The translations under genes and the position numbers were made by a program. Of a DNA stretch of 64,000 bases, positions 1 through 64,000 are shown piece after piece. Origin of the DNA: Bacteroidota bacterium. GTDB lineage: Bacteria; Bacteroidota; Bacteroidia; JACCXN01. Below the pieces are notes generated by a model. That model searched no databases. It saw nothing but the letters and a program-made list of their open reading frames with translations, and had not been told where the DNA came from. The stretch lies in the NCBI GenBank assembly GCA_013696965.1, contig JACCXN010000044.1, forward strand, positions 62,001-126,000, read 5' to 3'. The stretch's first letter is position 1. Each line of letters opens with the position of its first letter.

Positions 1-61
1 AAATACCGTATTGTTTTGGCTGAATGTGATTGTTTGCATTTTTTAACAACGTGAAAATTAA

Positions 62-110
62 TAAAAACAGAAAAGGCAATGTTACTTAAACATTGCCTTT
101 TCTGTTTTTA
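62..110. terminator. Perfect 22-bp inverted repeat, bidirectional terminator
   Basis: Arms at 62-83 and 89-110 are exact reverse complements around the 5-nt loop ACTTA. The outer ends are A-rich on the left and T-rich on the right, so either strand would give a hairpin followed by a U tract. It lies just downstream of the leftward gene ending at 123 and would end the leftward tilS run. Confidence 0.85.
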
Positions 111-122
111 TTTGAAATTTTT

Positions 123-419
123 TTAATAGATGTTTATCTGGTGAATTCTATGAATAGGAATAAAAACTCCACCTTTTAAAATTATATTTTTTTCGGTGGT
201 TGCCCAAATGGTTGTTTCAACCTTTTTAATACCTTCCTTATCTTCAAAAATAATTTTTATTTTTCCCCTTTCTGCGTTTCCAAGCTTGGTTGCTCGTTCC
301 AAATCGCTCCTTCTTATTTTAATATCATCGCCAGAGCTTAAAACCTCTTTGGCAGGGAAAAGCAGGTTTGAAATATCTTCTTTTTGAACCAATACGGGTG
401 AATTTGTAACGTTTTCCAT
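123..419 (-). CDS. Conserved hypothetical protein, 98 aa
   Basis: This is a small soluble protein with no signal peptide or membrane segment. The C-terminal half (IKIIFEDKEGIKKVETTIWA, then a segment ending IPIHRI) looks like a compact beta-rich fold. I recall very similar short proteins in many Bacteroidota genomes, but I know no assigned function and name none. It starts at an ATG 101 bp downstream of tilS on the same strand, so it is probably the last gene of the tilS transcript. A strong hairpin follows it. Confidence 0.75.
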   Translation of the reverse strand: MENVTNSPVLVQKEDISNLLFPAKEVLSSGDDIKIRRSDLERATKLGNAERGKIKIIFEDKEGIKKVETTIWATTEKNIILKGGVFIPIHRIHQINIY

Positions 420-520
420 AAGCCAGGGGGGTGTTTAATTATTAATCAATTTAAATACTTTAACGGGGGATTTCTATTTCAGTTACACAAGAATTAATGC
501 TATTTGCAGAACAGTTGTTA

Positions 521-1861
521 TTAGTGAGTTTTTTTTACTTCTGCTTGATATACCTGTTCTGTTTCTTTTGAAATTTTAAACCTATTGTCAAGTCTGTGGC
601 CTATAATCCAAGCAATGTCATTTCCTGATTGCAATACATAAACCTGTTCTTTATCAATTACTGATATTTTCAAATCAATTAAAAAATCACTGATTTTTTT
701 ATACCCAGTCATCCCCAAAGGTATAAATTTATCTCCAAGTTTCCATTTTCTTATTTGCAATGGAAACTCAATTTTAGCCAAATCAAGAAAGGCAATTTCA
801 GGTTTAGCAATGATTTTGAAAGCATCGTTTTTTTTAATTTTTATAAATTCAATATTAAAAGGGGAATCAATCTTTTGTGTATGCTCCTCAATTAAAGTTG
901 CTTCAACTGGTTTTATCTGAGGAATTGGGGAAATAATTAGAAATTCCCTATCCTTTACAATACGGTGGCTGGAGGAAAAAAATTGTTTGCCAGAAATTGA
1001 ATCGAAAGCAGAAATTATTTCATTTACTGATTCTATATTAAAATTAAATGGGGATAGAAATTCATACAACCAGGTTTGTAGGGGATCTAATTTTTTCAAT
1101 TCATCAATAGCTAAAGAATAGGAAGCATCAGTGGCTGATTTAAATAGCAGTTTTCTTTTTTTTTCTTCAATAGCCTGCATGAAAATTTGATTGGCCTGTT
1201 TTAACCTGTAAATTTCATCCTTTACGGTTTTTGTTATAGAAGGATTTATTTGCTTCATAAGGGGAATCAGGTTATGCCTAACTTTATTTCTAATGTATTT
1301 TGAAGATGAATTGCTGCTATCCTCTCTGTAAATTAAATTTCCTGAATGTATGAATTGTTCAATTTCATTTCTTGAAGCAAACAATAAGGGCCTTACCAAA
1401 TATCCTCTTTTGGGATTAATTCCTGCAAGTCCTGCAAGTCCTGTTCCCCTTAATAAATTAATGAAAAATGTTTCCACATCATCATCACTATGATGGGCAA
1501 CTGCAACATGTGAATATTTATGTTCCATCCTTATTTTTTCAAACCAATCATAGCGTAACTTGCGTGCTGCCATTTGGGTTGATACTTTAGAAGATGCTGC
1601 TACTTTAGACGTTTGGAACTGGATGCAAAAAAAAGGCACATTGTATTTCAATGCAAGTTGTTTTACAAATTTCTCATCTTCTGCAGATTCTTCAGCCCTT
1701 AATTGAAAATTGCAGTGGGCAATTCCAAAATCAAATCCGGCAATGAAGAAAAGCTCACACATTGCAACAGAATCCATGCCTCCGCTTACACCGAGCAAAA
1801 TTTTATCCTTTTTTGAAAAAAGCTTATGTTGATGAATATAATTTATGAATTTTTCCTTCAT
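521..1861 (-). CDS. tilS: tRNA(Ile)-lysidine synthase
   Basis: TilS ligates lysine to C34 of the CAU-anticodon tRNA(Ile) using ATP, making lysidine so that the tRNA reads AUA. It is an essential cytoplasmic enzyme. The N-terminal PP-loop SGGMDS is at residues 26-31, and a second conserved HHSDDDVET stretch lies near residue 122. The first ~220 residues form the ATPase core; the rest matches the TilS C-terminal tRNA-binding part, with the SDFLIDLKIS segment near the end. Its 446 aa is normal for the long TilS form. It lies 117 bp downstream of the pabB-like gene and is probably co-transcribed. The identification is firm. Confidence 0.95.
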   Translation of the reverse strand: MKEKFINYIHQHKLFSKKDKILLGVSGGMDSVAMCELFFIAGFDFGIAHCNFQLRAEESAEDEKFVKQLALKYNVPFFCIQFQTSKVAASSKVSTQMAARKLRYDWFEKIRMEHKYSHVAVAHHSDDDVETFFINLLRGTGLAGLAGINPKRGYLVRPLLFASRNEIEQFIHSGNLIYREDSSNSSSKYIRNKVRHNLIPLMKQINPSITKTVKDEIYRLKQANQIFMQAIEEKKRKLLFKSATDASYSLAIDELKKLDPLQTWLYEFLSPFNFNIESVNEIISAFDSISGKQFFSSSHRIVKDREFLIISPIPQIKPVEATLIEEHTQKIDSPFNIEFIKIKKNDAFKIIAKPEIAFLDLAKIEFPLQIRKWKLGDKFIPLGMTGYKKISDFLIDLKISVIDKEQVYVLQSGNDIAWIIGHRLDNRFKISKETEQVYQAEVKKTH

Positions 1862-1978
1862 TAATTTCTTTAAAAAGATACTAATTTACTGATAATACAA
1901 TAAACGAGATAAATAATTTATTATTAGATAAAACAATTGCCCTTTTGGATGAAAAATTAGTTCAGGCTTTATATTTTT

Positions 1979-3277
1979 TTAAACTTTTTCTGTATAATTT
2001 AAGGCCATAAAAATTGCTTTTGCCTTTAACATGCATTCTTCATATTCTTTCTCTGCATCTGCATGAATTGTTATTGCACCACCAATCATAAACGAAAGGT
2101 ATTTGTTAAGTGAATTATACAATATGCTTCTGATTACTACATTAAAATCAAAATCGCCATCGGGTGTAATATAACCAACGGATCCTGAGAACAGCCCTCT
2201 TTTTGTTGTTTCAAATTCCTCAATTATTTCCATTGCTCTTACTTTTGGCGCACCAGTCATTGAGCCCATTGGAAATGTGGTTTTAAGAACTTCTGTAAAT
2301 CCTAACCCAGGTTTTAATTCTGAACTTATTGTAGAAATCATTTGATGAACCTGGCTGAAAGATTTTATTTTGAACAATTCCTCCACATTTACACTTCCCC
2401 TTGATGCAGTGCGGGAAAGGTCGTTTCTTACAAGATCAACAATCATAACGTTTTCACTTTTCTCTTTTTGACTTTCCCTTAACTCTTTTATCAGGATTAG
2501 ATCCTCTGTTGGATCAACTCCTCTTCTAATTGTTCCCTTTATTGGTTGAGATATAATTTTATTTCCGATCTTTCTCAAATACCTTTCAGGGCTTGCACAT
2601 AGCAGGAATTTATTATTGTGGTGAAGGTAGCAGGAGAAAGGCATGGGTGATATTTCATTTAACCTAAAGTAGAAATCAGCAGGCTGGAAATTTGTATTCT
2701 TAGAATAAAATTCCTGGCAAAAATTCATTTCATAAATATCTCCCTTTTGTATATGGGTTTTAATTCCTTTTATTTTTTCAATATATTCCTGTTTGCTTAT
2801 TTTTTGCGTAATTTTTTGTATTGGTAAAAGTTTTAATTGCTGGGGTTTTTGGTGTTCTTTCTTTAATAAATTAATGAGCACAGTTACCTGTGCATTATTA
2901 TCTTTATTGTCATGAAATTGAATGAGAATTTCCCCCTCTTTTACCAGCATTAAAAATCTTGGCCTGAAAAAATAGATGTCAGGAAAATCAAGAAAATCAG
3001 GGTTGTTGGAATTTAAGTGCTCCAGCCTGTTTTTTAACTCATAGCTTAAGTAACCAAACAGCCAGTCTTTTTTTTGATTGTGATAATTCTGAAGTCCCTC
3101 AAAAATATCGCCTGATGTTTGTGTGAAATCATCAATTGTATCAGCAGCAATAACTTGGTCATATTGCTCAGGCCAATCATTGCTGTTTAATACCAAATAT
3201 GTTTTTCCTTGAAAATGCTTTTCTAAAGCAGTGAGATAACCTTCTTTTACAGGAAGAGTAATTACTTTGCGTTTCAT
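1979..3277 (-). CDS. pabB: Aminodeoxychorismate synthase component I (PabB-type chorismate-binding enzyme)
   Basis: This is a chorismate-utilising enzyme of the TrpE/PabB/MenF family, 432 aa. The C-terminal catalytic half carries QPIKGTIRRG (residues 244-253), GAPKVRAMEIIEEFE and a closing ECMLKAKAIFMAL segment. The lysine in PIKGT (residue 247) is typical of PabB, where it acts as the nucleophile, while anthranilate synthases usually have alanine there. I therefore prefer PabB in folate synthesis, converting chorismate to 4-amino-4-deoxychorismate. Its ATG overlaps the upstream O-methyltransferase stop as ATGA, implying translational coupling. No pabA or pabC is visible nearby. Confidence 0.88.
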   Translation of the reverse strand: MKRKVITLPVKEGYLTALEKHFQGKTYLVLNSNDWPEQYDQVIAADTIDDFTQTSGDIFEGLQNYHNQKKDWLFGYLSYELKNRLEHLNSNNPDFLDFPDIYFFRPRFLMLVKEGEILIQFHDNKDNNAQVTVLINLLKKEHQKPQQLKLLPIQKITQKISKQEYIEKIKGIKTHIQKGDIYEMNFCQEFYSKNTNFQPADFYFRLNEISPMPFSCYLHHNNKFLLCASPERYLRKIGNKIISQPIKGTIRRGVDPTEDLILIKELRESQKEKSENVMIVDLVRNDLSRTASRGSVNVEELFKIKSFSQVHQMISTISSELKPGLGFTEVLKTTFPMGSMTGAPKVRAMEIIEEFETTKRGLFSGSVGYITPDGDFDFNVVIRSILYNSLNKYLSFMIGGAITIHADAEKEYEECMLKAKAIFMALNYTEKV

Positions 3278-3915
3278 TTTTTTCGGATAATCATCAATCC
3301 ATCTCTAATGGGGAACAAAACATTTTCAACGCGTGTATCTTTAATAATGGCTTTATTAAACTCCATAAGTGCTTTTGTGTCCTTATCCATTTTTTCAGAA
3401 GGATCAATAACCTTCCCGCTCCATAAAACATTGTCAGCAATCAAAAAACCTCCTGGCTTTACTTTATCGAAAACCAGGTTGAAATAATTAAGGTAATTTT
3501 CTTTATCTGCATCAATGAAAACCAAATCGAAAGTAATATTTAAGGTTGGAATTACATCAAGTGCATTTCCAATAATATATTGAGTTTTGTTCTCCACACC
3601 AGCTTCATGTAAGTATCTTCTTACCATGGCTTCAAGTTCCTCATTTATATCAATAGTATAAATTCTTCCTCCTTCTTTTAAACCCTCAGAAAGACAAATT
3701 GCAGAATAACCTGTATAGGTTCCAATTTCAAGAATGTTCATAGGATTTATCATCCTGCTGAACATACTAAGTGCCCTTCCCTGAAGATGACCCGAAAGCA
3801 TTCTTGGGATCAGTATTTTTGCGTTTGTTTCTCTGTTGAGTTTTACTAAAATTTCTGGTTCAGCACTGGTATGTTCCAATACATATTCTTCTAATTTTGG
3901 GTCTAAAAATTCCAT
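3274..3915 (-). CDS. SAM-dependent O-methyltransferase (class I, COMT-like)
   Basis: This is a compact 213-aa member of the bacterial O-methyltransferase_3 family, related to catechol and caffeoyl-CoA O-methyltransferases. The SAM-binding motif I ILEIGTYTGYSA is near residue 62, and the acidic metal/substrate motif FDLVFIDADKENY is near residue 129. These enzymes methylate phenolic hydroxyls with a divalent cation; the substrate here cannot be read from sequence. It sits 2 bp after the M16 peptidase stop and overlaps pabB by 4 bp, so all three are one transcription unit. Confidence 0.9.
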   Translation of the reverse strand: MEFLDPKLEEYVLEHTSAEPEILVKLNRETNAKILIPRMLSGHLQGRALSMFSRMINPMNILEIGTYTGYSAICLSEGLKEGGRIYTIDINEELEAMVRRYLHEAGVENKTQYIIGNALDVIPTLNITFDLVFIDADKENYLNYFNLVFDKVKPGGFLIADNVLWSGKVIDPSEKMDKDTKALMEFNKAIIKDTRVENVLFPIRDGLMIIRKK

Positions 3916-3917
3916 AA

Positions 3918-5150
3918 TTATTTAGCTAAATATGTGAGACTGCTGAATTCTTTTTCATTGAAAATTTCATTTGCAACGCTATGCAACTCTTCAGCAGAAA
4001 TATTTTCTATTTTGGAAAAAATATCCTTCAGTGTTTCCACTTTTCCTGTATAAAGCAAGCTTTTGCCAATTGCCAGCATTAATCCGGCTTTGTTTTCCTG
4101 GGCCATGGCTATTTGTCCAATCAACTGTTTTTTTCCATAATGCAATTGCAGGGTTCCTAATTTTTTTTCACTGAATTTGTAAAGTTCCTTTTTTACCAAG
4201 TTTATCGTTTTATCTAAAAATTGATTGTCTGTTCCAAGGTAAACACTAAATAAGCCGGTATCAGAATAGGCTGAATAATTTGATTCAAGATTATAGGTGT
4301 ATCCATACTTTTCTCTGATTGCAAGATTAAGCCTTGAATTCATTGCCGGGCCACCAAGCATATTGTTAAGCAGAACCAAAGGTATTTTCTTTTTATTCTT
4401 TCTTGAATAGGCAACATTGCCTAAAGTGAAATGAGCTTGAAATGTTGTTTTTTTCTGTACCTGAACATTGGGTTTGTAGCCTTTGAATATTTTTCGCTGG
4501 TATAAATTCTCCTTTTCTTTAATATCTGCTAAGTATTTTCCTGCTAATTTCTCTACATAACTTGCCTTGAAATTACCAACAACACTAAAAACAATTCTAT
4601 GGGGAGTATAATGTTTTGCAATAAAACTCAATACGTCCTCCCTTGTAAAATTTCTAACGCTTTTGATTGTTCCCAATATATTTCTACCCAATGGATGTCC
4701 CCTGAAAATTTGATCCTCGAAATCATCAAAAATTTGTTCAGAAGGACTGTCAAGGTAGGAGTTGATTTCATCTATTATTACATCTTTTTCTCTTTCAATT
4801 TCCTTTTCAGGAAAAACCGAATCAAAGGTTATATCTTTTAAAAGCTCAAAAGCTCTTTCAAAATGCTCTGTTAAAAAGGAGGCAAATATGCATGTTGATT
4901 CCTTGGTTGTATAAGCATTAATTTCTCCTCCCACAGCATCAAGCCGGTTTAATATGTGAAATGCTTTGCGCTTTTTTGTGCCTTTAAAAAGAACATGTTC
5001 AATATAGTGGGCAAGGCCCTGTTGGTGATCATCTTCATCCCTTGAACCTACATCAATCAGGAAGCCGCAATGAGCAACAGTAGCATCTGGTGTTTCCTTA
5101 TGCACTATTCTAATGCCATTGGAAAGAGTAAAAATGTTAATGTCTTTCAA
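3918..5150 (-). CDS. M16 family zinc peptidase (processing-peptidase-like)
   Basis: The inverted zinc motif HxxEH is present as HYIEH near residue 48 (GLAHYIEHVLFKGT), with the downstream glutamate in the EINAYTTKEST region. The 410-aa length matches single-unit M16B peptidases such as B. subtilis YmxG. The protein lacks a signal peptide, so it is probably cytoplasmic or membrane-associated. No ATG is available: the frame opens at TTG (5150) and the next methionine lies deep inside the domain, so TTG is the likely start. It is the first gene of the run leading to O-methyltransferase, pabB and tilS. Confidence 0.9.
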   Translation of the reverse strand: MKDINIFTLSNGIRIVHKETPDATVAHCGFLIDVGSRDEDDHQQGLAHYIEHVLFKGTKKRKAFHILNRLDAVGGEINAYTTKESTCIFASFLTEHFERAFELLKDITFDSVFPEKEIEREKDVIIDEINSYLDSPSEQIFDDFEDQIFRGHPLGRNILGTIKSVRNFTREDVLSFIAKHYTPHRIVFSVVGNFKASYVEKLAGKYLADIKEKENLYQRKIFKGYKPNVQVQKKTTFQAHFTLGNVAYSRKNKKKIPLVLLNNMLGGPAMNSRLNLAIREKYGYTYNLESNYSAYSDTGLFSVYLGTDNQFLDKTINLVKKELYKFSEKKLGTLQLHYGKKQLIGQIAMAQENKAGLMLAIGKSLLYTGKVETLKDIFSKIENISAEELHSVANEIFNEKEFSSLTYLAK

Positions 5151-5589
5151 ATTGTTTTTTTTTGCAAAGGTAATAATTCAGTCATGAACTATTAATGTAA
5201 AAATCTTCCTTTTCAAAAACTATTTATAGCATTAAATCTATCCCCAAATTGTTCTTAAAGTTTTTTAATTTAAAGATTTTTTGTATTTATTTATTGGAGT
5301 ATTTTGGGTTATGTTTAACCAATTGGTTTTTAATTGGAAACAATTTAAAAGGAATTAATTAACCAAATAAGAAAATTTTTATACATTTTTTGAGAATATT
5401 AGCTGATTATTTAGAGATAAATTCTGATTAAATACAATTTGAGAATAATAGAAATCTTCCTATTAGTGTCTCCTTTGTTTTGTTTCAGAGGATGCCTACT
5501 GTAACATTTAGAGGATTTCAACGTTCGAATGTTTATAAATACTTGATTTCTATTAATTAATGCCTAGCTATTCTTTGCAATTTTATAAC
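5151..5589. other. 439-bp divergent intergenic region
   Basis: This AT-rich spacer separates the leftward M16 run from the rightward TPR-PD40-SPOR gene and presumably holds both promoters. I see no ORF, RNA gene or strong hairpin. A near match to the -7 element (TATTCTTTG, one base too long) sits at 5570-5578, just ahead of the preferred ATG at 5590. Confidence 0.6.
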
Positions 5590-8412
5590 ATGAAAAATCT
5601 AAATCTAAATCTAAATCTATTACTGCTTTGCTTTTCGATTTTACCTTTGCAGCTTTTTTCACAGGGTAAGTTTTCAAAAGATGAACAGGAAAAATTATCA
5701 AGAGCCGAATATTTGTTTGAGGAAAATAATTTCATCTCAGCATTACCCTTGTATCTTGATTTTGAGAAAAAGTATAAATCTGAAATATTTTTTAAATATA
5801 AAATAGGAATATGTTATCTAAATAAACCAGATGAAGTTGAAAAAGCAATTCCTTATCTTGAGCAATGCCATTCCCTTGAACCATCTTTAAAAGATGTTTC
5901 TCTATATCTTGGATTAGCATATTTAAAGGATTATAAATTTGATATGGCATTAGAGTTATTCAATCAATATGTTAAGCAAAAACCTTCTGCTGATATGATT
6001 GCACTAGTTAATAGGTATATTTCTAATGCTGAGAACGGTAAAACAATAGTTTCAAACCAGGTTAAATCTCTTGTTGAAAATATTGGAGATCCAATCAATA
6101 CTGAGCATTCTGAATATGTTCCTTTAATTTCTACCGATGGATCTGTTTTGATTTTCACCTATAGGGGCAATAGGAGTAAGGGAGGATTACAGAATAAATC
6201 ATTTAAATCTGATCCTGATGGAATTTATTACGAAGATATTTTTATTTCATACAGGTTAGGAGAAGAATGGCTTACCCCTGAGGGCATTGGAGATAATATA
6301 AATTCCAATCAGCATGATGCTGCAATTGCCCTTTCAGCCGATGGTCAAAAAATGTTTATTTATAAAAGCAGTGCCAAAATAAAGGGCGATATTTATATAA
6401 GTTATCTTAAGGGCGATGAATGGTCAGTACCTGAACCAATGGGGGAGAATATAAATTCTAAATCATGGGAAGGTAGTTGTAGTTTGTCGAGTGACGAAAA
6501 TATTTTGTATTTTTCTAGTGAACGTCCTGGAGGATTTGGAGGAAGAGATATATACCGTTCACATAAAATGCCCAATGGTGAATGGGGAAAAGCAGAAAAT
6601 CTCGGCCCCGCAATAAATACAAAGTTGAATGATGATGCACCGTTTATTCACCCAGATGGGATTACCTTGTTTTTTAGCTCCCAGGGGCACACAAGTATTG
6701 GAGGTTATGATATTTTTTCTTCCGTATTATTGAATGAAAAGTGGTCTGTACCTGAAAATCTTGGTTATCCGATCAATACAACGGGTGATGATATTTATTA
6801 TGTAATTACTGCAAGCGGAGAGAAAGGGTTTTATTCTTCTTCAAAGGCAAATGGAAAGGGTTTGCAGGATATTTATTCGGTTACTCCAGCTTTTCCTGGT
6901 GTTAAACCGGTTTTGGCCCTCGTTTTGGGCGCTATTACTGCGGATGGAGAACCTGTTGAGGCTAAAATATTTGTAACCGATGTAGAAAAGGGAGAACTTA
7001 TTAGTGAATTTAATTCAAATGCAGTGAGTGGTAAATACATACTCGCACTTACCCCAGGAAAAAACTATAAATTGGCCTTTGAAGTAGAAGGATATGAACA
7101 ACAAATAGAATATATAGATATAAAGTCTTTAGATACTTATGTACAAGTTGCAAAGGACCTGCACTTTTATAAGGATGAATCGGAGAAACTATCCTCCGCG
7201 ATACAACCAGAACCTATTCAAAACATGATTCGTCAAGAACTTGAGAAGGTTAAACAGGATAATACAAAGGAAAATTATGAAGCTAAAGTATACAATCAAA
7301 TTTTAAAAGAACATGGAGACGAAAAAGTAGAGGATGTTAATTTTTATATTACCCTTCCTCCCGAAACAAGCCAAAAACAATTAAATAATGTAAATTCAAT
7401 TGCCTCTGTTGAAAAAACAGTTAGCCCTGAAGGTGTTCAGGTATTAAAGGCAGGTCCTTATAAAACTTTCCTTGAGGCAGAAATTGCCAGGCATCAATTA
7501 AAAAAAGCGGATGAATCTTTTTCAAAAACAATTGTAACTGTTAATGATAAAGGGAATGAAAAAACAGTGAAAGAGTTTTATCCGGAAATGTATACCAAAA
7601 CCTATGATAAGCCTCTTACAGCTGATGTTGATTTTCAGGAGCAAAAAACAGGAGGAGATAACGCAGTAAAGGTTAATAACAAAACAAATGAATTAATTAG
7701 TGACAATGCCAATTACAAAAACCTTGTTGTTGACCTTGGTAATGTTAGTATGGAAGGTTTGTCCTTTAAACTTGAGCTAGGATCATTTGAAAACCCTGAT
7801 GACTTTACATTGCAGCATCTTGAAAAATATGGAAAAATAGAAAAAAAATTATATGATGATGGTAAAACCCGTTATAGTATGGGGCCTTTCACTACCCTGG
7901 CTGAAGCAGAGGAATTTAGGCAAATGATTGTTAAAAAAGAACCCCAAACAAGTGATGCTTTTGTTACAGTTTTCTATTTTGGCCAAAGAAAAAAAGTGGA
8001 AGAATTTTTCAATCAGCCTTGTGATCCTGTTATTGCCTTTGAATTTCTGAAGGAATTTATTGGAAAAGACCTTAATGATGAAAAAATATACAATGAATTT
8101 ATAAAAAAATGTGGAAAGTATACTTGTGATGGCCTTGTGTTTAGGGTGCAAATTGGAGCATACAGGCATCCAAAAAATTTCAAATATAAGAATTTGGACG
8201 AATTTGGATCTGCTGATATCACAGATTATCCTGATGGAATAACAAGATTTACGATGAAAGAATTTAATTCTATTTCCGATGCTGAAATATTCAGGAAAAA
8301 GGTAATTAAAAAGGGGACAAAAGATGCCTTTATTACTGCCTTTCATAATGGGGAACGTAAATTATTAGATGAAGTAATTCTAAACAATTTTTTCCTAAGA
8401 AGAGAACTTTAA
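5590..8412 (+). CDS. Envelope protein with TPR, PD40 propeller, carboxypeptidase-regulatory-like and SPOR-like domains
   Basis: I chose the ATG at 5590 because it begins a clean signal peptide (MKNLNLNLNLLLLCF to FSQG); an in-frame ATG at 5560 would put 10 extra residues before it. The domain order is TPR helices (~35-140), PD40 beta-propeller repeats (~175-430, with S(T)DG and FSS(E) blades such as DGITLFFSSQ), a carboxypeptidase-regulatory-like beta-sandwich (~440-515), and three SPOR-like repeats (~615, ~725, ~850; for example FRVQIGAYRHP). The front half resembles PorE-type periplasmic proteins of the gliding/T9SS machinery, but the usual OmpA peptidoglycan-binding end is replaced by SPOR-like repeats, which also bind peptidoglycan. 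An envelope anchoring role is inferred. The gene is monocistronic. Confidence 0.8.
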   Translation: MKNLNLNLNLLLLCFSILPLQLFSQGKFSKDEQEKLSRAEYLFEENNFISALPLYLDFEKKYKSEIFFKYKIGICYLNKPDEVEKAIPYLEQCHSLEPSLKDVSLYLGLAYLKDYKFDMALELFNQYVKQKPSADMIALVNRYISNAENGKTIVSNQVKSLVENIGDPINTEHSEYVPLISTDGSVLIFTYRGNRSKGGLQNKSFKSDPDGIYYEDIFISYRLGEEWLTPEGIGDNINSNQHDAAIALSADGQKMFIYKSSAKIKGDIYISYLKGDEWSVPEPMGENINSKSWEGSCSLSSDENILYFSSERPGGFGGRDIYRSHKMPNGEWGKAENLGPAINTKLNDDAPFIHPDGITLFFSSQGHTSIGGYDIFSSVLLNEKWSVPENLGYPINTTGDDIYYVITASGEKGFYSSSKANGKGLQDIYSVTPAFPGVKPVLALVLGAITADGEPVEAKIFVTDVEKGELISEFNSNAVSGKYILALTPGKNYKLAFEVEGYEQQIEYIDIKSLDTYVQVAKDLHFYKDESEKLSSAIQPEPIQNMIRQELEKVKQDNTKENYEAKVYNQILKEHGDEKVEDVNFYITLPPETSQKQLNNVNSIASVEKTVSPEGVQVLKAGPYKTFLEAEIARHQLKKADESFSKTIVTVNDKGNEKTVKEFYPEMYTKTYDKPLTADVDFQEQKTGGDNAVKVNNKTNELISDNANYKNLVVDLGNVSMEGLSFKLELGSFENPDDFTLQHLEKYGKIEKKLYDDGKTRYSMGPFTTLAEAEEFRQMIVKKEPQTSDAFVTVFYFGQRKKVEEFFNQPCDPVIAFEFLKEFIGKDLNDEKIYNEFIKKCGKYTCDGLVFRVQIGAYRHPKNFKYKNLDEFGSADITDYPDGITRFTMKEFNSISDAEIFRKKVIKKGTKDAFITAFHNGERKLLDEVILNNFFLRREL
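5596..5619 (+). repeat. Hexanucleotide repeat (AATCTA)x4 inside a signal peptide
   Basis: Four exact copies of AATCTA encode an Asn-Leu alternation in the signal peptide of the TPR-PD40-SPOR protein. Because the unit is 6 bp, copy-number change would lengthen or shorten the signal peptide without shifting frame. Confidence 0.9.
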
Positions 8413-8559
8413 TTTTCAGTTTGGATTAGAAATTGCAGAAAAATAGTGTTTTACCACAATTGCAATTGCTCTTAATTTCCAAATGGAGAATGAAATTGGA
8501 AAAGAAGGGGAGTTTATTTTATAAAAGTAATTGGATATTATATTTATTCCTGTTTTTCC

Positions 8560-9195
8560 CTACTTTTTAAAATCATAGGTTATTCCTAATTTTATTAACA
8601 AGCTAAAGTCGCTTTCTGGCCTTAAAGGGAAATTATTGATATAATCCTGGCCATTTATTGTGTAATAAGTTCCAACGCCAAAACTTGTATCTAAATAGAA
8701 TTGTTCATGCATATTTTTTCGCAATCCGAAACCCAGGTAATTTTCAATTGTATTTTGTTTTGGAGCTGTTCCATTAATATTGGTATTTGGTCCTGAGCTG
8801 CTGGGTTTTAAGTCAGCACTTAAATGGTACATTAGGTTTATATGATAATAGATGTTCATTTTGCTTAAATTTGAAGCAAGGTCATGTTGAAAATAACCCT
8901 GGATACCAGAAAGATTAAATCTTTCCCTTTGAATATTGGGGCCAAGCGCGATTAAGTTTTTTCTAAATGTATAATAAATACTTGGGTTCAAATTTAAACC
9001 CAATGCACTTCCAGTATAAGCTCCCGCTATATTTATTCCATAATTAGTATTAAATTGGGTGGATCTAAGCGTATCAACCTGGTTTTTTATTGGTGCTTCA
9101 GATACTGTTGCCTGAGCCATTGTTGGTAAAATTAGAACAGAAAAGTATGATGTAAACAGAATTGCGATATAAAGAAAGAAGTTAAAGTTTTTCAT
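8560..9195 (-). CDS. Predicted outer-membrane beta-barrel protein, 211 aa
   Basis: An N-terminal signal peptide (MKNFNFFLYIAILFTSYFSV to TMAQA) is followed by alternating amphipathic strands and many aromatic residues. It ends in a strand with a C-terminal aromatic (LLIKLGITYDFKK), as expected of a small outer-membrane barrel (porin-family, OMP_b-brl type). No specific function is recognised. It is a single gene convergent with the TPR-PD40-SPOR gene; the upstream neighbour at 9378 is divergent. Confidence 0.7.
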   Translation of the reverse strand: MKNFNFFLYIAILFTSYFSVLILPTMAQATVSEAPIKNQVDTLRSTQFNTNYGINIAGAYTGSALGLNLNPSIYYTFRKNLIALGPNIQRERFNLSGIQGYFQHDLASNLSKMNIYYHINLMYHLSADLKPSSSGPNTNINGTAPKQNTIENYLGFGLRKNMHEQFYLDTSFGVGTYYTINGQDYINNFPLRPESDFSLLIKLGITYDFKK

Positions 9196-9377
9196 AATTA
9201 ATTTGTAGTTTAACTTTACAATCCAAAAGATGAGCCAGTGTTTTTTAGCTTTTGATGTTTTTTAAGATGTGAATTATTTTCTTCATAATGAGAACTTTTA
9301 AGATTAAAAACAGCAATAATTAGAATTTAAACTTTGAGTAATTCAATAGTTTTACAAAAAATATATTTTGTTTACTT

Positions 9378-10772
9378 ATGGGGAAAAGTGCATTCATAGT
9401 TCTTTATTTTGCTCTTGCAATATTCAGTAAGGTTCCCCTGCTTGCCCAAGAAATCATGGTTGAGAATGAATCGCCAGAAATTATAATTTCAAAAGGATTA
9501 ACGTTTTTGAGTGAATCCCAACAGAAAGAAACAATTGGTTTTAATTATTTTAAAGGCGAGTGGGGTAGTTATATTAAAAACACGAATTATTTTCCCCTGT
9601 TCATAAAAAAGGGAAAATCAGCTTATGATTCCAATTGTTTCACAACCACTTCGGTTCATAATCTGTTAGCCGAAATTTATCTTAATTATCCCAATTTTGA
9701 GATAATCCCAAGCATGCTGGAACCTGCAATGGAAAACATTCTATTGTATCAAAGCAATAGTACTTTTAATTTTTGGCATAATCTACCAAGTGTGAACCCT
9801 ATTCAAAGAAGTAAACATGTTGAAAACAATCAGAAATACATGCAACACAGGCCCAATAATTTTATTTTTAAATCAAAATTTATGAATAAATGCGCCAATA
9901 TATGCAACGATGCGGATGATACGGCTTTGGGGTTTATGGCTTTAAAATTAAATAATCAAGTCAAAAATAAATTAATGCTTGACTCTGCATTCCTTGTCCC
10001 GGATTCAATTGGCCATTATTTTTCCAGATACCGAAATTTAAAAAGAAAAAAAACACATTATTATAACTTCTTTTTCGGAAAGAAAAAATACCTTAAGGGA
10101 ACTTTTTGTACGTGGTTTGGTGAAGAAACACCTTTCACAGGAATTAGTTTTCTGCCCTTTTCAAGCAGGCAAAATCAATATATTCCTTATAATTCAAATG
10201 AAGTTGATTGTATAGTAAATGCGAATATACTTTTAGCTTTAAGCCACTTTGGTGAACTAAATACTCCAGGAGTAAAAGAAGCTGTAATTATGCTCAAAAA
10301 CAACCTGCTAACAAGCAATTGCAATTACTGTGGCATTTATTACCCTTCAGAATTTACGCTTCATTACATCATTTCTCAACTTATTGCCCAAGGCATGACG
10401 GATTTTGAGGACTACATTCCTGTAATGGTTGATCGATTAACAAAAAATCAACGTGATGATGGAACATGGAGAACAAAAATTAAAGGAAATGAACTACAAG
10501 TTACATTGTATGCATTAATTGCACTATTAAACATTGACCAGGTAGAAAAACACAATACGCTGCCTTTCATAGAAAAATCGATGAACTTCATACTTAATCA
10601 AGCAATTGAAAATGAAAATCAGGTTCATTGGCCCGGAGGGGTGTTTTTTTCAGGAGGAACCGTAATAAGGGATTCCTTTTTATGGCGATCCGATGCGGTA
10701 ACTACAGCCCTAGCCCTTACTGCAATATTAAAATACAATGAATTGAAAACGAAGAGGGAAGTTAAACAATAA
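9378..10772 (+). CDS. Secreted alpha/alpha-toroid (prenyltransferase/squalene-cyclase-like) protein
   Basis: This 464-aa protein begins with a signal peptide (MGKSAFIVLYFALAIFSKVP to LLAQE). It contains segments like the QW repeats of terpene cyclases, notably KNQRDDGTWRTK near residue 355, a VDCIVNANILLAL helix near residue 277, and a last WRSDAVTTALALTAILKY helix. I see no complete DxDD or DCTAE catalytic motif of squalene-hopene or oxidosqualene cyclases, so it may use the toroid fold for another purpose. The conserved Cys pairs (CANICNDADDTAL, SNCNYCGIYY) are unusual. The fold assignment is inference; the function is unknown. Confidence 0.6.
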   Translation: MGKSAFIVLYFALAIFSKVPLLAQEIMVENESPEIIISKGLTFLSESQQKETIGFNYFKGEWGSYIKNTNYFPLFIKKGKSAYDSNCFTTTSVHNLLAEIYLNYPNFEIIPSMLEPAMENILLYQSNSTFNFWHNLPSVNPIQRSKHVENNQKYMQHRPNNFIFKSKFMNKCANICNDADDTALGFMALKLNNQVKNKLMLDSAFLVPDSIGHYFSRYRNLKRKKTHYYNFFFGKKKYLKGTFCTWFGEETPFTGISFLPFSSRQNQYIPYNSNEVDCIVNANILLALSHFGELNTPGVKEAVIMLKNNLLTSNCNYCGIYYPSEFTLHYIISQLIAQGMTDFEDYIPVMVDRLTKNQRDDGTWRTKIKGNELQVTLYALIALLNIDQVEKHNTLPFIEKSMNFILNQAIENENQVHWPGGVFFSGGTVIRDSFLWRSDAVTTALALTAILKYNELKTKREVKQ

Positions 10773-10780
10773 AGGGAAAT

Positions 10781-11596
10781 TTATTTCATCACTATCCAGT
10801 TTATAATTTTATTGAAAAATGAATCGGGCATTATTTTTCGGAAAAAGAGCATCAATCCGGCTCCTGTACCTGCCGAATAGCGTAATTTATTTGAATTGGA
10901 AATAGCTGCACTGTAAATTACTTTTGCTACCTGCGCAGGAGTTCCTCCCTGGTCTACAAAGCTTTGCATGTTTTTTATTGCTTTTTGATGATTCATTTCA
11001 TAAACAGAAGATTTGCCTTCCGTTGAAAAATCCATTGAACGGGAATAAAATTCTGTTTTAATTGGTCCAGGTTCAATTACTTTTACTTTAATGTTGTAGG
11101 ACAAAAGCTCATGTTGCAGAGATTCAGAAAATCCTTCAACGGCCCATTTTGTTGAATGATATAAACTGTAAAAAGGAAAAGTTAATCTTCCTCCAACTGA
11201 AGCAACATTTATAATCGTTCCACTTCTCTTTGTTCTAAAATGAGGAAGTATAGCGCGACAAACATCGAAAAGTCCAATTACATTGGTTTGAAATTGCCTT
11301 TGAATTTGTTCTTTTGATGCATCCTCAAAAGGGCCGGTAAGGGCATAACCTGCATTATTTACAAGAACATCAATTCTTCCAAAATGTGCAAGCCCCAATT
11401 CAATGGATTGTTTAATGCTTAAAGAATCGCATACATCTAATCTTGCAATTATAAGGCTGTCCGAATTAATCAACTCTGTTTCATTTTCTGGAGAACGCAT
11501 ACTGGCAACAACATTCCATCCATTTTTCAGAAAATAAACTGCTGTGGCTTTTCCTATACCTGCGGAGCTTCCGGTAATAAACACTGTTTTTTTCAT
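10781..11596 (-). CDS. Short-chain dehydrogenase/reductase, 271 aa
   Basis: This is a classical SDR. The nucleotide-binding TGSSAGIGKA is at residues 8-17, the NNAGYAL motif near residue 87, and the catalytic YxxxK as YHSTK near residue 154, preceded by the catalytic serine in NVASVGG. Its length and C-terminal tail resemble the SDR group often annotated as retinol or steroid dehydrogenase-like. The substrate is unknown. It is convergent with the toroid protein, only 8 bp from its stop, and stands apart from the fad operon behind a terminator. Confidence 0.88.
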   Translation of the reverse strand: MKKTVFITGSSAGIGKATAVYFLKNGWNVVASMRSPENETELINSDSLIIARLDVCDSLSIKQSIELGLAHFGRIDVLVNNAGYALTGPFEDASKEQIQRQFQTNVIGLFDVCRAILPHFRTKRSGTIINVASVGGRLTFPFYSLYHSTKWAVEGFSESLQHELLSYNIKVKVIEPGPIKTEFYSRSMDFSTEGKSSVYEMNHQKAIKNMQSFVDQGGTPAQVAKVIYSAAISNSNKLRYSAGTGAGLMLFFRKIMPDSFFNKIINWIVMK

Positions 11597-11687
11597 ATGT
11601 AATAATTTTTTTAATTTTTAAAAATTAGAAAGAATACGCCATATTATATTCATTCCTGTTTGTTACTTCGTGCATTGGGTAAAACAG

Positions 11688-11716
11688 AAAGAGCTGTTGG
11701 ATGAGAACAGCTCTTT
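11688..11716 (-). terminator. Hairpin terminator after the fad operon
   Basis: An 11-bp perfect stem (11688-11698 with 11706-11716) surrounds the 7-nt loop GGATGAG, about 70 bp past the acyl-CoA dehydrogenase stop. The leftward U tract is short (TGTTTT), so termination may be partial. Confidence 0.6.
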
Positions 11717-11788
11717 TAAACAATTTAATTTGTTGTTTTTGGTGTTTTAATCATAGAAAAGCAAAAACTTTAAATGTGCAACCTTAAA

Positions 11789-13579
11789 TTAAAAACAATA
11801 TTTATTTTCTGAAATTAATTTTGCTGCAACCCTTCTTCTTGACTCTTTTGTATTAAATGGAGCAGATTTTGTGAACCTTTTGAGTCCCATAAGCATCATG
11901 CGCTGTTCGTCTCCTTCCGCAAAAGAATTTATGGCTTCTTTTCCTGCAGCGTTAATCCTATCCGAAGCATCACTTATAAATACCCGCATCATATCAAGTT
12001 GATTTACGCAAGCCTCTTCCCCTCGCAGTGAGGTGAGCTTTTCAACCCTAAGCAATATACTCTCCGCCAGGTAGGTGTCTATTAACATATCAGCAATATT
12101 CATGAGTATTTCCTGCTCTTTTGACAATTCCGCCATAAGTTTTTGAACAGATGCGCCAGCAACCATTAAAACAGCTTTTTTGAAATTCTCCACTGCTTTT
12201 TTCTCGGTACCAAACAATGTCATGTCTTCTTTTCCGAAATCAGGTATTGCAAGGAGTTCGCCTGCAACTTTTTGAGCAGGTCCCATCAAATCCAGTTCGC
12301 CTTTCATGGCTCTTTTTAGCATCATGTCAACTGTAAGCAACCTGTTTATTTCATTGGTGCCTTCGAATATTCTGTTTATTCGGGCATCACGATACGCTCT
12401 GTCCATTGGTGCTTCTGCAGAGTAGCCCATGCCACCATATATTTGTACGCCCTCATCAACTACATAATCCAATACTTCGGAACCTACAACTTTTAATATA
12501 GCTGCTTCAATGGCAAACTGCTCTACACCTTTAAGTATGGCTCTTTCTTTTTCCATTCCCTTTTCCATCAAATCATTTATGGCCTCTTCCGTATTGTGAC
12601 TTGCCCTATATAAAGCAGACTCACAAGCATAGATTTTGATTGCTTGTTCTGCAATTTTTCTTCTTATTGCTCCATACTTTGCAATGGGTCTCCCAAACTG
12701 TTGTCTTTCATTAGCATATTGAACGGATAAAGTACTTACCTTTTTAGATGCTCCAAGTGCTGCACCTGCAAGTTTCATTCTTCCAATGTTTAATATGTTT
12801 ACAGCTATTTTAAACCCGTTTTCCCTATCAGATAATAGGTTTTCTACAGGCACTTTGCAATCATTAAAAAACACCTGCCTGGTAGAACTTCCCTTAATAC
12901 CCATTTTGTGTTCTTCGGGATTTAAAGAAATACCACCAAAGCTTTTTTCTACTATAAATGCACTTAAATTCTTATCGTCATCAATTTTGGCAAAAACAGT
13001 GAAAACATCGGCAAAACCTCCGTTAGTTATCCACATTTTCTGGCCGTTTAAAACATAATGTTTTCCATCCGCTGTTAATGTAGCTCTTGTTTTTCCTGAA
13101 TTGGCATCGGAGCCAGCACCGGGTTCTGTTAAACAATAACAAGCCTTCCATTCTCCTGAAGCTAGTTTTGGAATATATTTTGATTTTTGTTCAGAATTTC
13201 CATAATAAAGAATAGGCAATGTTCCAATCCCTGTATGTGCTGAAAGAGCAACAGCAAAGGAATGTCCAGCTCCGGTAACTTCTGTAGCAAGCATAGAGGT
13301 GGTAAAATCTTTTCCAAAACCACCATATTCCTCAGGAACAGAAATTCCAAGCAAACCAAGAGCACCTGCTTTATCTAAAAGAGAAGGCATCAATCCTTCC
13401 TCCATGCTATCAATCCTGTCAAGATTAGGAAATACTTCCTGGTCAAGAAAGTCCTCGCAGGTTTGAGCTATCATTAATTGTTCTTCATTCCATTGTTCTG
13501 GAATAAATATTGAATCAGCATCAGTTTGGTGGATCAAAAACTCTCCCCCTTTTATTGTTTTTTTACCTGTAGTTTCCAT
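11789..13579 (-). CDS. fadE: Acyl-CoA dehydrogenase (long form, FadE-like)
   Basis: This FAD-dependent enzyme oxidises acyl-CoA to trans-2-enoyl-CoA, the first beta-oxidation step. It has the conserved CYCLTEPGAGSDAN flavin/substrate segment near residue 150, MWITNGGFAD near residue 182, the RQQFGRPI helix, and FEGTNEINRLL carrying the catalytic-base region near residue 388. At 596 aa it has the extra C-terminal helical domain of the VLCAD/ACAD9-like group and matches B. subtilis FadE in size. It is the third gene of the fadN-fadA-fadE order, 31 bp after the thiolase stop. Confidence 0.94.
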   Translation of the reverse strand: METTGKKTIKGGEFLIHQTDADSIFIPEQWNEEQLMIAQTCEDFLDQEVFPNLDRIDSMEEGLMPSLLDKAGALGLLGISVPEEYGGFGKDFTTSMLATEVTGAGHSFAVALSAHTGIGTLPILYYGNSEQKSKYIPKLASGEWKACYCLTEPGAGSDANSGKTRATLTADGKHYVLNGQKMWITNGGFADVFTVFAKIDDDKNLSAFIVEKSFGGISLNPEEHKMGIKGSSTRQVFFNDCKVPVENLLSDRENGFKIAVNILNIGRMKLAGAALGASKKVSTLSVQYANERQQFGRPIAKYGAIRRKIAEQAIKIYACESALYRASHNTEEAINDLMEKGMEKERAILKGVEQFAIEAAILKVVGSEVLDYVVDEGVQIYGGMGYSAEAPMDRAYRDARINRIFEGTNEINRLLTVDMMLKRAMKGELDLMGPAQKVAGELLAIPDFGKEDMTLFGTEKKAVENFKKAVLMVAGASVQKLMAELSKEQEILMNIADMLIDTYLAESILLRVEKLTSLRGEEACVNQLDMMRVFISDASDRINAAGKEAINSFAEGDEQRMMLMGLKRFTKSAPFNTKESRRRVAAKLISENKYCF

Positions 13580-13610
13580 GAGTTTAAAGTGTTGTATTGT
13601 TTTAATTCAG

Positions 13611-14789
13611 TTAGTTTAGAAGTTCGAAAACCCCAGCAGCACCTTGTCCAGTTCCAACACACATGGAAACAAGGCCATATTTTTTTTGTCTTTTTCGTAA
13701 TTCATTGAATATTTGAACGGATAGTTTTGTACCCGTACAACCTAGTGGATGGCCAAGTGCAATTGCTCCACCGTTCACATTTACTAAATCAGGGTTTAAA
13801 TTCAAATCTCTGATAATTGCAAGAGACTGAGAGGCAAAGGCTTCATTAAGTTCTATTAGGTCGATATCACTTTGCTTTAGATTAGCTCTTTTTAAGGCCT
13901 GTGGAATTGCTGCAATTGGTCCAATTCCCATTATCCTGGGGTCAACGCCTGCAACTGCATAGGAAACAAGTCGGGCAATTGGTTTTAAACCCAATTCATT
14001 TACCATTTTTTCAGACATAACCATTACAAATGCTGCTCCATCTGAAGTTTGGGAGGAATTACCAGCAGTTACACTTCCAGTGGCAGAAAAAACAGGTTTC
14101 AAACTGTTTAATGCCTCAACTGAAGTTCCAGCCCTAGGCCCTTCATCTGTGTCAACTGTATATTCTCTTGTTTGTTTTTTTTCGTTTTCATCCAGGTAAT
14201 TTTCAATAACTTTTACCGGTACAATTTCATCCTTAAACCTTCCTTCTCCAATTGCTTTTAACGCTTTCATATGGGAATTATAGGAGAATTCGTCCTGATC
14301 CTGTCGTGAAATTTTAAAATCATCAGCAACGGCTTCTGCTGTAAGTCCCATTCCCCAATACCACTCAGGATGGTTTTTGGCAATGGCCGGGTTTGGCACA
14401 ATCCTCCAACCGCCAAAAGGGATAGGTGACATCGTTTCAACTCCTCCTGCAATAATACAATCCGCCATTCCAGAGCGGATTTTTGCAGATGCAATTGCAA
14501 TTGTTTCCAACCCGGAGGAACAATACCGATTCACAGTCATTCCCGGAACCTTGTTGGTATCAAGGCTCATTAAAGAAATCATTCTTCCTACATTAAGACC
14601 TTGCTCAGCCTCTGGCGTGGCATTTCCTACAATTAAATCATCTATTCTTTCTTTTTCCAACTGTGGAAGTTGGTCCATAAGATGCCTTATTACTTTTACT
14701 GCAAGATCATCAGGTCTTGTTGAACGGAAAACTCCCCTGGGGGCTTTTCCTACTGCTGAACGATAACCTGCTACTATATATGCTTCCAT
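13611..14789 (-). CDS. fadA: Acetyl-CoA C-acyltransferase (3-ketoacyl-CoA thiolase)
   Basis: This enzyme cleaves 3-ketoacyl-CoA with CoA to acetyl-CoA and a shortened acyl-CoA. The active-site cysteine is in VNRYCSSGLETIA near residue 90, the catalytic histidine in GGAIALGHPLGCTG near residue 346, and the second cysteine in CVGTGQGAAGVFE close to the C-terminus. The 392-aa length is standard for the family. It lies 39 bp downstream of fadN and 31 bp upstream of fadE in one operon. Confidence 0.96.
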   Translation of the reverse strand: MEAYIVAGYRSAVGKAPRGVFRSTRPDDLAVKVIRHLMDQLPQLEKERIDDLIVGNATPEAEQGLNVGRMISLMSLDTNKVPGMTVNRYCSSGLETIAIASAKIRSGMADCIIAGGVETMSPIPFGGWRIVPNPAIAKNHPEWYWGMGLTAEAVADDFKISRQDQDEFSYNSHMKALKAIGEGRFKDEIVPVKVIENYLDENEKKQTREYTVDTDEGPRAGTSVEALNSLKPVFSATGSVTAGNSSQTSDGAAFVMVMSEKMVNELGLKPIARLVSYAVAGVDPRIMGIGPIAAIPQALKRANLKQSDIDLIELNEAFASQSLAIIRDLNLNPDLVNVNGGAIALGHPLGCTGTKLSVQIFNELRKRQKKYGLVSMCVGTGQGAAGVFELLN

Positions 14790-14828
14790 TTTTTCTTGTA
14801 TTTTTTTATTTACACTCTAGTTAAACGT

Positions 14829-17234
14829 TTAGTTTCTCAAGACCTTGCCACCAGTAATAATACTTTGCATTCTTTCCAGTGTTTTCCTTTCCGCACAAAG
14901 AGACACAAAAACTTCTCTTTCCATATCCAACAAGTATTGTTCAGAAACATCTGTAGCATTTGAGAGATCTCCCCCTGCCATTACATATCCTAATTTTTCG
15001 GATATTTTTTGGTCATGGTCTGAAATATAATTACCTGAACGCATTGAATTTGCACCTGCATAAACCAGTCCCAAGACTTGGTTTCCCAATACTTTGATGT
15101 CTTTTCTCTGAACTGGTCTTGTGTAACCATCTTCTACCATTTGCAAAGCGTGTGCTTTGGCCTCGGCCAATAATCTTGGCCTTGAAACCACAACTACGTC
15201 AGTACCTTCTCTTAAATAACCCAATTCAAAGGCTTCATGGGCAGAAGTTGAAACTTTTGCCTGACCAATTGTAAGAAAACGGTTTCTAAATTGATTGGTT
15301 TCCATATCACCGGGGTTTAATTCATCTGAAAGCCTTAAGGCAAACTCTTTAGTTCCTCCACCTCCTGGGATTAATCCAGCGCCAAATTCAACTAAGCCTA
15401 TATAACTTTCTGCATGTGCCACAACCTTATCGGCATGCATGGATAATTCACAGCTTCCCCCAAGGGTTAAATTGTGTGGAGCAACCACAACAGGAATGTC
15501 AGAATAGCGTATGCGCATCATTGTTTGTTGAAAGGCTCTTACAGCGAAATCAATTTCATCGTAATCCTGCTCTATGGCCATCATAAATACCATTCCCAAA
15601 TTAGCACCTGCTGAAAAATGTGCTCCTTCATTGGAAATCACAAGGGCTGAATACTCCTTTTCTGCAAGGTCAATAGCCTTATTTATTCCCTCCAGAACTT
15701 CACTTCCCATAGTATTCATTTTGGTATGGAATTCAAGGTTAATAACACCATTGCCAATGTCTATAATGGTAGTTCCTGAATTTTTCCAAATTGTTTTTGT
15801 GGGGCGAAGGGTATCAAGCATGATATATTCTTCTGTTCCCGGGATAATTAAGTAGGATGAAGAATTTTTATCGTAATATTTCTTTTGGCCCTCTTCAATT
15901 AAATAAAAAGAATTAAAGCCTTTATCGAGCATTTCATAAATCCATGCTGCAGGTTTACTTCCCGCTTTTTCCATTGCCAGCACAGTTTCTTTAACACCCA
16001 ATGCATCCCAGGCTTCAAATGGGCCAAGCTCCCATCCAAATCCTGCATTTAGAGCAGAATCTATTTTGTAAAGTTCATCAGAAATTTCAGGAATACGATT
16101 AGAAACATATTGAAACAGTCCGTAAAAAGAGCTGCGGTAAAATTCTCCTGCCTTATCTTTACCTGAAATAAGAACTCTCATACGTGTTCTTAAATCTTCA
16201 ATTGATTTAGTTGTTTCAAGTGTTGCAAATTTCACCTTTTGAGTAGGCCTGTATTCCATTGTTTTAAGGTCAAGAGCCAGGATTTCGCTTTTTCCTTCTT
16301 TACTTTTTACTTTTTTATAAAAACCTTGCCTGGTTTTATCACCAAACCATTTATTCTCTACCATTTTATTGATAAAAGAAGTAGGGGTAAATAATTCAAG
16401 GGCTTCATCCTGAGGACAATTTGCTTTAACACCATTGGCAACGTGCACAAGCGTATCAATTCCTACAACATCACAGGTTCTGAATGTAGCAGATTTAGGA
16501 CGGCCAAGTACCGGGCCGGTTAATTTATCAACTTCCTCGACTGTTAAATCCATTTTTTCAACCAAATGAAATAAGGCCATAATGGAATAAACTCCTATAC
16601 GATTGGCAATAAATGCAGGAGTATCCTTGCAGAGCACAGTGGTTTTTCCAAGATACAAATCTCCATAATGCATAAGAAAATCAGTCACTGCCTGATCCGT
16701 TTGAGGGGTAGGAATAATTTCAAGTAATTTTAAATATCTAGGGGGATTAAAAAAGTGAGTTCCACAAAAATGTTTTTTAAAATCATCGCTTCTTCCTTCA
16801 AGCATCATATGTATTGGAATTCCAGAGGTGTTACTTGTAATTAAGGTTCCGGGAGAGCGGAATTTTTCAACCTGATCAAATACTTTCTTTTTTATGTCAA
16901 GGTTTTCTATCACTACTTCAATAATCCAGTCACAATTTTTGATGTCTTTCATGTTGTCATCAAAGTTTCCCGTTGTAATTCTGTTTGCGAATGATTTTGT
17001 ATAGATAGGGGATGGGTTTGATTTTAAGGCAAACTGAAGAGCTTCGTTTACAATTCTGTTTTTAACTTGTTTTTTCTCCAAGGTAAAACCTTTTGCTTTT
17101 TCAGCCTCAGAAAGTTCTCTTGGAACAATATCCATTAGCAAAACTTCTAAACCAATATTGGCGAAATGGCAAGCAATTCTTGAACCCATAACTCCTGAAC
17201 CAAGCACTGCTACTTTTTTTATTGAACGTTTCAT
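14829..17234 (-). CDS. fadN: 3-hydroxyacyl-CoA dehydrogenase/enoyl-CoA hydratase fusion (FadN-like)
   Basis: The ATG at 17234 is preferred; a TTG three codons upstream (17243) is less likely. The order is an N-terminal NAD-binding dehydrogenase (VLGSGVMGSRIACHFA near residue 10), the 3HCDH C-terminal domains, then an enoyl-CoA hydratase (NEGAHFSAGANLG near residue 555, GLIPGGGGTKEF near residue 632). This is the reverse of E. coli FadB and the same as B. subtilis FadN, with a similar length (801 aa). It performs hydration and NAD-dependent oxidation in beta-oxidation. It is first in the operon fadN-fadA-fadE, 160 bp after the MarR gene. Confidence 0.93.
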   Translation of the reverse strand: MKRSIKKVAVLGSGVMGSRIACHFANIGLEVLLMDIVPRELSEAEKAKGFTLEKKQVKNRIVNEALQFALKSNPSPIYTKSFANRITTGNFDDNMKDIKNCDWIIEVVIENLDIKKKVFDQVEKFRSPGTLITSNTSGIPIHMMLEGRSDDFKKHFCGTHFFNPPRYLKLLEIIPTPQTDQAVTDFLMHYGDLYLGKTTVLCKDTPAFIANRIGVYSIMALFHLVEKMDLTVEEVDKLTGPVLGRPKSATFRTCDVVGIDTLVHVANGVKANCPQDEALELFTPTSFINKMVENKWFGDKTRQGFYKKVKSKEGKSEILALDLKTMEYRPTQKVKFATLETTKSIEDLRTRMRVLISGKDKAGEFYRSSFYGLFQYVSNRIPEISDELYKIDSALNAGFGWELGPFEAWDALGVKETVLAMEKAGSKPAAWIYEMLDKGFNSFYLIEEGQKKYYDKNSSSYLIIPGTEEYIMLDTLRPTKTIWKNSGTTIIDIGNGVINLEFHTKMNTMGSEVLEGINKAIDLAEKEYSALVISNEGAHFSAGANLGMVFMMAIEQDYDEIDFAVRAFQQTMMRIRYSDIPVVVAPHNLTLGGSCELSMHADKVVAHAESYIGLVEFGAGLIPGGGGTKEFALRLSDELNPGDMETNQFRNRFLTIGQAKVSTSAHEAFELGYLREGTDVVVVSRPRLLAEAKAHALQMVEDGYTRPVQRKDIKVLGNQVLGLVYAGANSMRSGNYISDHDQKISEKLGYVMAGGDLSNATDVSEQYLLDMEREVFVSLCAERKTLERMQSIITGGKVLRN

Positions 17235-17271
17235 TTTATTCAAAATTTATTTAAATGTAAAAATGGCTTAT

Positions 17272-17279
17272 CAAAATTA
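17272..17279 (-). promoter_or_regulatory. Putative -7 promoter element for fadN
   Basis: Read leftward, TAATTTTG matches the Bacteroidota -7 consensus TAnnTTTG exactly, about 37 bp ahead of the fadN ATG. No TTG is seen at the usual -33 distance. This would let the fad operon be transcribed apart from marR. Confidence 0.5.
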
Positions 17280-17322
17280 ATTTTTTAAATTGTATTTCAT
17301 CTGAAAATTACTAGTTTTTGAC

Positions 17323-17336
17323 GTTTAAATTTAAAC
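17323..17336. promoter_or_regulatory. 14-bp perfect palindrome between marR and fadN
   Basis: GTTTAAATTTAAAC is self-complementary and lies about 45 bp upstream of the putative fadN -7 element. It differs from the inverted repeat in front of marR. It could be a second operator, but AT-rich palindromes also arise by chance. Confidence 0.35.
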
Positions 17337-17403
17337 TTAATGTAATAATTTTATCCTTTGTTTGAAAAACAATATACTTTATCTAACCTTTAAAGTTTTT
17401 AAA

Positions 17404-17838
17404 TTAATCAATATAGTTTTTTTCTGCAATTTTGTTTATTATTTCCATTACTTCAAAAAAAACATCAATCTTTTCTTTAGAAACTTCTTCACGTACTTTT
17501 TTATTAAAGTTTTTTACGGTTTTTTTTGAAATTTCTCTTTTTATCATTCCTTGCTCTGTTAGAAAAATCTTCACCGCTCTTTTATCTTTAATATCCTGTT
17601 TTTTAATTATGAGTTTTTTGTCTTCAAGTGTTTTAAGCATTCTAGTAAGGCTGGTTGATTCCATGCCAATAAGTGCAGCAATTTGAGTTGCTGTAGTACC
17701 TTCTGTTTTATCTATATTTAATAAAACATAACCTATTGAGGCGGAAAGTTCAAATGGAGAACCATTAGAATTATACATTCTGGCCACTGTGTACCATGAT
17801 GTTTTAAGATTAAAACAGATGCTTTCTTTTTGCTTCAT
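17404..17838 (-). CDS. MarR-family transcriptional regulator
   Basis: This 144-aa winged-helix protein has the recognition region ESTSLTRMLKTLEDKKLI (residues ~66-83) and the wing DIKDKRAVKIFLTEQG. MarR proteins bind as dimers to inverted repeats and are usually released by a small ligand. It lies directly upstream of the fad operon on the same strand, so control of beta-oxidation by an acyl-CoA or fatty-acid ligand is a reasonable inference. A 10-bp inverted repeat lies in its own promoter, suggesting autoregulation. It is not related in sequence class to the TetR-type FadR that controls the comparable Bacillus operon. Confidence 0.9.
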   Translation of the reverse strand: MKQKESICFNLKTSWYTVARMYNSNGSPFELSASIGYVLLNIDKTEGTTATQIAALIGMESTSLTRMLKTLEDKKLIIKKQDIKDKRAVKIFLTEQGMIKREISKKTVKNFNKKVREEVSKEKIDVFFEVMEIINKIAEKNYID

Positions 17839-17845
17839 AGAAATT

Positions 17846-17853
17846 CAAAAGTA
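17846..17853 (-). promoter_or_regulatory. -7 promoter element of marR
   Basis: Read leftward, TACTTTTG is an exact TAnnTTTG match. Only 7 nt separate it from the marR ATG at 17838, so transcription would begin at or just before the start codon, giving a leaderless or nearly leaderless mRNA. Confidence 0.6.
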
Positions 17854-17859
17854 GTAAAA

Positions 17860-17881
17860 TTTATTATGCGTGCATAATAAA
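17860..17881. promoter_or_regulatory. Candidate MarR operator, perfect 10-bp inverted repeat
   Basis: Arms TTTATTATGC and GCATAATAAA are exact reverse complements around GT. The site lies immediately upstream of the marR -7 element, across the expected -33 region, where a bound MarR dimer would block RNA polymerase. I found no second full copy in front of fadN or the acyl-CoA synthetase. Confidence 0.65.
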
Positions 17882-18102
17882 ACAGATTAAAATCAGATGT
17901 TTTTATTTTTTTTAATCGAAAGTAGTGAAATACACTTTTGCTGTGTAAAGACATTCGACTCCAATGTTGCTGAAAGCAACAAACGGTAGCCGGTAGTAAA
18001 ATACTACAGGGTAATATAATTTTTAATTAGTTGAAAAAATCCTGTTTTGCAAAATCAAGAAGGATTAAAATTCCAATTGTCCAAAAAGAATATGCTTTAT
18101 TG

Positions 18103-20709
18103 TTAATTAAATTCTAAAGCCTTGTGAATATTATAAAGTACATGTTCCCTGTGGGCAATAACCTCATTGTTAATTCCTGGCTTTGCTTTGAGCAATTTTT
18201 CAACCTTGTTAATTTGGTATAGTACAATTGAAGATGTTCTGTGATCGTATTTTGAATTGTCTTCTTCAATTACTTTAATCAATCTATTGATGTATTCCAT
18301 TTGCAAATTTTGTCTGAATCCATTAACATTTGTATTAAGATCTTCTTTGAAAATGGCATCAGTTAAATCATTGAGCATTTCTGAAAGAGAATACTCATTC
18401 CCGTATAATTCACTATCATTTATTCTTTGAAGAACAGTTGGGTGAAGAATATGATCAAATACATTTTTTTGAATTTGTAGAACCCGTGTATGAATTTTAG
18501 GATCTTCAGTTGCAGACATAAAGTTAAAACCCCTACGTTGCATTTGCAAGAAACTATACAACTCAGAAGGAGTTTTAAAAGTAGAGGATGAGAAAACATA
18601 TTTTGATAATGCCTGCATGGCTCTTTTTTGATCTTCGTAACTAACAGGATTAAATGGAATTCCTGCCCCTGATTGACCGGAAAAAGACCTGTCTACATAA
18701 ACTCCTCCAATGTATCTGGAAATAATCGATGAGGCTTTGTCTATTTCCATTGTAAGTAGGAGATAAGCATTGCGTAATTGATGGAATGATTCATCCTGAA
18801 CAGAATATTTTTCCAGCAATTTATTTGTTAATCCATTTGCAAGGGTAATTCTTTCAACAGAGTATGTGATGGCATCGTTTGACATGTCGCCTATCATTAC
18901 TCTTGGATCAATTCCTCTTCCTGGCTTTCGCATGTCATCACCATCATTGCCAAACATTAAAGCTGGTTCATTGGATCGGGAAAGAATAGTTTTAAGTCTT
19001 TGTTGTTCCTCGGTTTTATTCACTAAAGCTTCGGAATAGCCATATTGTATGGCCCATTTATCATAGGGGCCTGGCTTAACAGTAAAATAATGACCTTGTT
19101 TTGTTTTGTCGGCAGAAAGATTAACAGCAGGATAATCCATCACAGAGCCACACATTCCGGTTTTTGAAGTCAATTCTTTATTATGAATTTCCAATGGAGA
19201 ATACAACTGACTCGCTTTCATATTATGATTCAAACCAAGCGTGTGGCCTACTTCATGCAATACCAGGTAATACAGTGCGGATTTGATAAATTCCTCTTTT
19301 TCTTTTTCCTCTGCATCATTTACAACAAGTGAGGTTAAACCAAACAAACTGGAAGTGTGAAGGTGGTGTCCAAGAGAGCAAAAGTTTTCATCATCGTTTT
19401 CAAGCGTGCTTTCATGCATTAATCCAGCTGTTCCAAAAAGTGTTTCTTGCTTTAATCTATTTGTGATTGAAACAAATTCAAGAATAATGTCAGCTCCAAG
19501 GATTTGCCCTGTACGAGGATTTACAAAACTTGGCCCATAACCCCCAAAGGGTGGGTTGGGGGAAGAAACCCACCGAATTACATTATACCTTATGTCCGAT
19601 GCGTCCCAAAGAGCAGTATCTGGTTGAATATAAACTTCAATTGCGTTTTTAAAACCAGCCTCTTCAAAGGCCTCATTCCATGCTAATACTGCAGACTCTA
19701 TGGTTTTTCGGTATTCAACGGGGGTTGTGTTTTCAAGCCACCATACAATAGGGGTAACAGGTTCTGAAATTTTTTCTTTTTTATCTGTTTTTTCAAGATG
19801 CCAGCGGTGTATTAAATCCTTGTATGGGGTTGCACTTACCGAAGTCATATCGTTTATTTCCCTTGTGAAAAAACCAACTCTTGGATCATCTTCCCTTGTT
19901 TTATAACCATTTTTAGGCATTTCAATAATACTGTGTTGTATTTTTATACTCACAGACCTACCGTCAGTAACATCGCTACCGATTTTTGATGAGGATGATG
20001 GATTATCAAAAACGTATTCCACAATAATATTTGAATTTTTGGGAAAAGATTTGATTTCTAGAAATTTGCTTTTGTATTTATTAAGAGAACCCAATGAAAA
20101 TCCTCCACTCAACATTGCCATTAATCCCTGAGATTTTTTTATTTGTTGCAGGTATTCTGAAAGAAAAATATCATCAGCCCTAACTAGAAATTGTGATTGG
20201 TCCTTGTCCTGCGCAATAATTGGTTGACTAATCATTGTTGATTTACTGATATTTGCATCAGCCGCTTTACTTAATGCATTTCTTTTGTCAAAATAAAAGG
20301 ATGTGTTTTCAGTAACAAATTCAATTCTATTGAAATGTTTTTGTATTGTAAAAACCTTATTGTCTTCATGGCTTCCTCTGTAATGACCCGTTGCAATAAC
20401 CCCGTCAATAGTTTTGCTGAAATAAATGAATTCTTTATCCAATTGTTCTTTTTTTACAAGCAAATAAACCGTGCCATTTACAGTATCCTGGTATAAATTC
20501 AATAAGCCCTCATACTTGTTACATCTTCTAATAACCGAGGCTATCGATTTAATATCTTCTTTATCTACAATTACAGTTATCTCCTTTGTGTTTGCGACTA
20601 ATGGATCCACTTTCTCTTTTTTTAAATTAAATTGAGCGGATGACTCAGAAAAAGAAAAAATAAAAAAAACGATTGGGATAAAAACGGGTAAACGAAGTTG
20701 GATTTTCAT
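18103..20709 (-). CDS. Secreted zinc-dependent metalloprotease (DUF5117/DUF4953 type)
   Basis: The protein begins with a signal peptide (MKIQLRLPVFIPIVFFIFSF to SSAQF) and carries a metzincin-type motif HEVGHTLGLNH near residue 485, giving the zinc ligands and catalytic glutamate. The following SVMDYP supplies a Met-turn-like segment. Its 868 aa and the N-terminal beta-rich portion match the Bacteroidota zinc-dependent metalloprotease family with DUF5117, DUF5118 and DUF4953 domains. It is probably periplasmic or exported; the substrate is unknown. It stands alone, with a 264-bp spacer to marR. Confidence 0.88.
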   Translation of the reverse strand: MKIQLRLPVFIPIVFFIFSFSESSAQFNLKKEKVDPLVANTKEITVIVDKEDIKSIASVIRRCNKYEGLLNLYQDTVNGTVYLLVKKEQLDKEFIYFSKTIDGVIATGHYRGSHEDNKVFTIQKHFNRIEFVTENTSFYFDKRNALSKAADANISKSTMISQPIIAQDKDQSQFLVRADDIFLSEYLQQIKKSQGLMAMLSGGFSLGSLNKYKSKFLEIKSFPKNSNIIVEYVFDNPSSSSKIGSDVTDGRSVSIKIQHSIIEMPKNGYKTREDDPRVGFFTREINDMTSVSATPYKDLIHRWHLEKTDKKEKISEPVTPIVWWLENTTPVEYRKTIESAVLAWNEAFEEAGFKNAIEVYIQPDTALWDASDIRYNVIRWVSSPNPPFGGYGPSFVNPRTGQILGADIILEFVSITNRLKQETLFGTAGLMHESTLENDDENFCSLGHHLHTSSLFGLTSLVVNDAEEKEKEEFIKSALYYLVLHEVGHTLGLNHNMKASQLYSPLEIHNKELTSKTGMCGSVMDYPAVNLSADKTKQGHYFTVKPGPYDKWAIQYGYSEALVNKTEEQQRLKTILSRSNEPALMFGNDGDDMRKPGRGIDPRVMIGDMSNDAITYSVERITLANGLTNKLLEKYSVQDESFHQLRNAYLLLTMEIDKASSIISRYIGGVYVDRSFSGQSGAGIPFNPVSYEDQKRAMQALSKYVFSSSTFKTPSELYSFLQMQRRGFNFMSATEDPKIHTRVLQIQKNVFDHILHPTVLQRINDSELYGNEYSLSEMLNDLTDAIFKEDLNTNVNGFRQNLQMEYINRLIKVIEEDNSKYDHRTSSIVLYQINKVEKLLKAKPGINNEVIAHREHVLYNIHKALEFN

Positions 20710-20823
20710 ATACGGGTTTATTAAATGGAACTGTTTTAAGCATTAATTGAGCAGATGTATAACGGCCTGTTGCCCTGTTTAGTGTGCTTGCGAAGGTTTT
20801 TCTTTGTTTTAATACAAAAAGAA

Positions 20824-20860
20824 AATCCCCTTTAAAGAATAATATATCTCAAAGGGGATT
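20824..20860 (-). terminator. Hairpin terminator after the acyl-CoA synthetase gene
   Basis: Arms AATCCCCTTT (20824-20833) and AAAGGGGATT (20851-20860) pair perfectly around a 17-nt loop. Read leftward, the stem is followed by TTCTTTTTG. It lies 34 bp past the acyl-CoA synthetase stop. Confidence 0.7.
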
Positions 20861-20893
20861 CTGAAAAAACAGTTCTTGATTTTTTTAAAAAAA

Positions 20894-22675
20894 TCAGAGG
20901 TTCTCGTTTTTAAAGATCTTATCAATTAAAGCTTTATTAGTTTCTGTGATAATTTTTCTTTTGAGACTTAACTTGGGTGTCATTTCTCCTTTCTCTATTG
21001 ACCAATCTCTTGGAAGAAGTTCGAATTTTTTTATGGTTTCGTATTGGGCAAGGGAGGCATTTACTTTGTTTATTTCTTCCTGGATGCGCTTTTTAACCTG
21101 GGGGTCGTTTATTATTTGCTCATTGGAGTCATAGGGAATGTTTTTTCGCTTACACCACTCCGATAAATGAGCAAAAGCAGGTGCTATAAGGGCTGCAGCA
21201 AATTTTTGATTTTCTCCAATTACCATTACCTGTTCAATAAACATGGATTCTTTTAGCTTATTTTCAATAATCTGTGGTGCTATATATTTTCCACCTGAGG
21301 TTTTGAAGATTTCCTTTTTACGATCAGTTATTTTTAAATATTTTCCGTCCTCAAATATTCCAATATCTCCTGTATGGAACCATCCTTGGCTATCAATAAC
21401 TTCTGCAGTGGAATCAGGACGTTTAAAATAGCCCATCATAACATTGGGGCCTTTTACAAGAATTTCACCATCCTCTGCAATTTTAACCGTAACCCCTTCA
21501 ATAACTTTGCCTACTGTACCGAATTTGGTACCACCATTTTCCAATGTATTCACTGAAATTACCGGTGAGGTTTCAGTAAGTCCATATCCTTCCAGAACAG
21601 GAATTCCAGCGGCTGTAAAAACCCGGGCGAGTCTAGGTTGAAGAGCAGCTCCTCCCGATGCTATGGCCCTAACATTTCCACCAAGTGCTTCTCTCCATTT
21701 GTTAAAAATAAGCTTGTTGGCAATCTTTAATTGCAATTCGTACCAAAGGCCGTTTTTTCCATTTAATTCATACTTCAAACCTAAATCCAAAGCCCAAAAA
21801 AACAATTTATGTTTTACTCCAGTAAGATCAGTTCCTTTTGCCACAATTTTATCATAAACTTTTTCAAGTAACCGCGGAACAGCTGAAAATACATGAGGTT
21901 GGATTTCCCTAATATTATCACCTATTGTTTCCAGGCTTTCGGCATAGTAAATAGAGGCTCCTTTAAACATATAAAGGTAGGTAAGCATTCTTTCAAAAAC
22001 ATGATTCAGGGGTAAAAAACTCAACACCCTGGAATCAATATCAAGAGGAGGTAAGTCGCGTACAGCGTAAAGATCACTTACAATGTTTTTATGTGAAAGC
22101 ATTACCCCTTTTGGGTTTCCTGTGGTGCCTGAAGTGTACAGAAGAGTTGCCAATTCAGTGTCTTTTATGGAAGCTTTAACCTCTCCTAATTGATCAGCGA
22201 GTTTTTGAGAATTTTGTTTTCCTGATTCAACTAATTCAAGCCAATTTTTTACTCCATTAATTTTATTGAATGAATAAATGTCTTTAATGGTTGAAACCTG
22301 GTTTTTGATCTTATTTACCTTGTCATAAATTTCCTGAGAGGAAACAAAAACGTATTTAATTTCCGCATCATTGAGAATAAAAACAAGGTCCTGCTCACTT
22401 ATTGTTGGATAAATGGGAACATTTATTGCTCCTGTTTGCATAATGCCCATATCAGTAAAATTCCACTCGGGCCTGTTGTTTGCAATCAAAGCAATTTTAT
22501 CCTCTTTTTTTACGCCTAGCTCTAAAAGCCCATAACTAATGTGATTTGAATAATCAATGAATTGGCGGGTGGTGTATTTTACCCATTGACCATTTTCCAT
22601 TGCTCCAAGTGCATCTTCCTTGTCGAAATTGTCAGCATACCTTGTTAGCAGGTCAAATATTCTAAAATTTTCCAT
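20894..22675 (-). CDS. Long-chain acyl-CoA synthetase (AMP-forming)
   Basis: This enzyme activates fatty acids with ATP and CoA, supplying substrates for beta-oxidation or lipid synthesis. The P-loop-like AMP-binding motif LLYTSGTTGNPKGVMLSH is near residue 180, GYGLTETSPVIS near residue 357, and the adenylation-domain hinge GWFHTGDIG then LKITDRKKEIFKTSGGKYIAP near residues 425-455. The 593-aa length and motifs match the bacterial/eukaryotic long-chain group. It has no signal peptide. It is a separate gene about 3 kb upstream of the fad regulator, and likely works with that operon. Confidence 0.94.
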   Translation of the reverse strand: MENFRIFDLLTRYADNFDKEDALGAMENGQWVKYTTRQFIDYSNHISYGLLELGVKKEDKIALIANNRPEWNFTDMGIMQTGAINVPIYPTISEQDLVFILNDAEIKYVFVSSQEIYDKVNKIKNQVSTIKDIYSFNKINGVKNWLELVESGKQNSQKLADQLGEVKASIKDTELATLLYTSGTTGNPKGVMLSHKNIVSDLYAVRDLPPLDIDSRVLSFLPLNHVFERMLTYLYMFKGASIYYAESLETIGDNIREIQPHVFSAVPRLLEKVYDKIVAKGTDLTGVKHKLFFWALDLGLKYELNGKNGLWYELQLKIANKLIFNKWREALGGNVRAIASGGAALQPRLARVFTAAGIPVLEGYGLTETSPVISVNTLENGGTKFGTVGKVIEGVTVKIAEDGEILVKGPNVMMGYFKRPDSTAEVIDSQGWFHTGDIGIFEDGKYLKITDRKKEIFKTSGGKYIAPQIIENKLKESMFIEQVMVIGENQKFAAALIAPAFAHLSEWCKRKNIPYDSNEQIINDPQVKKRIQEEINKVNASLAQYETIKKFELLPRDWSIEKGEMTPKLSLKRKIITETNKALIDKIFKNENL

Positions 22676-22786
22676 AGGAGAATGTGTAATATAATTTATT
22701 TCAAAATTAATAAATTAGTTAGTAAGCGAATAAATATAGTAAAATTTAAGTATCAGAAGAAATAGGAGTTGGTTTCCATGTTTCTT

Positions 22787-23437
22787 TTAATCTATAGAAG
22801 AGAATTCCTGGCGCTTTTTTCCACCATACACTATTACACCATTAAATCCATATTTTTTATGTCTTTCAATAGATACACCCGTGTATTGATAGTCGGAATT
22901 CAACATATTTTTTCTATGGCCTAAATTTTCTACACCCTCATCAATCAATAATAGAATTACTATTAAAAGTCCATTTGCAGTTCCATAATTACAGTTTTCC
23001 CCTATTCCATTGTATTTTTTCATAACATCTTTGGTCCTTTCCTTAAAATCGAAATGTCCTGTTCTGCCAGTTTTGCCCGATTTTTCTGCATGTTGTCTTG
23101 CAATTCCGGATAAATCTTTTTGAGGGATTAATGGGCTTAAAGAAGGACTGTTTTCAAGATCTTTTTTTAGGGATGCTATCCATTTATTGCTTCTAATGTT
23201 GTTTTTCTTTAAGTATTCTTCCAGAAATGTGCTGGCAAACAAAGGTCCATCTATGCGCGCAAGATTAGTATAATAAACAATCTCCTTTTCCTCATGGCTT
23301 AGGTATTTTATTTCTTTAGCAGTATTGGCCTGCTCAATTTTGATTTCATCCCATTTTGGCTGGGATTGGGCTTTGGTAAAAAACAAACTTGAGCCAGAAA
23401 GGGCAATTATCAGGGTGGTGTATAAAATATGATTCAT
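22787..23437 (-). CDS. CAP (SCP/PR-1) domain secreted protein
   Basis: A signal peptide (MNHILYTTLIIALSGSSLFF to TKAQS) precedes a CAP domain with LARQHAEKS-type and HxxxR signatures: ARQHAEKSGKTGRTGHFDF near residue 112, GENCNYG near residue 142 and NLGHRKNMLNSDYQYTGVSI near residue 172. Bacterial CAP proteins are exported and their roles are mostly unknown. The 216-aa length is ordinary. It sits 53 bp downstream of an SDR gene on the same strand and may share its transcript. Confidence 0.88.
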   Translation of the reverse strand: MNHILYTTLIIALSGSSLFFTKAQSQPKWDEIKIEQANTAKEIKYLSHEEKEIVYYTNLARIDGPLFASTFLEEYLKKNNIRSNKWIASLKKDLENSPSLSPLIPQKDLSGIARQHAEKSGKTGRTGHFDFKERTKDVMKKYNGIGENCNYGTANGLLIVILLLIDEGVENLGHRKNMLNSDYQYTGVSIERHKKYGFNGVIVYGGKKRQEFSSID

Positions 23438-23490
23438 ATTCTAAATATTTCAGATTAAACGAAATTTTGATCTGAAATGGTATAAGAAAT

Positions 23491-24249
23491 TTATAAATCC
23501 TTTAAAATGTGTACTGTGTTAGCCTGTGCGGTTGGTGTAACTACAATATCGTTTATATTTACATGAGCTGGCTGAGATGCAACAAAATAGATAATTTCTG
23601 CTATATCCATTGGTAACAAGGGTTGAAATCCTTCATAAACCTTTGCTGCTTTTTCTTTATCGCCATTAAGCCTTACAATTGAAAATTCTGTTTCAACTGC
23701 ACCAGGATTCACATTCGTTACTTTTATTTTATGTGGTAAAAGATCAATGCGCATCGATTTAGAAATTGCATCTACTGCATGTTTTGTAGCGCAATAAACA
23801 TTTCCTTTCAGGTATACCTCTTTTCCTGCAATAGAACCTATATTGATAATATGACCTTTGCCTTTTTCAATCATTAACGGCATTACGTGTTTAGAAACAT
23901 ATAAAAGTCCTTTAATGTTAGTGTCTATCATATTTTCCCAGTTTTCAATTACTCCTTCATCCATGGTGCCCAATCCTGCTGCCAATCCTGCATTGTTAAC
24001 CAGTATGTCAATAGCTCTAAAATGTGGAGGAAGCGATTCAATTGCTGATTTTACTTGCTCTGGTTTTCGAACATCAAATTCAAGGGAAAATATATTTATA
24101 GGAAATTTTTTTAATTGGTTCTCAAGTTCCAGAAGCCTTTCTTTTCTTCGGCCGGTAATAATTAGATTGTAATTGTTTTGAGCAAATTTTTCAGCCGTTG
24201 CTTTCCCAATTCCAGAGGTTGCTCCCGTTATTAATATAGTTTTATTCAT
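23491..24249 (-). CDS. Short-chain dehydrogenase/reductase (YdfG-like)
   Basis: This 252-aa classical SDR has TGATSGIGKATAEKF (residues 7-21), NNAGLAAG near residue 87, the catalytic serine in NIGSIAGKE, and YCATKHAVDA giving YxxxK near residue 152. It closely resembles the YdfG group, which oxidises L-allo-threonine or serine and reduces malonic semialdehyde. That substrate is possible but not proven by sequence. Its start lies 5 bp past the stop of the upstream membrane protein gene, implying one transcript. Confidence 0.88.
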   Translation of the reverse strand: MNKTILITGATSGIGKATAEKFAQNNYNLIITGRRKERLLELENQLKKFPINIFSLEFDVRKPEQVKSAIESLPPHFRAIDILVNNAGLAAGLGTMDEGVIENWENMIDTNIKGLLYVSKHVMPLMIEKGKGHIINIGSIAGKEVYLKGNVYCATKHAVDAISKSMRIDLLPHKIKVTNVNPGAVETEFSIVRLNGDKEKAAKVYEGFQPLLPMDIAEIIYFVASQPAHVNINDIVVTPTAQANTVHILKDL

Positions 24250-24254
24250 GGTTA

Positions 24255-25565
24255 TTATTTTAAGAATTTAAAAAAGGAAAACTTTTCAATCAATTTATCT
24301 TTATCTAAGAAAATTATAAAAATAGTAAGTAAGAATGGAAGTAAGGGTATTTTATATCTTACTATTGCTCCAAGTATGGGGGTAACAAAACCTATAATAG
24401 CTGCCAGGGATAGTACAAAAAATACAGAAAAAAATAAAAGGGGAAGTTGTTCTTTATTTGGTTTTTTATAAAAACAAATAAAAAGTATTGCAATACCCAT
24501 AATCATGAGGTTTTCCAATGCCGCAGCAAGAATTAAAATACCTGTAGATTCAAAAATAAAGGGTCTGGTTAGAACATTGAATACTGCTTCTGGAGTATTT
24601 AAAAACAGGGATTTCCAATTTGGTTCAAAAATCCTGGTTTTTATAAAGCTTTTAGCATCCATTAGTTCTGCTACATTAATAAAATCTTTTTGTTTTTGAA
24701 AAAGGTAAAACAATACATCAAATTCTTGGTCTATCCGGTATAAATTTATGGCAATTAATAATACAACAAGATGTGTTAATGCAAACTTAAGCCCTATGTA
24801 TTTGTTCGATGTTACTTTAATAACAGTAAGTGATGCAATACTGGGAATTAAGGCCAATAAAACATATCCTTTTGTGAAAATAAGGAGGATAAAAGTTCCT
24901 GTTATCCATGCCAAAGATTTAATGCTAAATTTTTCATAAACTATTTTATTAAAGTAATAGAGGAATAAGCCAAAACTAAACAGTAAAATTCCTTCTTTTA
25001 ATACCCCTGATCCCCAGAATAATACCGATGGCAGTAAAAATACAGCAAAAACAAGTTCTTTGGTTTTATCTGTTAAAATAGGATGAATCATTTTGAATAT
25101 CGCCACTAATCCACTTAAAGACAAGAAACACCAAAATACAATATGAACGGCATAATGTCCGAATGAAAAAAGATATACAAAAGCATTAAGCCTTATCACT
25201 GTGCGGTTATCATTGTAAAGGCCGTAATCATATTCTTTAAACCAATGGGTGGTTTGTTCATAATAAACCATTAGATGCTCACCTTCAGCATTTACACCTG
25301 ATAACATTTGCAAGAAGTGCAGTGGGTTTACAAAAAGCGAATTATAGATAATGGCTGCATCATCAAAATATTTAAAAGCATCACTTGTATCCCGGTAATT
25401 ATAAAAGTGAGTATAAATGAGCCACAATATAAAACCGCATAAAATCTTTAGTAAAAAAATTCCGGGAATCGCTTTTGATGACAGGCCTTCAACTTTAAAA
25501 AAGTCTAGTCTATATATCAGAAAAATAAATAGTAAAGAATAGATTAAAGCAAGTAATATTCCCAA
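24255..25565 (-). CDS. Polytopic membrane protein, 436 aa (GT-C or polymerase-like)
   Basis: About ten hydrophobic segments span the protein, with a large early extra-membrane loop (YNYRDTSDAFKYFDDAAI) and the motif LFWGSGVLKEG near residue 185. An aspartate-containing early loop plus many membrane helices recalls GT-C glycosyltransferases and surface-polysaccharide polymerases, but I recognise no diagnostic motif. The frame opens only at TTG (25565). It is upstream of, and 5 bp from, the SDR gene. No polysaccharide genes lie next to it. Confidence 0.6.
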   Translation of the reverse strand: MGILLALIYSLLFIFLIYRLDFFKVEGLSSKAIPGIFLLKILCGFILWLIYTHFYNYRDTSDAFKYFDDAAIIYNSLFVNPLHFLQMLSGVNAEGEHLMVYYEQTTHWFKEYDYGLYNDNRTVIRLNAFVYLFSFGHYAVHIVFWCFLSLSGLVAIFKMIHPILTDKTKELVFAVFLLPSVLFWGSGVLKEGILLFSFGLFLYYFNKIVYEKFSIKSLAWITGTFILLIFTKGYVLLALIPSIASLTVIKVTSNKYIGLKFALTHLVVLLIAINLYRIDQEFDVLFYLFQKQKDFINVAELMDAKSFIKTRIFEPNWKSLFLNTPEAVFNVLTRPFIFESTGILILAAALENLMIMGIAILFICFYKKPNKEQLPLLFFSVFFVLSLAAIIGFVTPILGAIVRYKIPLLPFLLTIFIIFLDKDKLIEKFSFFKFLK

Positions 25566-25610
25566 TGTCTTATCTTTTCAAAATGTAAAAGTAGCAGAAA
25601 GTCTGAGTTG

Positions 25611-25653
25611 AAAAAAACAATACCCGGTTAATACAACCGGGTATTGTTTTTTT
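25611..25653 (-). terminator. Strong hairpin terminator after nrdJ
   Basis: A stem built on AACAATACCCGGTT (25616-25629) and AACCGGGTATTGTT (25635-25648) closes on the loop AATAC, and the A/T ends allow pairing out to 25611 and 25653. Flanking A and T runs make it work on either strand. It lies between nrdJ and the membrane protein gene. Confidence 0.85.
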
Positions 25654-25680
25654 TATTTCAAAAATGATTTAGATAAAAGA

Positions 25681-28248
25681 TCAACCACATTTGGAATGTC
25701 CACAGCTTTTGCACTTAAGGCAGCCCTCTTCGTATATTAATCCATCCGGATCATTGCAACTTGGGCATTTATGACCTGGAGCTTTTGTTCCATCGGGAAT
25801 AAACTTTTTAAGTGCCCTTTCAACCCCAACTTTCCAGGTGTTGATATTGTCACTATATAAGTTCAAGTTGCTTATAAGTTCCACTACTTGTGGCAGAGGC
25901 ATCCCATGCCTTAAAACCCCGGAAATTAATTTTGCATAATTCCAGAATTCTTCATTAAATGATCTGGAAAGTCCTTCAATAGTAACTTTATATCCTTCCT
26001 TGTCCTTGTATTGAAAATCATACCGGGTTATTCCTTTTTCATTTTTGTTTTTAATGATCCAACCGTTTTCCAACCAATAAGGAATAACAAAAGCATCTTC
26101 TGCTTTACCCGTGAATATTTCATATGGACGGCCATTAATAAGACCTACTACTGCAATCCATTTCTCATAATCATTGGTAAAACGAATAATTTCAGCCTCG
26201 ATTACTTTTGGTCGTTTTGGTGCCTGTGTCTCAACAATATCTGCTATTGTATCTTTTTTCTTCTCATCGTTTGAAATAAGTACACCGCTTCTTGAGCCAT
26301 CACGGTAAACGGTTATACCTTTAAGTCCATGTTTCCATGCCTCCATGTATATTTGTCCAACTTTTTCAACAGATACATCCTGGGGAAGGTTGATAGTAGA
26401 ACTAATGGAGTGGGTAACATATTTTTGAACAACAGATTGTATTTCCACCCGCTTTATCCAGTCAATTTCAGGGGCAGTTGATCCAAAATAGGGGCTTTTG
26501 TTAATGTCTTTTTCACCAGTTATATCCATCCATTGCTTTAATTTAGAATGATAAACAACAAATTCCTGCCAGGAATCTCCCATTTGGTCAACAAAATCCA
26601 CCCGGGAATTCGGATCACTAGGATTTATCTTTCTTCTTCTTGTATAGGAGAGCATAAATAGAGGTTCAAGACCTGATGAAGATTGAGCAAGCATACTAAG
26701 TGTGCCAGTAGGGGCAACTGTACTAATTGAAATATTCCTTCTGCCATGTTTCATCATTCTTGTGTTGGTGTTTGGCAGTTCTTTCTCCATCATATGAATG
26801 AATTCTGATGTTTTTTCTATTTCAGGGTCAAATCCTACAAAAGCACCTCTTTCGATTGCCATGTCAATTGAGCTTTCAAATTCGGCTTCGCATTTGGTTT
26901 TCATTATTTTCTCAATTTCTGCCAGCGCATCTGGAGAATCGAACTTAAAGCCTAATGCAGCCATTGAATCACCAAGGGCTGTAAAGCCAAGACCTGTTCT
27001 GCGCCCCTTTTTACCTGCATTGTAAAGCAATTCCCATGTTTTAATTTCACTGTCTTTTATGTAATCAGGTTCCTTGTCGCTTTTTATTTTATCCATGATA
27101 CGGTCAATTGCTTCCAATTCAAGATCTACAAGATCATCCATCAACCTTTGGGTTTCGTACGTGACTTCATAAAACTTTTTGTAATTGAATTTTGCTTTTG
27201 TGGTAAATGGATCTTCAACAAACCCATAAAGGTTCAGAGCGATTAATCTGCAACTGTCGCCTCCTTGCATAGCAATTTCAGAGCAAGGGTTGGTTGAAAC
27301 ATTTTTGTAGCCTGGATAAACCGATGAGGTAGAATACCAGTGTTGCCTGTCCCAAAATATCAAACCAGGTTCGGCTGTATTATGTGCACATTGTATTATA
27401 GTATTCCAAAGTTCTTGAGCCTTTACGCTGCGTTTAACTTCAGGATTAGCTGAATCAATTGGCCAGCGTAAGGTATAATCTGTATTGTTTGCCACAGCAC
27501 TCATAAATTCATCAGAAAGCCTGATTGAAATATTAGCCCCCGTAACCTTGGATAAATCCTGTTTAATGGCAATGAATTTTTCTACATCAGGATGAGCAAT
27601 ATCAATGGTGATCATCAATGCTCCCCTTCTTCCATTTTGAGCTACTTCCCTGGTTGTGTTTGAAAATCTTTCCATGAAAGAAACAGCACCTGTGGTTGTT
27701 TCAGCAGCATTGGAAACTGAAAATCCCGCTGGCCTTAATGTGGAAATATCAATTCCTACTCCACATCTTCTTTTAAATAGTTGTGCCATTTGTTGATCTG
27801 TAAAAAAGATCCCTCCATAAGAGTCATAAATTTCAGGTAATACAACGCAATTTGAAAGAGATGCTATTATATAAGGATTGCCAAGAGTGGACATTACGCT
27901 TCCTTGCGGTATTACATGACTAAAATCTTTAAATAAGCTGTGAATTTTCTCTTCTGATAGAAATTCTCTTTTTTGGCCATATGCTGAAAGTAATTTTGCA
28001 CTTCCATTTAAATTTATTTTATCCCTATATTCTGATTCTTTCCTTGCAAACTCCCTTGCCATTCTTCTATGCATATCCTCAGGGGTTAATTCAAGATAAT
28101 TTCCCTCCTTATCCTTCATGCAATATTTATTAATCCAGGTTGATGCAGCAAGTTCATCACCATCAAAGTAAGCAATAGACTTTTCCAAAACTTCTTTATA
28201 GGAATAAACTTTTTCCAGTGTTTTTTTTGAAATTTTTGCTGTCGTCAT
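25681..28248 (-). CDS. nrdJ: Adenosylcobalamin-dependent (class II) ribonucleotide reductase
   Basis: This enzyme reduces ribonucleotides to deoxyribonucleotides with an adenosylcobalamin-generated thiyl radical. Supporting features are FSNTTREVAQNGRRGALM near residue 200, the NPCSEIAMQGG active-site segment near residue 325, and the STVAPTGTLSMLAQSSSG stretch near residue 515. The 855-aa length, the absence of a partner NrdB gene, and a Cys-rich tail with CPSC, CLKCKSC and a final CG all fit class II NrdJ. The tail cysteines likely carry electrons to the active site. No cobalamin riboswitch is obvious upstream. Confidence 0.9.
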   Translation of the reverse strand: MTTAKISKKTLEKVYSYKEVLEKSIAYFDGDELAASTWINKYCMKDKEGNYLELTPEDMHRRMAREFARKESEYRDKINLNGSAKLLSAYGQKREFLSEEKIHSLFKDFSHVIPQGSVMSTLGNPYIIASLSNCVVLPEIYDSYGGIFFTDQQMAQLFKRRCGVGIDISTLRPAGFSVSNAAETTTGAVSFMERFSNTTREVAQNGRRGALMITIDIAHPDVEKFIAIKQDLSKVTGANISIRLSDEFMSAVANNTDYTLRWPIDSANPEVKRSVKAQELWNTIIQCAHNTAEPGLIFWDRQHWYSTSSVYPGYKNVSTNPCSEIAMQGGDSCRLIALNLYGFVEDPFTTKAKFNYKKFYEVTYETQRLMDDLVDLELEAIDRIMDKIKSDKEPDYIKDSEIKTWELLYNAGKKGRRTGLGFTALGDSMAALGFKFDSPDALAEIEKIMKTKCEAEFESSIDMAIERGAFVGFDPEIEKTSEFIHMMEKELPNTNTRMMKHGRRNISISTVAPTGTLSMLAQSSSGLEPLFMLSYTRRRKINPSDPNSRVDFVDQMGDSWQEFVVYHSKLKQWMDITGEKDINKSPYFGSTAPEIDWIKRVEIQSVVQKYVTHSISSTINLPQDVSVEKVGQIYMEAWKHGLKGITVYRDGSRSGVLISNDEKKKDTIADIVETQAPKRPKVIEAEIIRFTNDYEKWIAVVGLINGRPYEIFTGKAEDAFVIPYWLENGWIIKNKNEKGITRYDFQYKDKEGYKVTIEGLSRSFNEEFWNYAKLISGVLRHGMPLPQVVELISNLNLYSDNINTWKVGVERALKKFIPDGTKAPGHKCPSCNDPDGLIYEEGCLKCKSCGHSKCG

Positions 28249-28947
28249 CGGATTTTTTTTTAAAAAGTAAGAAATATTTTCAATTGTTGTTTTAATGGAA
28301 TTGTAAAATTACATTAATTAAATAAACTATTCCCCCTTGTTAATCAGGATGTTTTTAACATTAGAACCTTGATAATTATTTTTAATTTAATTATTTTAGG
28401 CAATAAGTTTTTAAAAAAAATGGATTTTATTTTTGTTTTTTTTAAAAAAAGCAGTTAAATAGTTAATTATTAAAACGCAGGAAAAAGAATGATATTTTCA
28501 AAAATGGCTTAAAGAACCTTTTGATTTTGCCCATTAATTTTCTTTCATTGCTTGTAGTTTTAATTAAATGTTTTTGCTTGCATTGATATTTTATTTCCCT
28601 ACATTCTGTTTTTTATGCCAGTGCCCTGGGTAATTGACTTTATTACAAAAACGACAAGAAATATAATCCGGCAAAAAATAATTATCCCATTTTTGAGAAG
28701 AATTTTTTTTGGATTTTGATGTTATTTAATACAAAGTAGATTAATAAATAAAATGAACAAAGCCTTTGGTTAAAACACTTGTTTATGAGTGATTTATAAT
28801 AAAACCTGTAAATTTTGGTGTTCATAACTCCTTGCAATTCTTTAAAACTTAAAATAAAAAAACAACTCTCATAAACCCTTATAATATTACTTTTGTATTT
28901 AATTAAGTTATAAATCAAGTATCAGCAGTCAGCTATAATTATAAAAT
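28249..28947. other. 699-bp divergent intergenic region between nrdJ and purL
   Basis: The region is very AT-rich with long A/T runs. I find no convincing gene: a leftward 78-codon frame at 28682-28918 has Lys/Tyr/Phe-biased, non-domain-like content and is rejected. I looked for B12-box-like sequence upstream of nrdJ and saw nothing clear. The purL -7 element lies at its right end. Confidence 0.6.
28888..28895 (+). promoter_or_regulatory. -7 promoter element of purL
   Basis: TACTTTTG matches TAnnTTTG exactly, giving a predicted 5' leader of roughly 45 nt before the purL ATG at 28948. No TTG is seen at the expected -33 distance. Confidence 0.5.
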
Positions 28948-31185
28948 ATGCAATCCACAACCAGTTTACAGGAAGTTACCGTTGAAACAGCAAAAGAATT
29001 AGGCCTTTTACCTGAAGAATACGAAAAGATAAAATCTATATTAGGGAGGAACCCAAATTTTACGGAATTAAGCATTTATTCTGTAATGTGGTCGGAGCAC
29101 TGCTCTTACAAAAATTCTATAGCATGGTTAAAGACCTTGCCAAAAGATGGCCCACATATGCTTGCTAAGGCAGGGGAGGAAAATGCCGGACTTGTAGATA
29201 TTGGTGATGGTTTGGCTTGTTGTTTTAAAATAGAATCACACAATCACCCCTCCGCTCTTGAGCCTTATCAAGGTGCTGCAACAGGTGTGGGTGGGATTAA
29301 CCGTGATATATTTACTATGGGTGCAAGGCCGGTTGCTCAGCTTAATTCATTAAGATTTGGAGATTTAAAATTAGACCGTACTAAATGGTTGGTTAAGGGT
29401 GTTGTGAAAGGGATAGGTGATTATGGTAATGCATTTGGAATTCCTACTGTTGGGGGTGAAGTTTTTTTTGATCCCTGCTACAATACTAATCCTCTTGTAA
29501 ACGCTATGTCTGCCGGCCTTGTAAAAGTTGGACAAACTGTATCTGCTACCTCCTATGGAGTTGGCAATCCTGTTTTCATTGTTGGTTCTGCAACTGGAAA
29601 AGATGGTATTCATGGGGCGGCTTTTGCATCAAAGGATATTACTGAGGAGTCAGCAAAGGATTTGCCTGCTGTTCAGGTAGGTGATCCATTTCAGGAAAAA
29701 TTGCTGTTAGAGGCATCCCTTGAAGTCATACAAACAGGTGCGGTTATTGGCATGCAGGATATGGGAGCAGCCGGAATTGCTTGCTCTACTTCTGAAATGT
29801 CAGCAAAAGGTGAGCATGGAATGATTATTCATCTTGATCGTGTGCCTGCAAGACAAGAAGGCATGAAACCATTTGAATTTTTGCTTTCCGAATCTCAGGA
29901 AAGAATGTTAATTGTTGTGGAAAAAGGAAAAGAGCAAATGGTTCAGGCCGTTTTTGATAAATGGGATTTGAATTGTGTTCAAATTGGAGAGGTAACCCAG
30001 GGAGAAAGATTGAAATATTACATGAATGGAGAGCTTGTTGCAGATGTTCCAGCTGAATCACTTGTTCTTGGTGGCGGAGCCCCTGTTTATCATAGAGAAT
30101 ATTCCGAACCAGCTTATTTCGCAGAGGCTAATAAATTCAAAATAGAAAATGTAAATCAACCTGAAAATTTAATAGAGGTTGGTAAATTTTTGGCTTCTCA
30201 TCCTAATATTGCATCTAAAAAGTGGGTTTATGAGCAGTATGATTCAATGGTGGGAACTGTAAATATGAATGTTAATTCGCCCAGTGATGCAGCAATTGTG
30301 AACATTAAAGGAACCAGCAAAGCAATAGCACTTACTGTTGATTGTAATTCAAGGTATGTTCATGCCGATCCTGAAAAAGGTTGTGCCATTGCTGTTTCAG
30401 AGGCCGCACGTAACATTGTTTGTTCCGGGGGTATGCCAAGTGCCATTACCAACTGTCTTAATTTCGGAAACCCTTATTTGCCTGAAGTTTATTGGCAGTT
30501 TGTTGGTGCTATTAAGGGTATGAGCCAAGCTTGTCTTAAGTTCGGCACACCTGTAACTGGTGGTAATGTTAGTTTTTACAATCAATCAACAATTGGTGAT
30601 AAAACAATTCCTGTTTTTCCCACTCCAACAATAGGAATGTTGGGAGTTTTGCCAGATAAATCATTAAAAACAGGTTTAGGATTTAAAAGCGAAGGTGATT
30701 TGATTTATTTAATAGGGGAGTCCAAAAATGACATTAACTGTTCTGAATACTTATATAGTTTCCATAAAGTTAAACTTTCACCTGCACCATTTTTCGATCT
30801 GGATAAAGAATACGATATGCACCAGGCGATATTAAATTTAATTGAGGCAAAACTTATTCAGTCAGCACATGATTGTTCTGATGGTGGCTTATTCATTACA
30901 TTAATGGAATCGGCATTGGTAAATGGTTTTGGCTTTGATGTTACATCAGATGATGAATTCAGAAAAGATGCTTTTCTTTTTGGAGAAGCTCAGGGACGGG
31001 TGGTTGTATCTATTAAACCAGAAAATGAAGAGCGTTTTATTGAACAAATGGCTCAAAGCAATGTAGAGTTTAATATTTTAGGTGAAGTTAATTCTGGTGA
31101 GTTTTACATCGATGATGAGAGTTGGGGAACTGTTTCCTGGTATAAAGAAATGTACCATACAGCATTAGGCAAGCTGTTGAGTTAA
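28948..31185 (+). CDS. purL: Phosphoribosylformylglycinamidine synthase subunit PurL
   Basis: PurL converts FGAR to FGAM with ATP and ammonia in purine synthesis, working with PurQ and PurS. Diagnostic stretches include [11 protein letters not shown] near residue 48, [20 protein letters not shown] near residue 90, [18 protein letters not shown] near residue 270 and CSDGGLF in the second AIR-synthase half. The 745-aa length is that of the small PurL type, which lacks a fused glutaminase domain, so separate purQ and purS genes are expected elsewhere. Confidence 0.96.
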
Positions 31186-31279
31186 TTGGTGATTAGTGTA
31201 GGAAAAAATGTAAAACAGTCCTGCAAATTTAAAATAAGACTACTATAATACTTGTTCAATATATACAAACAACATTAAT

Positions 31280-31744
31280 TTGGGAATAATAATCAGAAAA
31301 GGAGAAAAGAAAGATCTTCCAGAAGTCTTAAGGCTTATTAAGGAACTTGCCGAATACGAAAAAGAGCCATTGGAGGTAAGTAATACTTTGGAAATGATGG
31401 AAGAGGATGGGTTTGGAAAAAAACCTGTATTTGATTTTTTTGTTGCTGAATCTTTAAATGGAATTACTGGAATTGCATTGTATTACACCAAATATTCAAC
31501 CTGGAAAGGCAAATGCATCTTTCTTGAAGACATTATTGTAACAGAAAAAATGCGTGGCAATAAGATTGGCGACAAACTTTTCTCTGAAGTGGTGAAAGTA
31601 AGTCGGGAATTAAAGGTGGAGCGCATGGAATGGCAAGTTCTTAATTGGAATACGCCAGCAATTAATTTTTATAAAAAATACAATGTTCGCTTTGATGATG
31701 GCTGGATAAATTGCAAACTTGAATATAACCAATTACAGGCCTAA
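31280..31744 (+). CDS. GNAT N-acetyltransferase (diamine acetyltransferase-like)
   Basis: This 154-aa GNAT domain resembles spermidine/spermine-type acetyltransferases: IRKGEKKDLPEVLRLIKELA at the start, YYTKYSTWKGKCIFLEDIIV near residue 73 (core strands), the acetyl-CoA loop EKMRGNKIGDKL, and WQVLNWNTPAINFYKKY at the end. A polyamine or thialysine substrate is plausible but unproven. No ATG fits; the frame starts at TTG (31280). It follows purL by 94 bp and precedes the aspartate kinase on the same strand. Confidence 0.87.
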   Translation: MGIIIRKGEKKDLPEVLRLIKELAEYEKEPLEVSNTLEMMEEDGFGKKPVFDFFVAESLNGITGIALYYTKYSTWKGKCIFLEDIIVTEKMRGNKIGDKLFSEVVKVSRELKVERMEWQVLNWNTPAINFYKKYNVRFDDGWINCKLEYNQLQA

Positions 31745-31811
31745 TTTAGCTTGCACTAAAATTTCCCCAATACTATTTATAAAAATTAAAAGCGTTTAAC
31801 ATTCAAAAAAA

Positions 31812-33083
31812 ATGCAAGTTTTCAAATTTGGAGGCGCATCGGTAAAGGATGCAAGCGGAGTTAAAAATTTAACTGAAGTTCTCAGGAGATTTAAGGGTGA
31901 AAAGCTTGTGGTTGTAGTTTCTGCAATGGGAAAAACTACAAATGCCCTTGAAAGGTTGCTTGATGCATGGTATTACAAATCCTCTGATGTTTCCCCGCTA
32001 CTTCAGGAGATAAAAGAGTATCATTTCACTATACTTGATTCCCTTTTTCCGGATAAAAAAAATTCAATCTATACTGATATTGCCAACACCTTTGTTGAAA
32101 TAGAATGGACCATTGAAGATGAACCCCAGCGGGATTACGATTTTGAATACGATCAGGTGGTTTCAGTTGGTGAGTTGCTTTCTACAAAAATTGTAAGTGC
32201 ATACCTTAAGGAACAGGGTATTGAGAATTTATGGAAAGATGTAAGGGATTTTCTTCAAACAGACAATACTTATAGAGAGGGGAAAGTACAGTGGGAATTA
32301 ACAGAGAGCCTGGCAAAAGATCAACTTCTTCCTTTTTTTAAGGAGAATCCACAAGGAATAATTTTAACCCAAGGATTTATTGGTGGAACCTCCGAAAATT
32401 TCACTACAACCCTTGGCCGTGAGGGTTCTGATTATTCCGCATCTATTATTGCTTTTGTATTGGAGGCAACGTGTGTTACTATTTGGAAAGATGTTCCTGG
32501 TGTGCTTAATGCTGACCCGAAATGGTTTGATGATACTGTTATGATTGAGCAACTATCCTACCATGATGCAATTGAACTTGCCTATTATGGGGCAAGCGTC
32601 ATACACCCTAAAACTATAAAACCACTTCAAAATAAGCATATACCTTTGTATGTGAAATCTTTTATTCAACCTGATAGTGGAGGAACCACTATTAATTCTA
32701 TTGAAAGCGCAGTTCCAATCCCTTCTTTTATTTTTAAAATGAATCAGGTATTAATTTCCATTAAACCTCGCGATTTTTCTTTTATAGTAGAGGAAAATCT
32801 AAGTGATATTTTCAGGCTTTTTGCAAAACACAAAGTAAAAATAAACGTGATGCAAAATTCGGCAGTAAGTTTTTCTGTCACAATTGATGATCATGAAAAG
32901 AATGTAACTGAACTGGTAGAAGAATTAAAGCAAAATTTTTATGTGCTTTATAACAATAACCTGGAATTGGTAACAATTCGTCATTATGATCAACCAACCA
33001 TTGATCGTTTACTATTTAATAAAGAAGTATTGTTGGAATTAAAGACCAGAAATACGGTACAAATGGTTGTGAAAAACCTTTGA
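31812..33083 (+). CDS. Aspartate kinase (monofunctional)
   Basis: This enzyme phosphorylates L-aspartate at the entry to lysine, threonine and methionine synthesis. The opening MQVFKFGGASVKDASGVKNL is the KFGG signature, GREGSDYSASI (near residue 200) is the substrate motif, and WKDVPGVLNADPKW follows. An ACT regulatory region fills the last ~130 residues. The 423-aa length shows no homoserine dehydrogenase fusion, unlike many Bacteroidota ThrA proteins. I assign no lysC or thrA symbol because the regulatory specificity cannot be read. Confidence 0.93.
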   Translation: MQVFKFGGASVKDASGVKNLTEVLRRFKGEKLVVVVSAMGKTTNALERLLDAWYYKSSDVSPLLQEIKEYHFTILDSLFPDKKNSIYTDIANTFVEIEWTIEDEPQRDYDFEYDQVVSVGELLSTKIVSAYLKEQGIENLWKDVRDFLQTDNTYREGKVQWELTESLAKDQLLPFFKENPQGIILTQGFIGGTSENFTTTLGREGSDYSASIIAFVLEATCVTIWKDVPGVLNADPKWFDDTVMIEQLSYHDAIELAYYGASVIHPKTIKPLQNKHIPLYVKSFIQPDSGGTTINSIESAVPIPSFIFKMNQVLISIKPRDFSFIVEENLSDIFRLFAKHKVKINVMQNSAVSFSVTIDDHEKNVTELVEELKQNFYVLYNNNLELVTIRHYDQPTIDRLLFNKEVLLELKTRNTVQMVVKNL

Positions 33084-33325
33084 TTTATTTTTGTGTTTAT
33101 TTTATTTTCCATTGAAAAATCGAGGATAAAATCATTTAATAAATTAAAGCCTAATTCTCGCCCTTTCACAAAGCTTTTACAATACCAAAAAAAACATTCA
33201 GTTCATTCTCTTTATATAAACTGGTATAAAGACAGACAGTGTTGTAAGGTTAAATTTCTAAAGGTTTAGGGGAAATATATCATCAGTTATTCAAAAAAAA
33301 CCTTTCCGTTTCTGATTCAAATTTA

Positions 33326-33353
33326 TTGGGCACATTGCTTGGTTTTACTTTTG
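33326..33353 (+). promoter_or_regulatory. Promoter (-33 TTG and -7 TACTTTTG) for the 98-aa secreted protein
   Basis: TTG at 33326-33328 and TACTTTTG at 33346-33353 are separated by 17 bp, a complete Bacteroidota-type promoter 13 bp ahead of the ATG at 33367. This supports the small downstream ORF being expressed. Confidence 0.6.
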
Positions 33354-33366
33354 GAAATTATTTCCC

Positions 33367-33663
33367 ATGAAAAACCTGAGCATTTTATTTTCATTGTTGT
33401 TTTCATTTCAGGCATTTGCTTATGAAGTGAATAAAAGTCAAGTCAAATATTTTGATGTTTCTTTCCTCAGAAAGGAACCCCTGCCAAACAATTTTGCTGT
33501 TAAAATTGCTGTTAACTCTGATTTAATAATTAAGCAGGAGGAATTACTGAATGATAGGGAAAAGAACAAGAAAAAAGTAAAAAAGAACAGAAAGGCCCCC
33601 AATCAGATGGATAAAAAAAGAAGAATAAAAAAGAACAATAAAAGCAACTGCAACAAATGGTAG
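33367..33663 (+). CDS. Small secreted lysine-rich protein, 98 aa
   Basis: A good signal peptide (MKNLSILFSLLFSFQAFA, cleavage before YEVNKS) precedes about 45 ordinary residues. The tail is extremely basic, dominated by Lys, Arg and Asn (for example KNKKKVKKNRKAPNQ and KKRRIKKNN). No family is recognised. A complete promoter sits just upstream, which argues for a real gene. The basic tail might bind nucleic acid, phosphate-rich envelope polymers or metal; none of this is shown. It is isolated from its neighbours by a 283-bp upstream spacer. Confidence 0.6.
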   Translation: MKNLSILFSLLFSFQAFAYEVNKSQVKYFDVSFLRKEPLPNNFAVKIAVNSDLIIKQEELLNDREKNKKKVKKNRKAPNQMDKKRRIKKNNKSNCNKW

Positions 33664-33716
33664 CTTTGTTAAAGTTTTTAAAATGAAAATTACAATTCAT
33701 TCTTAAAAATTAATGC

Positions 33717-34247
33717 CTATTCATTCCTTTTAAGGCTTGTTAGGCATTTAAATGGTTTAGTTACCTCTGTAATCTTCTTGCTATTGTTAACTCGCTCCCT
33801 TACAATTTTTCTTGCCAGTTTATCCACCTCCCTGTTGTAATTTATTGTTTCCCCTTGTTTTTGATGAGCCTTTACCTTTATAAAATCAAGCGTATGGGTT
33901 TCCATTTGATTGATTAACTTTTTTATTAAATCTAGATTTGGAATTGTTGAACCTTTATTCGTAAGAAAGCCCTTTTGCTTCAACTTTTCTTTTCTCTGTA
34001 GTAGGTTTATTACATATTGACTGTCTGAATAAATTTGAATTACACCCTTCGCCAAATTATTCGATTCTAAATAATCTATTGCCTTAATTACTGCCAATAG
34101 TTCCATTCTGTTGTGCGTTGTTTCAAGCATTACATCTTTTAATATAACTTTTTGAAATGCAATAATAACAATGGCTGCCCAAGCACCTATTTGTAATTTT
34201 GTATTGCAACTACCATCCGTGTAAACCAGAATTTTATCAGGACTCAA
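33717..34247 (-). CDS. Ribonuclease H family protein
   Basis: The RNase H fold and catalytic acidic residues are visible: YTDGSC near residue 9 (first Asp), NRMELLAVIKA near residue 46 (Glu), YSDSQYVINLL near residue 69 (second Asp) and NREVDKLARK near residue 138 (last Asp), with the substrate-handling segment FIKVKAHQ. It would cleave the RNA strand of RNA-DNA hybrids. The protein is 176 aa with a basic C-terminal extension. The only usable start is TTG at 34247. It is a separate leftward gene 170 bp downstream of the HMA lipoprotein. Confidence 0.9.
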   Translation of the reverse strand: MSPDKILVYTDGSCNTKLQIGAWAAIVIIAFQKVILKDVMLETTHNRMELLAVIKAIDYLESNNLAKGVIQIYSDSQYVINLLQRKEKLKQKGFLTNKGSTIPNLDLIKKLINQMETHTLDFIKVKAHQKQGETINYNREVDKLARKIVRERVNNSKKITEVTKPFKCLTSLKRNE

Positions 34248-34373
34248 TATAGTGTAAGTTGTTGTTTTAAGGGAAATAAATAGATTAAGACTTTTCGTTT
34301 TTAAAGCTTAGCTCTTGTCAATCAAAAAAAAATTGAAATGTAAACGATTTAAATTGTGTAAAAACAAAAAGCG

Positions 34374-34401
34374 ATGCAAAAAAGGTATTACTTTTTTGCA
34401 T
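34374..34401 (-). terminator. Hairpin terminator after the HMA lipoprotein gene
   Basis: Arms ATGCAAAAAAG (34374-34384) and CTTTTTTGCAT (34391-34401) pair perfectly around GTATTA, 17 bp past the lipoprotein stop. The stem is AT-rich, so its strength is moderate. Confidence 0.55.
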
Positions 34402-34417
34402 ACATACGGATAGAGTA

Positions 34418-34936
34418 TTAAATTATTTTTATTCGGAATAAATGAAAGATATTCGGAAAGGCAATAGATTTAAAAGGAGGTTCATAGCCTAATTTTTCAA
34501 CTTTTTCATCCTGGCCTTTTTTAGCAGAATTAGGCTCATCTATTGAAATCTGTTTTTTTACTGTTTTTTCAATATTTACGTTTCCTGCCTTATATTGTCC
34601 CTCATTGAGTTCGTTTATCTTGCCAATTAATTGGTTTGCAGAAATTAGATCTGGATCAAATGAAATTTTGGCGGTTTTTTCTTCAAATAATACCTCTGAT
34701 AGAATTACGCCTTCCATTTTTGCAAGCTTTCCTTGTATATACCTGGCGCAACCTACTTCACAGCTCATGCCTTCAATTTCTATATAAGCAATTGTGCTGT
34801 TTAGTTCACCTTCAATTATCTGTTCGGTTACAATGGCTGTGTTTTCAGAAGTACTTTCTGTGCCACAGGCTACCACAAAAAAGGCAAAGGCCAAAATTGT
34901 AAGGATAAAAAGTAACTGATTTTTTATTTTTCTCAT
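34418..34936 (-). CDS. Lipoprotein with heavy-metal-associated (HMA) domain
   Basis: A lipoprotein signal (AFAFFVVACGTES, lipid-modified Cys at about residue 24) precedes one HMA ferredoxin-like domain. The metal loop is GMSCEVGCARY (near residue 55), with three residues between the cysteines rather than the classical CxxC. This CxxxC variant is, from memory, common in Bacteroidota HMA proteins. It probably binds copper or a similar metal in the periplasm. It is 27 bp downstream of a second, classical HMA gene, and the two are likely co-transcribed. Confidence 0.85.
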   Translation of the reverse strand: MRKIKNQLLFILTILAFAFFVVACGTESTSENTAIVTEQIIEGELNSTIAYIEIEGMSCEVGCARYIQGKLAKMEGVILSEVLFEEKTAKISFDPDLISANQLIGKINELNEGQYKAGNVNIEKTVKKQISIDEPNSAKKGQDEKVEKLGYEPPFKSIAFPNIFHLFRIKII

Positions 34937-34963
34937 GGTTGTATTTTATTTGCCTTGTAACAA

Positions 34964-35173
34964 TTATGCTGCCTTGTACATTCCTGAATCATTAATTACT
35001 TCAACTAATTTATCTCTTGATATCAAATCAGGGTTAATGGAAACAGTTGCATTTGATTCATTTAAGTTAACATCCACAGCAATCACCCCCTCTTGCTCAG
35101 TTAATATGTTTTCTACTGCCTTTTTACAATGACCACAGGTCATTCCTTCTACTTTAATAACTATATTTTCCAT
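34964..35173 (-). CDS. Small HMA metallochaperone (CopZ-like)
   Basis: This 69-aa protein is a single HMA domain with the metal loop GMTCGHCKKAV (residues 10-20) and the conserved later VDVNLNESNATV and NDSGM elements. Such stand-alone domains deliver Cu(I) to exporters or regulators in the cytosol. No copper ATPase lies in the window. It is the first gene of a two-gene leftward unit with the HMA lipoprotein and has a well-formed promoter containing an inverted repeat. Confidence 0.9.
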   Translation of the reverse strand: MENIVIKVEGMTCGHCKKAVENILTEQEGVIAVDVNLNESNATVSINPDLISRDKLVEVINDSGMYKAA

Positions 35174-35204
35174 AAATGTATAAATAAATAATTTAATACT
35201 ACTG

Positions 35205-35231
35205 CAAATATAATTCTATTGTTAGAATCAA
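35205..35231 (-). promoter_or_regulatory. Promoter of the HMA pair with an inverted repeat filling the spacer
   Basis: Read leftward, TTG (35229-35231) and TATATTTG (35205-35212) are separated by exactly 16 bp. Those 16 bp (35213-35228) are the inverted repeat ATTCTA-N4-TAGAAT. A repressor or MerR-type activator site between the two promoter elements is the natural reading, fitting a metal-responsive gene pair. No regulator gene is adjacent. Confidence 0.55.
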
Positions 35232-35276
35232 ATTAACAATATTTAATATCAGAAATAAAAACGGAGTAATTTAGTT

Positions 35277-35284
35277 TATATTTG
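35277..35284 (+). promoter_or_regulatory. -7 promoter element of the DMT transporter gene
   Basis: TATATTTG matches TAnnTTTG exactly, 18 bp ahead of the ATG at 35303, giving a leader of roughly a dozen bases. No TTG at -33 is evident. It is divergent from the HMA promoter. Confidence 0.5.
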
Positions 35285-35302
35285 CGCCTTTTTAGTTAAA
35301 TT

Positions 35303-36232
35303 ATGAATATTAATACCAAAACCGGACACTGGACTATATTGCTGATTTTGGCTTTTATTTGGGGTAGTTCTTTTATCCTTATGAAAAGAGGCCTTGAATC
35401 ATTTTCGTATACTCAGGTAGCATCACTGCGTCTTTTCATTGCCTTTTTGTTTCTAATTCCTTTTGCTTTGCCTCATTTAAAAATGATGTTTGGAAAAAAG
35501 GCCTTCTATATTATGTCGGTAGGTGTTATTGGAAATGGAATTCCGGCATTCTTATTTACCTATGCACAAAAGGGACTTTCAAGTTCACTTACTGGTATGT
35601 TAAATTCACTTACTCCATTATTTACGCTTGTTCTGGGCATATTTGTTTTTAAATCGAAAATAAAATGGCACAATGGCCTGGGTGTGGTTGTAGGGTTAAC
35701 CGGAGCTTTGGGATTAATAGCTGCCAATGAAAGCAACTCTTTTAATGGGAGTTTCCATTATGCATCCTATATTATACTTGCAACTATTTTTTATGCAACA
35801 AGCATAAATATTATAAAAAAACACCTGTCAGAAGTTACTTCGGTTCAAATTGCTTCCCTTGCACTTATGTTTGTTGGGCCCTTTGCAGGCATTTATCTTT
35901 TTTTCACTGATTTTACAACAGTTCTTTTTTCCAAACCTGGGGCATTTACAAGTTTGGGATATGTAGCAATACTTGCCATTGTTGGCACGGCATTATCCAT
36001 TATTGTTTTTAATATTCTCATAAAAATGACAAATGCAATATTTGCATCCTCAGTTACGTATATAATACCTGTATTTGCAATGCTGTGGGGAATCTTTGAC
36101 AACGAAGTGATTTCCATAGTTCAATTAATATGGATAGGAATTATTTTATTGGGAGTTTACCTGGTAAATACTAAAAAAGAGATAATAAAAGAATTAAAGT
36201 TAAAAAAAGCAGAACTTAATTTGGGCGATTAA
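35303..36232 (+). CDS. DMT-superfamily EamA transporter
   Basis: Ten predicted membrane helices form two EamA repeats over 309 aa. The first repeat opens with the family-typical LAFIWGSSFILMKRGLESFS near residue 16 and the second begins around residue 155. Such proteins export small metabolites across the inner membrane; the substrate cannot be predicted. It has its own promoter, divergent from the HMA genes, and ends 72 bp before rplU, which has its own promoter-like element. Confidence 0.9.
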   Translation: MNINTKTGHWTILLILAFIWGSSFILMKRGLESFSYTQVASLRLFIAFLFLIPFALPHLKMMFGKKAFYIMSVGVIGNGIPAFLFTYAQKGLSSSLTGMLNSLTPLFTLVLGIFVFKSKIKWHNGLGVVVGLTGALGLIAANESNSFNGSFHYASYIILATIFYATSINIIKKHLSEVTSVQIASLALMFVGPFAGIYLFFTDFTTVLFSKPGAFTSLGYVAILAIVGTALSIIVFNILIKMTNAIFASSVTYIIPVFAMLWGIFDNEVISIVQLIWIGIILLGVYLVNTKKEIIKELKLKKAELNLGD

Positions 36233-36243
36233 ATTTCTTTTTT

Positions 36244-36251
36244 TATCTTCG
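36244..36251 (+). promoter_or_regulatory. -7-like element of rplU with extended downstream motif
   Basis: TATCTTCG differs from TAnnTTTG by one base and is followed by CAGCCC. The same extended string TATCTTYGCAGCCC occurs before the HU gene (54354-54367), suggesting a shared strong promoter type for growth-linked genes. Confidence 0.5.
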
Positions 36252-36304
36252 CAGCCCGAAAATAATTTATTGAAGGGGATAATTAATTTAAAAAACACAT
36301 TACA

Positions 36305-36625
36305 ATGTACGCAATTGTAGATATAGCAGGACAACAGTTTAAGGTTGAAAAAGACAATAAAATATACGTAAACAGACTTCCAGGAGACGAAGGCTCTAAA
36401 GTAGAGTTTGACAATGTTCTTCTTGTTGAAAATGACGGAAAAGTAATTGTTGGAGTTCCTGCTGTTAAAGGAGGTAAGGTAACCGCAACGATAGTTTCTC
36501 ATTTAAAGGGAGATAAAGTTATTGTTTTCAAAAAGAAAAGAAGAAAAGGGTATCAAAAATCAAATGGACATCGCCAGTATTTGAGCCAAATTCAAATTGA
36601 AGGCATTGCTGCTACAGGAATCTAA
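36305..36625 (+). CDS. rplU: 50S ribosomal protein L21 (bL21)
   Basis: This 106-aa protein starts MYAIVDIAGQQFKVEKDNKI, the typical bL21 opening, and has the basic FKKKRRKGYQKSNGHRQ segment that contacts 23S rRNA. It is a structural component of the large subunit. It is followed 47 bp later by rpmA, the near-universal L21-L27 pairing. Confidence 0.97.
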   Translation: MYAIVDIAGQQFKVEKDNKIYVNRLPGDEGSKVEFDNVLLVENDGKVIVGVPAVKGGKVTATIVSHLKGDKVIVFKKKRRKGYQKSNGHRQYLSQIQIEGIAATGI

Positions 36626-36672
36626 GTAAAAAAATATTGTTATCATAGTATTAAAATTTAAAAAAATAAAAA

Positions 36673-36930
36673 ATGGCACATAAGAAAGGGGCGGGTAGTT
36701 CCAAAAACGGAAGGGAATCGCACAGTAAAAGATTAGGTGTTAAAATATTTGGTGGTCAAGCTGCCATTTCTGGTAATATTATTATCAGACAAAGAGGTAC
36801 AAAACACCATCCGGGTACAAATGTTGGAATTGGAAAAGATCACACGCTTTTCGCTCTTACTGACGGAATAGTAACCTTCAGCAAAAAAAGAGATGATAAA
36901 TCCTACGTATCTATTGAGCCTTTCGCTTAA
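36673..36930 (+). CDS. rpmA: 50S ribosomal protein L27 (bL27)
   Basis: This 85-aa bL27 starts [20 protein letters not shown], the conserved N-terminal tail that reaches the peptidyl-transferase centre. It begins directly with MAHKKG and lacks the N-terminal extension that is cleaved in Firmicutes. It is co-transcribed with rplU and followed by a terminator with a UUCG loop. Confidence 0.97.
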
Positions 36931-36952
36931 TACTACAGCTTAAATCAAATTG

Positions 36953-36982
36953 AAAAAACCTGAAATTCGTTTCGGGTTTTTT
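36953..36982 (+). terminator. Terminator with UUCG tetraloop after rpmA
   Basis: AAAAAACCTGAAA (36953-36965) pairs with TTTCGGGTTTTTT (36970-36982), with one G-U pair, around the loop TTCG, an exceptionally stable tetraloop. It ends in a T run and is followed by TGTTTTTG. It separates rplU-rpmA from serS. Confidence 0.85.
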
Positions 36983-37047
36983 TGTTTTTGGGTTTTAGTT
37001 TTCTGCTCATAATTAATAACTTTACTCTATAATTAAATTTAAAATAA

Positions 37048-38319
37048 ATGTTACAAGTCAGTGTAATCAGAGAAAATACCAAAGAGGTAATTCAAAGGCT
37101 TGCCGTTAAAAATTTCCAGGCAGAAGCGATAATTAATAGTATTATTGATTTAGATAACCAGCGCAAAAAAATCCAGACGGAACTTGATGCCATACTATCT
37201 GATGCAAATAACATAGCCAGAGAGATTGGAGAGTTGTTTAAATTAAACAAAGCAGCGGAGGCCAATGACTTAAAAAATAAAAGCGCAGCAATTAAAGAAA
37301 CCAGCCGTGAATTGCAGGAAGAACTTAATAAAACGGAAGAAGAAATAAAGCAACAGCTTTATCTTGTTCCCAATCTTCCCCATAAAAGCGTTCCCAGGGG
37401 AAAAACTCCAGAAGACAATGAAATTGTGCACAGCGAGGGTGATATTCCTCAAATGGCTGAAGATGCAAAGCCTCACTGGGATTTGGCAAAAACATATGAC
37501 ATAATTGATTTTGAACTTGGAGTGAAAATTACAGGAGCAGGATTTCCTGTATACAAGGGCAAGGGCGCAAGACTTCAGAGAGGCTTGATAAATTTCTTTT
37601 TAGATGAGGCTCATAAAGCTGGTTATGAAGAATATCTTCCACCTTTAATGGTAAATGAGGCCTCTGCAATTGGTACAGGCCAACTCCCGGATAAGGAAGC
37701 ACAAATGTATCATGTTGGACTGGATAATTTTTACCTTATTCCTACGGCTGAGGTTCCAATTACCAATATTCATCGTGATGTAATTTACAAATCAGATGAA
37801 TTGCCAATCAAAAACACCGCATATACTCCATGTTTCAGAAGGGAGGCAGGCTCTTATGGAAAGGATGTTAGAGGATTAAACCGTTTGCACCAGTTTGATA
37901 AGGTGGAAATAGTGCAAGTACAGCACCCTTTAAATTCCTATACTGCATTAGAGCAAATGGTAGATCATGTTAAAGGATTAATGCAAAAGTTAAATCTTCC
38001 TTTCCGTATTTTAAGACTTTGTGGAGGAGATATGAGTTTTGCCTCTGCCTTAACTTATGATTTTGAAGTTTATGCCGCAGCCCAAAAAAAATGGCTTGAG
38101 GTAAGTTCTGTTTCTAATTTTGAATCTTTCCAGTCAAACCGACTTAAACTTCGTTTTAAAGAAAGAGATGAAAAGCCACAACTTGCCCATACACTAAATG
38201 GAAGCGCACTTGCTTTGCCGCGAATTGTAGCTGCTTTGCTTGAAAACAACCAAACTTCCGAAGGTATTATAATGCCCGAGGCCATTAGGGCATACACAGG
38301 ATTTGATAAAATAAGTTAA
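37048..38319 (+). CDS. serS: Seryl-tRNA synthetase
   Basis: This class II aminoacyl-tRNA synthetase charges tRNA(Ser). The N-terminal ~110 residues form the long antiparallel coiled coil that grips the tRNA variable arm. The catalytic core has TAEVPITN near residue 234, FRREAGSYGKDVRGLNRLHQ near residue 265 (motif 2) and a motif 3 region with NGSALALPRIVAALLEN near the end. At 423 aa it is full length. It follows rpmA by 117 bp, beyond a terminator. Confidence 0.97.
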   Translation: MLQVSVIRENTKEVIQRLAVKNFQAEAIINSIIDLDNQRKKIQTELDAILSDANNIAREIGELFKLNKAAEANDLKNKSAAIKETSRELQEELNKTEEEIKQQLYLVPNLPHKSVPRGKTPEDNEIVHSEGDIPQMAEDAKPHWDLAKTYDIIDFELGVKITGAGFPVYKGKGARLQRGLINFFLDEAHKAGYEEYLPPLMVNEASAIGTGQLPDKEAQMYHVGLDNFYLIPTAEVPITNIHRDVIYKSDELPIKNTAYTPCFRREAGSYGKDVRGLNRLHQFDKVEIVQVQHPLNSYTALEQMVDHVKGLMQKLNLPFRILRLCGGDMSFASALTYDFEVYAAAQKKWLEVSSVSNFESFQSNRLKLRFKERDEKPQLAHTLNGSALALPRIVAALLENNQTSEGIIMPEAIRAYTGFDKIS

Positions 38320-38379
38320 AATGCACTGAAACATCCCAGTAAAAAGACCGTTTGGATTTTATTCAGTAACTTTAGAGTG

Positions 38380-38931
38380 ATGCGAATATTCTTAACCCAA
38401 ATTACAGTGCTGTTTTTTATTTTTGCTGCTTTTTCCTGCACCAAAAATAAACATGCCGGAGAAATTCGTAGCCTTGATAGCTTATACCAGGGAATTATTA
38501 GTGTTGAAAAACAATTAAGTCAAATTGACACCCTGAAAATTCAAAGGACCTATGAGGAAATTGTTCGCAATATTAAGTTTATCCGTCAAAACTTCCATGG
38601 CACTTATGACAAGTCTTCAATAGAATTAATTACAGCATATAAGAATACTCGAAAACCACTTTATAATTTCCAATTTAATAGTGTGCAAATATTACACGAA
38701 CTTGATTATAGTAAAAAACAGTTGGAACACTTGGTATTTGACTTGAGAAAAGGAACAATATCAGATGAAAATGCTTCAATTTATTTTTCAGATGAACGAA
38801 TTGCTGCAAAAAGAATTCACGGTGAATCAAAATTGTTGGCAGATTCCTTAAATTCTGCATTACAAAAATTTCAGGAGCTTCACCCATTGGTTCAAGAATT
38901 TATTAACGAAAATATTATAAAAGCTTCTTAA
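38380..38931 (+). CDS. Hypothetical lipoprotein, 183 aa
   Basis: I prefer the ATG at 38380 over a GTG one codon earlier. A lipoprotein signal peptide (FFIFAAFSCTKNK) places the lipid-modified Cys at about residue 20. The mature part is mainly helical with several charged heptad-like stretches (LDSLYQGIISVEKQLSQI; ESKLLADSLNSALQKFQE). I recognise no family. Its stop lies 5 bp before the next ATG, so it is co-expressed with the large TPR protein that follows and may be its envelope partner. Confidence 0.75.
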   Translation: MRIFLTQITVLFFIFAAFSCTKNKHAGEIRSLDSLYQGIISVEKQLSQIDTLKIQRTYEEIVRNIKFIRQNFHGTYDKSSIELITAYKNTRKPLYNFQFNSVQILHELDYSKKQLEHLVFDLRKGTISDENASIYFSDERIAAKRIHGESKLLADSLNSALQKFQELHPLVQEFINENIIKAS

Positions 38932-38936
38932 AATTG

Positions 38937-40805
38937 ATGAAAATACAGTTGGCGAAAATATTTTTATTTGTTTTAGTGCTTTTACACTCTTTTGTAAATG
39001 CCCAAATAGAAACATCCCCTGATAATGAAGCACCGCAACCTACAGGTTCTGACGAACAATTGGCCGCCCATTTCTTTCAAAACAAGGAATATGATAAGGC
39101 TGTAATTTATTACGAAAAACTTTTTGAAAAAAGCAGGCTTGATTTTTATTATGGATATTACCTGGACTGTTTAATTGAGCTTAAAGAGTATAAAAAAGCT
39201 GAAAAAATAATTAAGAAGCAATTGAAGCAAAACCCCCTTAAACTGGGTTATCAGGTTGATCTGGGATATGTTTTGCAGAGTTCAGGTGAAAATGCCAAAG
39301 CGAAAAAAGAATTTGATCATGCATTATCACAGCTTTCACCAAGTCAGGGACAAATTTTTGAAGTGGCCAATGCTTTCATAAAACGTAAAGAACTTGATTA
39401 TGCCCTTTTAACTTATGAAAAGGGACGAAAATTGTTAAAAAATTCGTATCCTTTTAGTTTTGAAATTGCAGAGATTTATTTTCAAAAAGGAAATCTTGAG
39501 GGAATGATTAATGAATATTTAGACGTTCTTCTCATTAATGATGCCTATATACAACAGGTTCAGAATTACCTACAGCGAATTTATGATACAGATATGCAGG
39601 GGGGATCTAAGGGAAGCGAACTTGTAAAAAATCAATTGCTAATAAGAATACAAAAATATCCCGACAAAATAACCTATGCAGAAATGTTAATTTGGCTATT
39701 TATTCAGGAGAAGAACTTCAGCGCAGCTCTTATTCAAACAAAGGCAATAGATAAAAGGTTAAAAGAAGAAGGAGGAAGGTTAATTACTCTTGCTAAGACT
39801 TGTGTTTCAAACCATGATTACAAAACTGCTATAAGTGCTTATCAGGCAGTAATTGAAAAAGGCCCTGAAAATTATTACTATATAATTTCAAAAATAGAAC
39901 TGCTGGAGGTTTTAAATAAAAAAATTATTGAACAAGTTGATTATACCCGTGAGGATATTATTACTCTTGAAAAAAGTTACCTTTCAACACTCCAGGAACT
40001 TGGAAAATCTGCCAGTACTGCACCTTTGTTAAAAGGTTTGGGACATTTATATGCATTTTATCTTTTTGATATTGAAAATGCCATAGCATTGCTTGAGGAA
40101 AGTTTAAAAATTCCGGGAGTTTCAAATACCTTTATGGCTGAAGTGAAATTGTTGCTTGCCGATATCTTGCTTATGAGCGGTGATATATGGGAAGCTTCGC
40201 TTTATTATTCCCAGGTTGAAAAATCTTTTAAGCATGACCCAATTGGTGATGAAGCAAAACTGCGTAATGCAAAAATTTCATATTATACGGGGGATTTTGC
40301 CTGGTCACAAGCCCAGCTTGATGTGCTCAAAGGCTCTACTTCAAAGTTAATTGCCAACGATGCAATGAGGCTTTCCTTGTTGATTACCGATAATTCTACT
40401 GTAGATACCACACTCCTTCCATTGGAGATGTATGCCAATGCTGAGCTGCTTTCTTTTCAAAATAAAGACGATGAAGCCATTTTAATTCTTGATTCTATTC
40501 ATACTTTATTTCCTGGACATGCACTTGCGGATGAAATAGTATTTAAAAAAGCAAGCATCTTAATTAAAAAGCAGGACTATCAGGGCGCATCCAAACAGCT
40601 ATTAAAAATAGTTAAAACCTATAGTTATGATATTCTTGCAGATGACGCCTTATTCAAGCTAGCTGAAATACACCATTTCAAGTTTAAAGATTTGGAAAAA
40701 GCTAAGGAATATTACCATAAATTAATGTTGGACTATCCTGGCAGCACACTAACTGTTGAAGCCAGGAAAAGATACCGGGAATTACGGGGTGATAAATTGA
40801 ATTGA
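38937..40805 (+). CDS. Secreted TPR-repeat protein, 622 aa
   Basis: The ATG at 38937 starts a signal peptide (MKIQLAKIFLFVLVLLHSFV, cleaved after NAQ). Nearly the whole protein is helical TPR-type repeats (for example NKEYDKAVIYYEKLFEK near residue 43 and DLEKAKEYYHKLMLDYPGST near the C-terminus). The last repeats resemble the outer-membrane lipoprotein/YbgF type, with spacing of ~35 residues. Such periplasmic TPR proteins scaffold envelope complexes; the partner is not known. It is translationally close to the upstream lipoprotein. Confidence 0.8.
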   Translation: MKIQLAKIFLFVLVLLHSFVNAQIETSPDNEAPQPTGSDEQLAAHFFQNKEYDKAVIYYEKLFEKSRLDFYYGYYLDCLIELKEYKKAEKIIKKQLKQNPLKLGYQVDLGYVLQSSGENAKAKKEFDHALSQLSPSQGQIFEVANAFIKRKELDYALLTYEKGRKLLKNSYPFSFEIAEIYFQKGNLEGMINEYLDVLLINDAYIQQVQNYLQRIYDTDMQGGSKGSELVKNQLLIRIQKYPDKITYAEMLIWLFIQEKNFSAALIQTKAIDKRLKEEGGRLITLAKTCVSNHDYKTAISAYQAVIEKGPENYYYIISKIELLEVLNKKIIEQVDYTREDIITLEKSYLSTLQELGKSASTAPLLKGLGHLYAFYLFDIENAIALLEESLKIPGVSNTFMAEVKLLLADILLMSGDIWEASLYYSQVEKSFKHDPIGDEAKLRNAKISYYTGDFAWSQAQLDVLKGSTSKLIANDAMRLSLLITDNSTVDTTLLPLEMYANAELLSFQNKDDEAILILDSIHTLFPGHALADEIVFKKASILIKKQDYQGASKQLLKIVKTYSYDILADDALFKLAEIHHFKFKDLEKAKEYYHKLMLDYPGSTLTVEARKRYRELRGDKLN

Positions 40806-41315
40806 TTGAAAGTTCAAATCCACAAAATTTTTGGAATCTAAAATCACTCAAAAAAATTCACTCGAAATTTACAAAGGAATTCAATAAAATCATTTCATAT
40901 TTGATCCACAAAGGAAATCCTAAAAGCAAACTATAAAGCATTATTTTCTTAAGCTTTTGCATTCTTTCACTTTGGCATTTTTGCAGGGAATTTATCATTT
41001 CCAACGCACTATTTCCCTTGATGATAAATTTACTTCTGCTTTCTTCAAATAAATTTTAACATGGTTTAATTTAATGTGATAAAGGGAAACCAGACTTTTT
41101 TACATCAAAAAACCGTTATGTAAAAGACGCATTTATATACAATGATTTTTAAAATGAACCCAGTGACATTTATGCAAGGTTCATTTTTAGTATATTCGCG
41201 AAAAGAAAAAATTGCAAAAAAATTCAAACAAACCACCTGGAAAAGTACTGTTTAATCAAAATTTAATTGCAAATAATTAAAAGTATGATAGAAAATCATA
41301 AAAAATAAAATACAA
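40806..41315. other. 510-bp intergenic region with a hairpin
   Basis: No ORF of note and no tRNA-like cloverleaf. The clearest structure is a perfect 10-bp stem, AAAATGAACC (41151-41160) with GGTTCATTTT (41178-41187), around a 17-nt loop, roughly 130 bp ahead of the DUF4286 gene. It lacks a good T tract, so it may be a leader structure, a small RNA element or chance. Confidence 0.45.
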
Positions 41316-41615
41316 ATGATAATTTACAATGTTACAGTTAATATAGAGAATGATGTGCGCGAGGAATGGTTAAAATGGATGAAAGAAGTTCATATACCCA
41401 ATGTAATGAGTACAGGACTTTTTATAGAGAATCGTATGCTCAAAGTACTTGTTGACGAAGAATCAGGAACAACATATTCCATACAATATACCTGCAAAAG
41501 AATGGAGGATATTCAAATCTATCAAAGGGACCATGCTCCACAATTGCAAAAAGAACATATAGAAAAATACAAGGGGAAATTTGTTGCATTTCGTACTTTA
41601 CTTGAAGTTGTATAA
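41316..41615 (+). CDS. DUF4286 family protein
   Basis: This 99-aa protein opens MIIYNVTVNIENDVREEWLK and has WMKEVHIPNVMSTGLF, typical of DUF4286, a dimeric alpha-beta barrel-like fold found mostly in Bacteroidota. The function is unknown. Its stop is 3 bp before rsmA, a pairing that I recall as frequent in the phylum, so the two are co-translated. Confidence 0.88.
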   Translation: MIIYNVTVNIENDVREEWLKWMKEVHIPNVMSTGLFIENRMLKVLVDEESGTTYSIQYTCKRMEDIQIYQRDHAPQLQKEHIEKYKGKFVAFRTLLEVV

Positions 41616-41618
41616 AAA

Positions 41619-42395
41619 ATGGAAAAAGTTAGAGCAAAAAAACATTTAGGCCAGCATTTTTTAAATGATGAAGGTATTGCCAAAAATATAGTTGATAGCC
41701 TTACTAAGGCGGGTTATAAAAAAGTAATGGAAATAGGCCCGGGAATGGGTGTGCTTACTAAATACCTTATTCTTGATAAGGAAATTGAACTTTCAGTAAT
41801 TGAACTAGACAGAGAATCCATTGAATATTTGAAGAATCATTTTCCTGAATTGGATAAACGGATTATTTCTGCGGATTTTTTAAAGTTTCCTTTGGAAGAG
41901 TATTTCCATGAATCTTTTGCTATAATTGGAAACTTCCCCTATAATATTTCCTCCCAAATCCTTTTTAAAGTACTTGAGCATAAAGAAAGTATACCAGAGT
42001 TGGTTGGAATGTTCCAAAAAGAAGTGGCACAAAGGCTTGCCTCGCCTCCTAAAAATAAAGCTTATGGAATTTTAAGTGTGCTTTTACAGGCTTATTATGA
42101 TATTGAATATTTATTTACAGTAAATGAAGATGTTTTTACTCCTCCTCCTAAAGTGAAATCAGCGGTTATTCGTATAAAGAGAAACAATAGAGTAAGCCTT
42201 GGATGTGATGATGCAGCGTTTAAAAAAGTGATAAAAATGGGTTTCAACCAGCGCAGAAAAACGCTCCGTAATGCACTTAAAGCAATGCTGCCAGAGGATA
42301 AGCAAGCACTTGAAAGTTCAGGGTACCTTACCAAAAGAGCGGAAGAACTTTCGGTGGAAGATTTTGTTGAACTCACTAAAATGTTGAATGTATAA
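41619..42395 (+). CDS. rsmA: 16S rRNA (adenine1518-N6/adenine1519-N6)-dimethyltransferase
   Basis: RsmA (KsgA) dimethylates two adjacent adenines in helix 45 of 16S rRNA late in 30S assembly. It shows KKHLGQHFLNDEGIAKNI at the start, the SAM motif MEIGPGMGVLTKYL near residue 38, and the catalytic NFPYNIS (the family NLPY motif with F) near residue 106. The QRRKTLRNAL segment lies near residue 210. The 258-aa length is normal. Confidence 0.96.
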   Translation: MEKVRAKKHLGQHFLNDEGIAKNIVDSLTKAGYKKVMEIGPGMGVLTKYLILDKEIELSVIELDRESIEYLKNHFPELDKRIISADFLKFPLEEYFHESFAIIGNFPYNISSQILFKVLEHKESIPELVGMFQKEVAQRLASPPKNKAYGILSVLLQAYYDIEYLFTVNEDVFTPPPKVKSAVIRIKRNNRVSLGCDDAAFKKVIKMGFNQRRKTLRNALKAMLPEDKQALESSGYLTKRAEELSVEDFVELTKMLNV

Positions 42396-42469
42396 GGGTA
42401 TTAAATGTTTCAATTTATTATTGCCTGAATTTTCGCACCTATGACACTCCAAAACCAGTTGGCCAACAA

Positions 42470-43405
42470 ATGAAAAATATCCTATTTCTTGATACAATGC
42501 ACCCTTACCTTGAGGAGGAGCTGCTGAAAAAAGGCTATAATGTGGTTTTTGATTATACCTGGCCAAAAGAAAAAATTGAAACAATTATTCATCAGTTTGA
42601 TGGGCTGGTTTTAAGAAGCAGGTTTAAAATAGGATCAGACTTTTTAGATAAAGCGCTTAACTTAAAGTTTATTGCCAGAGGCGGTGCAGGTCTTGAAAAT
42701 ATTGATGTTGCATATGCCCTAAAGAAAGGAATCACTTGTTTGCATGCTCCCGAGGGAAACAGGGACGCAGTTGGAGAACATGCAATTGGAATGTTGTTAA
42801 GCTTGTTTAACAATTTGCCAAGGGCTGATAAGCAGGTAAGAGAAGCAGTATGGATACGTGAGGGGAATAGAGGAATTGAACTAAAAGGTAAAACCATTGG
42901 AATAATAGGATATGGCAATACAGGAGGAGCTCTTGCCAGAAAATTAAAGGGGTTCCAGGTTAAGGTTCTTGCCTATGATAAATACCGGGTTAATTATTCG
43001 GATGAATATGCCACAGAAGCCTCGGCTGAGCAAATCTTTGAACAAGCGGACATACTTAGCCTGCATCTTCCATTAACCCAGGAAACAAAGTATTTGGTAA
43101 ATTCCCAGTATATTAATAATTTCAAAAGAAACATTTTTCTTATTAATACTTCCAGAGGACCCGTAGTAAATACAGAGGACTTGGTTGAAAAAATTGAAAC
43201 AGGCAAAATTTTGGGTGCATGCCTTGATGTGTTGGAATATGAGGCTGTTTCATTTGAAAATTTGGACAAGGAAAAACTTCCTAAAGCATTTCAATATTTA
43301 GTTAACAGTGATAAGGTTCTGTTATCGCCTCACATTGCAGGATGGACGCACGAATCTTATTATAAAATATCCCAGGTTTTATTTAACAAAATCTGCCAAT
43401 TGTAA
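42470..43405 (+). CDS. D-2-hydroxyacid dehydrogenase (SerA-like)
   Basis: This NAD-dependent dehydrogenase has the Rossmann motif GIIGYGNTGGALARKL near residue 144 and the catalytic arginine in LINTSRGPVVNTEDLV near residue 225. The catalytic glutamate lies in the ~255 region and the histidine in SPHIAGWTHES near residue 286. Its 311 aa lacks the ACT domain of long phosphoglycerate dehydrogenases, so it may be a short SerA or another D-2-hydroxyacid dehydrogenase. It lies 74 bp after rsmA. Confidence 0.9.
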   Translation: MKNILFLDTMHPYLEEELLKKGYNVVFDYTWPKEKIETIIHQFDGLVLRSRFKIGSDFLDKALNLKFIARGGAGLENIDVAYALKKGITCLHAPEGNRDAVGEHAIGMLLSLFNNLPRADKQVREAVWIREGNRGIELKGKTIGIIGYGNTGGALARKLKGFQVKVLAYDKYRVNYSDEYATEASAEQIFEQADILSLHLPLTQETKYLVNSQYINNFKRNIFLINTSRGPVVNTEDLVEKIETGKILGACLDVLEYEAVSFENLDKEKLPKAFQYLVNSDKVLLSPHIAGWTHESYYKISQVLFNKICQL

Positions 43406-43432
43406 TTTTGCTTTTGTTTGCTTATAAAATGC

Positions 43433-44026
43433 TTAAACTTTCGATTTCTTTAAATTCAGATTAAAGCCAAGTCCAAAGGAAACCCGCAGTTCATCTAAAG
43501 AAATAGGTTGTGGAGCATCGAAAAGATATTTTCCATTGATATATTGTGTGCTCATAAACAAATGGAAATATTTTGATGCATAATAATTAAAGCCAATAGA
43601 AAGGGATAAAAGGGGATTGGGGCTTGCATTATATAACATCAAACTTTCCTGATCTCCGTTTGTTCCTGGCTTTGCCAAAGAATAGGCAACACCTGGTTGA
43701 AAAGCAATATAAGGATCAATTGTTTTTTCCTTAAGTAAATGGTATGAAATACCTGCAAAAAGAGAATGATTGAATTCGAAAAAATGATTGTTCATTAATG
43801 AACCTAAAAAGTAATAGGATTCTCCTTTAATTGAAACCTGTTCGCTTACATAATACTCCAAATCACCATTTAGATAAATATGTGTTACTGGTTGTTTTAA
43901 CATGTTTCCCGTGGATAAAGTTGCTGTTGCACGGAGTATTCCCTCCTTTGGAAAAACAGTTTTCTGAGCAATTAATGAAATTGGGAGCAAGCCCAAACAT
44001 ACAAGAATAAACAAAGAGTATTTCAT
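43433..44026 (-). CDS. Predicted outer-membrane beta-barrel protein
   Basis: I prefer the ATG at 44026, which begins the signal peptide MKYSLFILVCLGLLPISLIA. An in-frame ATG at 44065 would add 13 basic residues and overlap the methyltransferase by 11 bp. The ~197-aa product has amphipathic strands rich in Tyr and Phe (HLFMSTQYINGKYLF) and a last strand ELRVSFGLGFNLNLKK typical of an outer-membrane barrel. It is the last gene of a three-gene leftward run; the function is unknown. Confidence 0.7.
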   Translation of the reverse strand: MKYSLFILVCLGLLPISLIAQKTVFPKEGILRATATLSTGNMLKQPVTHIYLNGDLEYYVSEQVSIKGESYYFLGSLMNNHFFEFNHSLFAGISYHLLKEKTIDPYIAFQPGVAYSLAKPGTNGDQESLMLYNASPNPLLSLSIGFNYYASKYFHLFMSTQYINGKYLFDAPQPISLDELRVSFGLGFNLNLKKSKV

Positions 44027-44054
44027 TGCTAAATGGATTAAATGCTTTAACTTT

Positions 44055-44879
44055 TTAACTTTCAACTTTTTTCACAGCCTGGGCCTGAATAAAAGAACAG
44101 AAAAAAACACCTTGGGAATTATCAGCAATAAATGCAAATTCCTTTTTTACCTCTTCTGTTGTTTTATGGCTAACAAGGCCAGCATTTAATAAATTAGGTG
44201 CTGCACTTAATAAAAGTTCTGTCCAATATTCAATTGTTTTTCTTTTATATTTAATGTCTCTGTTATCGGCATGGAAATATTTTGTTTTCGTTGTGATACT
44301 ACTAAATTCTGCAGAAGCCAAAAGATTTCCCAATTTTGCTCCCACATTGGGGTCGCCACCTGCTTTCTCCTGGAATAAATTATACTGATTCCAGAATTCT
44401 TCTATATTCGGAGAAAAGGGAAAAGTATAAAAGGTAGCATTGAATACTTCAGAGGCAATTAGCACACCACCGGGCTTTAAAACTCGAAATGCCTCCTTTA
44501 AAACTTTCCCTGGATTATTAACATGCTCGAGTATCCAGCATAAAAAAACACTGTCAAAAGTAGCATCTTCAAAATCCATACACTCTGCATTCATTTGTTG
44601 CAAATCAAATCGTCCTTTAAAGCCGGGATTTTGATCCAGGTAATGTTTTGCTGTTTGAAGTTGGGTAGTAGAGGAATCAATTCCTGTAATATGAATAGCA
44701 GGAAATTTGTTTAATAAAATTGCAGATTGAGCCCCAACTCCAGAACCGATTTCCAACAGGTTTTTAGCCGAGGATAAATCAATTTCTGAATAAACCATTT
44801 GCTCCAGGAATAATGCTTGCTGAACAAGCCTTTGTTGTTCCTTTTCCGAATACCCGTGAAGGTATATGCCCTCTACCAT
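44055..44879 (-). CDS. SAM-dependent class I methyltransferase
   Basis: The SAM motif LLEIGSGVGAQSAILLNKF lies near residue 41 and the later motif FDSVFLCWILEHVNNPGKVL near residue 108, with VLKPGGVLIASEVF following. The 274-aa protein belongs to the broad UbiE/Methyltransf_11 group. The substrate is unknown. Its start overlaps the upstream gene stop by 7 bp and it is flanked on both sides by beta-barrel genes, a tight unit. Confidence 0.88.
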   Translation of the reverse strand: MVEGIYLHGYSEKEQQRLVQQALFLEQMVYSEIDLSSAKNLLEIGSGVGAQSAILLNKFPAIHITGIDSSTTQLQTAKHYLDQNPGFKGRFDLQQMNAECMDFEDATFDSVFLCWILEHVNNPGKVLKEAFRVLKPGGVLIASEVFNATFYTFPFSPNIEEFWNQYNLFQEKAGGDPNVGAKLGNLLASAEFSSITTKTKYFHADNRDIKYKRKTIEYWTELLLSAAPNLLNAGLVSHKTTEEVKKEFAFIADNSQGVFFCSFIQAQAVKKVES

Positions 44880-45520
44880 AAATCTGTAATTGCTATATTA
44901 AGACTAACAGTGAATAGTAAATGACCTTCAAGGCTAAGGTTTTTTTGGTTGTCCTCTTTTATTCTAAGGAAGCTTTCACCATTAATTCCAGCCTTTTCGG
45001 TATGTATATCATTGCCAAGATGAGTCATATATTGAGCGGCAAGAGAAACGTCTGCCTTTGGTGAAATGTGAAAATGAGTACCTGCACCCAATTGAACAGC
45101 AGAGCTCCACCGGCTTAAATTATTTTTAAGAAGATTAATTTCGGGATTTGAGTTGGTGCTGATTTTTGTAAAATCAAAACAATGCCCTGCAAGAATATAA
45201 GGGGTAAATTTCGCTTCATTGTAATCTTTGAATGGATAGAACATTACGGACCAGCCAATATGTGCATCAACTCTATTTCCAAGCCCACCGATATCAGTAG
45301 TAATATAATCTGTGAACCATTCCGTATTTAATTTATTTGCCAATTTTAATCGTAACTGACCACCAACTCCAGTTCCTATGTAACCATTACTCCCAAATGC
45401 ACTAATAGTGCTTCGCATTCCGAGTTGCAAAAAACCTCCATCGTTTTTTGTTGGAGTGAGTTTCTGTGCACTTAAAAGGCAGGGATTTATTAAAAACAAA
45501 CAAAGCAGGACTTTCTTCAT
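44873..45520 (-). CDS. Predicted outer-membrane protein, 215 aa
   Basis: The open frame runs back to 45679, but those codons pass through a repeat element and are unlikely to be translated. I choose the ATG at 45520, which begins the signal peptide MKKVLLCLFLINPCLLSAQ. The mature protein has alternating strands and glycine-rich turns (LQLGMRSTISAFGSNGYIGT, VGGQLRLKLANKL) and ends in GHLLFTVSLNIAITDLW, consistent with an outer-membrane barrel. No family assigned. The stop overlaps the methyltransferase start. Confidence 0.7.
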   Translation of the reverse strand: MKKVLLCLFLINPCLLSAQKLTPTKNDGGFLQLGMRSTISAFGSNGYIGTGVGGQLRLKLANKLNTEWFTDYITTDIGGLGNRVDAHIGWSVMFYPFKDYNEAKFTPYILAGHCFDFTKISTNSNPEINLLKNNLSRWSSAVQLGAGTHFHISPKADVSLAAQYMTHLGNDIHTEKAGINGESFLRIKEDNQKNLSLEGHLLFTVSLNIAITDLW

Positions 45521-45568
45521 AAATTCAGGAAATATGTTGCTATTCATACTGTTTAAAGTTTGTTTTTG

Positions 45569-45616
45569 TTTCAAATATCTTAATGTCCGGTATTTCAAAT
45601 ATCTTAATGTCCGGTA
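45569..45616. repeat. Exact 24-bp tandem duplication
   Basis: The 24-bp unit from 45569 to 45592 recurs without change at 45593-45616. Each unit ends in ATGTCCGGTA, which is also the outer end of the inverted-repeat element that follows. Confidence 0.9.
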
Positions 45617-45756
45617 AAAAAAGAAAATATTCCTCACTACACTGCGTTCGTTCGGAATGACATTGAAAGTGAGGAACATATGTTTTGGGAAACTAAAACG
45701 CTAGGAATGCCTGCTATTCCTAGCGTAGCGAGGAATCTAAAAAACTTTTACCGGAC
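45609..45756. mobile_element. MITE-like 148-bp inverted-repeat element
   Basis: The ends GTCCGGTAAAA (45609-45619) and TTTTACCGGAC (45746-45756) are perfect 11-bp inverted repeats. Imperfect pairing continues inward, joining ATTCCTCACTAC on the left with GTAGCGAGGAAT on the right. Inside lies a perfect 10-bp hairpin, CGCTAGGAAT (45699-45708) with ATTCCTAGCG (45716-45725). No coding capacity is seen. This fits a non-autonomous miniature transposable element or a palindromic intergenic repeat. No clear target-site duplication was found. Confidence 0.65.
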
Positions 45757-45794
45757 AGCAGTATTCAAATATAAATACAAAGTAAAATAATGAT

Positions 45795-45802
45795 TAATTT
45801 TG
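45795..45802 (+). promoter_or_regulatory. -7 promoter element of ctaA
   Basis: TAATTTTG matches TAnnTTTG exactly, 17 bp ahead of the haem A synthase ATG, implying a short leader. It lies just beyond the right end of the MITE-like element. Confidence 0.45.
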
Positions 45803-45819
45803 AAAAATAATTTTTTTTC

Positions 45820-46872
45820 ATGTCTTCAAGTATAGATAAACCAATAATAGTTTGGCTTTTTACAGGTTGTACCCTTATTTTTTTAATGGTGGTAGTGGGG
45901 GGAATTACCAGACTTACCCAGTCTGGTCTTTCTATTGTAGAATGGAACCTTTTAATGGGCACTTTTCCACCCCTCACAGAGCTTGCCTGGCAGGATCTGT
46001 TTTTAAAATACCAACAATCGCCCCAGTTTCAGCTTGTAAACACGCATTTTTCACTGCATGAGTTTAAATCAATTTTTTGGTGGGAATACATCCATCGTTT
46101 GTTTGGAAGATTTATTGGTCTGGTGTTTTTTATTCCTTTTGTCTATTTTTTGGTAACTAAAAAATTCAATGTTACTTTACTGAAAAAATTACTGTTGATT
46201 TTTGTTCTTGGAGGTTTCCAGGGATTTTTGGGTTGGTATATGGTAAAAAGCGGACTGGTAAAAGATCCGGCAGTTAGTCATTACCGACTTGCAGCACATT
46301 TGATAACCGCCTTCATTTCATTTGGATTTACTTTTTGGGTAGCCCTTGATTTGTTACCTAAAGAGAAAAAGCAGCAGTCTGATTTTTCACCACTCCTTTA
46401 CACATTATCCTTGTTGTTGTTTCTTGTGTTAACCATTCAGATTATTTATGGTGCATTTGTAGCCGGATTAAAAGCAGGATATTCATATACAACTTTTCCA
46501 AAAATGGGTGATCAATGGATTGCAGAATCAGTAGGTTATACATACAATAAAATGGGGTTAATGAGCTTTTTTGAAAATCCGGCCAGTGTTCAGTTTATAC
46601 ACCGTTATATAGCATATGGTGTTGTTGCGCTAATAGGAATAATATGGTACGTTGGCTGGAAAAACGCTGTAAATGGAAATTTAAAAAGATCAATTGATTT
46701 ACTTGTATCCCTAGTTTCTCTTCAATTTCTGCTAGGTATAATAACCCTTATTTATTCCGTTCCAGTTGTATTTGGTGTATTGCATCAGGCAGGTGCATTT
46801 TTTACATTCGGAGCTGTAATTTATTTGTTCTTTCAGCTTTCCCTGTCAAAGCAAAATTATTCAAAGGGTTAA
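45820..46872 (+). CDS. ctaA: Haem A synthase (COX15/CtaA)
   Basis: This inner-membrane enzyme oxidises the C8 methyl of haem O to make haem A for cytochrome c oxidase. It has about eight membrane helices and the expected histidines in WWEYIHRLFGRFIG (near residue 87), VSHYRLAAHL (near residue 152), FIHRYIAYG (near residue 262) and the LHQAGAFF helix near residue 325. The early TRLTQSGLSIVEW stretch is a family hallmark. The 350-aa length fits the two-repeat form. It is monocistronic here; no ctaB is nearby. Confidence 0.93.
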   Translation: MSSSIDKPIIVWLFTGCTLIFLMVVVGGITRLTQSGLSIVEWNLLMGTFPPLTELAWQDLFLKYQQSPQFQLVNTHFSLHEFKSIFWWEYIHRLFGRFIGLVFFIPFVYFLVTKKFNVTLLKKLLLIFVLGGFQGFLGWYMVKSGLVKDPAVSHYRLAAHLITAFISFGFTFWVALDLLPKEKKQQSDFSPLLYTLSLLLFLVLTIQIIYGAFVAGLKAGYSYTTFPKMGDQWIAESVGYTYNKMGLMSFFENPASVQFIHRYIAYGVVALIGIIWYVGWKNAVNGNLKRSIDLLVSLVSLQFLLGIITLIYSVPVVFGVLHQAGAFFTFGAVIYLFFQLSLSKQNYSKG

Positions 46873-46996
46873 TAAACGGGAAAAATAAGTATTGAACATT
46901 TAAACGCTTGAGAAGGAAAATAGCGCATTAAAAAGCATTTGCCTTCTAAATCAGGATTGATTCAAAATATCTTTAATTAAGGATTGCCCCTGGTTT

Positions 46997-49381
46997 TTAC
47001 CTAACAATAACCATCTTTTTAAAAGCAGTTTTGTTTTCTCCTGATTCAATAGTATAATAATAAATCCCAGTTGCTAATTCTGAAGTATTAACCCGAATGC
47101 TTCCTTGTTGTTCATATACAGGTATTTCGGTTATAACAGAACCCAGGGAATTGTATAGTATTATTTTATTGTTAGTATTCTGTGTTAAAACATTAAAGTT
47201 GATATAAGTATAATCATTTGCTGGATTAGGTTGGTTTTGAAACAAATATGTAAAATGATGTTGTGAAGTAAGAGTTGAAAGACTTCCAGTTGTGGTTACA
47301 ATAAGGTCATCAAAATAAAATCCATCTCCCGTTTCATAATTGTCGGAAACAATTTTGTATCTCAAAAATATTTCCTGGCCAAGATAATCACTTAAGTTTA
47401 TCTCTTCCTTTACCCAAGTGGTTTGTAGGCCATCATATAAAGGTTCTCCTGATACCTGGTTTGATGATCCCGGCTTGGTGTATTTACCGCATAATGGAGT
47501 CCAGGAGGAGCCATTTAAGGAGGCCATTACCTGAACATAATCATAGCCTGCTTCAATATCCCATTTGGCCATAAAAGTTAACATCGCAGAGGTAGCATCA
47601 ACCAAATTGATTTTTGAGAGTGAAGTAATTGTCTTATTGATATTGTTTGCATAATTTCCATTAGGAGAATCTGTAATAGATGAAGAGGGTGAATAATAAG
47701 CATTTGAAGTTATTCCCCAGGTGCTTGTTTGCCAATTACCAAGATTGTTGCCATTATCAGCCAATAGAACAACAGGCAAGCCATAAATTTTTGTAATGGT
47801 ATCATAATGTGTATACATGCCATTGTTTACTGCCAAAACAAAACTAAAGGCCTGTCCATCGTTAATGGCGGGATTTAAAGCTATACTTATTGAATCGATT
47901 TTAGATTCAAGCAAGTCCAGGCCAGAAAAAACTTTTGGTGCAGCGGCTGATGAAACATTGTTTAAAGGAATAATGCTTACGGTGAAATTTGCGGGATCCA
48001 GACCAAGTCTGACTATTTCAAAATCTATGTATGCATTTTTAACAGCAAGCATAGCAGGGGATTTATCCTTAGCCAGTGCAAATTTTCCTGCAAGATGTGC
48101 CATACTTAAATTCTGACGAATATTCACCATGCAAATGTCCTTTATCCTGGAAGAAGGGGGCCAGAATCCATCAGAACCTTCGCCTGCTTCTGGAGTCATT
48201 GCCATAGTTTTGTTTTTAGTAGTTTCTTCCCCGTACATCCAGTCATCAGAAGACCCATTAACTACATAGTTTACTGTTTGATCACCAGTTCCATATTTGT
48301 AATTGTTATCCCTGGTAAGTAACTGCGCATAGTTCACAAACAAAGCAGAATCTGGAGTATAATAAGAAGGCTGAAAGCCCCAGGGATAGATTAATAAATT
48401 TCCGTAAGTATGATAATTTAATGTGAGTTTAAAATCCCTTTGATTGCAAAAATCCCTTACAGCTTGGGTTTCGGGCTCTGAAAATGCTGCAGGGCCTCGG
48501 TACACATCTGAGCCACTTGAAGGAGATGATCCACTGTTGTCAAATCCCCAGGAATAACCATAATTTCTGTTTAAATCAACGCCAAAAGTTCCATCGCCAT
48601 TGTTTTTTCTGTTTTTTCTCCACATACCGCCGCCATTTGGATTGGTAGTATAATTGTAAACATATCCATCAGGGTTTACACAAGGCACAAAAAACATTTC
48701 AAGATTATCCACAAGGTATTTTACTTCCGCATTTGTATCATAGTTTTCAAGCAAATACCACATATAATAGATTAACTGAGAAAGAGAGGCAGGCTCCCTG
48801 GCATGATGCAAAGCATTGTAAAACACTTCCGGCTTATTTTGATCCACGCTTGGATTGTCAGAAATTTTAACGTGATAAATTGGTCTGCCTTCTACACTAT
48901 TGCCAATGGATTGCTTTACAGAAATAAGGCTAGGATATTTACTTGCCATGCTGTCCAGATTGTTTATCATTTCCTGAAAGGTAAAAAAACCACCCATTGA
49001 ACCTAACTGGAAATTTTGTGGGCTTGGATAAACAACAGGTGTGTTGCAACTATTTCTTGAATCCCTTGAATCACTGCTTAAATCAAGCGTATTTTGACTA
49101 ATATAAAATTCAACAACATCGTCAATATTTATTTCATATTGAAATCCACTTTGTTGAATTAAATTTATTTCATGTTCAGAAAAATCAGAAATAAAATAAA
49201 CATCCTTTTTTACTTCGCCATGATCAGTAGTTACTCCCAGGGCGCCCAAAGCTTTTAAACCACCCGGGAGGGAATTGGTGTAAACTTTAACCTTTGAATA
49301 TTTGGGTAATTCCTGTGATAATATCGGAAAAGAAAAGCTAAGGATAATAAAACCTGCAATTGTTAAGAGTCGGATAGTCAT
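46997..49381 (-). CDS. M14 zinc carboxypeptidase with T9SS C-terminal sorting domain
   Basis: The N-terminal signal peptide (MTIRLLTIAGFIILSFSFPI) is followed by a short pro-region. The M14 catalytic domain has zinc ligands in NALHHAREPAS (near residue 188) and NYHTYGNLLIYP (near residue 320), the substrate motif DLNRNYGYSW, and the catalytic glutamate in TPEAGEGSDGF (near residue 394). A beta-sandwich follows (~540-700). The last ~80 residues (NQPNPANDYTYINFNV to AFKKMVIVR) form a type A T9SS sorting domain, so the enzyme should be exported and attached or released at the cell surface. It is a lone gene. Confidence 0.93.
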   Translation of the reverse strand: MTIRLLTIAGFIILSFSFPILSQELPKYSKVKVYTNSLPGGLKALGALGVTTDHGEVKKDVYFISDFSEHEINLIQQSGFQYEINIDDVVEFYISQNTLDLSSDSRDSRNSCNTPVVYPSPQNFQLGSMGGFFTFQEMINNLDSMASKYPSLISVKQSIGNSVEGRPIYHVKISDNPSVDQNKPEVFYNALHHAREPASLSQLIYYMWYLLENYDTNAEVKYLVDNLEMFFVPCVNPDGYVYNYTTNPNGGGMWRKNRKNNGDGTFGVDLNRNYGYSWGFDNSGSSPSSGSDVYRGPAAFSEPETQAVRDFCNQRDFKLTLNYHTYGNLLIYPWGFQPSYYTPDSALFVNYAQLLTRDNNYKYGTGDQTVNYVVNGSSDDWMYGEETTKNKTMAMTPEAGEGSDGFWPPSSRIKDICMVNIRQNLSMAHLAGKFALAKDKSPAMLAVKNAYIDFEIVRLGLDPANFTVSIIPLNNVSSAAAPKVFSGLDLLESKIDSISIALNPAINDGQAFSFVLAVNNGMYTHYDTITKIYGLPVVLLADNGNNLGNWQTSTWGITSNAYYSPSSSITDSPNGNYANNINKTITSLSKINLVDATSAMLTFMAKWDIEAGYDYVQVMASLNGSSWTPLCGKYTKPGSSNQVSGEPLYDGLQTTWVKEEINLSDYLGQEIFLRYKIVSDNYETGDGFYFDDLIVTTTGSLSTLTSQHHFTYLFQNQPNPANDYTYINFNVLTQNTNNKIILYNSLGSVITEIPVYEQQGSIRVNTSELATGIYYYTIESGENKTAFKKMVIVR

Positions 49382-49619
49382 ACTTGATTTTTTGACTAAG
49401 ATAATCTAAAAAATAAATAGATGAAAGTAAAAAAGACTACAATAATTTTTGTTTCTAATTTTTTTTTTTAAAAATGACTTATTTTAAGAAATTATTTTTG
49501 CCTCAAATTCATGATATTATTTGTGTTTAATAGAAAAAAGAGCACTCTTATTGAGCAAAATTGCCATTAATTTAGTAAATTGCAACTAGATTCAAAAAAT
49601 GACAATTAATTTCATTTAA

Positions 49620-50537
49620 ATGCGCCTGTTTTTTTTAAGTTTTGTTTGTTTTTTAATTGCCCCTGTATTGTATTGTCAGACAGAAGTAATACAGCCGGTG
49701 CTAATTAATGATGCATATTTGAAAACAGCCAACCTAAGCCGTTCTGCATTTGAAATGTCCAAAAAAATTTATTTTGCAGACAAGCCCGCAATTAAAAATG
49801 CTCTTTCAGACAGCCTTGTTCTTGTATTTAATGAACTCGTATTTAACACAGGAATATTGCTGAAAGAACAAAATATTCAAAAAAAAGTAAAATCAGTTAT
49901 AGAGGATATAAATAAAAAAACAATTTCCTATACAGGAAAAGTAAAAGAAATTAGAAAAGCACCTACTCTTGAAGGAAAAGATGCAATTACAGAAAAAATC
50001 ATTTTTTTTTGTGGGTCAATCGTGGTAAATTCTTATTATGCATTTCTTACAGCTTCTGATAACAATCCGAACATAAAGGGTAAACTTCCCAATAACACCA
50101 ATTTGAATGACAGTCTCGAGCTCTTAAATGCAGACAAGTCAACAAATTTTCTTTTCATGAAAGAGTATATAGGCTACAACAGCGGTCTTTCCTTCCAGAT
50201 AAGAGATCTTCAAAAATATTTAGCGACAACAATGCCTAAGGAAGAAAGAATAGAAATGGAAAAACTGCTTGAAGAGTTAAAGGCAGAAAAATCAAAAAAC
50301 GATCACCTTCTGTTTCTTACTGTGGAACAATTGAATGAAACCAGGGAAAAAATAATCCAGACCATAATTGAGGGGTATAATTTACAGGAGGAGTTTAAAG
50401 CATACGATAGCAATAAAGATGGAAAAATTAGCATAGAGGAAATCTATGTTACAATTGATCTGTTTTTGGAAGGAGGTGCAAATTTAAAGTCTGAAACAAT
50501 TTATTCACTTATTGATTTTTATTTAGGCAGCGAATAA
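49620..50537 (+). CDS. Secreted helical protein with one EF-hand, 305 aa
   Basis: A signal peptide (MRLFFLSFVCFLIAPVLYCQ) precedes a largely helical protein, including a charged coiled-coil-like stretch (MEKLLEELKAEKSKNDHLLF, near residue 212). A canonical EF-hand calcium loop, DSNKDGKISIEE, lies near residue 264, with correct ligands at loop positions 1, 3, 5, 9 and 12. Only one EF-hand is evident. Calcium-dependent behaviour is a fair inference; no known family is recognised. It is an isolated gene between M14 and gldD. Confidence 0.75.
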   Translation: MRLFFLSFVCFLIAPVLYCQTEVIQPVLINDAYLKTANLSRSAFEMSKKIYFADKPAIKNALSDSLVLVFNELVFNTGILLKEQNIQKKVKSVIEDINKKTISYTGKVKEIRKAPTLEGKDAITEKIIFFCGSIVVNSYYAFLTASDNNPNIKGKLPNNTNLNDSLELLNADKSTNFLFMKEYIGYNSGLSFQIRDLQKYLATTMPKEERIEMEKLLEELKAEKSKNDHLLFLTVEQLNETREKIIQTIIEGYNLQEEFKAYDSNKDGKISIEEIYVTIDLFLEGGANLKSETIYSLIDFYLGSE

Positions 50538-50767
50538 TTGATTTATTTAATTCCATACCCTTTAAATATTGTTTTCCTAAAAACATTTCCCAAGCAACTG
50601 GAAAAATATATTTCTATCCTCAATCAGCCAACAAGTAAAACTTTAAATTAAATTTCAACGAATTTTTACTGTAAAGGAACTTGCATTAGCTGTAAAAAAT
50701 AATCTTGTTTTACACCAAAATTGAGCCTTGAATTCTCAAGGTAGATGTTATTGAGAAAGGGAAAAAA

Positions 50768-51346
50768 TCAATTCCACTTAAAGGTTTCCATCAGGTGATA
50801 AATATCCTTTTTGATAAAGTCTATAACAGGAGCTAATGAATCCTGGTTGGGAGGAGCATTGAAATAAAGAGATCCCCTTACAAAATGGTTGGTACTGTCG
50901 GTGATATAAAACTGAATGTTTGTTGCTGCATCCCCTTTAATATCATATAAAAGCCCATAAGTTCGGGCGGAATCATTAATAAAAAGGTTTTCTCTTATGT
51001 CGGTAGCTTTTGAGGTGTGTTTGTAGGTTAAAGATCTTGAATTCTCAATAAAGGTTTCAAGATTATTGTCAATTGGCTTGTAACTTAAATGTATTCTGGC
51101 ATTAAACCGGTGAAAGTCAATATTCATCCAGCAGGGTTCAGCCTCAGGCCGTTCATCTTTCAAAACTTTCGCATAGGTTGGAAAATCAAATGAAAAAGGA
51201 CATTGATCCTTGAGTTTTTGGTATTCTTTTTCAGGGAGATCAATCCTGAAATAGGCACGTGGTTTTGGAGAATAATCCTGTTCACAACTCTGTAAAAAGA
51301 GCACAATTGAAAGCAGGAATAAAACGTGTATTGTAAATTTTTTCAT
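50768..51346 (-). CDS. gldD: Gliding motility lipoprotein GldD
   Basis: The lipoprotein signal (FLQSCEQDYSPKPRAYFRID) places the lipid-modified Cys at about residue 21, and the region PKPRAYFRIDLPEKEYQ is characteristic of GldD. In Flavobacterium, loss of GldD abolishes gliding and affects T9SS-dependent functions. The 192-aa size is standard. It is translationally coupled (ATGA overlap) to gldE and ends the run mutY-ssb-gldE-gldD. Confidence 0.92.
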   Translation of the reverse strand: MKKFTIHVLFLLSIVLFLQSCEQDYSPKPRAYFRIDLPEKEYQKLKDQCPFSFDFPTYAKVLKDERPEAEPCWMNIDFHRFNARIHLSYKPIDNNLETFIENSRSLTYKHTSKATDIRENLFINDSARTYGLLYDIKGDAATNIQFYITDSTNHFVRGSLYFNAPPNQDSLAPVIDFIKKDIYHLMETFKWN

Positions 51347-52686
51347 TGTTTGTTTTTATCCAGATCTCCGTTGTTAATAGTTACTTTAACGGTTTTAATT
51401 CTCCTTGAATCTACCGACTCAATTTTAAACGTATAGATGTTGAAATTTATTTCCGCCCCTTTTGCAGGAAATGCACCTTCAAGTTCTAAAATAAAGCCAG
51501 CAAGGGTATCTGATTCGCCTTTTGTTTGTTCAAAAATATCACCATCTATATTCAGAACACGGTATAAGTCATTCAATGCAGTTTTTCCTTCAAAAACATA
51601 ATTGTGTTCATCAAGCTTGGAATAAACGAGTTCCTCTTCATCGAATTCATCGCTTATTTCACCAACAATCTCCTCCATAATATCCTCAAGGGTTACAATT
51701 CCTGATGATCCACCGTATTCATCAACAACTACAGCAAGATGTATTTTTTTTCGTTGAAACTCCTTTAAAAGATCATCTATCTTCTTGTTTTCAGGAACAA
51801 AAATGGGAGGACGTAATAATTTTTGCCATTCAAAACCTGCATCATTATTGAGGTAGGGCAATAAATCTTTAATATACAATATACCTGAAATAGTGTCAAA
51901 GTTTTCCTTGTATATTGGAATTCTTGAAAATCCGGATTCCACAATCTTGTCAAGTAGGGTTTTATAGTCAATATCATACTCAAAAGCAGAAACATTTACT
52001 CTTGATTTCATTATTTGTTTTACATCGGTATTTCCGAATTTCACAATACCTTTTAAAATTTGCTGTTCGTTGCCGGAAGTTTCTTCAGTTGTAGTTAATT
52101 CCAGTGCATGAGATAGATCACTAACTGAAATAGTATGACCCTTTTTCTTAAATCTCTTGTCAATGATTTTGGTAGAATTAACAAGTAATAAACTTAGTGG
52201 TTTAAAAACTTTTACCAGGATTAAAATAGGATAAGCCATTAATTTTGCCATAATTTTTTGATGTGTATTGGCATAAATTTTAGGAATTACCTCACCCATT
52301 AAGAGAATAAGAAATGTAACAAGCAAAACCTGGATAAAAAACAAAGCTACAGGATCGGTAATCATGTAGAACAGCTTATCTGTAAGTACTGTAGATAAAA
52401 CAACAATACTTACATTAATGAAATTGTTTGCAATAAGAATGGTGGCAAGTAACCTTTTGGGTTTTTCCAAAAGGTGCAAAACGGTTTTAGATGAATTATC
52501 GGATGCGGATTCCAGCTCCTCAAGATCTGCAGGGGAAAGGGAGAAGTAAGCTACTTCTGAACCTGAGACCAATCCAGATAATATAAGCAATAAAAGCATT
52601 GCCATACTTCCCATTAGAAAGTATTGGTCAATGCTTGAATTGGTTAATAAGGTTAATAATGTTTCCAGTCCGCTCTGTTCGTCCAA
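51343..52686 (-). CDS. gldE: Gliding motility-associated protein GldE (CNNM/CBS/CorC_HlyC)
   Basis: The N-terminal CNNM transmembrane domain with about four helices (LLILSGLVSGSEVAYFSLSP near residue 33) is followed by two CBS domains (ISGILYIKDLLPYL near residue 265, EYGGSSGIVTLEDIMEEIVG near residue 325) and a C-terminal CorC_HlyC domain. Related proteins sense or move magnesium. In Flavobacterium GldE supports GldD function. The frame can begin only at TTG (52686), one codon after an in-frame stop, or at an inner ATG that would cut the membrane domain. It follows ssb by 56 bp. Confidence 0.92.
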   Translation of the reverse strand: MDEQSGLETLLTLLTNSSIDQYFLMGSMAMLLLLILSGLVSGSEVAYFSLSPADLEELESASDNSSKTVLHLLEKPKRLLATILIANNFINVSIVVLSTVLTDKLFYMITDPVALFFIQVLLVTFLILLMGEVIPKIYANTHQKIMAKLMAYPILILVKVFKPLSLLLVNSTKIIDKRFKKKGHTISVSDLSHALELTTTEETSGNEQQILKGIVKFGNTDVKQIMKSRVNVSAFEYDIDYKTLLDKIVESGFSRIPIYKENFDTISGILYIKDLLPYLNNDAGFEWQKLLRPPIFVPENKKIDDLLKEFQRKKIHLAVVVDEYGGSSGIVTLEDIMEEIVGEISDEFDEEELVYSKLDEHNYVFEGKTALNDLYRVLNIDGDIFEQTKGESDTLAGFILELEGAFPAKGAEINFNIYTFKIESVDSRRIKTVKVTINNGDLDKNKQ

Positions 52687-52742
52687 CTTTTATAAATAAT
52701 GAGTAAGATGCAATGTTTTTGAATTAAACAGAGCAAATATAG

Positions 52743-53162
52743 TTAAAAAGGTAAATTATCAGTTGCTTCTTCAGAAGTAACTGCAATTTTTTCTGTGTTT
52801 CCAGAACTATTCATTGTTGTTGCATAATCCTCCTTTTTGTTCAACATAGTAAGGTTATCCCCTATAATCTCTGTAATGAACCGCTTATTTCCTTCTTTAT
52901 CTTCCCAGGAACGTGATTTGATTTTGCCTTCAATGTATACAGTTGAACCTTTTTTTAGAAATTTCTCAGCAACTTCTGCCAAACCTCTCCAAAGTACAAC
53001 ATTGTGCCATTCGGTCTGGTCAATTTTGTTCCCGTTTTTGTCTTTGATGGTTTCGGATGTAGCAAGTGGAAATTTAGCTACTGCTATTCCGCCTTCCAAA
53101 TACCTCACTTCTGGGTCTTTTCCCAAATTTCCAATTAAAATTACTTTGTTGATGCCTGCCAT
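52743..53162 (-). CDS. ssb: Single-stranded DNA-binding protein
   Basis: The OB-fold is clear from the opening MAGINKVILIGNLGKDPEVR, then WHNVVLWRGLAEVAEKFLKK near residue 52 and KSRSWEDKEGNKRFITEI near residue 82. The short linker ends in an acidic tail TDNLPF, a variant of the usual DDxPF tip that binds partner proteins. At 139 aa it is of ordinary size. It has its own -7 element and lies 67 bp after mutY. Confidence 0.95.
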   Translation of the reverse strand: MAGINKVILIGNLGKDPEVRYLEGGIAVAKFPLATSETIKDKNGNKIDQTEWHNVVLWRGLAEVAEKFLKKGSTVYIEGKIKSRSWEDKEGNKRFITEIIGDNLTMLNKKEDYATTMNSSGNTEKIAVTSEEATDNLPF

Positions 53163-53194
53163 AAAAAAAATGTTTAAGGTTAATATTGTTTATA

Positions 53195-53202
53195 CAAAAA
53201 TA
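53195..53202 (-). promoter_or_regulatory. -7 promoter element of ssb
   Basis: Read leftward, TATTTTTG matches TAnnTTTG exactly, 32 bp ahead of the ssb ATG. This would give ssb-gldE-gldD a promoter separate from mutY. Confidence 0.45.
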
Positions 53203-53229
53203 TAAAAAATATCGATAATAGGAAATTTA

Positions 53230-54288
53230 TTAGAGGGTTTCTAAGGTGGCTTTGCTGTTAAGGTATTTGTCGATTAAGCGAGGTATTGGAAATTGATTTA
53301 AAGTGTCAAAATGTATTGATTTTAATTCCTTTGGCAAGTTTTTCATCTCCTTGATTTCTATTTCATAAAAAACAGCGTAAATAATTTGATGGGAGAGGAT
53401 ATGTTTATATTCAAGAGATACCTTAATTAGATCCCAATTCACTCCGGTTAATTCTTTAAAAAATGGGTGTTTTAATATACTTAAAGGCTTTTCCCTTGAT
53501 TTTAATTCTATTAATGGAAATTCATATAAATTTTTCCAAATATCCTGACCTGTTCTCTTTTGTACAAAAAGCCAATCGTTACTCTTTAAATGCAGGTAAT
53601 GAAAAAACCTTTCTTTTTGTTTGGTTTTCTTTGCTTTTACAGGGCGTGAATCAATTGAATTGTGTTTCAAGGCAAGGCAATTTTGAGCAAAAGGGCATAA
53701 GGCGCATGAAGGTTGTTTAGGGGTACAAATAGTAGCGCCAAATTCCATTGTTGCCTGGTTGAACAAATCAGGCCTTTTAGCATCCATAAGATCTTTCGCC
53801 ACTTCAAGAAATTGTTTTTTTCCTATTAATGAATCAATAGGAGTATTTATATCAAAGAGTCTAGAGAAAAACCGGAAAACATTTCCATCCACAACAGGAT
53901 GAGGTAAGTTGTAAGCAAATGAAGCAATTGCAGCTGCTGTATAATCTCCCACACCCTTTAATTCCTTAAGCTTAATGTAATTATTTGGGAAAATCCCGTT
54001 ATGTTCATTAGTGATTAGCCTTGCAGTAAAATGGAGGTTTCTAGCTCTTGAATAATATCCTAATCCCTGCCACAATTTCAATACCTGGTTCTCGTCAGCT
54101 AAAGCCAGGTCGGAAACAGTGGGGAATGAGTGTATAAAATTAAGATAATAGGGCAAGCCTTGGTCAACTCTTGTTTGTTGAAGAATAACCTCTGAAAGCC
54201 AAATGAAATAAGGATTTTTGGTGTTTCTCCAGGGTAAATCCCTTTTGTGTTGAAGATACCAGTTAATTAGAATCTCTGAGAAGTGCAT
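53230..54288 (-). CDS. mutY: A/G-specific adenine DNA glycosylase
   Basis: MutY removes adenine mispaired with 8-oxoguanine. The helix-hairpin-helix LKGVGDYTAAAIASFA is near residue 108 with the catalytic aspartate in VVDGNVFRF just after. The [4Fe-4S] cluster ligands follow the C-x6-C-x2-C-x5-C pattern in CTPKQPSCALCPFAQNC near residue 190. A C-terminal NUDIX-like domain recognises 8-oxoG. The 352-aa length is full. It heads the mutY-ssb-gldE-gldD run. Confidence 0.95.
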   Translation of the reverse strand: MHFSEILINWYLQHKRDLPWRNTKNPYFIWLSEVILQQTRVDQGLPYYLNFIHSFPTVSDLALADENQVLKLWQGLGYYSRARNLHFTARLITNEHNGIFPNNYIKLKELKGVGDYTAAAIASFAYNLPHPVVDGNVFRFFSRLFDINTPIDSLIGKKQFLEVAKDLMDAKRPDLFNQATMEFGATICTPKQPSCALCPFAQNCLALKHNSIDSRPVKAKKTKQKERFFHYLHLKSNDWLFVQKRTGQDIWKNLYEFPLIELKSREKPLSILKHPFFKELTGVNWDLIKVSLEYKHILSHQIIYAVFYEIEIKEMKNLPKELKSIHFDTLNQFPIPRLIDKYLNSKATLETL

Positions 54289-54313
54289 CGGATAAGAGTT
54301 ACATTTAAAAAGT

Positions 54314-54321
54314 CAAAAGTA
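54314..54321 (-). promoter_or_regulatory. -7 promoter element of mutY
   Basis: Read leftward, TACTTTTG matches TAnnTTTG exactly, 25 bp ahead of the mutY ATG. It is divergent from, and about 30 bp away from, the HU promoter. Confidence 0.5.
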
Positions 54322-54334
54322 AAGAATTATTTTT

Positions 54335-54361
54335 TTGTTTGATTTTTTAAAATTATCTTTG
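54335..54361 (+). promoter_or_regulatory. Promoter of the HU operon (-33 TTG, -7 TATCTTTG)
   Basis: TTG (54335-54337) and TATCTTTG (54354-54361) are 16 bp apart, the same spacing as in the HMA promoter. The -7 element runs on as GCAGCCC, a string shared with the rplU promoter. Confidence 0.65.
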
Positions 54362-54428
54362 CAGCCCTTAAAACAAATAGTATTAACATATTAACATAAA
54401 TAATTCAACAATTTTAATTTTTAGCATC

Positions 54429-54722
54429 ATGACAAAAGCGGATTTAGTAGCGGAAATTTCTGAAAAAACCGGAATAGAAAAACTAGCAGTACAAACAACA
54501 GTAGAAGCTTTTATGAAGTCAATCAAGACTTCCCTTGAGAAAGAAAGAAATGTTTATTTAAGAGGGTTTGGTAGTTTTATAGTTAAAAAAAGAGCAGAAA
54601 AAACAGGACGCAATATTTCTAAAAACACAACAATTATTATTCCTGCACACAACATACCATCATTTAAGCCGGCAAAATCTTTTGTAGAAAAAATTAAGAA
54701 AAACGTAAAAGTATCTAAATAA
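54429..54722 (+). CDS. HU family DNA-binding protein
   Basis: This 97-aa HU/IHF-fold protein begins MTKADLVAEISEKTGIEKLA and has the RGFGSFIVKKRAEKTGRNIS segment leading into the DNA-binding beta arm (residues ~50-75), with the proline-containing IIIPAHNIPSFKP after it. It bends and compacts DNA as a dimer. It is the first gene of a rightward unit with a TPR protein, a 30-aa basic protein and rng, and has a strong promoter. Confidence 0.95.
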   Translation: MTKADLVAEISEKTGIEKLAVQTTVEAFMKSIKTSLEKERNVYLRGFGSFIVKKRAEKTGRNISKNTTIIIPAHNIPSFKPAKSFVEKIKKNVKVSK

Positions 54723-54728
54723 AAAAAG

Positions 54729-55544
54729 TTGAATAAGTTTCAATTGATTGTTCTTTCAGGAGCAATTTTAATGTTCGTTCTTTTATATTTTGCACCTAAA
54801 ACCGAATCTTTGGTTGAAAAGGCAAAAATTGCTTCTGTGGATCATAATTTTGAAACGCATGTTGCTGATTTTAAGGCCAAATTGCCTGCTGCTGAGCTTG
54901 AAAAGATTGTGCTGGTTGAAAAAGCATTGTCAAAATCCAGCAATCAGAATAGTTTGGTGCTGATTGATTCACTGATCGGATTATGGGATTTGAATAAAAA
55001 CCCTGCTGCGGCTTCAATTTATGCTTTTCAAAAAGCAGAGATGACAAAATCAGTTGAGCATTGGCAAAATGCTGGGGAACGCTCATTTTATGCTGCCAGA
55101 TTTGTTGAGGGCCATTTGTCCAAGCACATTTATGAACAGGCAATAAAAAGCTATGAAGAGGTTTTAAAAGTTCAACCCGGGAATTTAGATTCAAAAATAA
55201 ATCTGGCAGTGTGTTTCGTGGAAAATTCTGTGGAACCCATGAAGGGGATCCTTTTGCTAAGAGAAGTACTTGAGGTTGATTCCTTAAATGTTAAGGCTCA
55301 TCTTAATTTAGGATATTTTTCTCTAAAATCAGGACAATTTAATAAAGCAATAGATCGTTTTGAAAAGGTAATTGAAATCAAACCTGATTATATGGAGGCA
55401 TACCTTTATATGGGAGATGTATACGAAACCAAGGGTGATAATAAAAAGGCCATTGAATGTTATGAAAAATATCGAGATGGGGTTGATAATGCTTCCCTGA
55501 GTGCCGAAATAGCGAATTACATAGAGAAATTAAAAATAAAATAA
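54729..55544 (+). CDS. TPR-repeat protein with an N-terminal membrane anchor, 271 aa
   Basis: A short hydrophobic segment (FQLIVLSGAILMFVLLYFAP) near the N-terminus probably anchors the protein to the inner membrane. The rest contains TPR repeats, clearest at YEEVLKVQPGNLDSKINLAV (near residue 140), GYFSLKSGQFNKAIDRFEKV and MGDVYETKGDNKKAIECYEK near the C-terminus. The start is TTG at 54729, 6 bp after the HU stop. I recall Bacteroidota HU and rng flanking such a TPR gene, but its function is unknown. Confidence 0.82.
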   Translation: MNKFQLIVLSGAILMFVLLYFAPKTESLVEKAKIASVDHNFETHVADFKAKLPAAELEKIVLVEKALSKSSNQNSLVLIDSLIGLWDLNKNPAAASIYAFQKAEMTKSVEHWQNAGERSFYAARFVEGHLSKHIYEQAIKSYEEVLKVQPGNLDSKINLAVCFVENSVEPMKGILLLREVLEVDSLNVKAHLNLGYFSLKSGQFNKAIDRFEKVIEIKPDYMEAYLYMGDVYETKGDNKKAIECYEKYRDGVDNASLSAEIANYIEKLKIK

Positions 55545-55566
55545 TATAAACTTAAAAAAGAATATC

Positions 55567-55659
55567 ATGCCAAGCGGAAAAAAGAGAAAAAGACATAAAA
55601 TGGCAACGCACAAGCGCAAAAAACGCCTAAGAAAAAACAGACACAAGAAAAAGAAATAG
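55567..55659 (+). CDS. 30-aa highly basic protein, likely bS22/mS38-like (AURKAIP1/COX24) ribosomal protein
   Basis: The ORF begins at ATG 55567, 22 bp after the TPR gene, and ends at TAG 55657-55659. The product starts MPSGKKRKRHKMATHKRKKR and ends in four lysines; 20 of its 30 residues are Lys or Arg. Nearly identical short proteins sit before rng in other Bacteroidota as I recall. The pattern (KRxxKM...HKxKKxLRxxR) resembles actinobacterial bS22 and the C-terminus of mitochondrial mS38, which thread into the small ribosomal subunit. The ORF is real with good confidence; ribosomal membership is inferred from resemblance. Confidence 0.75.
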   Translation: MPSGKKRKRHKMATHKRKKRLRKNRHKKKK

Positions 55660-55736
55660 TCTTTTTTTTCATAGATCAGTATTTGTTTCCAATACCGGAC
55701 TCAATTCTGACTTACCATAATATATAATTAAAGGTA

Positions 55737-55765
55737 AGCCCTTGGTTTTAATAAAGCCATGGGCT
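55737..55765 (+). terminator. Weak hairpin between the 30-aa ORF and rng
   Basis: AGCCCTTGG (near 55737) and CCATGGGCT (near 55757) pair with one mismatch around an 11-nt loop. It is followed by ordinary AT-rich sequence rather than a T run, so it may be an attenuator or RNase-sensitive leader structure upstream of rng rather than a full stop. Confidence 0.35.
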
Positions 55766-55792
55766 ATCTGTATTTAATTTAAAATAATTTTT

Positions 55793-57343
55793 GTGAATAA
55801 TGAATTAGTAATTAATTCCTCACCCAACGAGGTAGTAATAGCCCTGCTTGAGAATAAAAGGCTGGTTGAATTACATAAGGAAAAGAGAAACAATGCTTTT
55901 TCTGTAGGTGATATTTATTTGGGAAAAGTAAAAAAGGTTATGACAGGGCTGAATGCAGCATTCGTGGATGTTGGATATGAGAAAGATGCCTTTTTACATT
56001 ACCTTGATCTTGGTCCCCAAGTGCAATCTCTTTTCAAATACGTTAAAAATACCAGGAACGGAAAACAAAACCACTCCTCTTTATTGTATTTTAAAACAGA
56101 AGAAGATATACCCAAAACAGGAAAGATTAACCAAATAGTGCAAAGCGGCCAGGAAATAATGGTTCAAATTGCAAAAGAACCTATTTCAACCAAAGGGCCA
56201 AGGATAAGTTCCGAAATTTCTTTACCTGGAAGATATATAGTACTTGTTCCTTTTTCTGACAGGATTTCTGTTTCTCAAAAAATAAAGGATTCCGAAGAAA
56301 AAGAAAGATTGAAAAATCTTATAAAGAGTATAAAACCTAAAAATTTTGGTGTAATTATTCGAACAGTTGCTGAAAACAAGAAGGTTGCTGAACTTGATGC
56401 AGACATCAAAGATTTAGTTGACAAGTGGAATTCTTGTTATGAATCCTTAAAACCTGCTAAAGCTCCAGAAAAATTATTGGGAGAACTCGATAGAACTTCA
56501 GCTTTTTTAAGGGATATGCTAAATGCTTCATTTAACAATATCAATGTTGATGATCCTGCATTGTATGATGAAATGAAAACCTACCTTCAGACAATTGCCC
56601 CTGATAAGGAAAAAATTGTGAAGCAATATAAAGGCGACCTTCCAATTTTTGAATCCTTTGGGATTGAAAAGCAAATTAAAAGTCTTTTTGGAAAGACGGT
56701 GAATTTAAAAAGCGGAGCTTACCTAATTATTGAGCATACCGAGGCTTTGCACGTTATTGATGTAAACAGTGGTAACAGGGCTAAATCTGAAACCAGCCAG
56801 GAGGGCAATGCACTGGATGTAAATTTAGAGGCAGCAACTGAAATTGCTCGTCAATTAAGGTTAAGGGATATGGGTGGTATTATAGTGGTTGATTTTATTG
56901 ACCTTCATGATGCTACTAACCGTAAATTGCTGTATCAGAAAATGAAGGATGAAATGGCCTTGGATAAAGCCAAACATACTGTACTTCCTCCAAGTAAATT
57001 CGGGCTCATTCAAATTACCCGCCAGCGCGTAAGGCCTGAGATGGATATTAAAACCACTGAAAAGTGCCCTGCCTGTGGGGGTTCTGGAGAGGTACAAGCA
57101 AGTATATTACTTGTAGATGAAATTGAAAACAATTTAAGGTACATCATACAGGAGCAGAATGAAAAATCGCTTACACTTGGTGTGCATCCTTATATTGAAG
57201 CCTATTTAACCAAGGGTATTTATAACTTCCAAATAAAATGGTTGTTCAAATATAAAAGGTGGATAAAAATTAAGCCAGTAAATGCTTATCATTTTGTTGA
57301 ATACCGTTTTTTTAATGCGGCTCAGGAGGAAATAATAAAATAA
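55793..57343 (+). CDS. rng: Ribonuclease E/G family endoribonuclease (RNase G)
   Basis: This enzyme cleaves single-stranded RNA and processes rRNA ends. An N-terminal S1-type domain (VGDIYLGKVKKVMTGLNAAF near residue 42) is followed by the RNase H-like and DNase I-like catalytic core with the metal-binding aspartates in ALHVIDVNSG (near residue 320) and GIIVVDFIDL (near residue 362). The Zn-link TEKCPACGGSG is near residue 427, though its cysteine spacing is CxxC as usual. The start is GTG at 55793. The 516-aa length lacks the long RNase E tail, hence RNase G type. Confidence 0.94.
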   Translation: MNNELVINSSPNEVVIALLENKRLVELHKEKRNNAFSVGDIYLGKVKKVMTGLNAAFVDVGYEKDAFLHYLDLGPQVQSLFKYVKNTRNGKQNHSSLLYFKTEEDIPKTGKINQIVQSGQEIMVQIAKEPISTKGPRISSEISLPGRYIVLVPFSDRISVSQKIKDSEEKERLKNLIKSIKPKNFGVIIRTVAENKKVAELDADIKDLVDKWNSCYESLKPAKAPEKLLGELDRTSAFLRDMLNASFNNINVDDPALYDEMKTYLQTIAPDKEKIVKQYKGDLPIFESFGIEKQIKSLFGKTVNLKSGAYLIIEHTEALHVIDVNSGNRAKSETSQEGNALDVNLEAATEIARQLRLRDMGGIIVVDFIDLHDATNRKLLYQKMKDEMALDKAKHTVLPPSKFGLIQITRQRVRPEMDIKTTEKCPACGGSGEVQASILLVDEIENNLRYIIQEQNEKSLTLGVHPYIEAYLTKGIYNFQIKWLFKYKRWIKIKPVNAYHFVEYRFFNAAQEEIIK

Positions 57344-57349
57344 AAGAGG

Positions 57350-57377
57350 CCGTCTCAAAAGTAAAATTTTGAGACGG
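57350..57377 (+). terminator. Strong terminator after rng
   Basis: CCGTCTCAAAA (57350-57360) and TTTTGAGACGG (57367-57377) pair perfectly around GTAAAA and run straight into TTTTTTT, just after the rng stop at 57343. Confidence 0.9.
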
Positions 57378-57452
57378 TTTTTTTATTTTGATTTTTATTT
57401 AACTAATACAGCATTATAATTTTCCCCCAGATATTATTTTGAATCAAGTATT

Positions 57453-58125
57453 TTAGGTAACAAAAAAGGCTCTGTGAACTGTTTTTAATGCTGACACCCA
57501 TCTTTTCTTAATGTTATGGGCGATTGCAATAATGCCGAACTCTGTATTTACTTTCTTGATGCCTCTTAATCAAAAGCGCTTGAACTGCATGTTATGTTTT
57601 ATTTGACTCGTTATCGTTTCTTTGTAATTTAATCTTTTGTTGTTCGGACAAATATAACTGTCACTTGTTTCATCATATACCAGGTTTTCTAAACGATAAA
57701 TGTTTTTCTTAAACTTTCTCGTCTGTTCATAATGGAAGTTCTGGAACTTTACATATGCGGTGATCTCTTTCTCTTTTAAATATTCATAATTTTGCTTCAC
57801 TTCCATAACCTGCATCTGCATTGATGTTTGAGGTAATTTTGGTAAATGATTTTCAAAAGCATTTTCAAGGTGCGGGATTAAAGTTGTGCTATCGGAAGGT
57901 TTTTGATGGATGCTATAAGATAAAATAAACCTGTCTTCTGTTGCCATCTGCACATTGTAGCCAACCTTGAGTTGGCCATTTAACATATGATCTTCTTTCA
58001 TTGGAATAACGGTTGCTTCCTGATCGGTCTTGCTGTAGCTAATACTATCGCCCATAATTTCAAGATCAGTTTCATACTTTTCAAGCCGCGGCAGATAATC
58101 CTTTAGTTGAAGAAAAAATTAAGGG
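57453..58125 (-). pseudogene. IS1182-type transposase remnant
   Basis: The longest open piece (58055 to 57570) reads SYSKTDQEATVIPMKEDHML, GYNVQMATEDRFILSYSIHQ and later ENLVYDETSDSYICPNNKRL, typical of Bacteroidota IS1182 transposases. Decay is plain: homology begins after a stop near 58125; the catalytic-region ADAGYGSEA is in another frame at about 57794-57822, bounded by two compensating indels; most of the Cys-rich middle is deleted, joining NKRL to FKRF; and the end (RGIKKVNTEFGIIAIAHNIK) is in a third frame down to the stop at 57453. It cannot make an active enzyme. IS termini were not found. Confidence 0.85.
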
Positions 58126-58425
58126 GAGAAAATCATACTAGGACTTTACTCATTCTAATTTGAATTATTCATTTAAATTTTTGAACTATTTGTTATAACG
58201 TTTAACGAGCGGCTGGCGGCAAGAAGATAAAAGGGCAGTTTACGATAGCAATACTTTACATATAGATTGAATTAACATTCCTGTCGATGAAAAAATTGTT
58301 AATGTTTAGCTTTTTAGATTTTTATTTTTTTAATTAAAAAATAAAGCGCAACGGTAAGTTTTAAACTTACTGCTGCGCCTCTATAAAGCATTACTGTTTG
58401 AAAGGATTTAATTTTCTTTTATCAC
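58126..58425. other. 300-bp intergenic region with an imperfect hairpin
   Basis: No gene seen. An imperfect stem near 58347-58380 (GCGCAACGGTAAGTTT with AAACTTACTGCTGCGC) may terminate the leftward lipoprotein gene. A GC-richer patch around 58198-58220 (GAGCGGCTGGCGGCAAG) stands out from the AT-rich background and may be part of the old IS insertion. Confidence 0.4.
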
Positions 58426-59544
58426 TTATTTAGGTTGCGAAATGACAGCACAATTAATAATTAGTCCATTATTTTTTAAACCAGCTATTGTTGGATTCAC
58501 AATACCCATGGCTGCGGGGTCAGGAATAACTAAACCTGCATCTAATAAGGTCTTTAGCTGGTTAAGATCTTTTACACGCTTTCTTTGTCCGGCTGCTATT
58601 GCAGCATCTGTCCACAAATAAACATGAGCATCCCACATAGCACTGTAATTACTATTTGCTAGATCATTTTGAGGATCTTGCTGAAAAACATTGTTTGGTT
58701 CTAAACCTCCGTCTATGATAGTGGAGTTTAAGCCCTGACGCTCGGGATTATTTATTCCTGTTTCACCATTGGCAACTAATGCAAATCCTCTGTTTACTGA
58801 CGGATCAGCCAATGTGTTTTTTCCGAAAATTGGCAGATGTTTTAGCCTTTCAGCATAGATGCCATTTTCTATTGTAGCAGGTACCGGGTCAGAAGCATCG
58901 GTAACAAGGTGATAAAAGAATTGATTGCCTAAATAAAAACCGTCTGACACCAAAAGTTCTACCTTCATCTCATCGTAATTGATGCTAAGTACCCTGTCCT
59001 GTACGCCTGAATTATTGGCGACTTGCGGTGCATTATACACGATGCCATTGGGCAACACTAATAAGGGTGAGTAATTAGCATCTCCTACTGAACCCGGGAC
59101 TGCTGTGGATGGAGGAAACGCATTGGGTGACCCCTGTATTAAAACTCTTACCGGAGAAAAATCAACCGTACCCATAAATTTTATTTTACCAACTAGGTCA
59201 AATGTTACATTTTGAACTGCTTGTGTGCCAATCGCATACTTCATGATAGGTGAATAATTTACGCCAAGGCTTTTTGCATTTTCAAAATCGGATGACTCGG
59301 TAATTATATAATATGTTTTCTCCCCGTTGGCTGTCCAGCCTTGCAGCATAGGAAGCGTTACAGACTTAGCAGTCATGTTACTTAAATCCATGTCTATCGC
59401 ACTTTTCATAAACACTGTTGGATCGGCATCATATTTTCCGCTTGGTTTTTGGGGGTATTGGGTAACAGGAGGATCGGTTTCGTCTTTTTCACAGCCAGCG
59501 ATTACTACTAAAAAGGTTGCTAAATAAATTATTTTTCTTATCAT
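58426..59544 (-). CDS. Lipoprotein of unknown function, 372 aa
   Basis: The lipoprotein signal peptide (IIYLATFLVVIAGCEKDET) puts the lipid-modified Cys at about residue 18, followed by an Asp/Pro-rich linker. The mature protein is globular and beta-rich, with GEKTYYIITESSDFENAKSL near residue 75 and MWDAHVYLWTDAAIAAGQRK near residue 305. The closing order (Trp-His-x-Tyr segment, a LLDAGLVIPDP helix and NNGLIINCAVI) faintly recalls DUF7482-like proteins, a low-confidence comparison. It follows a Met-rich fragment by 45 bp on the same strand, within the accessory zone. Confidence 0.7.
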   Translation of the reverse strand: MIRKIIYLATFLVVIAGCEKDETDPPVTQYPQKPSGKYDADPTVFMKSAIDMDLSNMTAKSVTLPMLQGWTANGEKTYYIITESSDFENAKSLGVNYSPIMKYAIGTQAVQNVTFDLVGKIKFMGTVDFSPVRVLIQGSPNAFPPSTAVPGSVGDANYSPLLVLPNGIVYNAPQVANNSGVQDRVLSINYDEMKVELLVSDGFYLGNQFFYHLVTDASDPVPATIENGIYAERLKHLPIFGKNTLADPSVNRGFALVANGETGINNPERQGLNSTIIDGGLEPNNVFQQDPQNDLANSNYSAMWDAHVYLWTDAAIAAGQRKRVKDLNQLKTLLDAGLVIPDPAAMGIVNPTIAGLKNNGLIINCAVISQPK

Positions 59545-59589
59545 AATATGGTTTTTTTAGTTATTTTTTTTATTGACTTTTTACTTTAA

Positions 59590-59736
59590 TTATTTCTTTG
59601 GCAGCATCATTTTACCATTCATATCTATGCAATCACTATCTTTCATTTGCATGGTTGCACCATCCTTCATTTTAACTGAGCCATCCATCATCACCATTGT
59701 TCCATTCTTCATAGTCATGTTTTTATCCATCATCAT
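59590..59736 (-). CDS. Methionine-rich 48-aa fragment (DUF6799-like)
   Basis: Leftward from ATG 59736 the product starts MMMDKNMTMKNGTMVMMDGS and continues with repeated MKDG units and SDCIDMNGKMMLPKK. About a third of the residues are methionine. This pattern matches the Met-rich DUF6799 repeats I associate with exported, possibly copper-binding Bacteroidota proteins, which normally have a signal peptide and two repeats. Here only one C-terminal repeat remains and an in-frame stop lies just upstream (N-D-A-K-T precede the first Met), so it is probably a truncated remnant, though it could be a very small gene. Confidence 0.6.
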   Translation of the reverse strand: MMMDKNMTMKNGTMVMMDGSVKMKDGATMQMKDSDCIDMNGKMMLPKK

Positions 59737-59931
59737 AGTTTTTGCATCATTTTATGAAGTTAATAAATATTTAAAAAAATTCAAAGTTCTAAAACCTGAT
59801 TTTCAAGATGAAAACGTATTTCGGAGGGATTGGAGAATAATTAGGGAACCAAGTGAATAGGATGGCGAAGGGATAGGTGATCCATTCAAGTTTGATGGCG
59901 GAGGGATTAATAAAAGGCAGAAGCTCTTTTC

Positions 59932-60660
59932 TTAATTCCCCTCCACGATTTTTATTTCTTCTTCAGTTAAATCGTAGAGTTTGTAAACGAGTTGGTCAAT
60001 TTCTTTTTCATTCTCTTTTGAGTCTTCGCCTTTTTGTTTTTGTGAAATTATTTTATCTGCCAATTCATTTATTTCTTTTTCTTGTTTATTGGTTGGAATT
60101 GGTATTTGCAATGGAGACAATGCTTAACACTAATAATCAAATCTACTGTTCCGGTTTTTGGTGCAAAATGGTTTAACTCGTTTTCAATTAGCTTAGAGTT
60201 TAAAACACCAACCAAATATTTTAAATGTTTGCCCGCAGCTATACAAGTACTGTCTAATGTATAAGTTCCCGTTTTATCAAAACTAAAGCGAAGATTGAAC
60301 CTATTCGTTTTCAAATTAATTTGGCTTTTCAAAATCAAGATAATAATCACAGGCTCTTAATTCTCACCAAAAATCACCCTTATCCTGTCTTTTTTCAGAG
60401 CTTGACTTATATAGCAATAAATGTTTTTCAATTGCAGGGTAACTTTCTTTAAGCCACATCCAAGCATCATCATATGGCAGTTCTCCATATCTTGGCGATG
60501 GTTCAGCAATATAATTAGCATTTGTTAAGCATCTGAACTAAATGTTCCTGAGCAATCAGCTCATCATAGGTATAAGGTAAAAGGCTTATCTGCAGTGGTG
60601 TGTTCGATTTAAAGACGACTTTGTTTTTTTTGCTTTCATATCCCAAAACAACACTCAACA
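59932..60660 (-). pseudogene. Degraded C-terminus of a type II restriction-modification (Eco57I/TaqI-specificity-like) enzyme
   Basis: Leftward, pieces in several frames join into one family: PLQISLLPYTYDELIAQEHL (about 60610-60520), then PRYGELPYDDAWMWLKESYP and a GDFW-stop-ELRACDYY segment where a Trp codon has become TGA (60364-60366), then FSFDKTGTYTLDSTCIAAGK and VLNSKLIENELNHFAPKTGT (60290-60140), and finally IPIPTNKQEKEINELADKII to the terminal EEEIKIVEGN (60120-59932). This is the target-recognition end of fused methylase-endonucleases. No methylase part remains, so the gene is dead. At least three frame changes and one nonsense codon are visible. Confidence 0.75.
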
Positions 60661-60716
60661 TGCTGAATACCAATAATTTAAATATTATTTTATTCGCATA
60701 ATTATTAACAAAAAAA

Positions 60717-60743
60717 AGAGGCCATCCTTTTGGGACAGCCTCT
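60717..60743 (-). terminator. Terminator after the four-helix-bundle gene
   Basis: Read leftward, AGAGGCTGTCC and GGATGGCCTCT form an 11-bp stem, including two G-U pairs, around a 5-nt loop and run into seven Ts (60710-60716). It lies 38 bp past the stop of the gene at 60782. Confidence 0.85.
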
Positions 60744-60781
60744 ATTATTTTATTATACTTAATCCTATCCTTCAATTTAAT

Positions 60782-61228
60782 TTAAAATTTACTTTTTGTT
60801 GAATAGGTTTGAATATGGTTGTAAGCACTTTTTATTTCTGAAAGTTGTTTTTCAAGAATACTTCTAAGATCCATTGGAATTTCTTCATCCAATTCATCTT
60901 CATAATTCTTGATAGCATTTTCCTCACCTGTAACGGATGCATTTACAATTGCCTCACGACCTCCGTCTGTTAAGGCAGCTTTCATGTCCATCCATACTCT
61001 CCAGGTGTCGGCAATAATTCTTGTCCCTGCTTCTTCTGGGGAGGATTTGTCACTGAATGGAAGTAATTCTTGCTGGAATTTTTTGGTCTGTTGAGCATAT
61101 TTTTCAAAAACAGATTTTAATTCTACGTCTTTAACATTTTTAGCAGCATTCATGTACCCTTCAATTCTTTCGTTGCAAACTTCCAGAATGTGATTTACAT
61201 CTGATTGAACTTCTTTTTGATTTTTCAT
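60782..61228 (-). CDS. PA2169 family four-helix-bundle protein (DUF2383)
   Basis: This 148-aa helical protein has the DUF2383 pattern: LEVCNERIEGYMNAAKNVKD near residue 16, FEKYAQQTKKFQQELLPF near residue 41, and GEENAIKNYEDELDEEIPMD near residue 102. The fold is a ferritin-like four-helix bundle; in other bacteria such genes sit in stress-response or accessory loci, and no metal site or function is established. It has no signal peptide and is a single gene with a good terminator. Confidence 0.85.
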   Translation of the reverse strand: MKNQKEVQSDVNHILEVCNERIEGYMNAAKNVKDVELKSVFEKYAQQTKKFQQELLPFSDKSSPEEAGTRIIADTWRVWMDMKAALTDGGREAIVNASVTGEENAIKNYEDELDEEIPMDLRSILEKQLSEIKSAYNHIQTYSTKSKF

Positions 61229-61844
61229 GTTATAAAATTTTAATGGTTAGTAATCTTTTTTCTGTATAAAAAATCGATCCAAATATTTTCCTGCAGTCTC
61301 TTTACTTGTTAATGCCAATTTACCAAGCTTTTCCCCCTGAAAAGTGCTTATTTCAGTAAAAACGCTCGTGTTTTATAATCATGTGCTAGTGTTTTATTTC
61401 CCCTTTTTGAGAATATTTTCCAAAAAATAGATGACATATAAAAATTCGAGCAAATGAAATTGCAGGGTTAATAAAACCTTGTTTTTATTATTTAGATTTC
61501 TTGCCAGGGTATTTCATTAAATCTGAGGAAGCCTTGCCCCAAACTGTATAAAAACCTCCATGAATTAACAAGCATTGTTAGGCTGTTCAGACCTGTGGGA
61601 GATGAAGCTGAAACAGGCTTATTCATTGGATTAGAAGCCTTAATTGTTAATTAAGGCATGGTATTTTATTAATAATTTTAGATAAATACAAACAGATAGA
61701 TTGAATTTTTGACAGGTTTACAAAAGGGATAAGGGAAAAGCACCAATTCAAATCTGGAAGCTTTACTAATCAGAATAAAAAAATATAATTAATATAAGTT
61801 CATTTTTTAATAAACATCAAGGGCTTATTTAATAACAAGAGCTT
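61229..61844. other. 616-bp intergenic region
   Basis: No convincing full gene. Leftward at 61488-61571 a 27-codon frame opening at TTG ends in VWGKASSDLMKYPGKKSK and looks like the end of a small protein; rightward across the same bases a ~52-codon frame without ATG ends in ETGLFIGLEALIVN. Neither has a clear start, so both may be remnants or chance. The region otherwise is AT-rich spacer before the glycosyltransferase gene. Confidence 0.35.
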
Positions 61845-63008
61845 ATGGAAGTTTCCGAATTGAAATTTTTTTCTGAAAAAACTAGTCCTTTCATTAATTC
61901 AAAGGGGATTCAATTGAATTTTTTGAAAAACCAGTTGTTCGTAAAGTTTACATTTGATATGATGGTATTTACAGATACCAGTTGGGAATATATTAACCAG
62001 CGGCCGCGCCAAATTGTTCAAGAGATGGCCAAATACCAGCAAATTCTTTTTGTTGAAGAACCATTCATAGACCAAAGCATTCAAAAAGAACATTACCGCG
62101 TTATTAAAATAATTGATAATCTTATTGTTATTAAACCAGTGCTCAGGCATTTGGACGATTTGAAAAATGTGATCCATTCCTTATCAAAAAACACCAACAT
62201 TCCTGTTGGTTGGTTCTCTTCTGCCACTTATTATCCTCTTATAAAAGAGTTTAGGTTTAAAAAGATAATCTATGATATAGAAAATGAACTAATAAGGCCT
62301 TCTGATATTATGGAAAGCAATGAGATGAAACTTATAAAAAAGAGTGATATAATAATTACTGGAAGTAAAGCCGAATTTGAATCAAAATCACTTTCACATA
62401 ACAATGTTCATTGGATTCCAAGTCCGGTTGATGACATCTTTTTGGTGCAGGATAAAGAAATTTCATCCGCTCCTGCCAATCTGGTAAATCCCGAAAGGCC
62501 TATAATTGGGTATTGTGGTTTAATTGACAGCCGAATAGATTTTGAGTTTTTAGAGAAAGCAGCCATTAATATGCCATTTGCAACATTTGTTTTAATTGGC
62601 CCTGTTTTAAATTCAGGCAGGGAAAAGCTTCCGGAACATAGTAATATTTGTTACCTTAATCTTTCCAAATACAATTCAATGCCTAGTTATTTAAAAGCAA
62701 TTGATGTGGCCATGGTTCCTATTGCAGTAAATGAAAATAATCGTTTTGTAAGTTCCTCCATTGTTTTAAAATACATGGCTGCCAATAAGCCCATTATTTC
62801 TACGGCTCTCTATGATATTGAAAGAGATTATCACCATTGCATTGATATAGTTAGAACTCCGGAAGAATTTTGTGTTACTGCCTCAAGAAAGCTTATTCCA
62901 AATCAGGTTGCAAATGAGGAAAGATGGTTCTGTTACAACCAAATACTGAACAGAAATTCCTGGACTGGAACTGCAATGGAAATCCAAAAATTAATTAATG
63001 GAAAATAG
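61845..63008 (+). CDS. Glycosyltransferase (GT4-like, GT-B fold)
   Basis: This 387-aa protein has the GT-B style opening DTSWEYINQRPRQIVQEMAK near residue 44, in which the N-domain of TuaH-like and related transferases begins, and a C-domain with IIGYCGLIDSRIDFEFLEKA near residue 218 and VAMVPIAVNENNRFVSSSIV near residue 285, then KYMAANKPIIST. The start is uncertain: the ATG at 61845 adds ~38 residues before the usual family start, and an ATG at 61959 would fit the family better. It probably adds a sugar to a surface glycan. No polysaccharide cluster surrounds it. Confidence 0.82.
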   Translation: MEVSELKFFSEKTSPFINSKGIQLNFLKNQLFVKFTFDMMVFTDTSWEYINQRPRQIVQEMAKYQQILFVEEPFIDQSIQKEHYRVIKIIDNLIVIKPVLRHLDDLKNVIHSLSKNTNIPVGWFSSATYYPLIKEFRFKKIIYDIENELIRPSDIMESNEMKLIKKSDIIITGSKAEFESKSLSHNNVHWIPSPVDDIFLVQDKEISSAPANLVNPERPIIGYCGLIDSRIDFEFLEKAAINMPFATFVLIGPVLNSGREKLPEHSNICYLNLSKYNSMPSYLKAIDVAMVPIAVNENNRFVSSSIVLKYMAANKPIISTALYDIERDYHHCIDIVRTPEEFCVTASRKLIPNQVANEERWFCYNQILNRNSWTGTAMEIQKLINGK

Positions 63009-63263
63009 GGTTATTTGGCCTTACCCACTTTTCTAGAAAGTCACGATTAGTTTCGAATAGCACAACGGAAATGAATAGTGGCAGTTGGGCGGTGCGTGAG
63101 GGTGTTTGTTTTTTTCAATAGAGGTGGGATGAAAAATCAATATTCTTCTTGGGAGAGTTAGAAGCTTATTTGCAATTTTTGGTTTGAGAGCACGGCTTGC
63201 GGGAATTGCGAATATGCTTTTAACTGTGAAATAGTTTGCATTTCAATTAAAGACTTTTTGGTA
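63009..63263. other. 255-bp intergenic region before the TA remnant
   Basis: No ORF is seen. A patch around 63079-63110 (GTGGCAGTTGGGCGGTGCGT) and another near 63186-63203 are more GC-rich than the surroundings, suggesting residues of inserted DNA. I identify no repeat ends. Confidence 0.3.
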
Positions 63264-63600
63264 TTATTGTTCAAGTAACAGATTGATTCCTGTTTCTAGA
63301 TTACCTAATTCTCTTATAACTATTGCCCAAATTATTTCATCGGAAACGGTGTCATATCCGTGAATAACTTTATTTCTGGTATCAATTATCTTTCTTGCAT
63401 TAACAATAGGAAAATCTGGATTTGATTAAAGGATTCTGTTCACGGCCTCTCCAATTATTTCAATATTTCTCTCAATCGCTCTTTTTGTTTTAAGGACTCT
63501 TTGAAAAACATAAAAGTCTTTTTTATCTGGAAGAAAAACATTAAATTTCTGAAATTGCTTGCTTTATGTCTGCAAGCCAAGTCATGATTTCATTTTCCAT
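63264..63600 (-). pseudogene. hepT: HepT-like HEPN ribonuclease toxin, broken (frameshift and nonsense)
   Basis: Read leftward from ATG 63600, MENEIMTWLADIKQAISEI ends at TAA (63543-63541). A one-base insertion in a T run explains it, since the shifted frame continues NVFLPDKKDFYVFQRVLKTK, RAIERNIEIIGEAVNRIL, a second stop (63428-63426, Lys to TAA), then SNPDFPIVNARKIIDTRNKV. The HEPN catalytic motif RNKVIHGY (R-x4-H-x-Y, whose tyrosine is AMPylated by MntA) survives but cannot be reached. It ends LLLEQ at 63264. The start overlaps the mntA 3' end by 11 bp, the usual TA arrangement. Confidence 0.85.
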
Positions 63601-63898
63601 AAATCAAGACTTTTGTTTTATCTATTTGTTCTTTAAGAAAGGGATTCCTAATCGCCTTTTGCTCTAATAAATCAATTTGTCTATGAAGTAGGTTTTCTAA
63701 CTGAAATTTCAAATTAAAATAACTGTCTGAATAGGAAATTGGATCATTTTCTTCAATATCAACTACTAAATCAATGTCACTATCCGGTCTGTACTTGTCC
63801 GATGTGATTGATCCAAATGCAAATAAAGTTTTAACCTTGTTCAGATAGCAAAGTTTTTTTATTTGGTCTATATGGGTAGTAATCTCTCTCATAGTCAT
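63590..63898 (-). CDS. mntA: MntA-type minimal nucleotidyltransferase antitoxin
   Basis: This 102-aa MNT-fold protein carries the exact catalytic pattern GSx10DxD: the GS is in LFAFGSITSDKYRPD near residue 26, and DSDIDLVVDIEE follows. MntA inactivates its partner HepT by adding AMP groups to the HEPN tyrosine. It is intact and full length for the family, with ATG at 63898 (a second in-frame ATG is two codons in). The cognate toxin overlapping its 3' end is disrupted by a frameshift and a stop, so MntA is here an orphan antitoxin. Confidence 0.88.
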   Translation of the reverse strand: MTMREITTHIDQIKKLCYLNKVKTLFAFGSITSDKYRPDSDIDLVVDIEENDPISYSDSYFNLKFQLENLLHRQIDLLEQKAIRNPFLKEQIDKTKVLIYGK

Positions 63899-64000
63899 AA
63901 ATGTACAAATTTTGTCAATTGTAATCTTAATTTCAGACTATTCTGATTAAAAATCGCAGAAAATGGGGCAGTGGAAATGGCTCTTTTTGTTTTTTTTGCG
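63899..64000. other. Right edge of the window, 102 bp
   Basis: AT-rich sequence upstream of mntA, presumably containing its promoter. A TACATTTA near 63899-63906 (leftward) is a near match to TAnnTTTG with its last base changed. No gene begins before the window ends. Confidence 0.35.

Follow-up and report, generated by a model that had tools for sequence, protein, structure and literature searches.

A 30-codon basic reading frame next to rng in a Bacteroidota genome very probably encodes ribosomal protein bS22

Judging by its sequence, the short reading frame at 55567–55659 (+) almost certainly encodes ribosomal protein bS22, and it is to be placed with the bS22 proteins of the Bacteroidota and Borrelia type on the basis of a full-length match to chains of solved ribosomes, its size and charge, its presence as a single copy and its near-universality. 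This is not a new protein: it is already known, and its structure has been solved in relatives. The frame lies in a stretch of 64,000 nucleotides, here called the window, from contig JACCXN010000044.1 of a Bacteroidota bacterium (assembly GCA_013696965.1, positions 62,001 to 126,000 of the forward strand). It runs from ATG to TAG and specifies a product of 30 aa, MPSGKKRKRHKMATHKRKKRLRKNRHKKKK, beginning 22 bp after the stop of the preceding TPR gene (at 55544) and lying between that gene and rng, the RNase E/G gene at 55793–57343, all of which agrees with an earlier sequence-only reading of this DNA. The product was there described as two-thirds Lys or Arg, which is slightly too high; these residues make up 18 of the 30 (60%), and a value of 70% is reached only if the three His residues are added. 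Both figures for the frame, 30 aa and 18 Lys plus Arg, are close to what is expected of bS22 (about 30 residues, roughly 60%). Given just 30 codons, it is also plausible that the gene is absent from gene-caller output.

When MPSGKKRKRHKMATHKRKKRLRKNRHKKKK was used as a single-sequence query against all PDB chains (phmmer), three matches were obtained in all, each spanning nearly the full length. The closest were two chains from Bacteroidota ribosomes, 9i5v chain 10 (E 1.2e-10, 93% identity), annotated as an AURKAIP1/COX24 domain-containing protein, and 7jil chain 5 (E 3.8e-10, 90% identity), named 30S S22, from what is presumably the Flavobacterium johnsoniae 70S ribosome. Both are equal in length to the window protein, align with it end to end without gaps and differ from it by two or three substitutions. 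The third was the bS22 of Borrelia burgdorferi (8fmw chain V; E 1.1e-5, 71% identity). A profile search of the PDB is not independent of these results, since the 9i5v, 7jil and 8fmw chains formed part of the profile. The proposal that the frame specifies a bS22-like protein of the small subunit is borne out by near-identity to solved ribosome chains and by conservation across the phylum, rng lying downstream in most of the class members examined.

The naming of these chains in the PDB is not uniform, and an identical chain sequence appears both as 30S S22 and as 50S L38 (7jil, 9oz9, 9ozn, 9ozz, 9p0e). The latter name looks like a labelling error, because bL38 is treated as a separate 50S protein in published work, where the F. 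johnsoniae bS22 is a 30S protein (PMC10618245).

A single strong match to bS22 was found in the source genome; 57 of 60 relatives, and 290 of 296 genomes of the phylum, also had a match. As judged from these searches, bS22 is a single-copy gene that is near-universal in the phylum. Two of the three relatives that gave no match at first do carry a diverged bS22 directly upstream of rng, MPCGRKRKLRKVKRHKFKKRRRKNRHKKKKV at locus L063 and MPCGRKRKLRKIKRHKLKKRRRLNRHKKKLR at locus L066, and the start of each resembles that of the Borrelia protein. The third (G001) is an assembly that is 81% complete, and its rng is cut by the end of a contig.

The binding site and contacts of bS22 have been described for Borrelia, F. 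johnsoniae, Mycobacterium and Cutibacterium (PMC10618245, PMC10085706). The Borrelia protein sits in a pocket of 16S rRNA formed by h2, h27, h44 and h45 and touches H68 of 23S rRNA (PMC10618245), while that of Cutibacterium lies between h27, h44 and h45 and makes a contact with H67 that constitutes an inter-subunit bridge (PMC10085706). From the near-identity of the window protein to solved bS22 chains, we infer that it has the same ribosomal role. Within the 30S pocket of 16S h2, h27, h44 and h45, the peptide would fold into a short, bent helix, with its Lys and Arg side chains neutralising rRNA phosphates, and would reach H67/H68 of 23S rRNA to provide an extra inter-subunit bridge. Such a bridge could steady the 70S ribosome in the vicinity of its neck and of the decoding region.

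A second role off the ribosome, as a released peptide with antimicrobial or translation-inhibiting activity, could be imagined besides the function as bS22 or instead of it, as the free bS22 peptide of C. acnes inhibits both bacterial growth and cell-free translation (PMC10085706). However, any highly cationic helical peptide may inhibit in the same way, MPSGKKRKRHKMATHKRKKRLRKNRHKKKK is without a secretion signal, and near-invariance across a whole phylum is more in keeping with a fixed rRNA pocket than with a weapon, so that such a role is very unlikely.

The surroundings of the bS22 gene show a conserved block, of which the first gene is that of an HU-family DNA-binding protein at 54429–54722 (+; PF00216, E 1.5e-27). 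It is followed after 6 bp by a gene for a TPR-repeat protein at 54729–55544 (+; matches to TPR families), the TTG start of which is uncertain, then by bS22, and finally by rng (+), of the ribonuclease E/G family (PF10150, E 8.5e-101). Among the 30 nearest loci, HU and rng were both present in all 30 and the TPR gene in 25; mutY was counted in 19, from fetched stretches that were often too short to reach it. Over 79 loci sampled across the phylum, HU was found upstream on the same strand in 65 and the TPR gene upstream in 41, and 44 had rng on the same strand downstream. The order HU–(TPR)–bS22–rng is conserved within the class, and the synteny with rng put forward in the sequence-only reading was recovered at all 30 of the nearest loci and in most of the class members examined. 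No rng was detected in the 1.5 kb fetched at loci outside the class. Since HU is kept upstream so widely, and rng goes undetected outside the class, bS22 has been associated with HU for a long time, whereas its pairing with rng is characteristic of the class.

The 22-bp leader ahead of bS22 (55545–55566, +) is A-rich and has no Shine–Dalgarno sequence but carries A at positions -3 and -6, a pattern that was tallied over the 79 loci and is as expected of Bacteroidia. Starts that lack a Shine–Dalgarno sequence are known in the phylum (PMC6847099). Several loci outside the class show GGAG-like stretches before bS22. Between bS22 and rng there is a stable hairpin (55732–55769, +), which may be a terminator or an element at which the 3' end of the mRNA is formed or processed. 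The 66-nt stretch that contains it (55725–55790) folds at -18.9 kcal/mol, with a z-score of -2.97 against shuffled sequences, while a scan for terminators did not call the hairpin, and a scan of 54000–58000 against Rfam gave no RNA family. Because of this hairpin, the co-transcription of bS22 and rng is uncertain, and a co-expression with HU and RNase G, as envisaged in the sequence-only reading, is something we can only infer.

The constant company of rng at all 30 nearest loci and the hairpin in between might bring to mind an attenuator or leader peptide, in which the basic run slows ribosomes and so controls RNase G. Yet the peptide is kept outside the class, where rng was undetected downstream, chains nearly identical to it are found in solved ribosomes, and leader peptides rarely hold identity at the level of single residues across a phylum; a regulatory leader is less likely still than a role off the ribosome. 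Two other features were seen further downstream. On the minus strand, a frame of 161 aa at 57570–58055 resembles part of a transposase by eye and is possibly a remnant, with no Pfam match at E 0.01. A strong hairpin with a T run just after rng (57343–57384) has the look of a terminator on either strand.

The codons of the bS22 frame were compared at 78 other loci with those of the window gene. Differences were seen at 1121 of 2184 codons, 997 of them synonymous and 124 non-synonymous, counts that do not represent independent events because the loci are mutually related and many were chosen as best matches. Changes at codon positions 1, 2 and 3 numbered 300, 76 and 1061, respectively. The synonymous excess marks the frame as one that is translated and held under strong purifying selection and, taken with the conservation of the peptide, shows it to be genuinely coding. 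Antisense ORFs over the same bases had no comparable conservation or synonymous support. The basicity of the frame itself lies far outside what chance would give; of the ATG-initiated ORFs of 25–60 aa in the whole window, the runner-up has 30% Lys plus Arg as against 60%, and when the window was simulated 30 times with a second-order Markov model, the maxima were 28–40%. The A-rich DNA of this region does favour Lys codons, but a chance open frame has a negligible probability and is refuted by a content of Lys and Arg (60%) well above the simulated maximum of 40%, by the synonymous excess, and by conservation in 290 of 296 phylum genomes.

Beyond the Bacteroidota, one of the closest known proteins is the bS22 of B. 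burgdorferi, which has been found nearer to that of F. johnsoniae than to that of mycobacteria, both being set beside mS38 and eL41 (PMC10618245). It shares with the window protein an MPxGxKRK start and an NRHKK end, and has 61% Lys plus Arg (PMC10618245), but it has 28 residues in the PDB chain, a GUG start, and comes from another phylum. The actinobacterial proteins (M. smegmatis, C. acnes) are similar to the window protein in length and charge. In published structures, they superpose with F. johnsoniae bS22 in one pocket of the 30S subunit (PMC10618245, PMC10085706), and the C. acnes and F. johnsoniae proteins are 37% identical (PMC10085706). The proposed resemblance to actinobacterial bS22 could not be separated from composition at the sequence level, as the hhalign score of the window protein against the actinobacterial profile, 13.8, was reached by 17 of 60 column-shuffled controls; the actinobacterial sequence used was confirmed against PDB chains. 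A match to PF08213 (COX24_C), also anticipated by the sequence-only reading, failed to appear, with MPSGKKRKRHKMATHKRKKRLRKNRHKKKK scoring 12.1 bits against a Pfam gathering score of 23. None of the 60 relatives had a protein above this cut-off, and one control genome did. The mitochondrial protein mS38 (AURKAIP1/COX24) and eL41 fill a pocket corresponding to that of bS22 (PMC10618245), and both are very basic helices, as the window protein would be, but mS38 is longer and the window protein falls below the PF08213 cut-off. With PF08213 below its cut-off and hhalign no better than shuffled controls, kinship with actinobacterial bS22, mS38/COX24 and eL41 rests on the published shared site and not on sequence. 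By analogy, the window protein would work as these proteins do, and common ancestry is unsupported by the sequence comparison.

While the bS22 gene is ordinary, and its identification in itself of low interest, it does belong in the annotation, as neither any NCBIfam model nor the Pfam cut-off catches MPSGKKRKRHKMATHKRKKRLRKNRHKKKK. A curated model built from the bS22 sequences gathered here would detect the gene across the phylum.

The pattern of apparent losses was less expected and is the part that deserves more attention. In one genus of family f65 the absence looks genuine, as bS22 was found in 5 of 12 genomes and had no match anywhere in the other 7, all at least 95% complete. The locus was opened in three of the seven genomes without a match (G325, G334 and G279); these keep HU and a convergent downstream gene with nothing like bS22 between them, and no match was found anywhere in the three genomes at E values up to 10. 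At the corresponding locus of a congener (G133), bS22 is retained between the same two genes. Family f77 gave a match in just 3 of its 27 genomes, about half of the 27 being incomplete, and at the rng loci of three of its genomes (L064, L065, L067), in GC-rich DNA, none of the many basic frames was convincing as bS22. An outright loss in at least two lineages, covering 7 of the 12 genomes in the genus and 24 of the 27 in the family, several of which are incomplete, appears somewhat more probable than not, and the matches may possibly be missing because copies of bS22 have diverged past the reach of the profile. No report of bS22 loss was found in the literature searched, which is weak evidence of novelty. 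With the lineages that are seemingly without bS22, one could test directly why most members of the phylum keep it almost unchanged, and if the loss is true, close relatives with and without the gene provide a natural experiment on its function.
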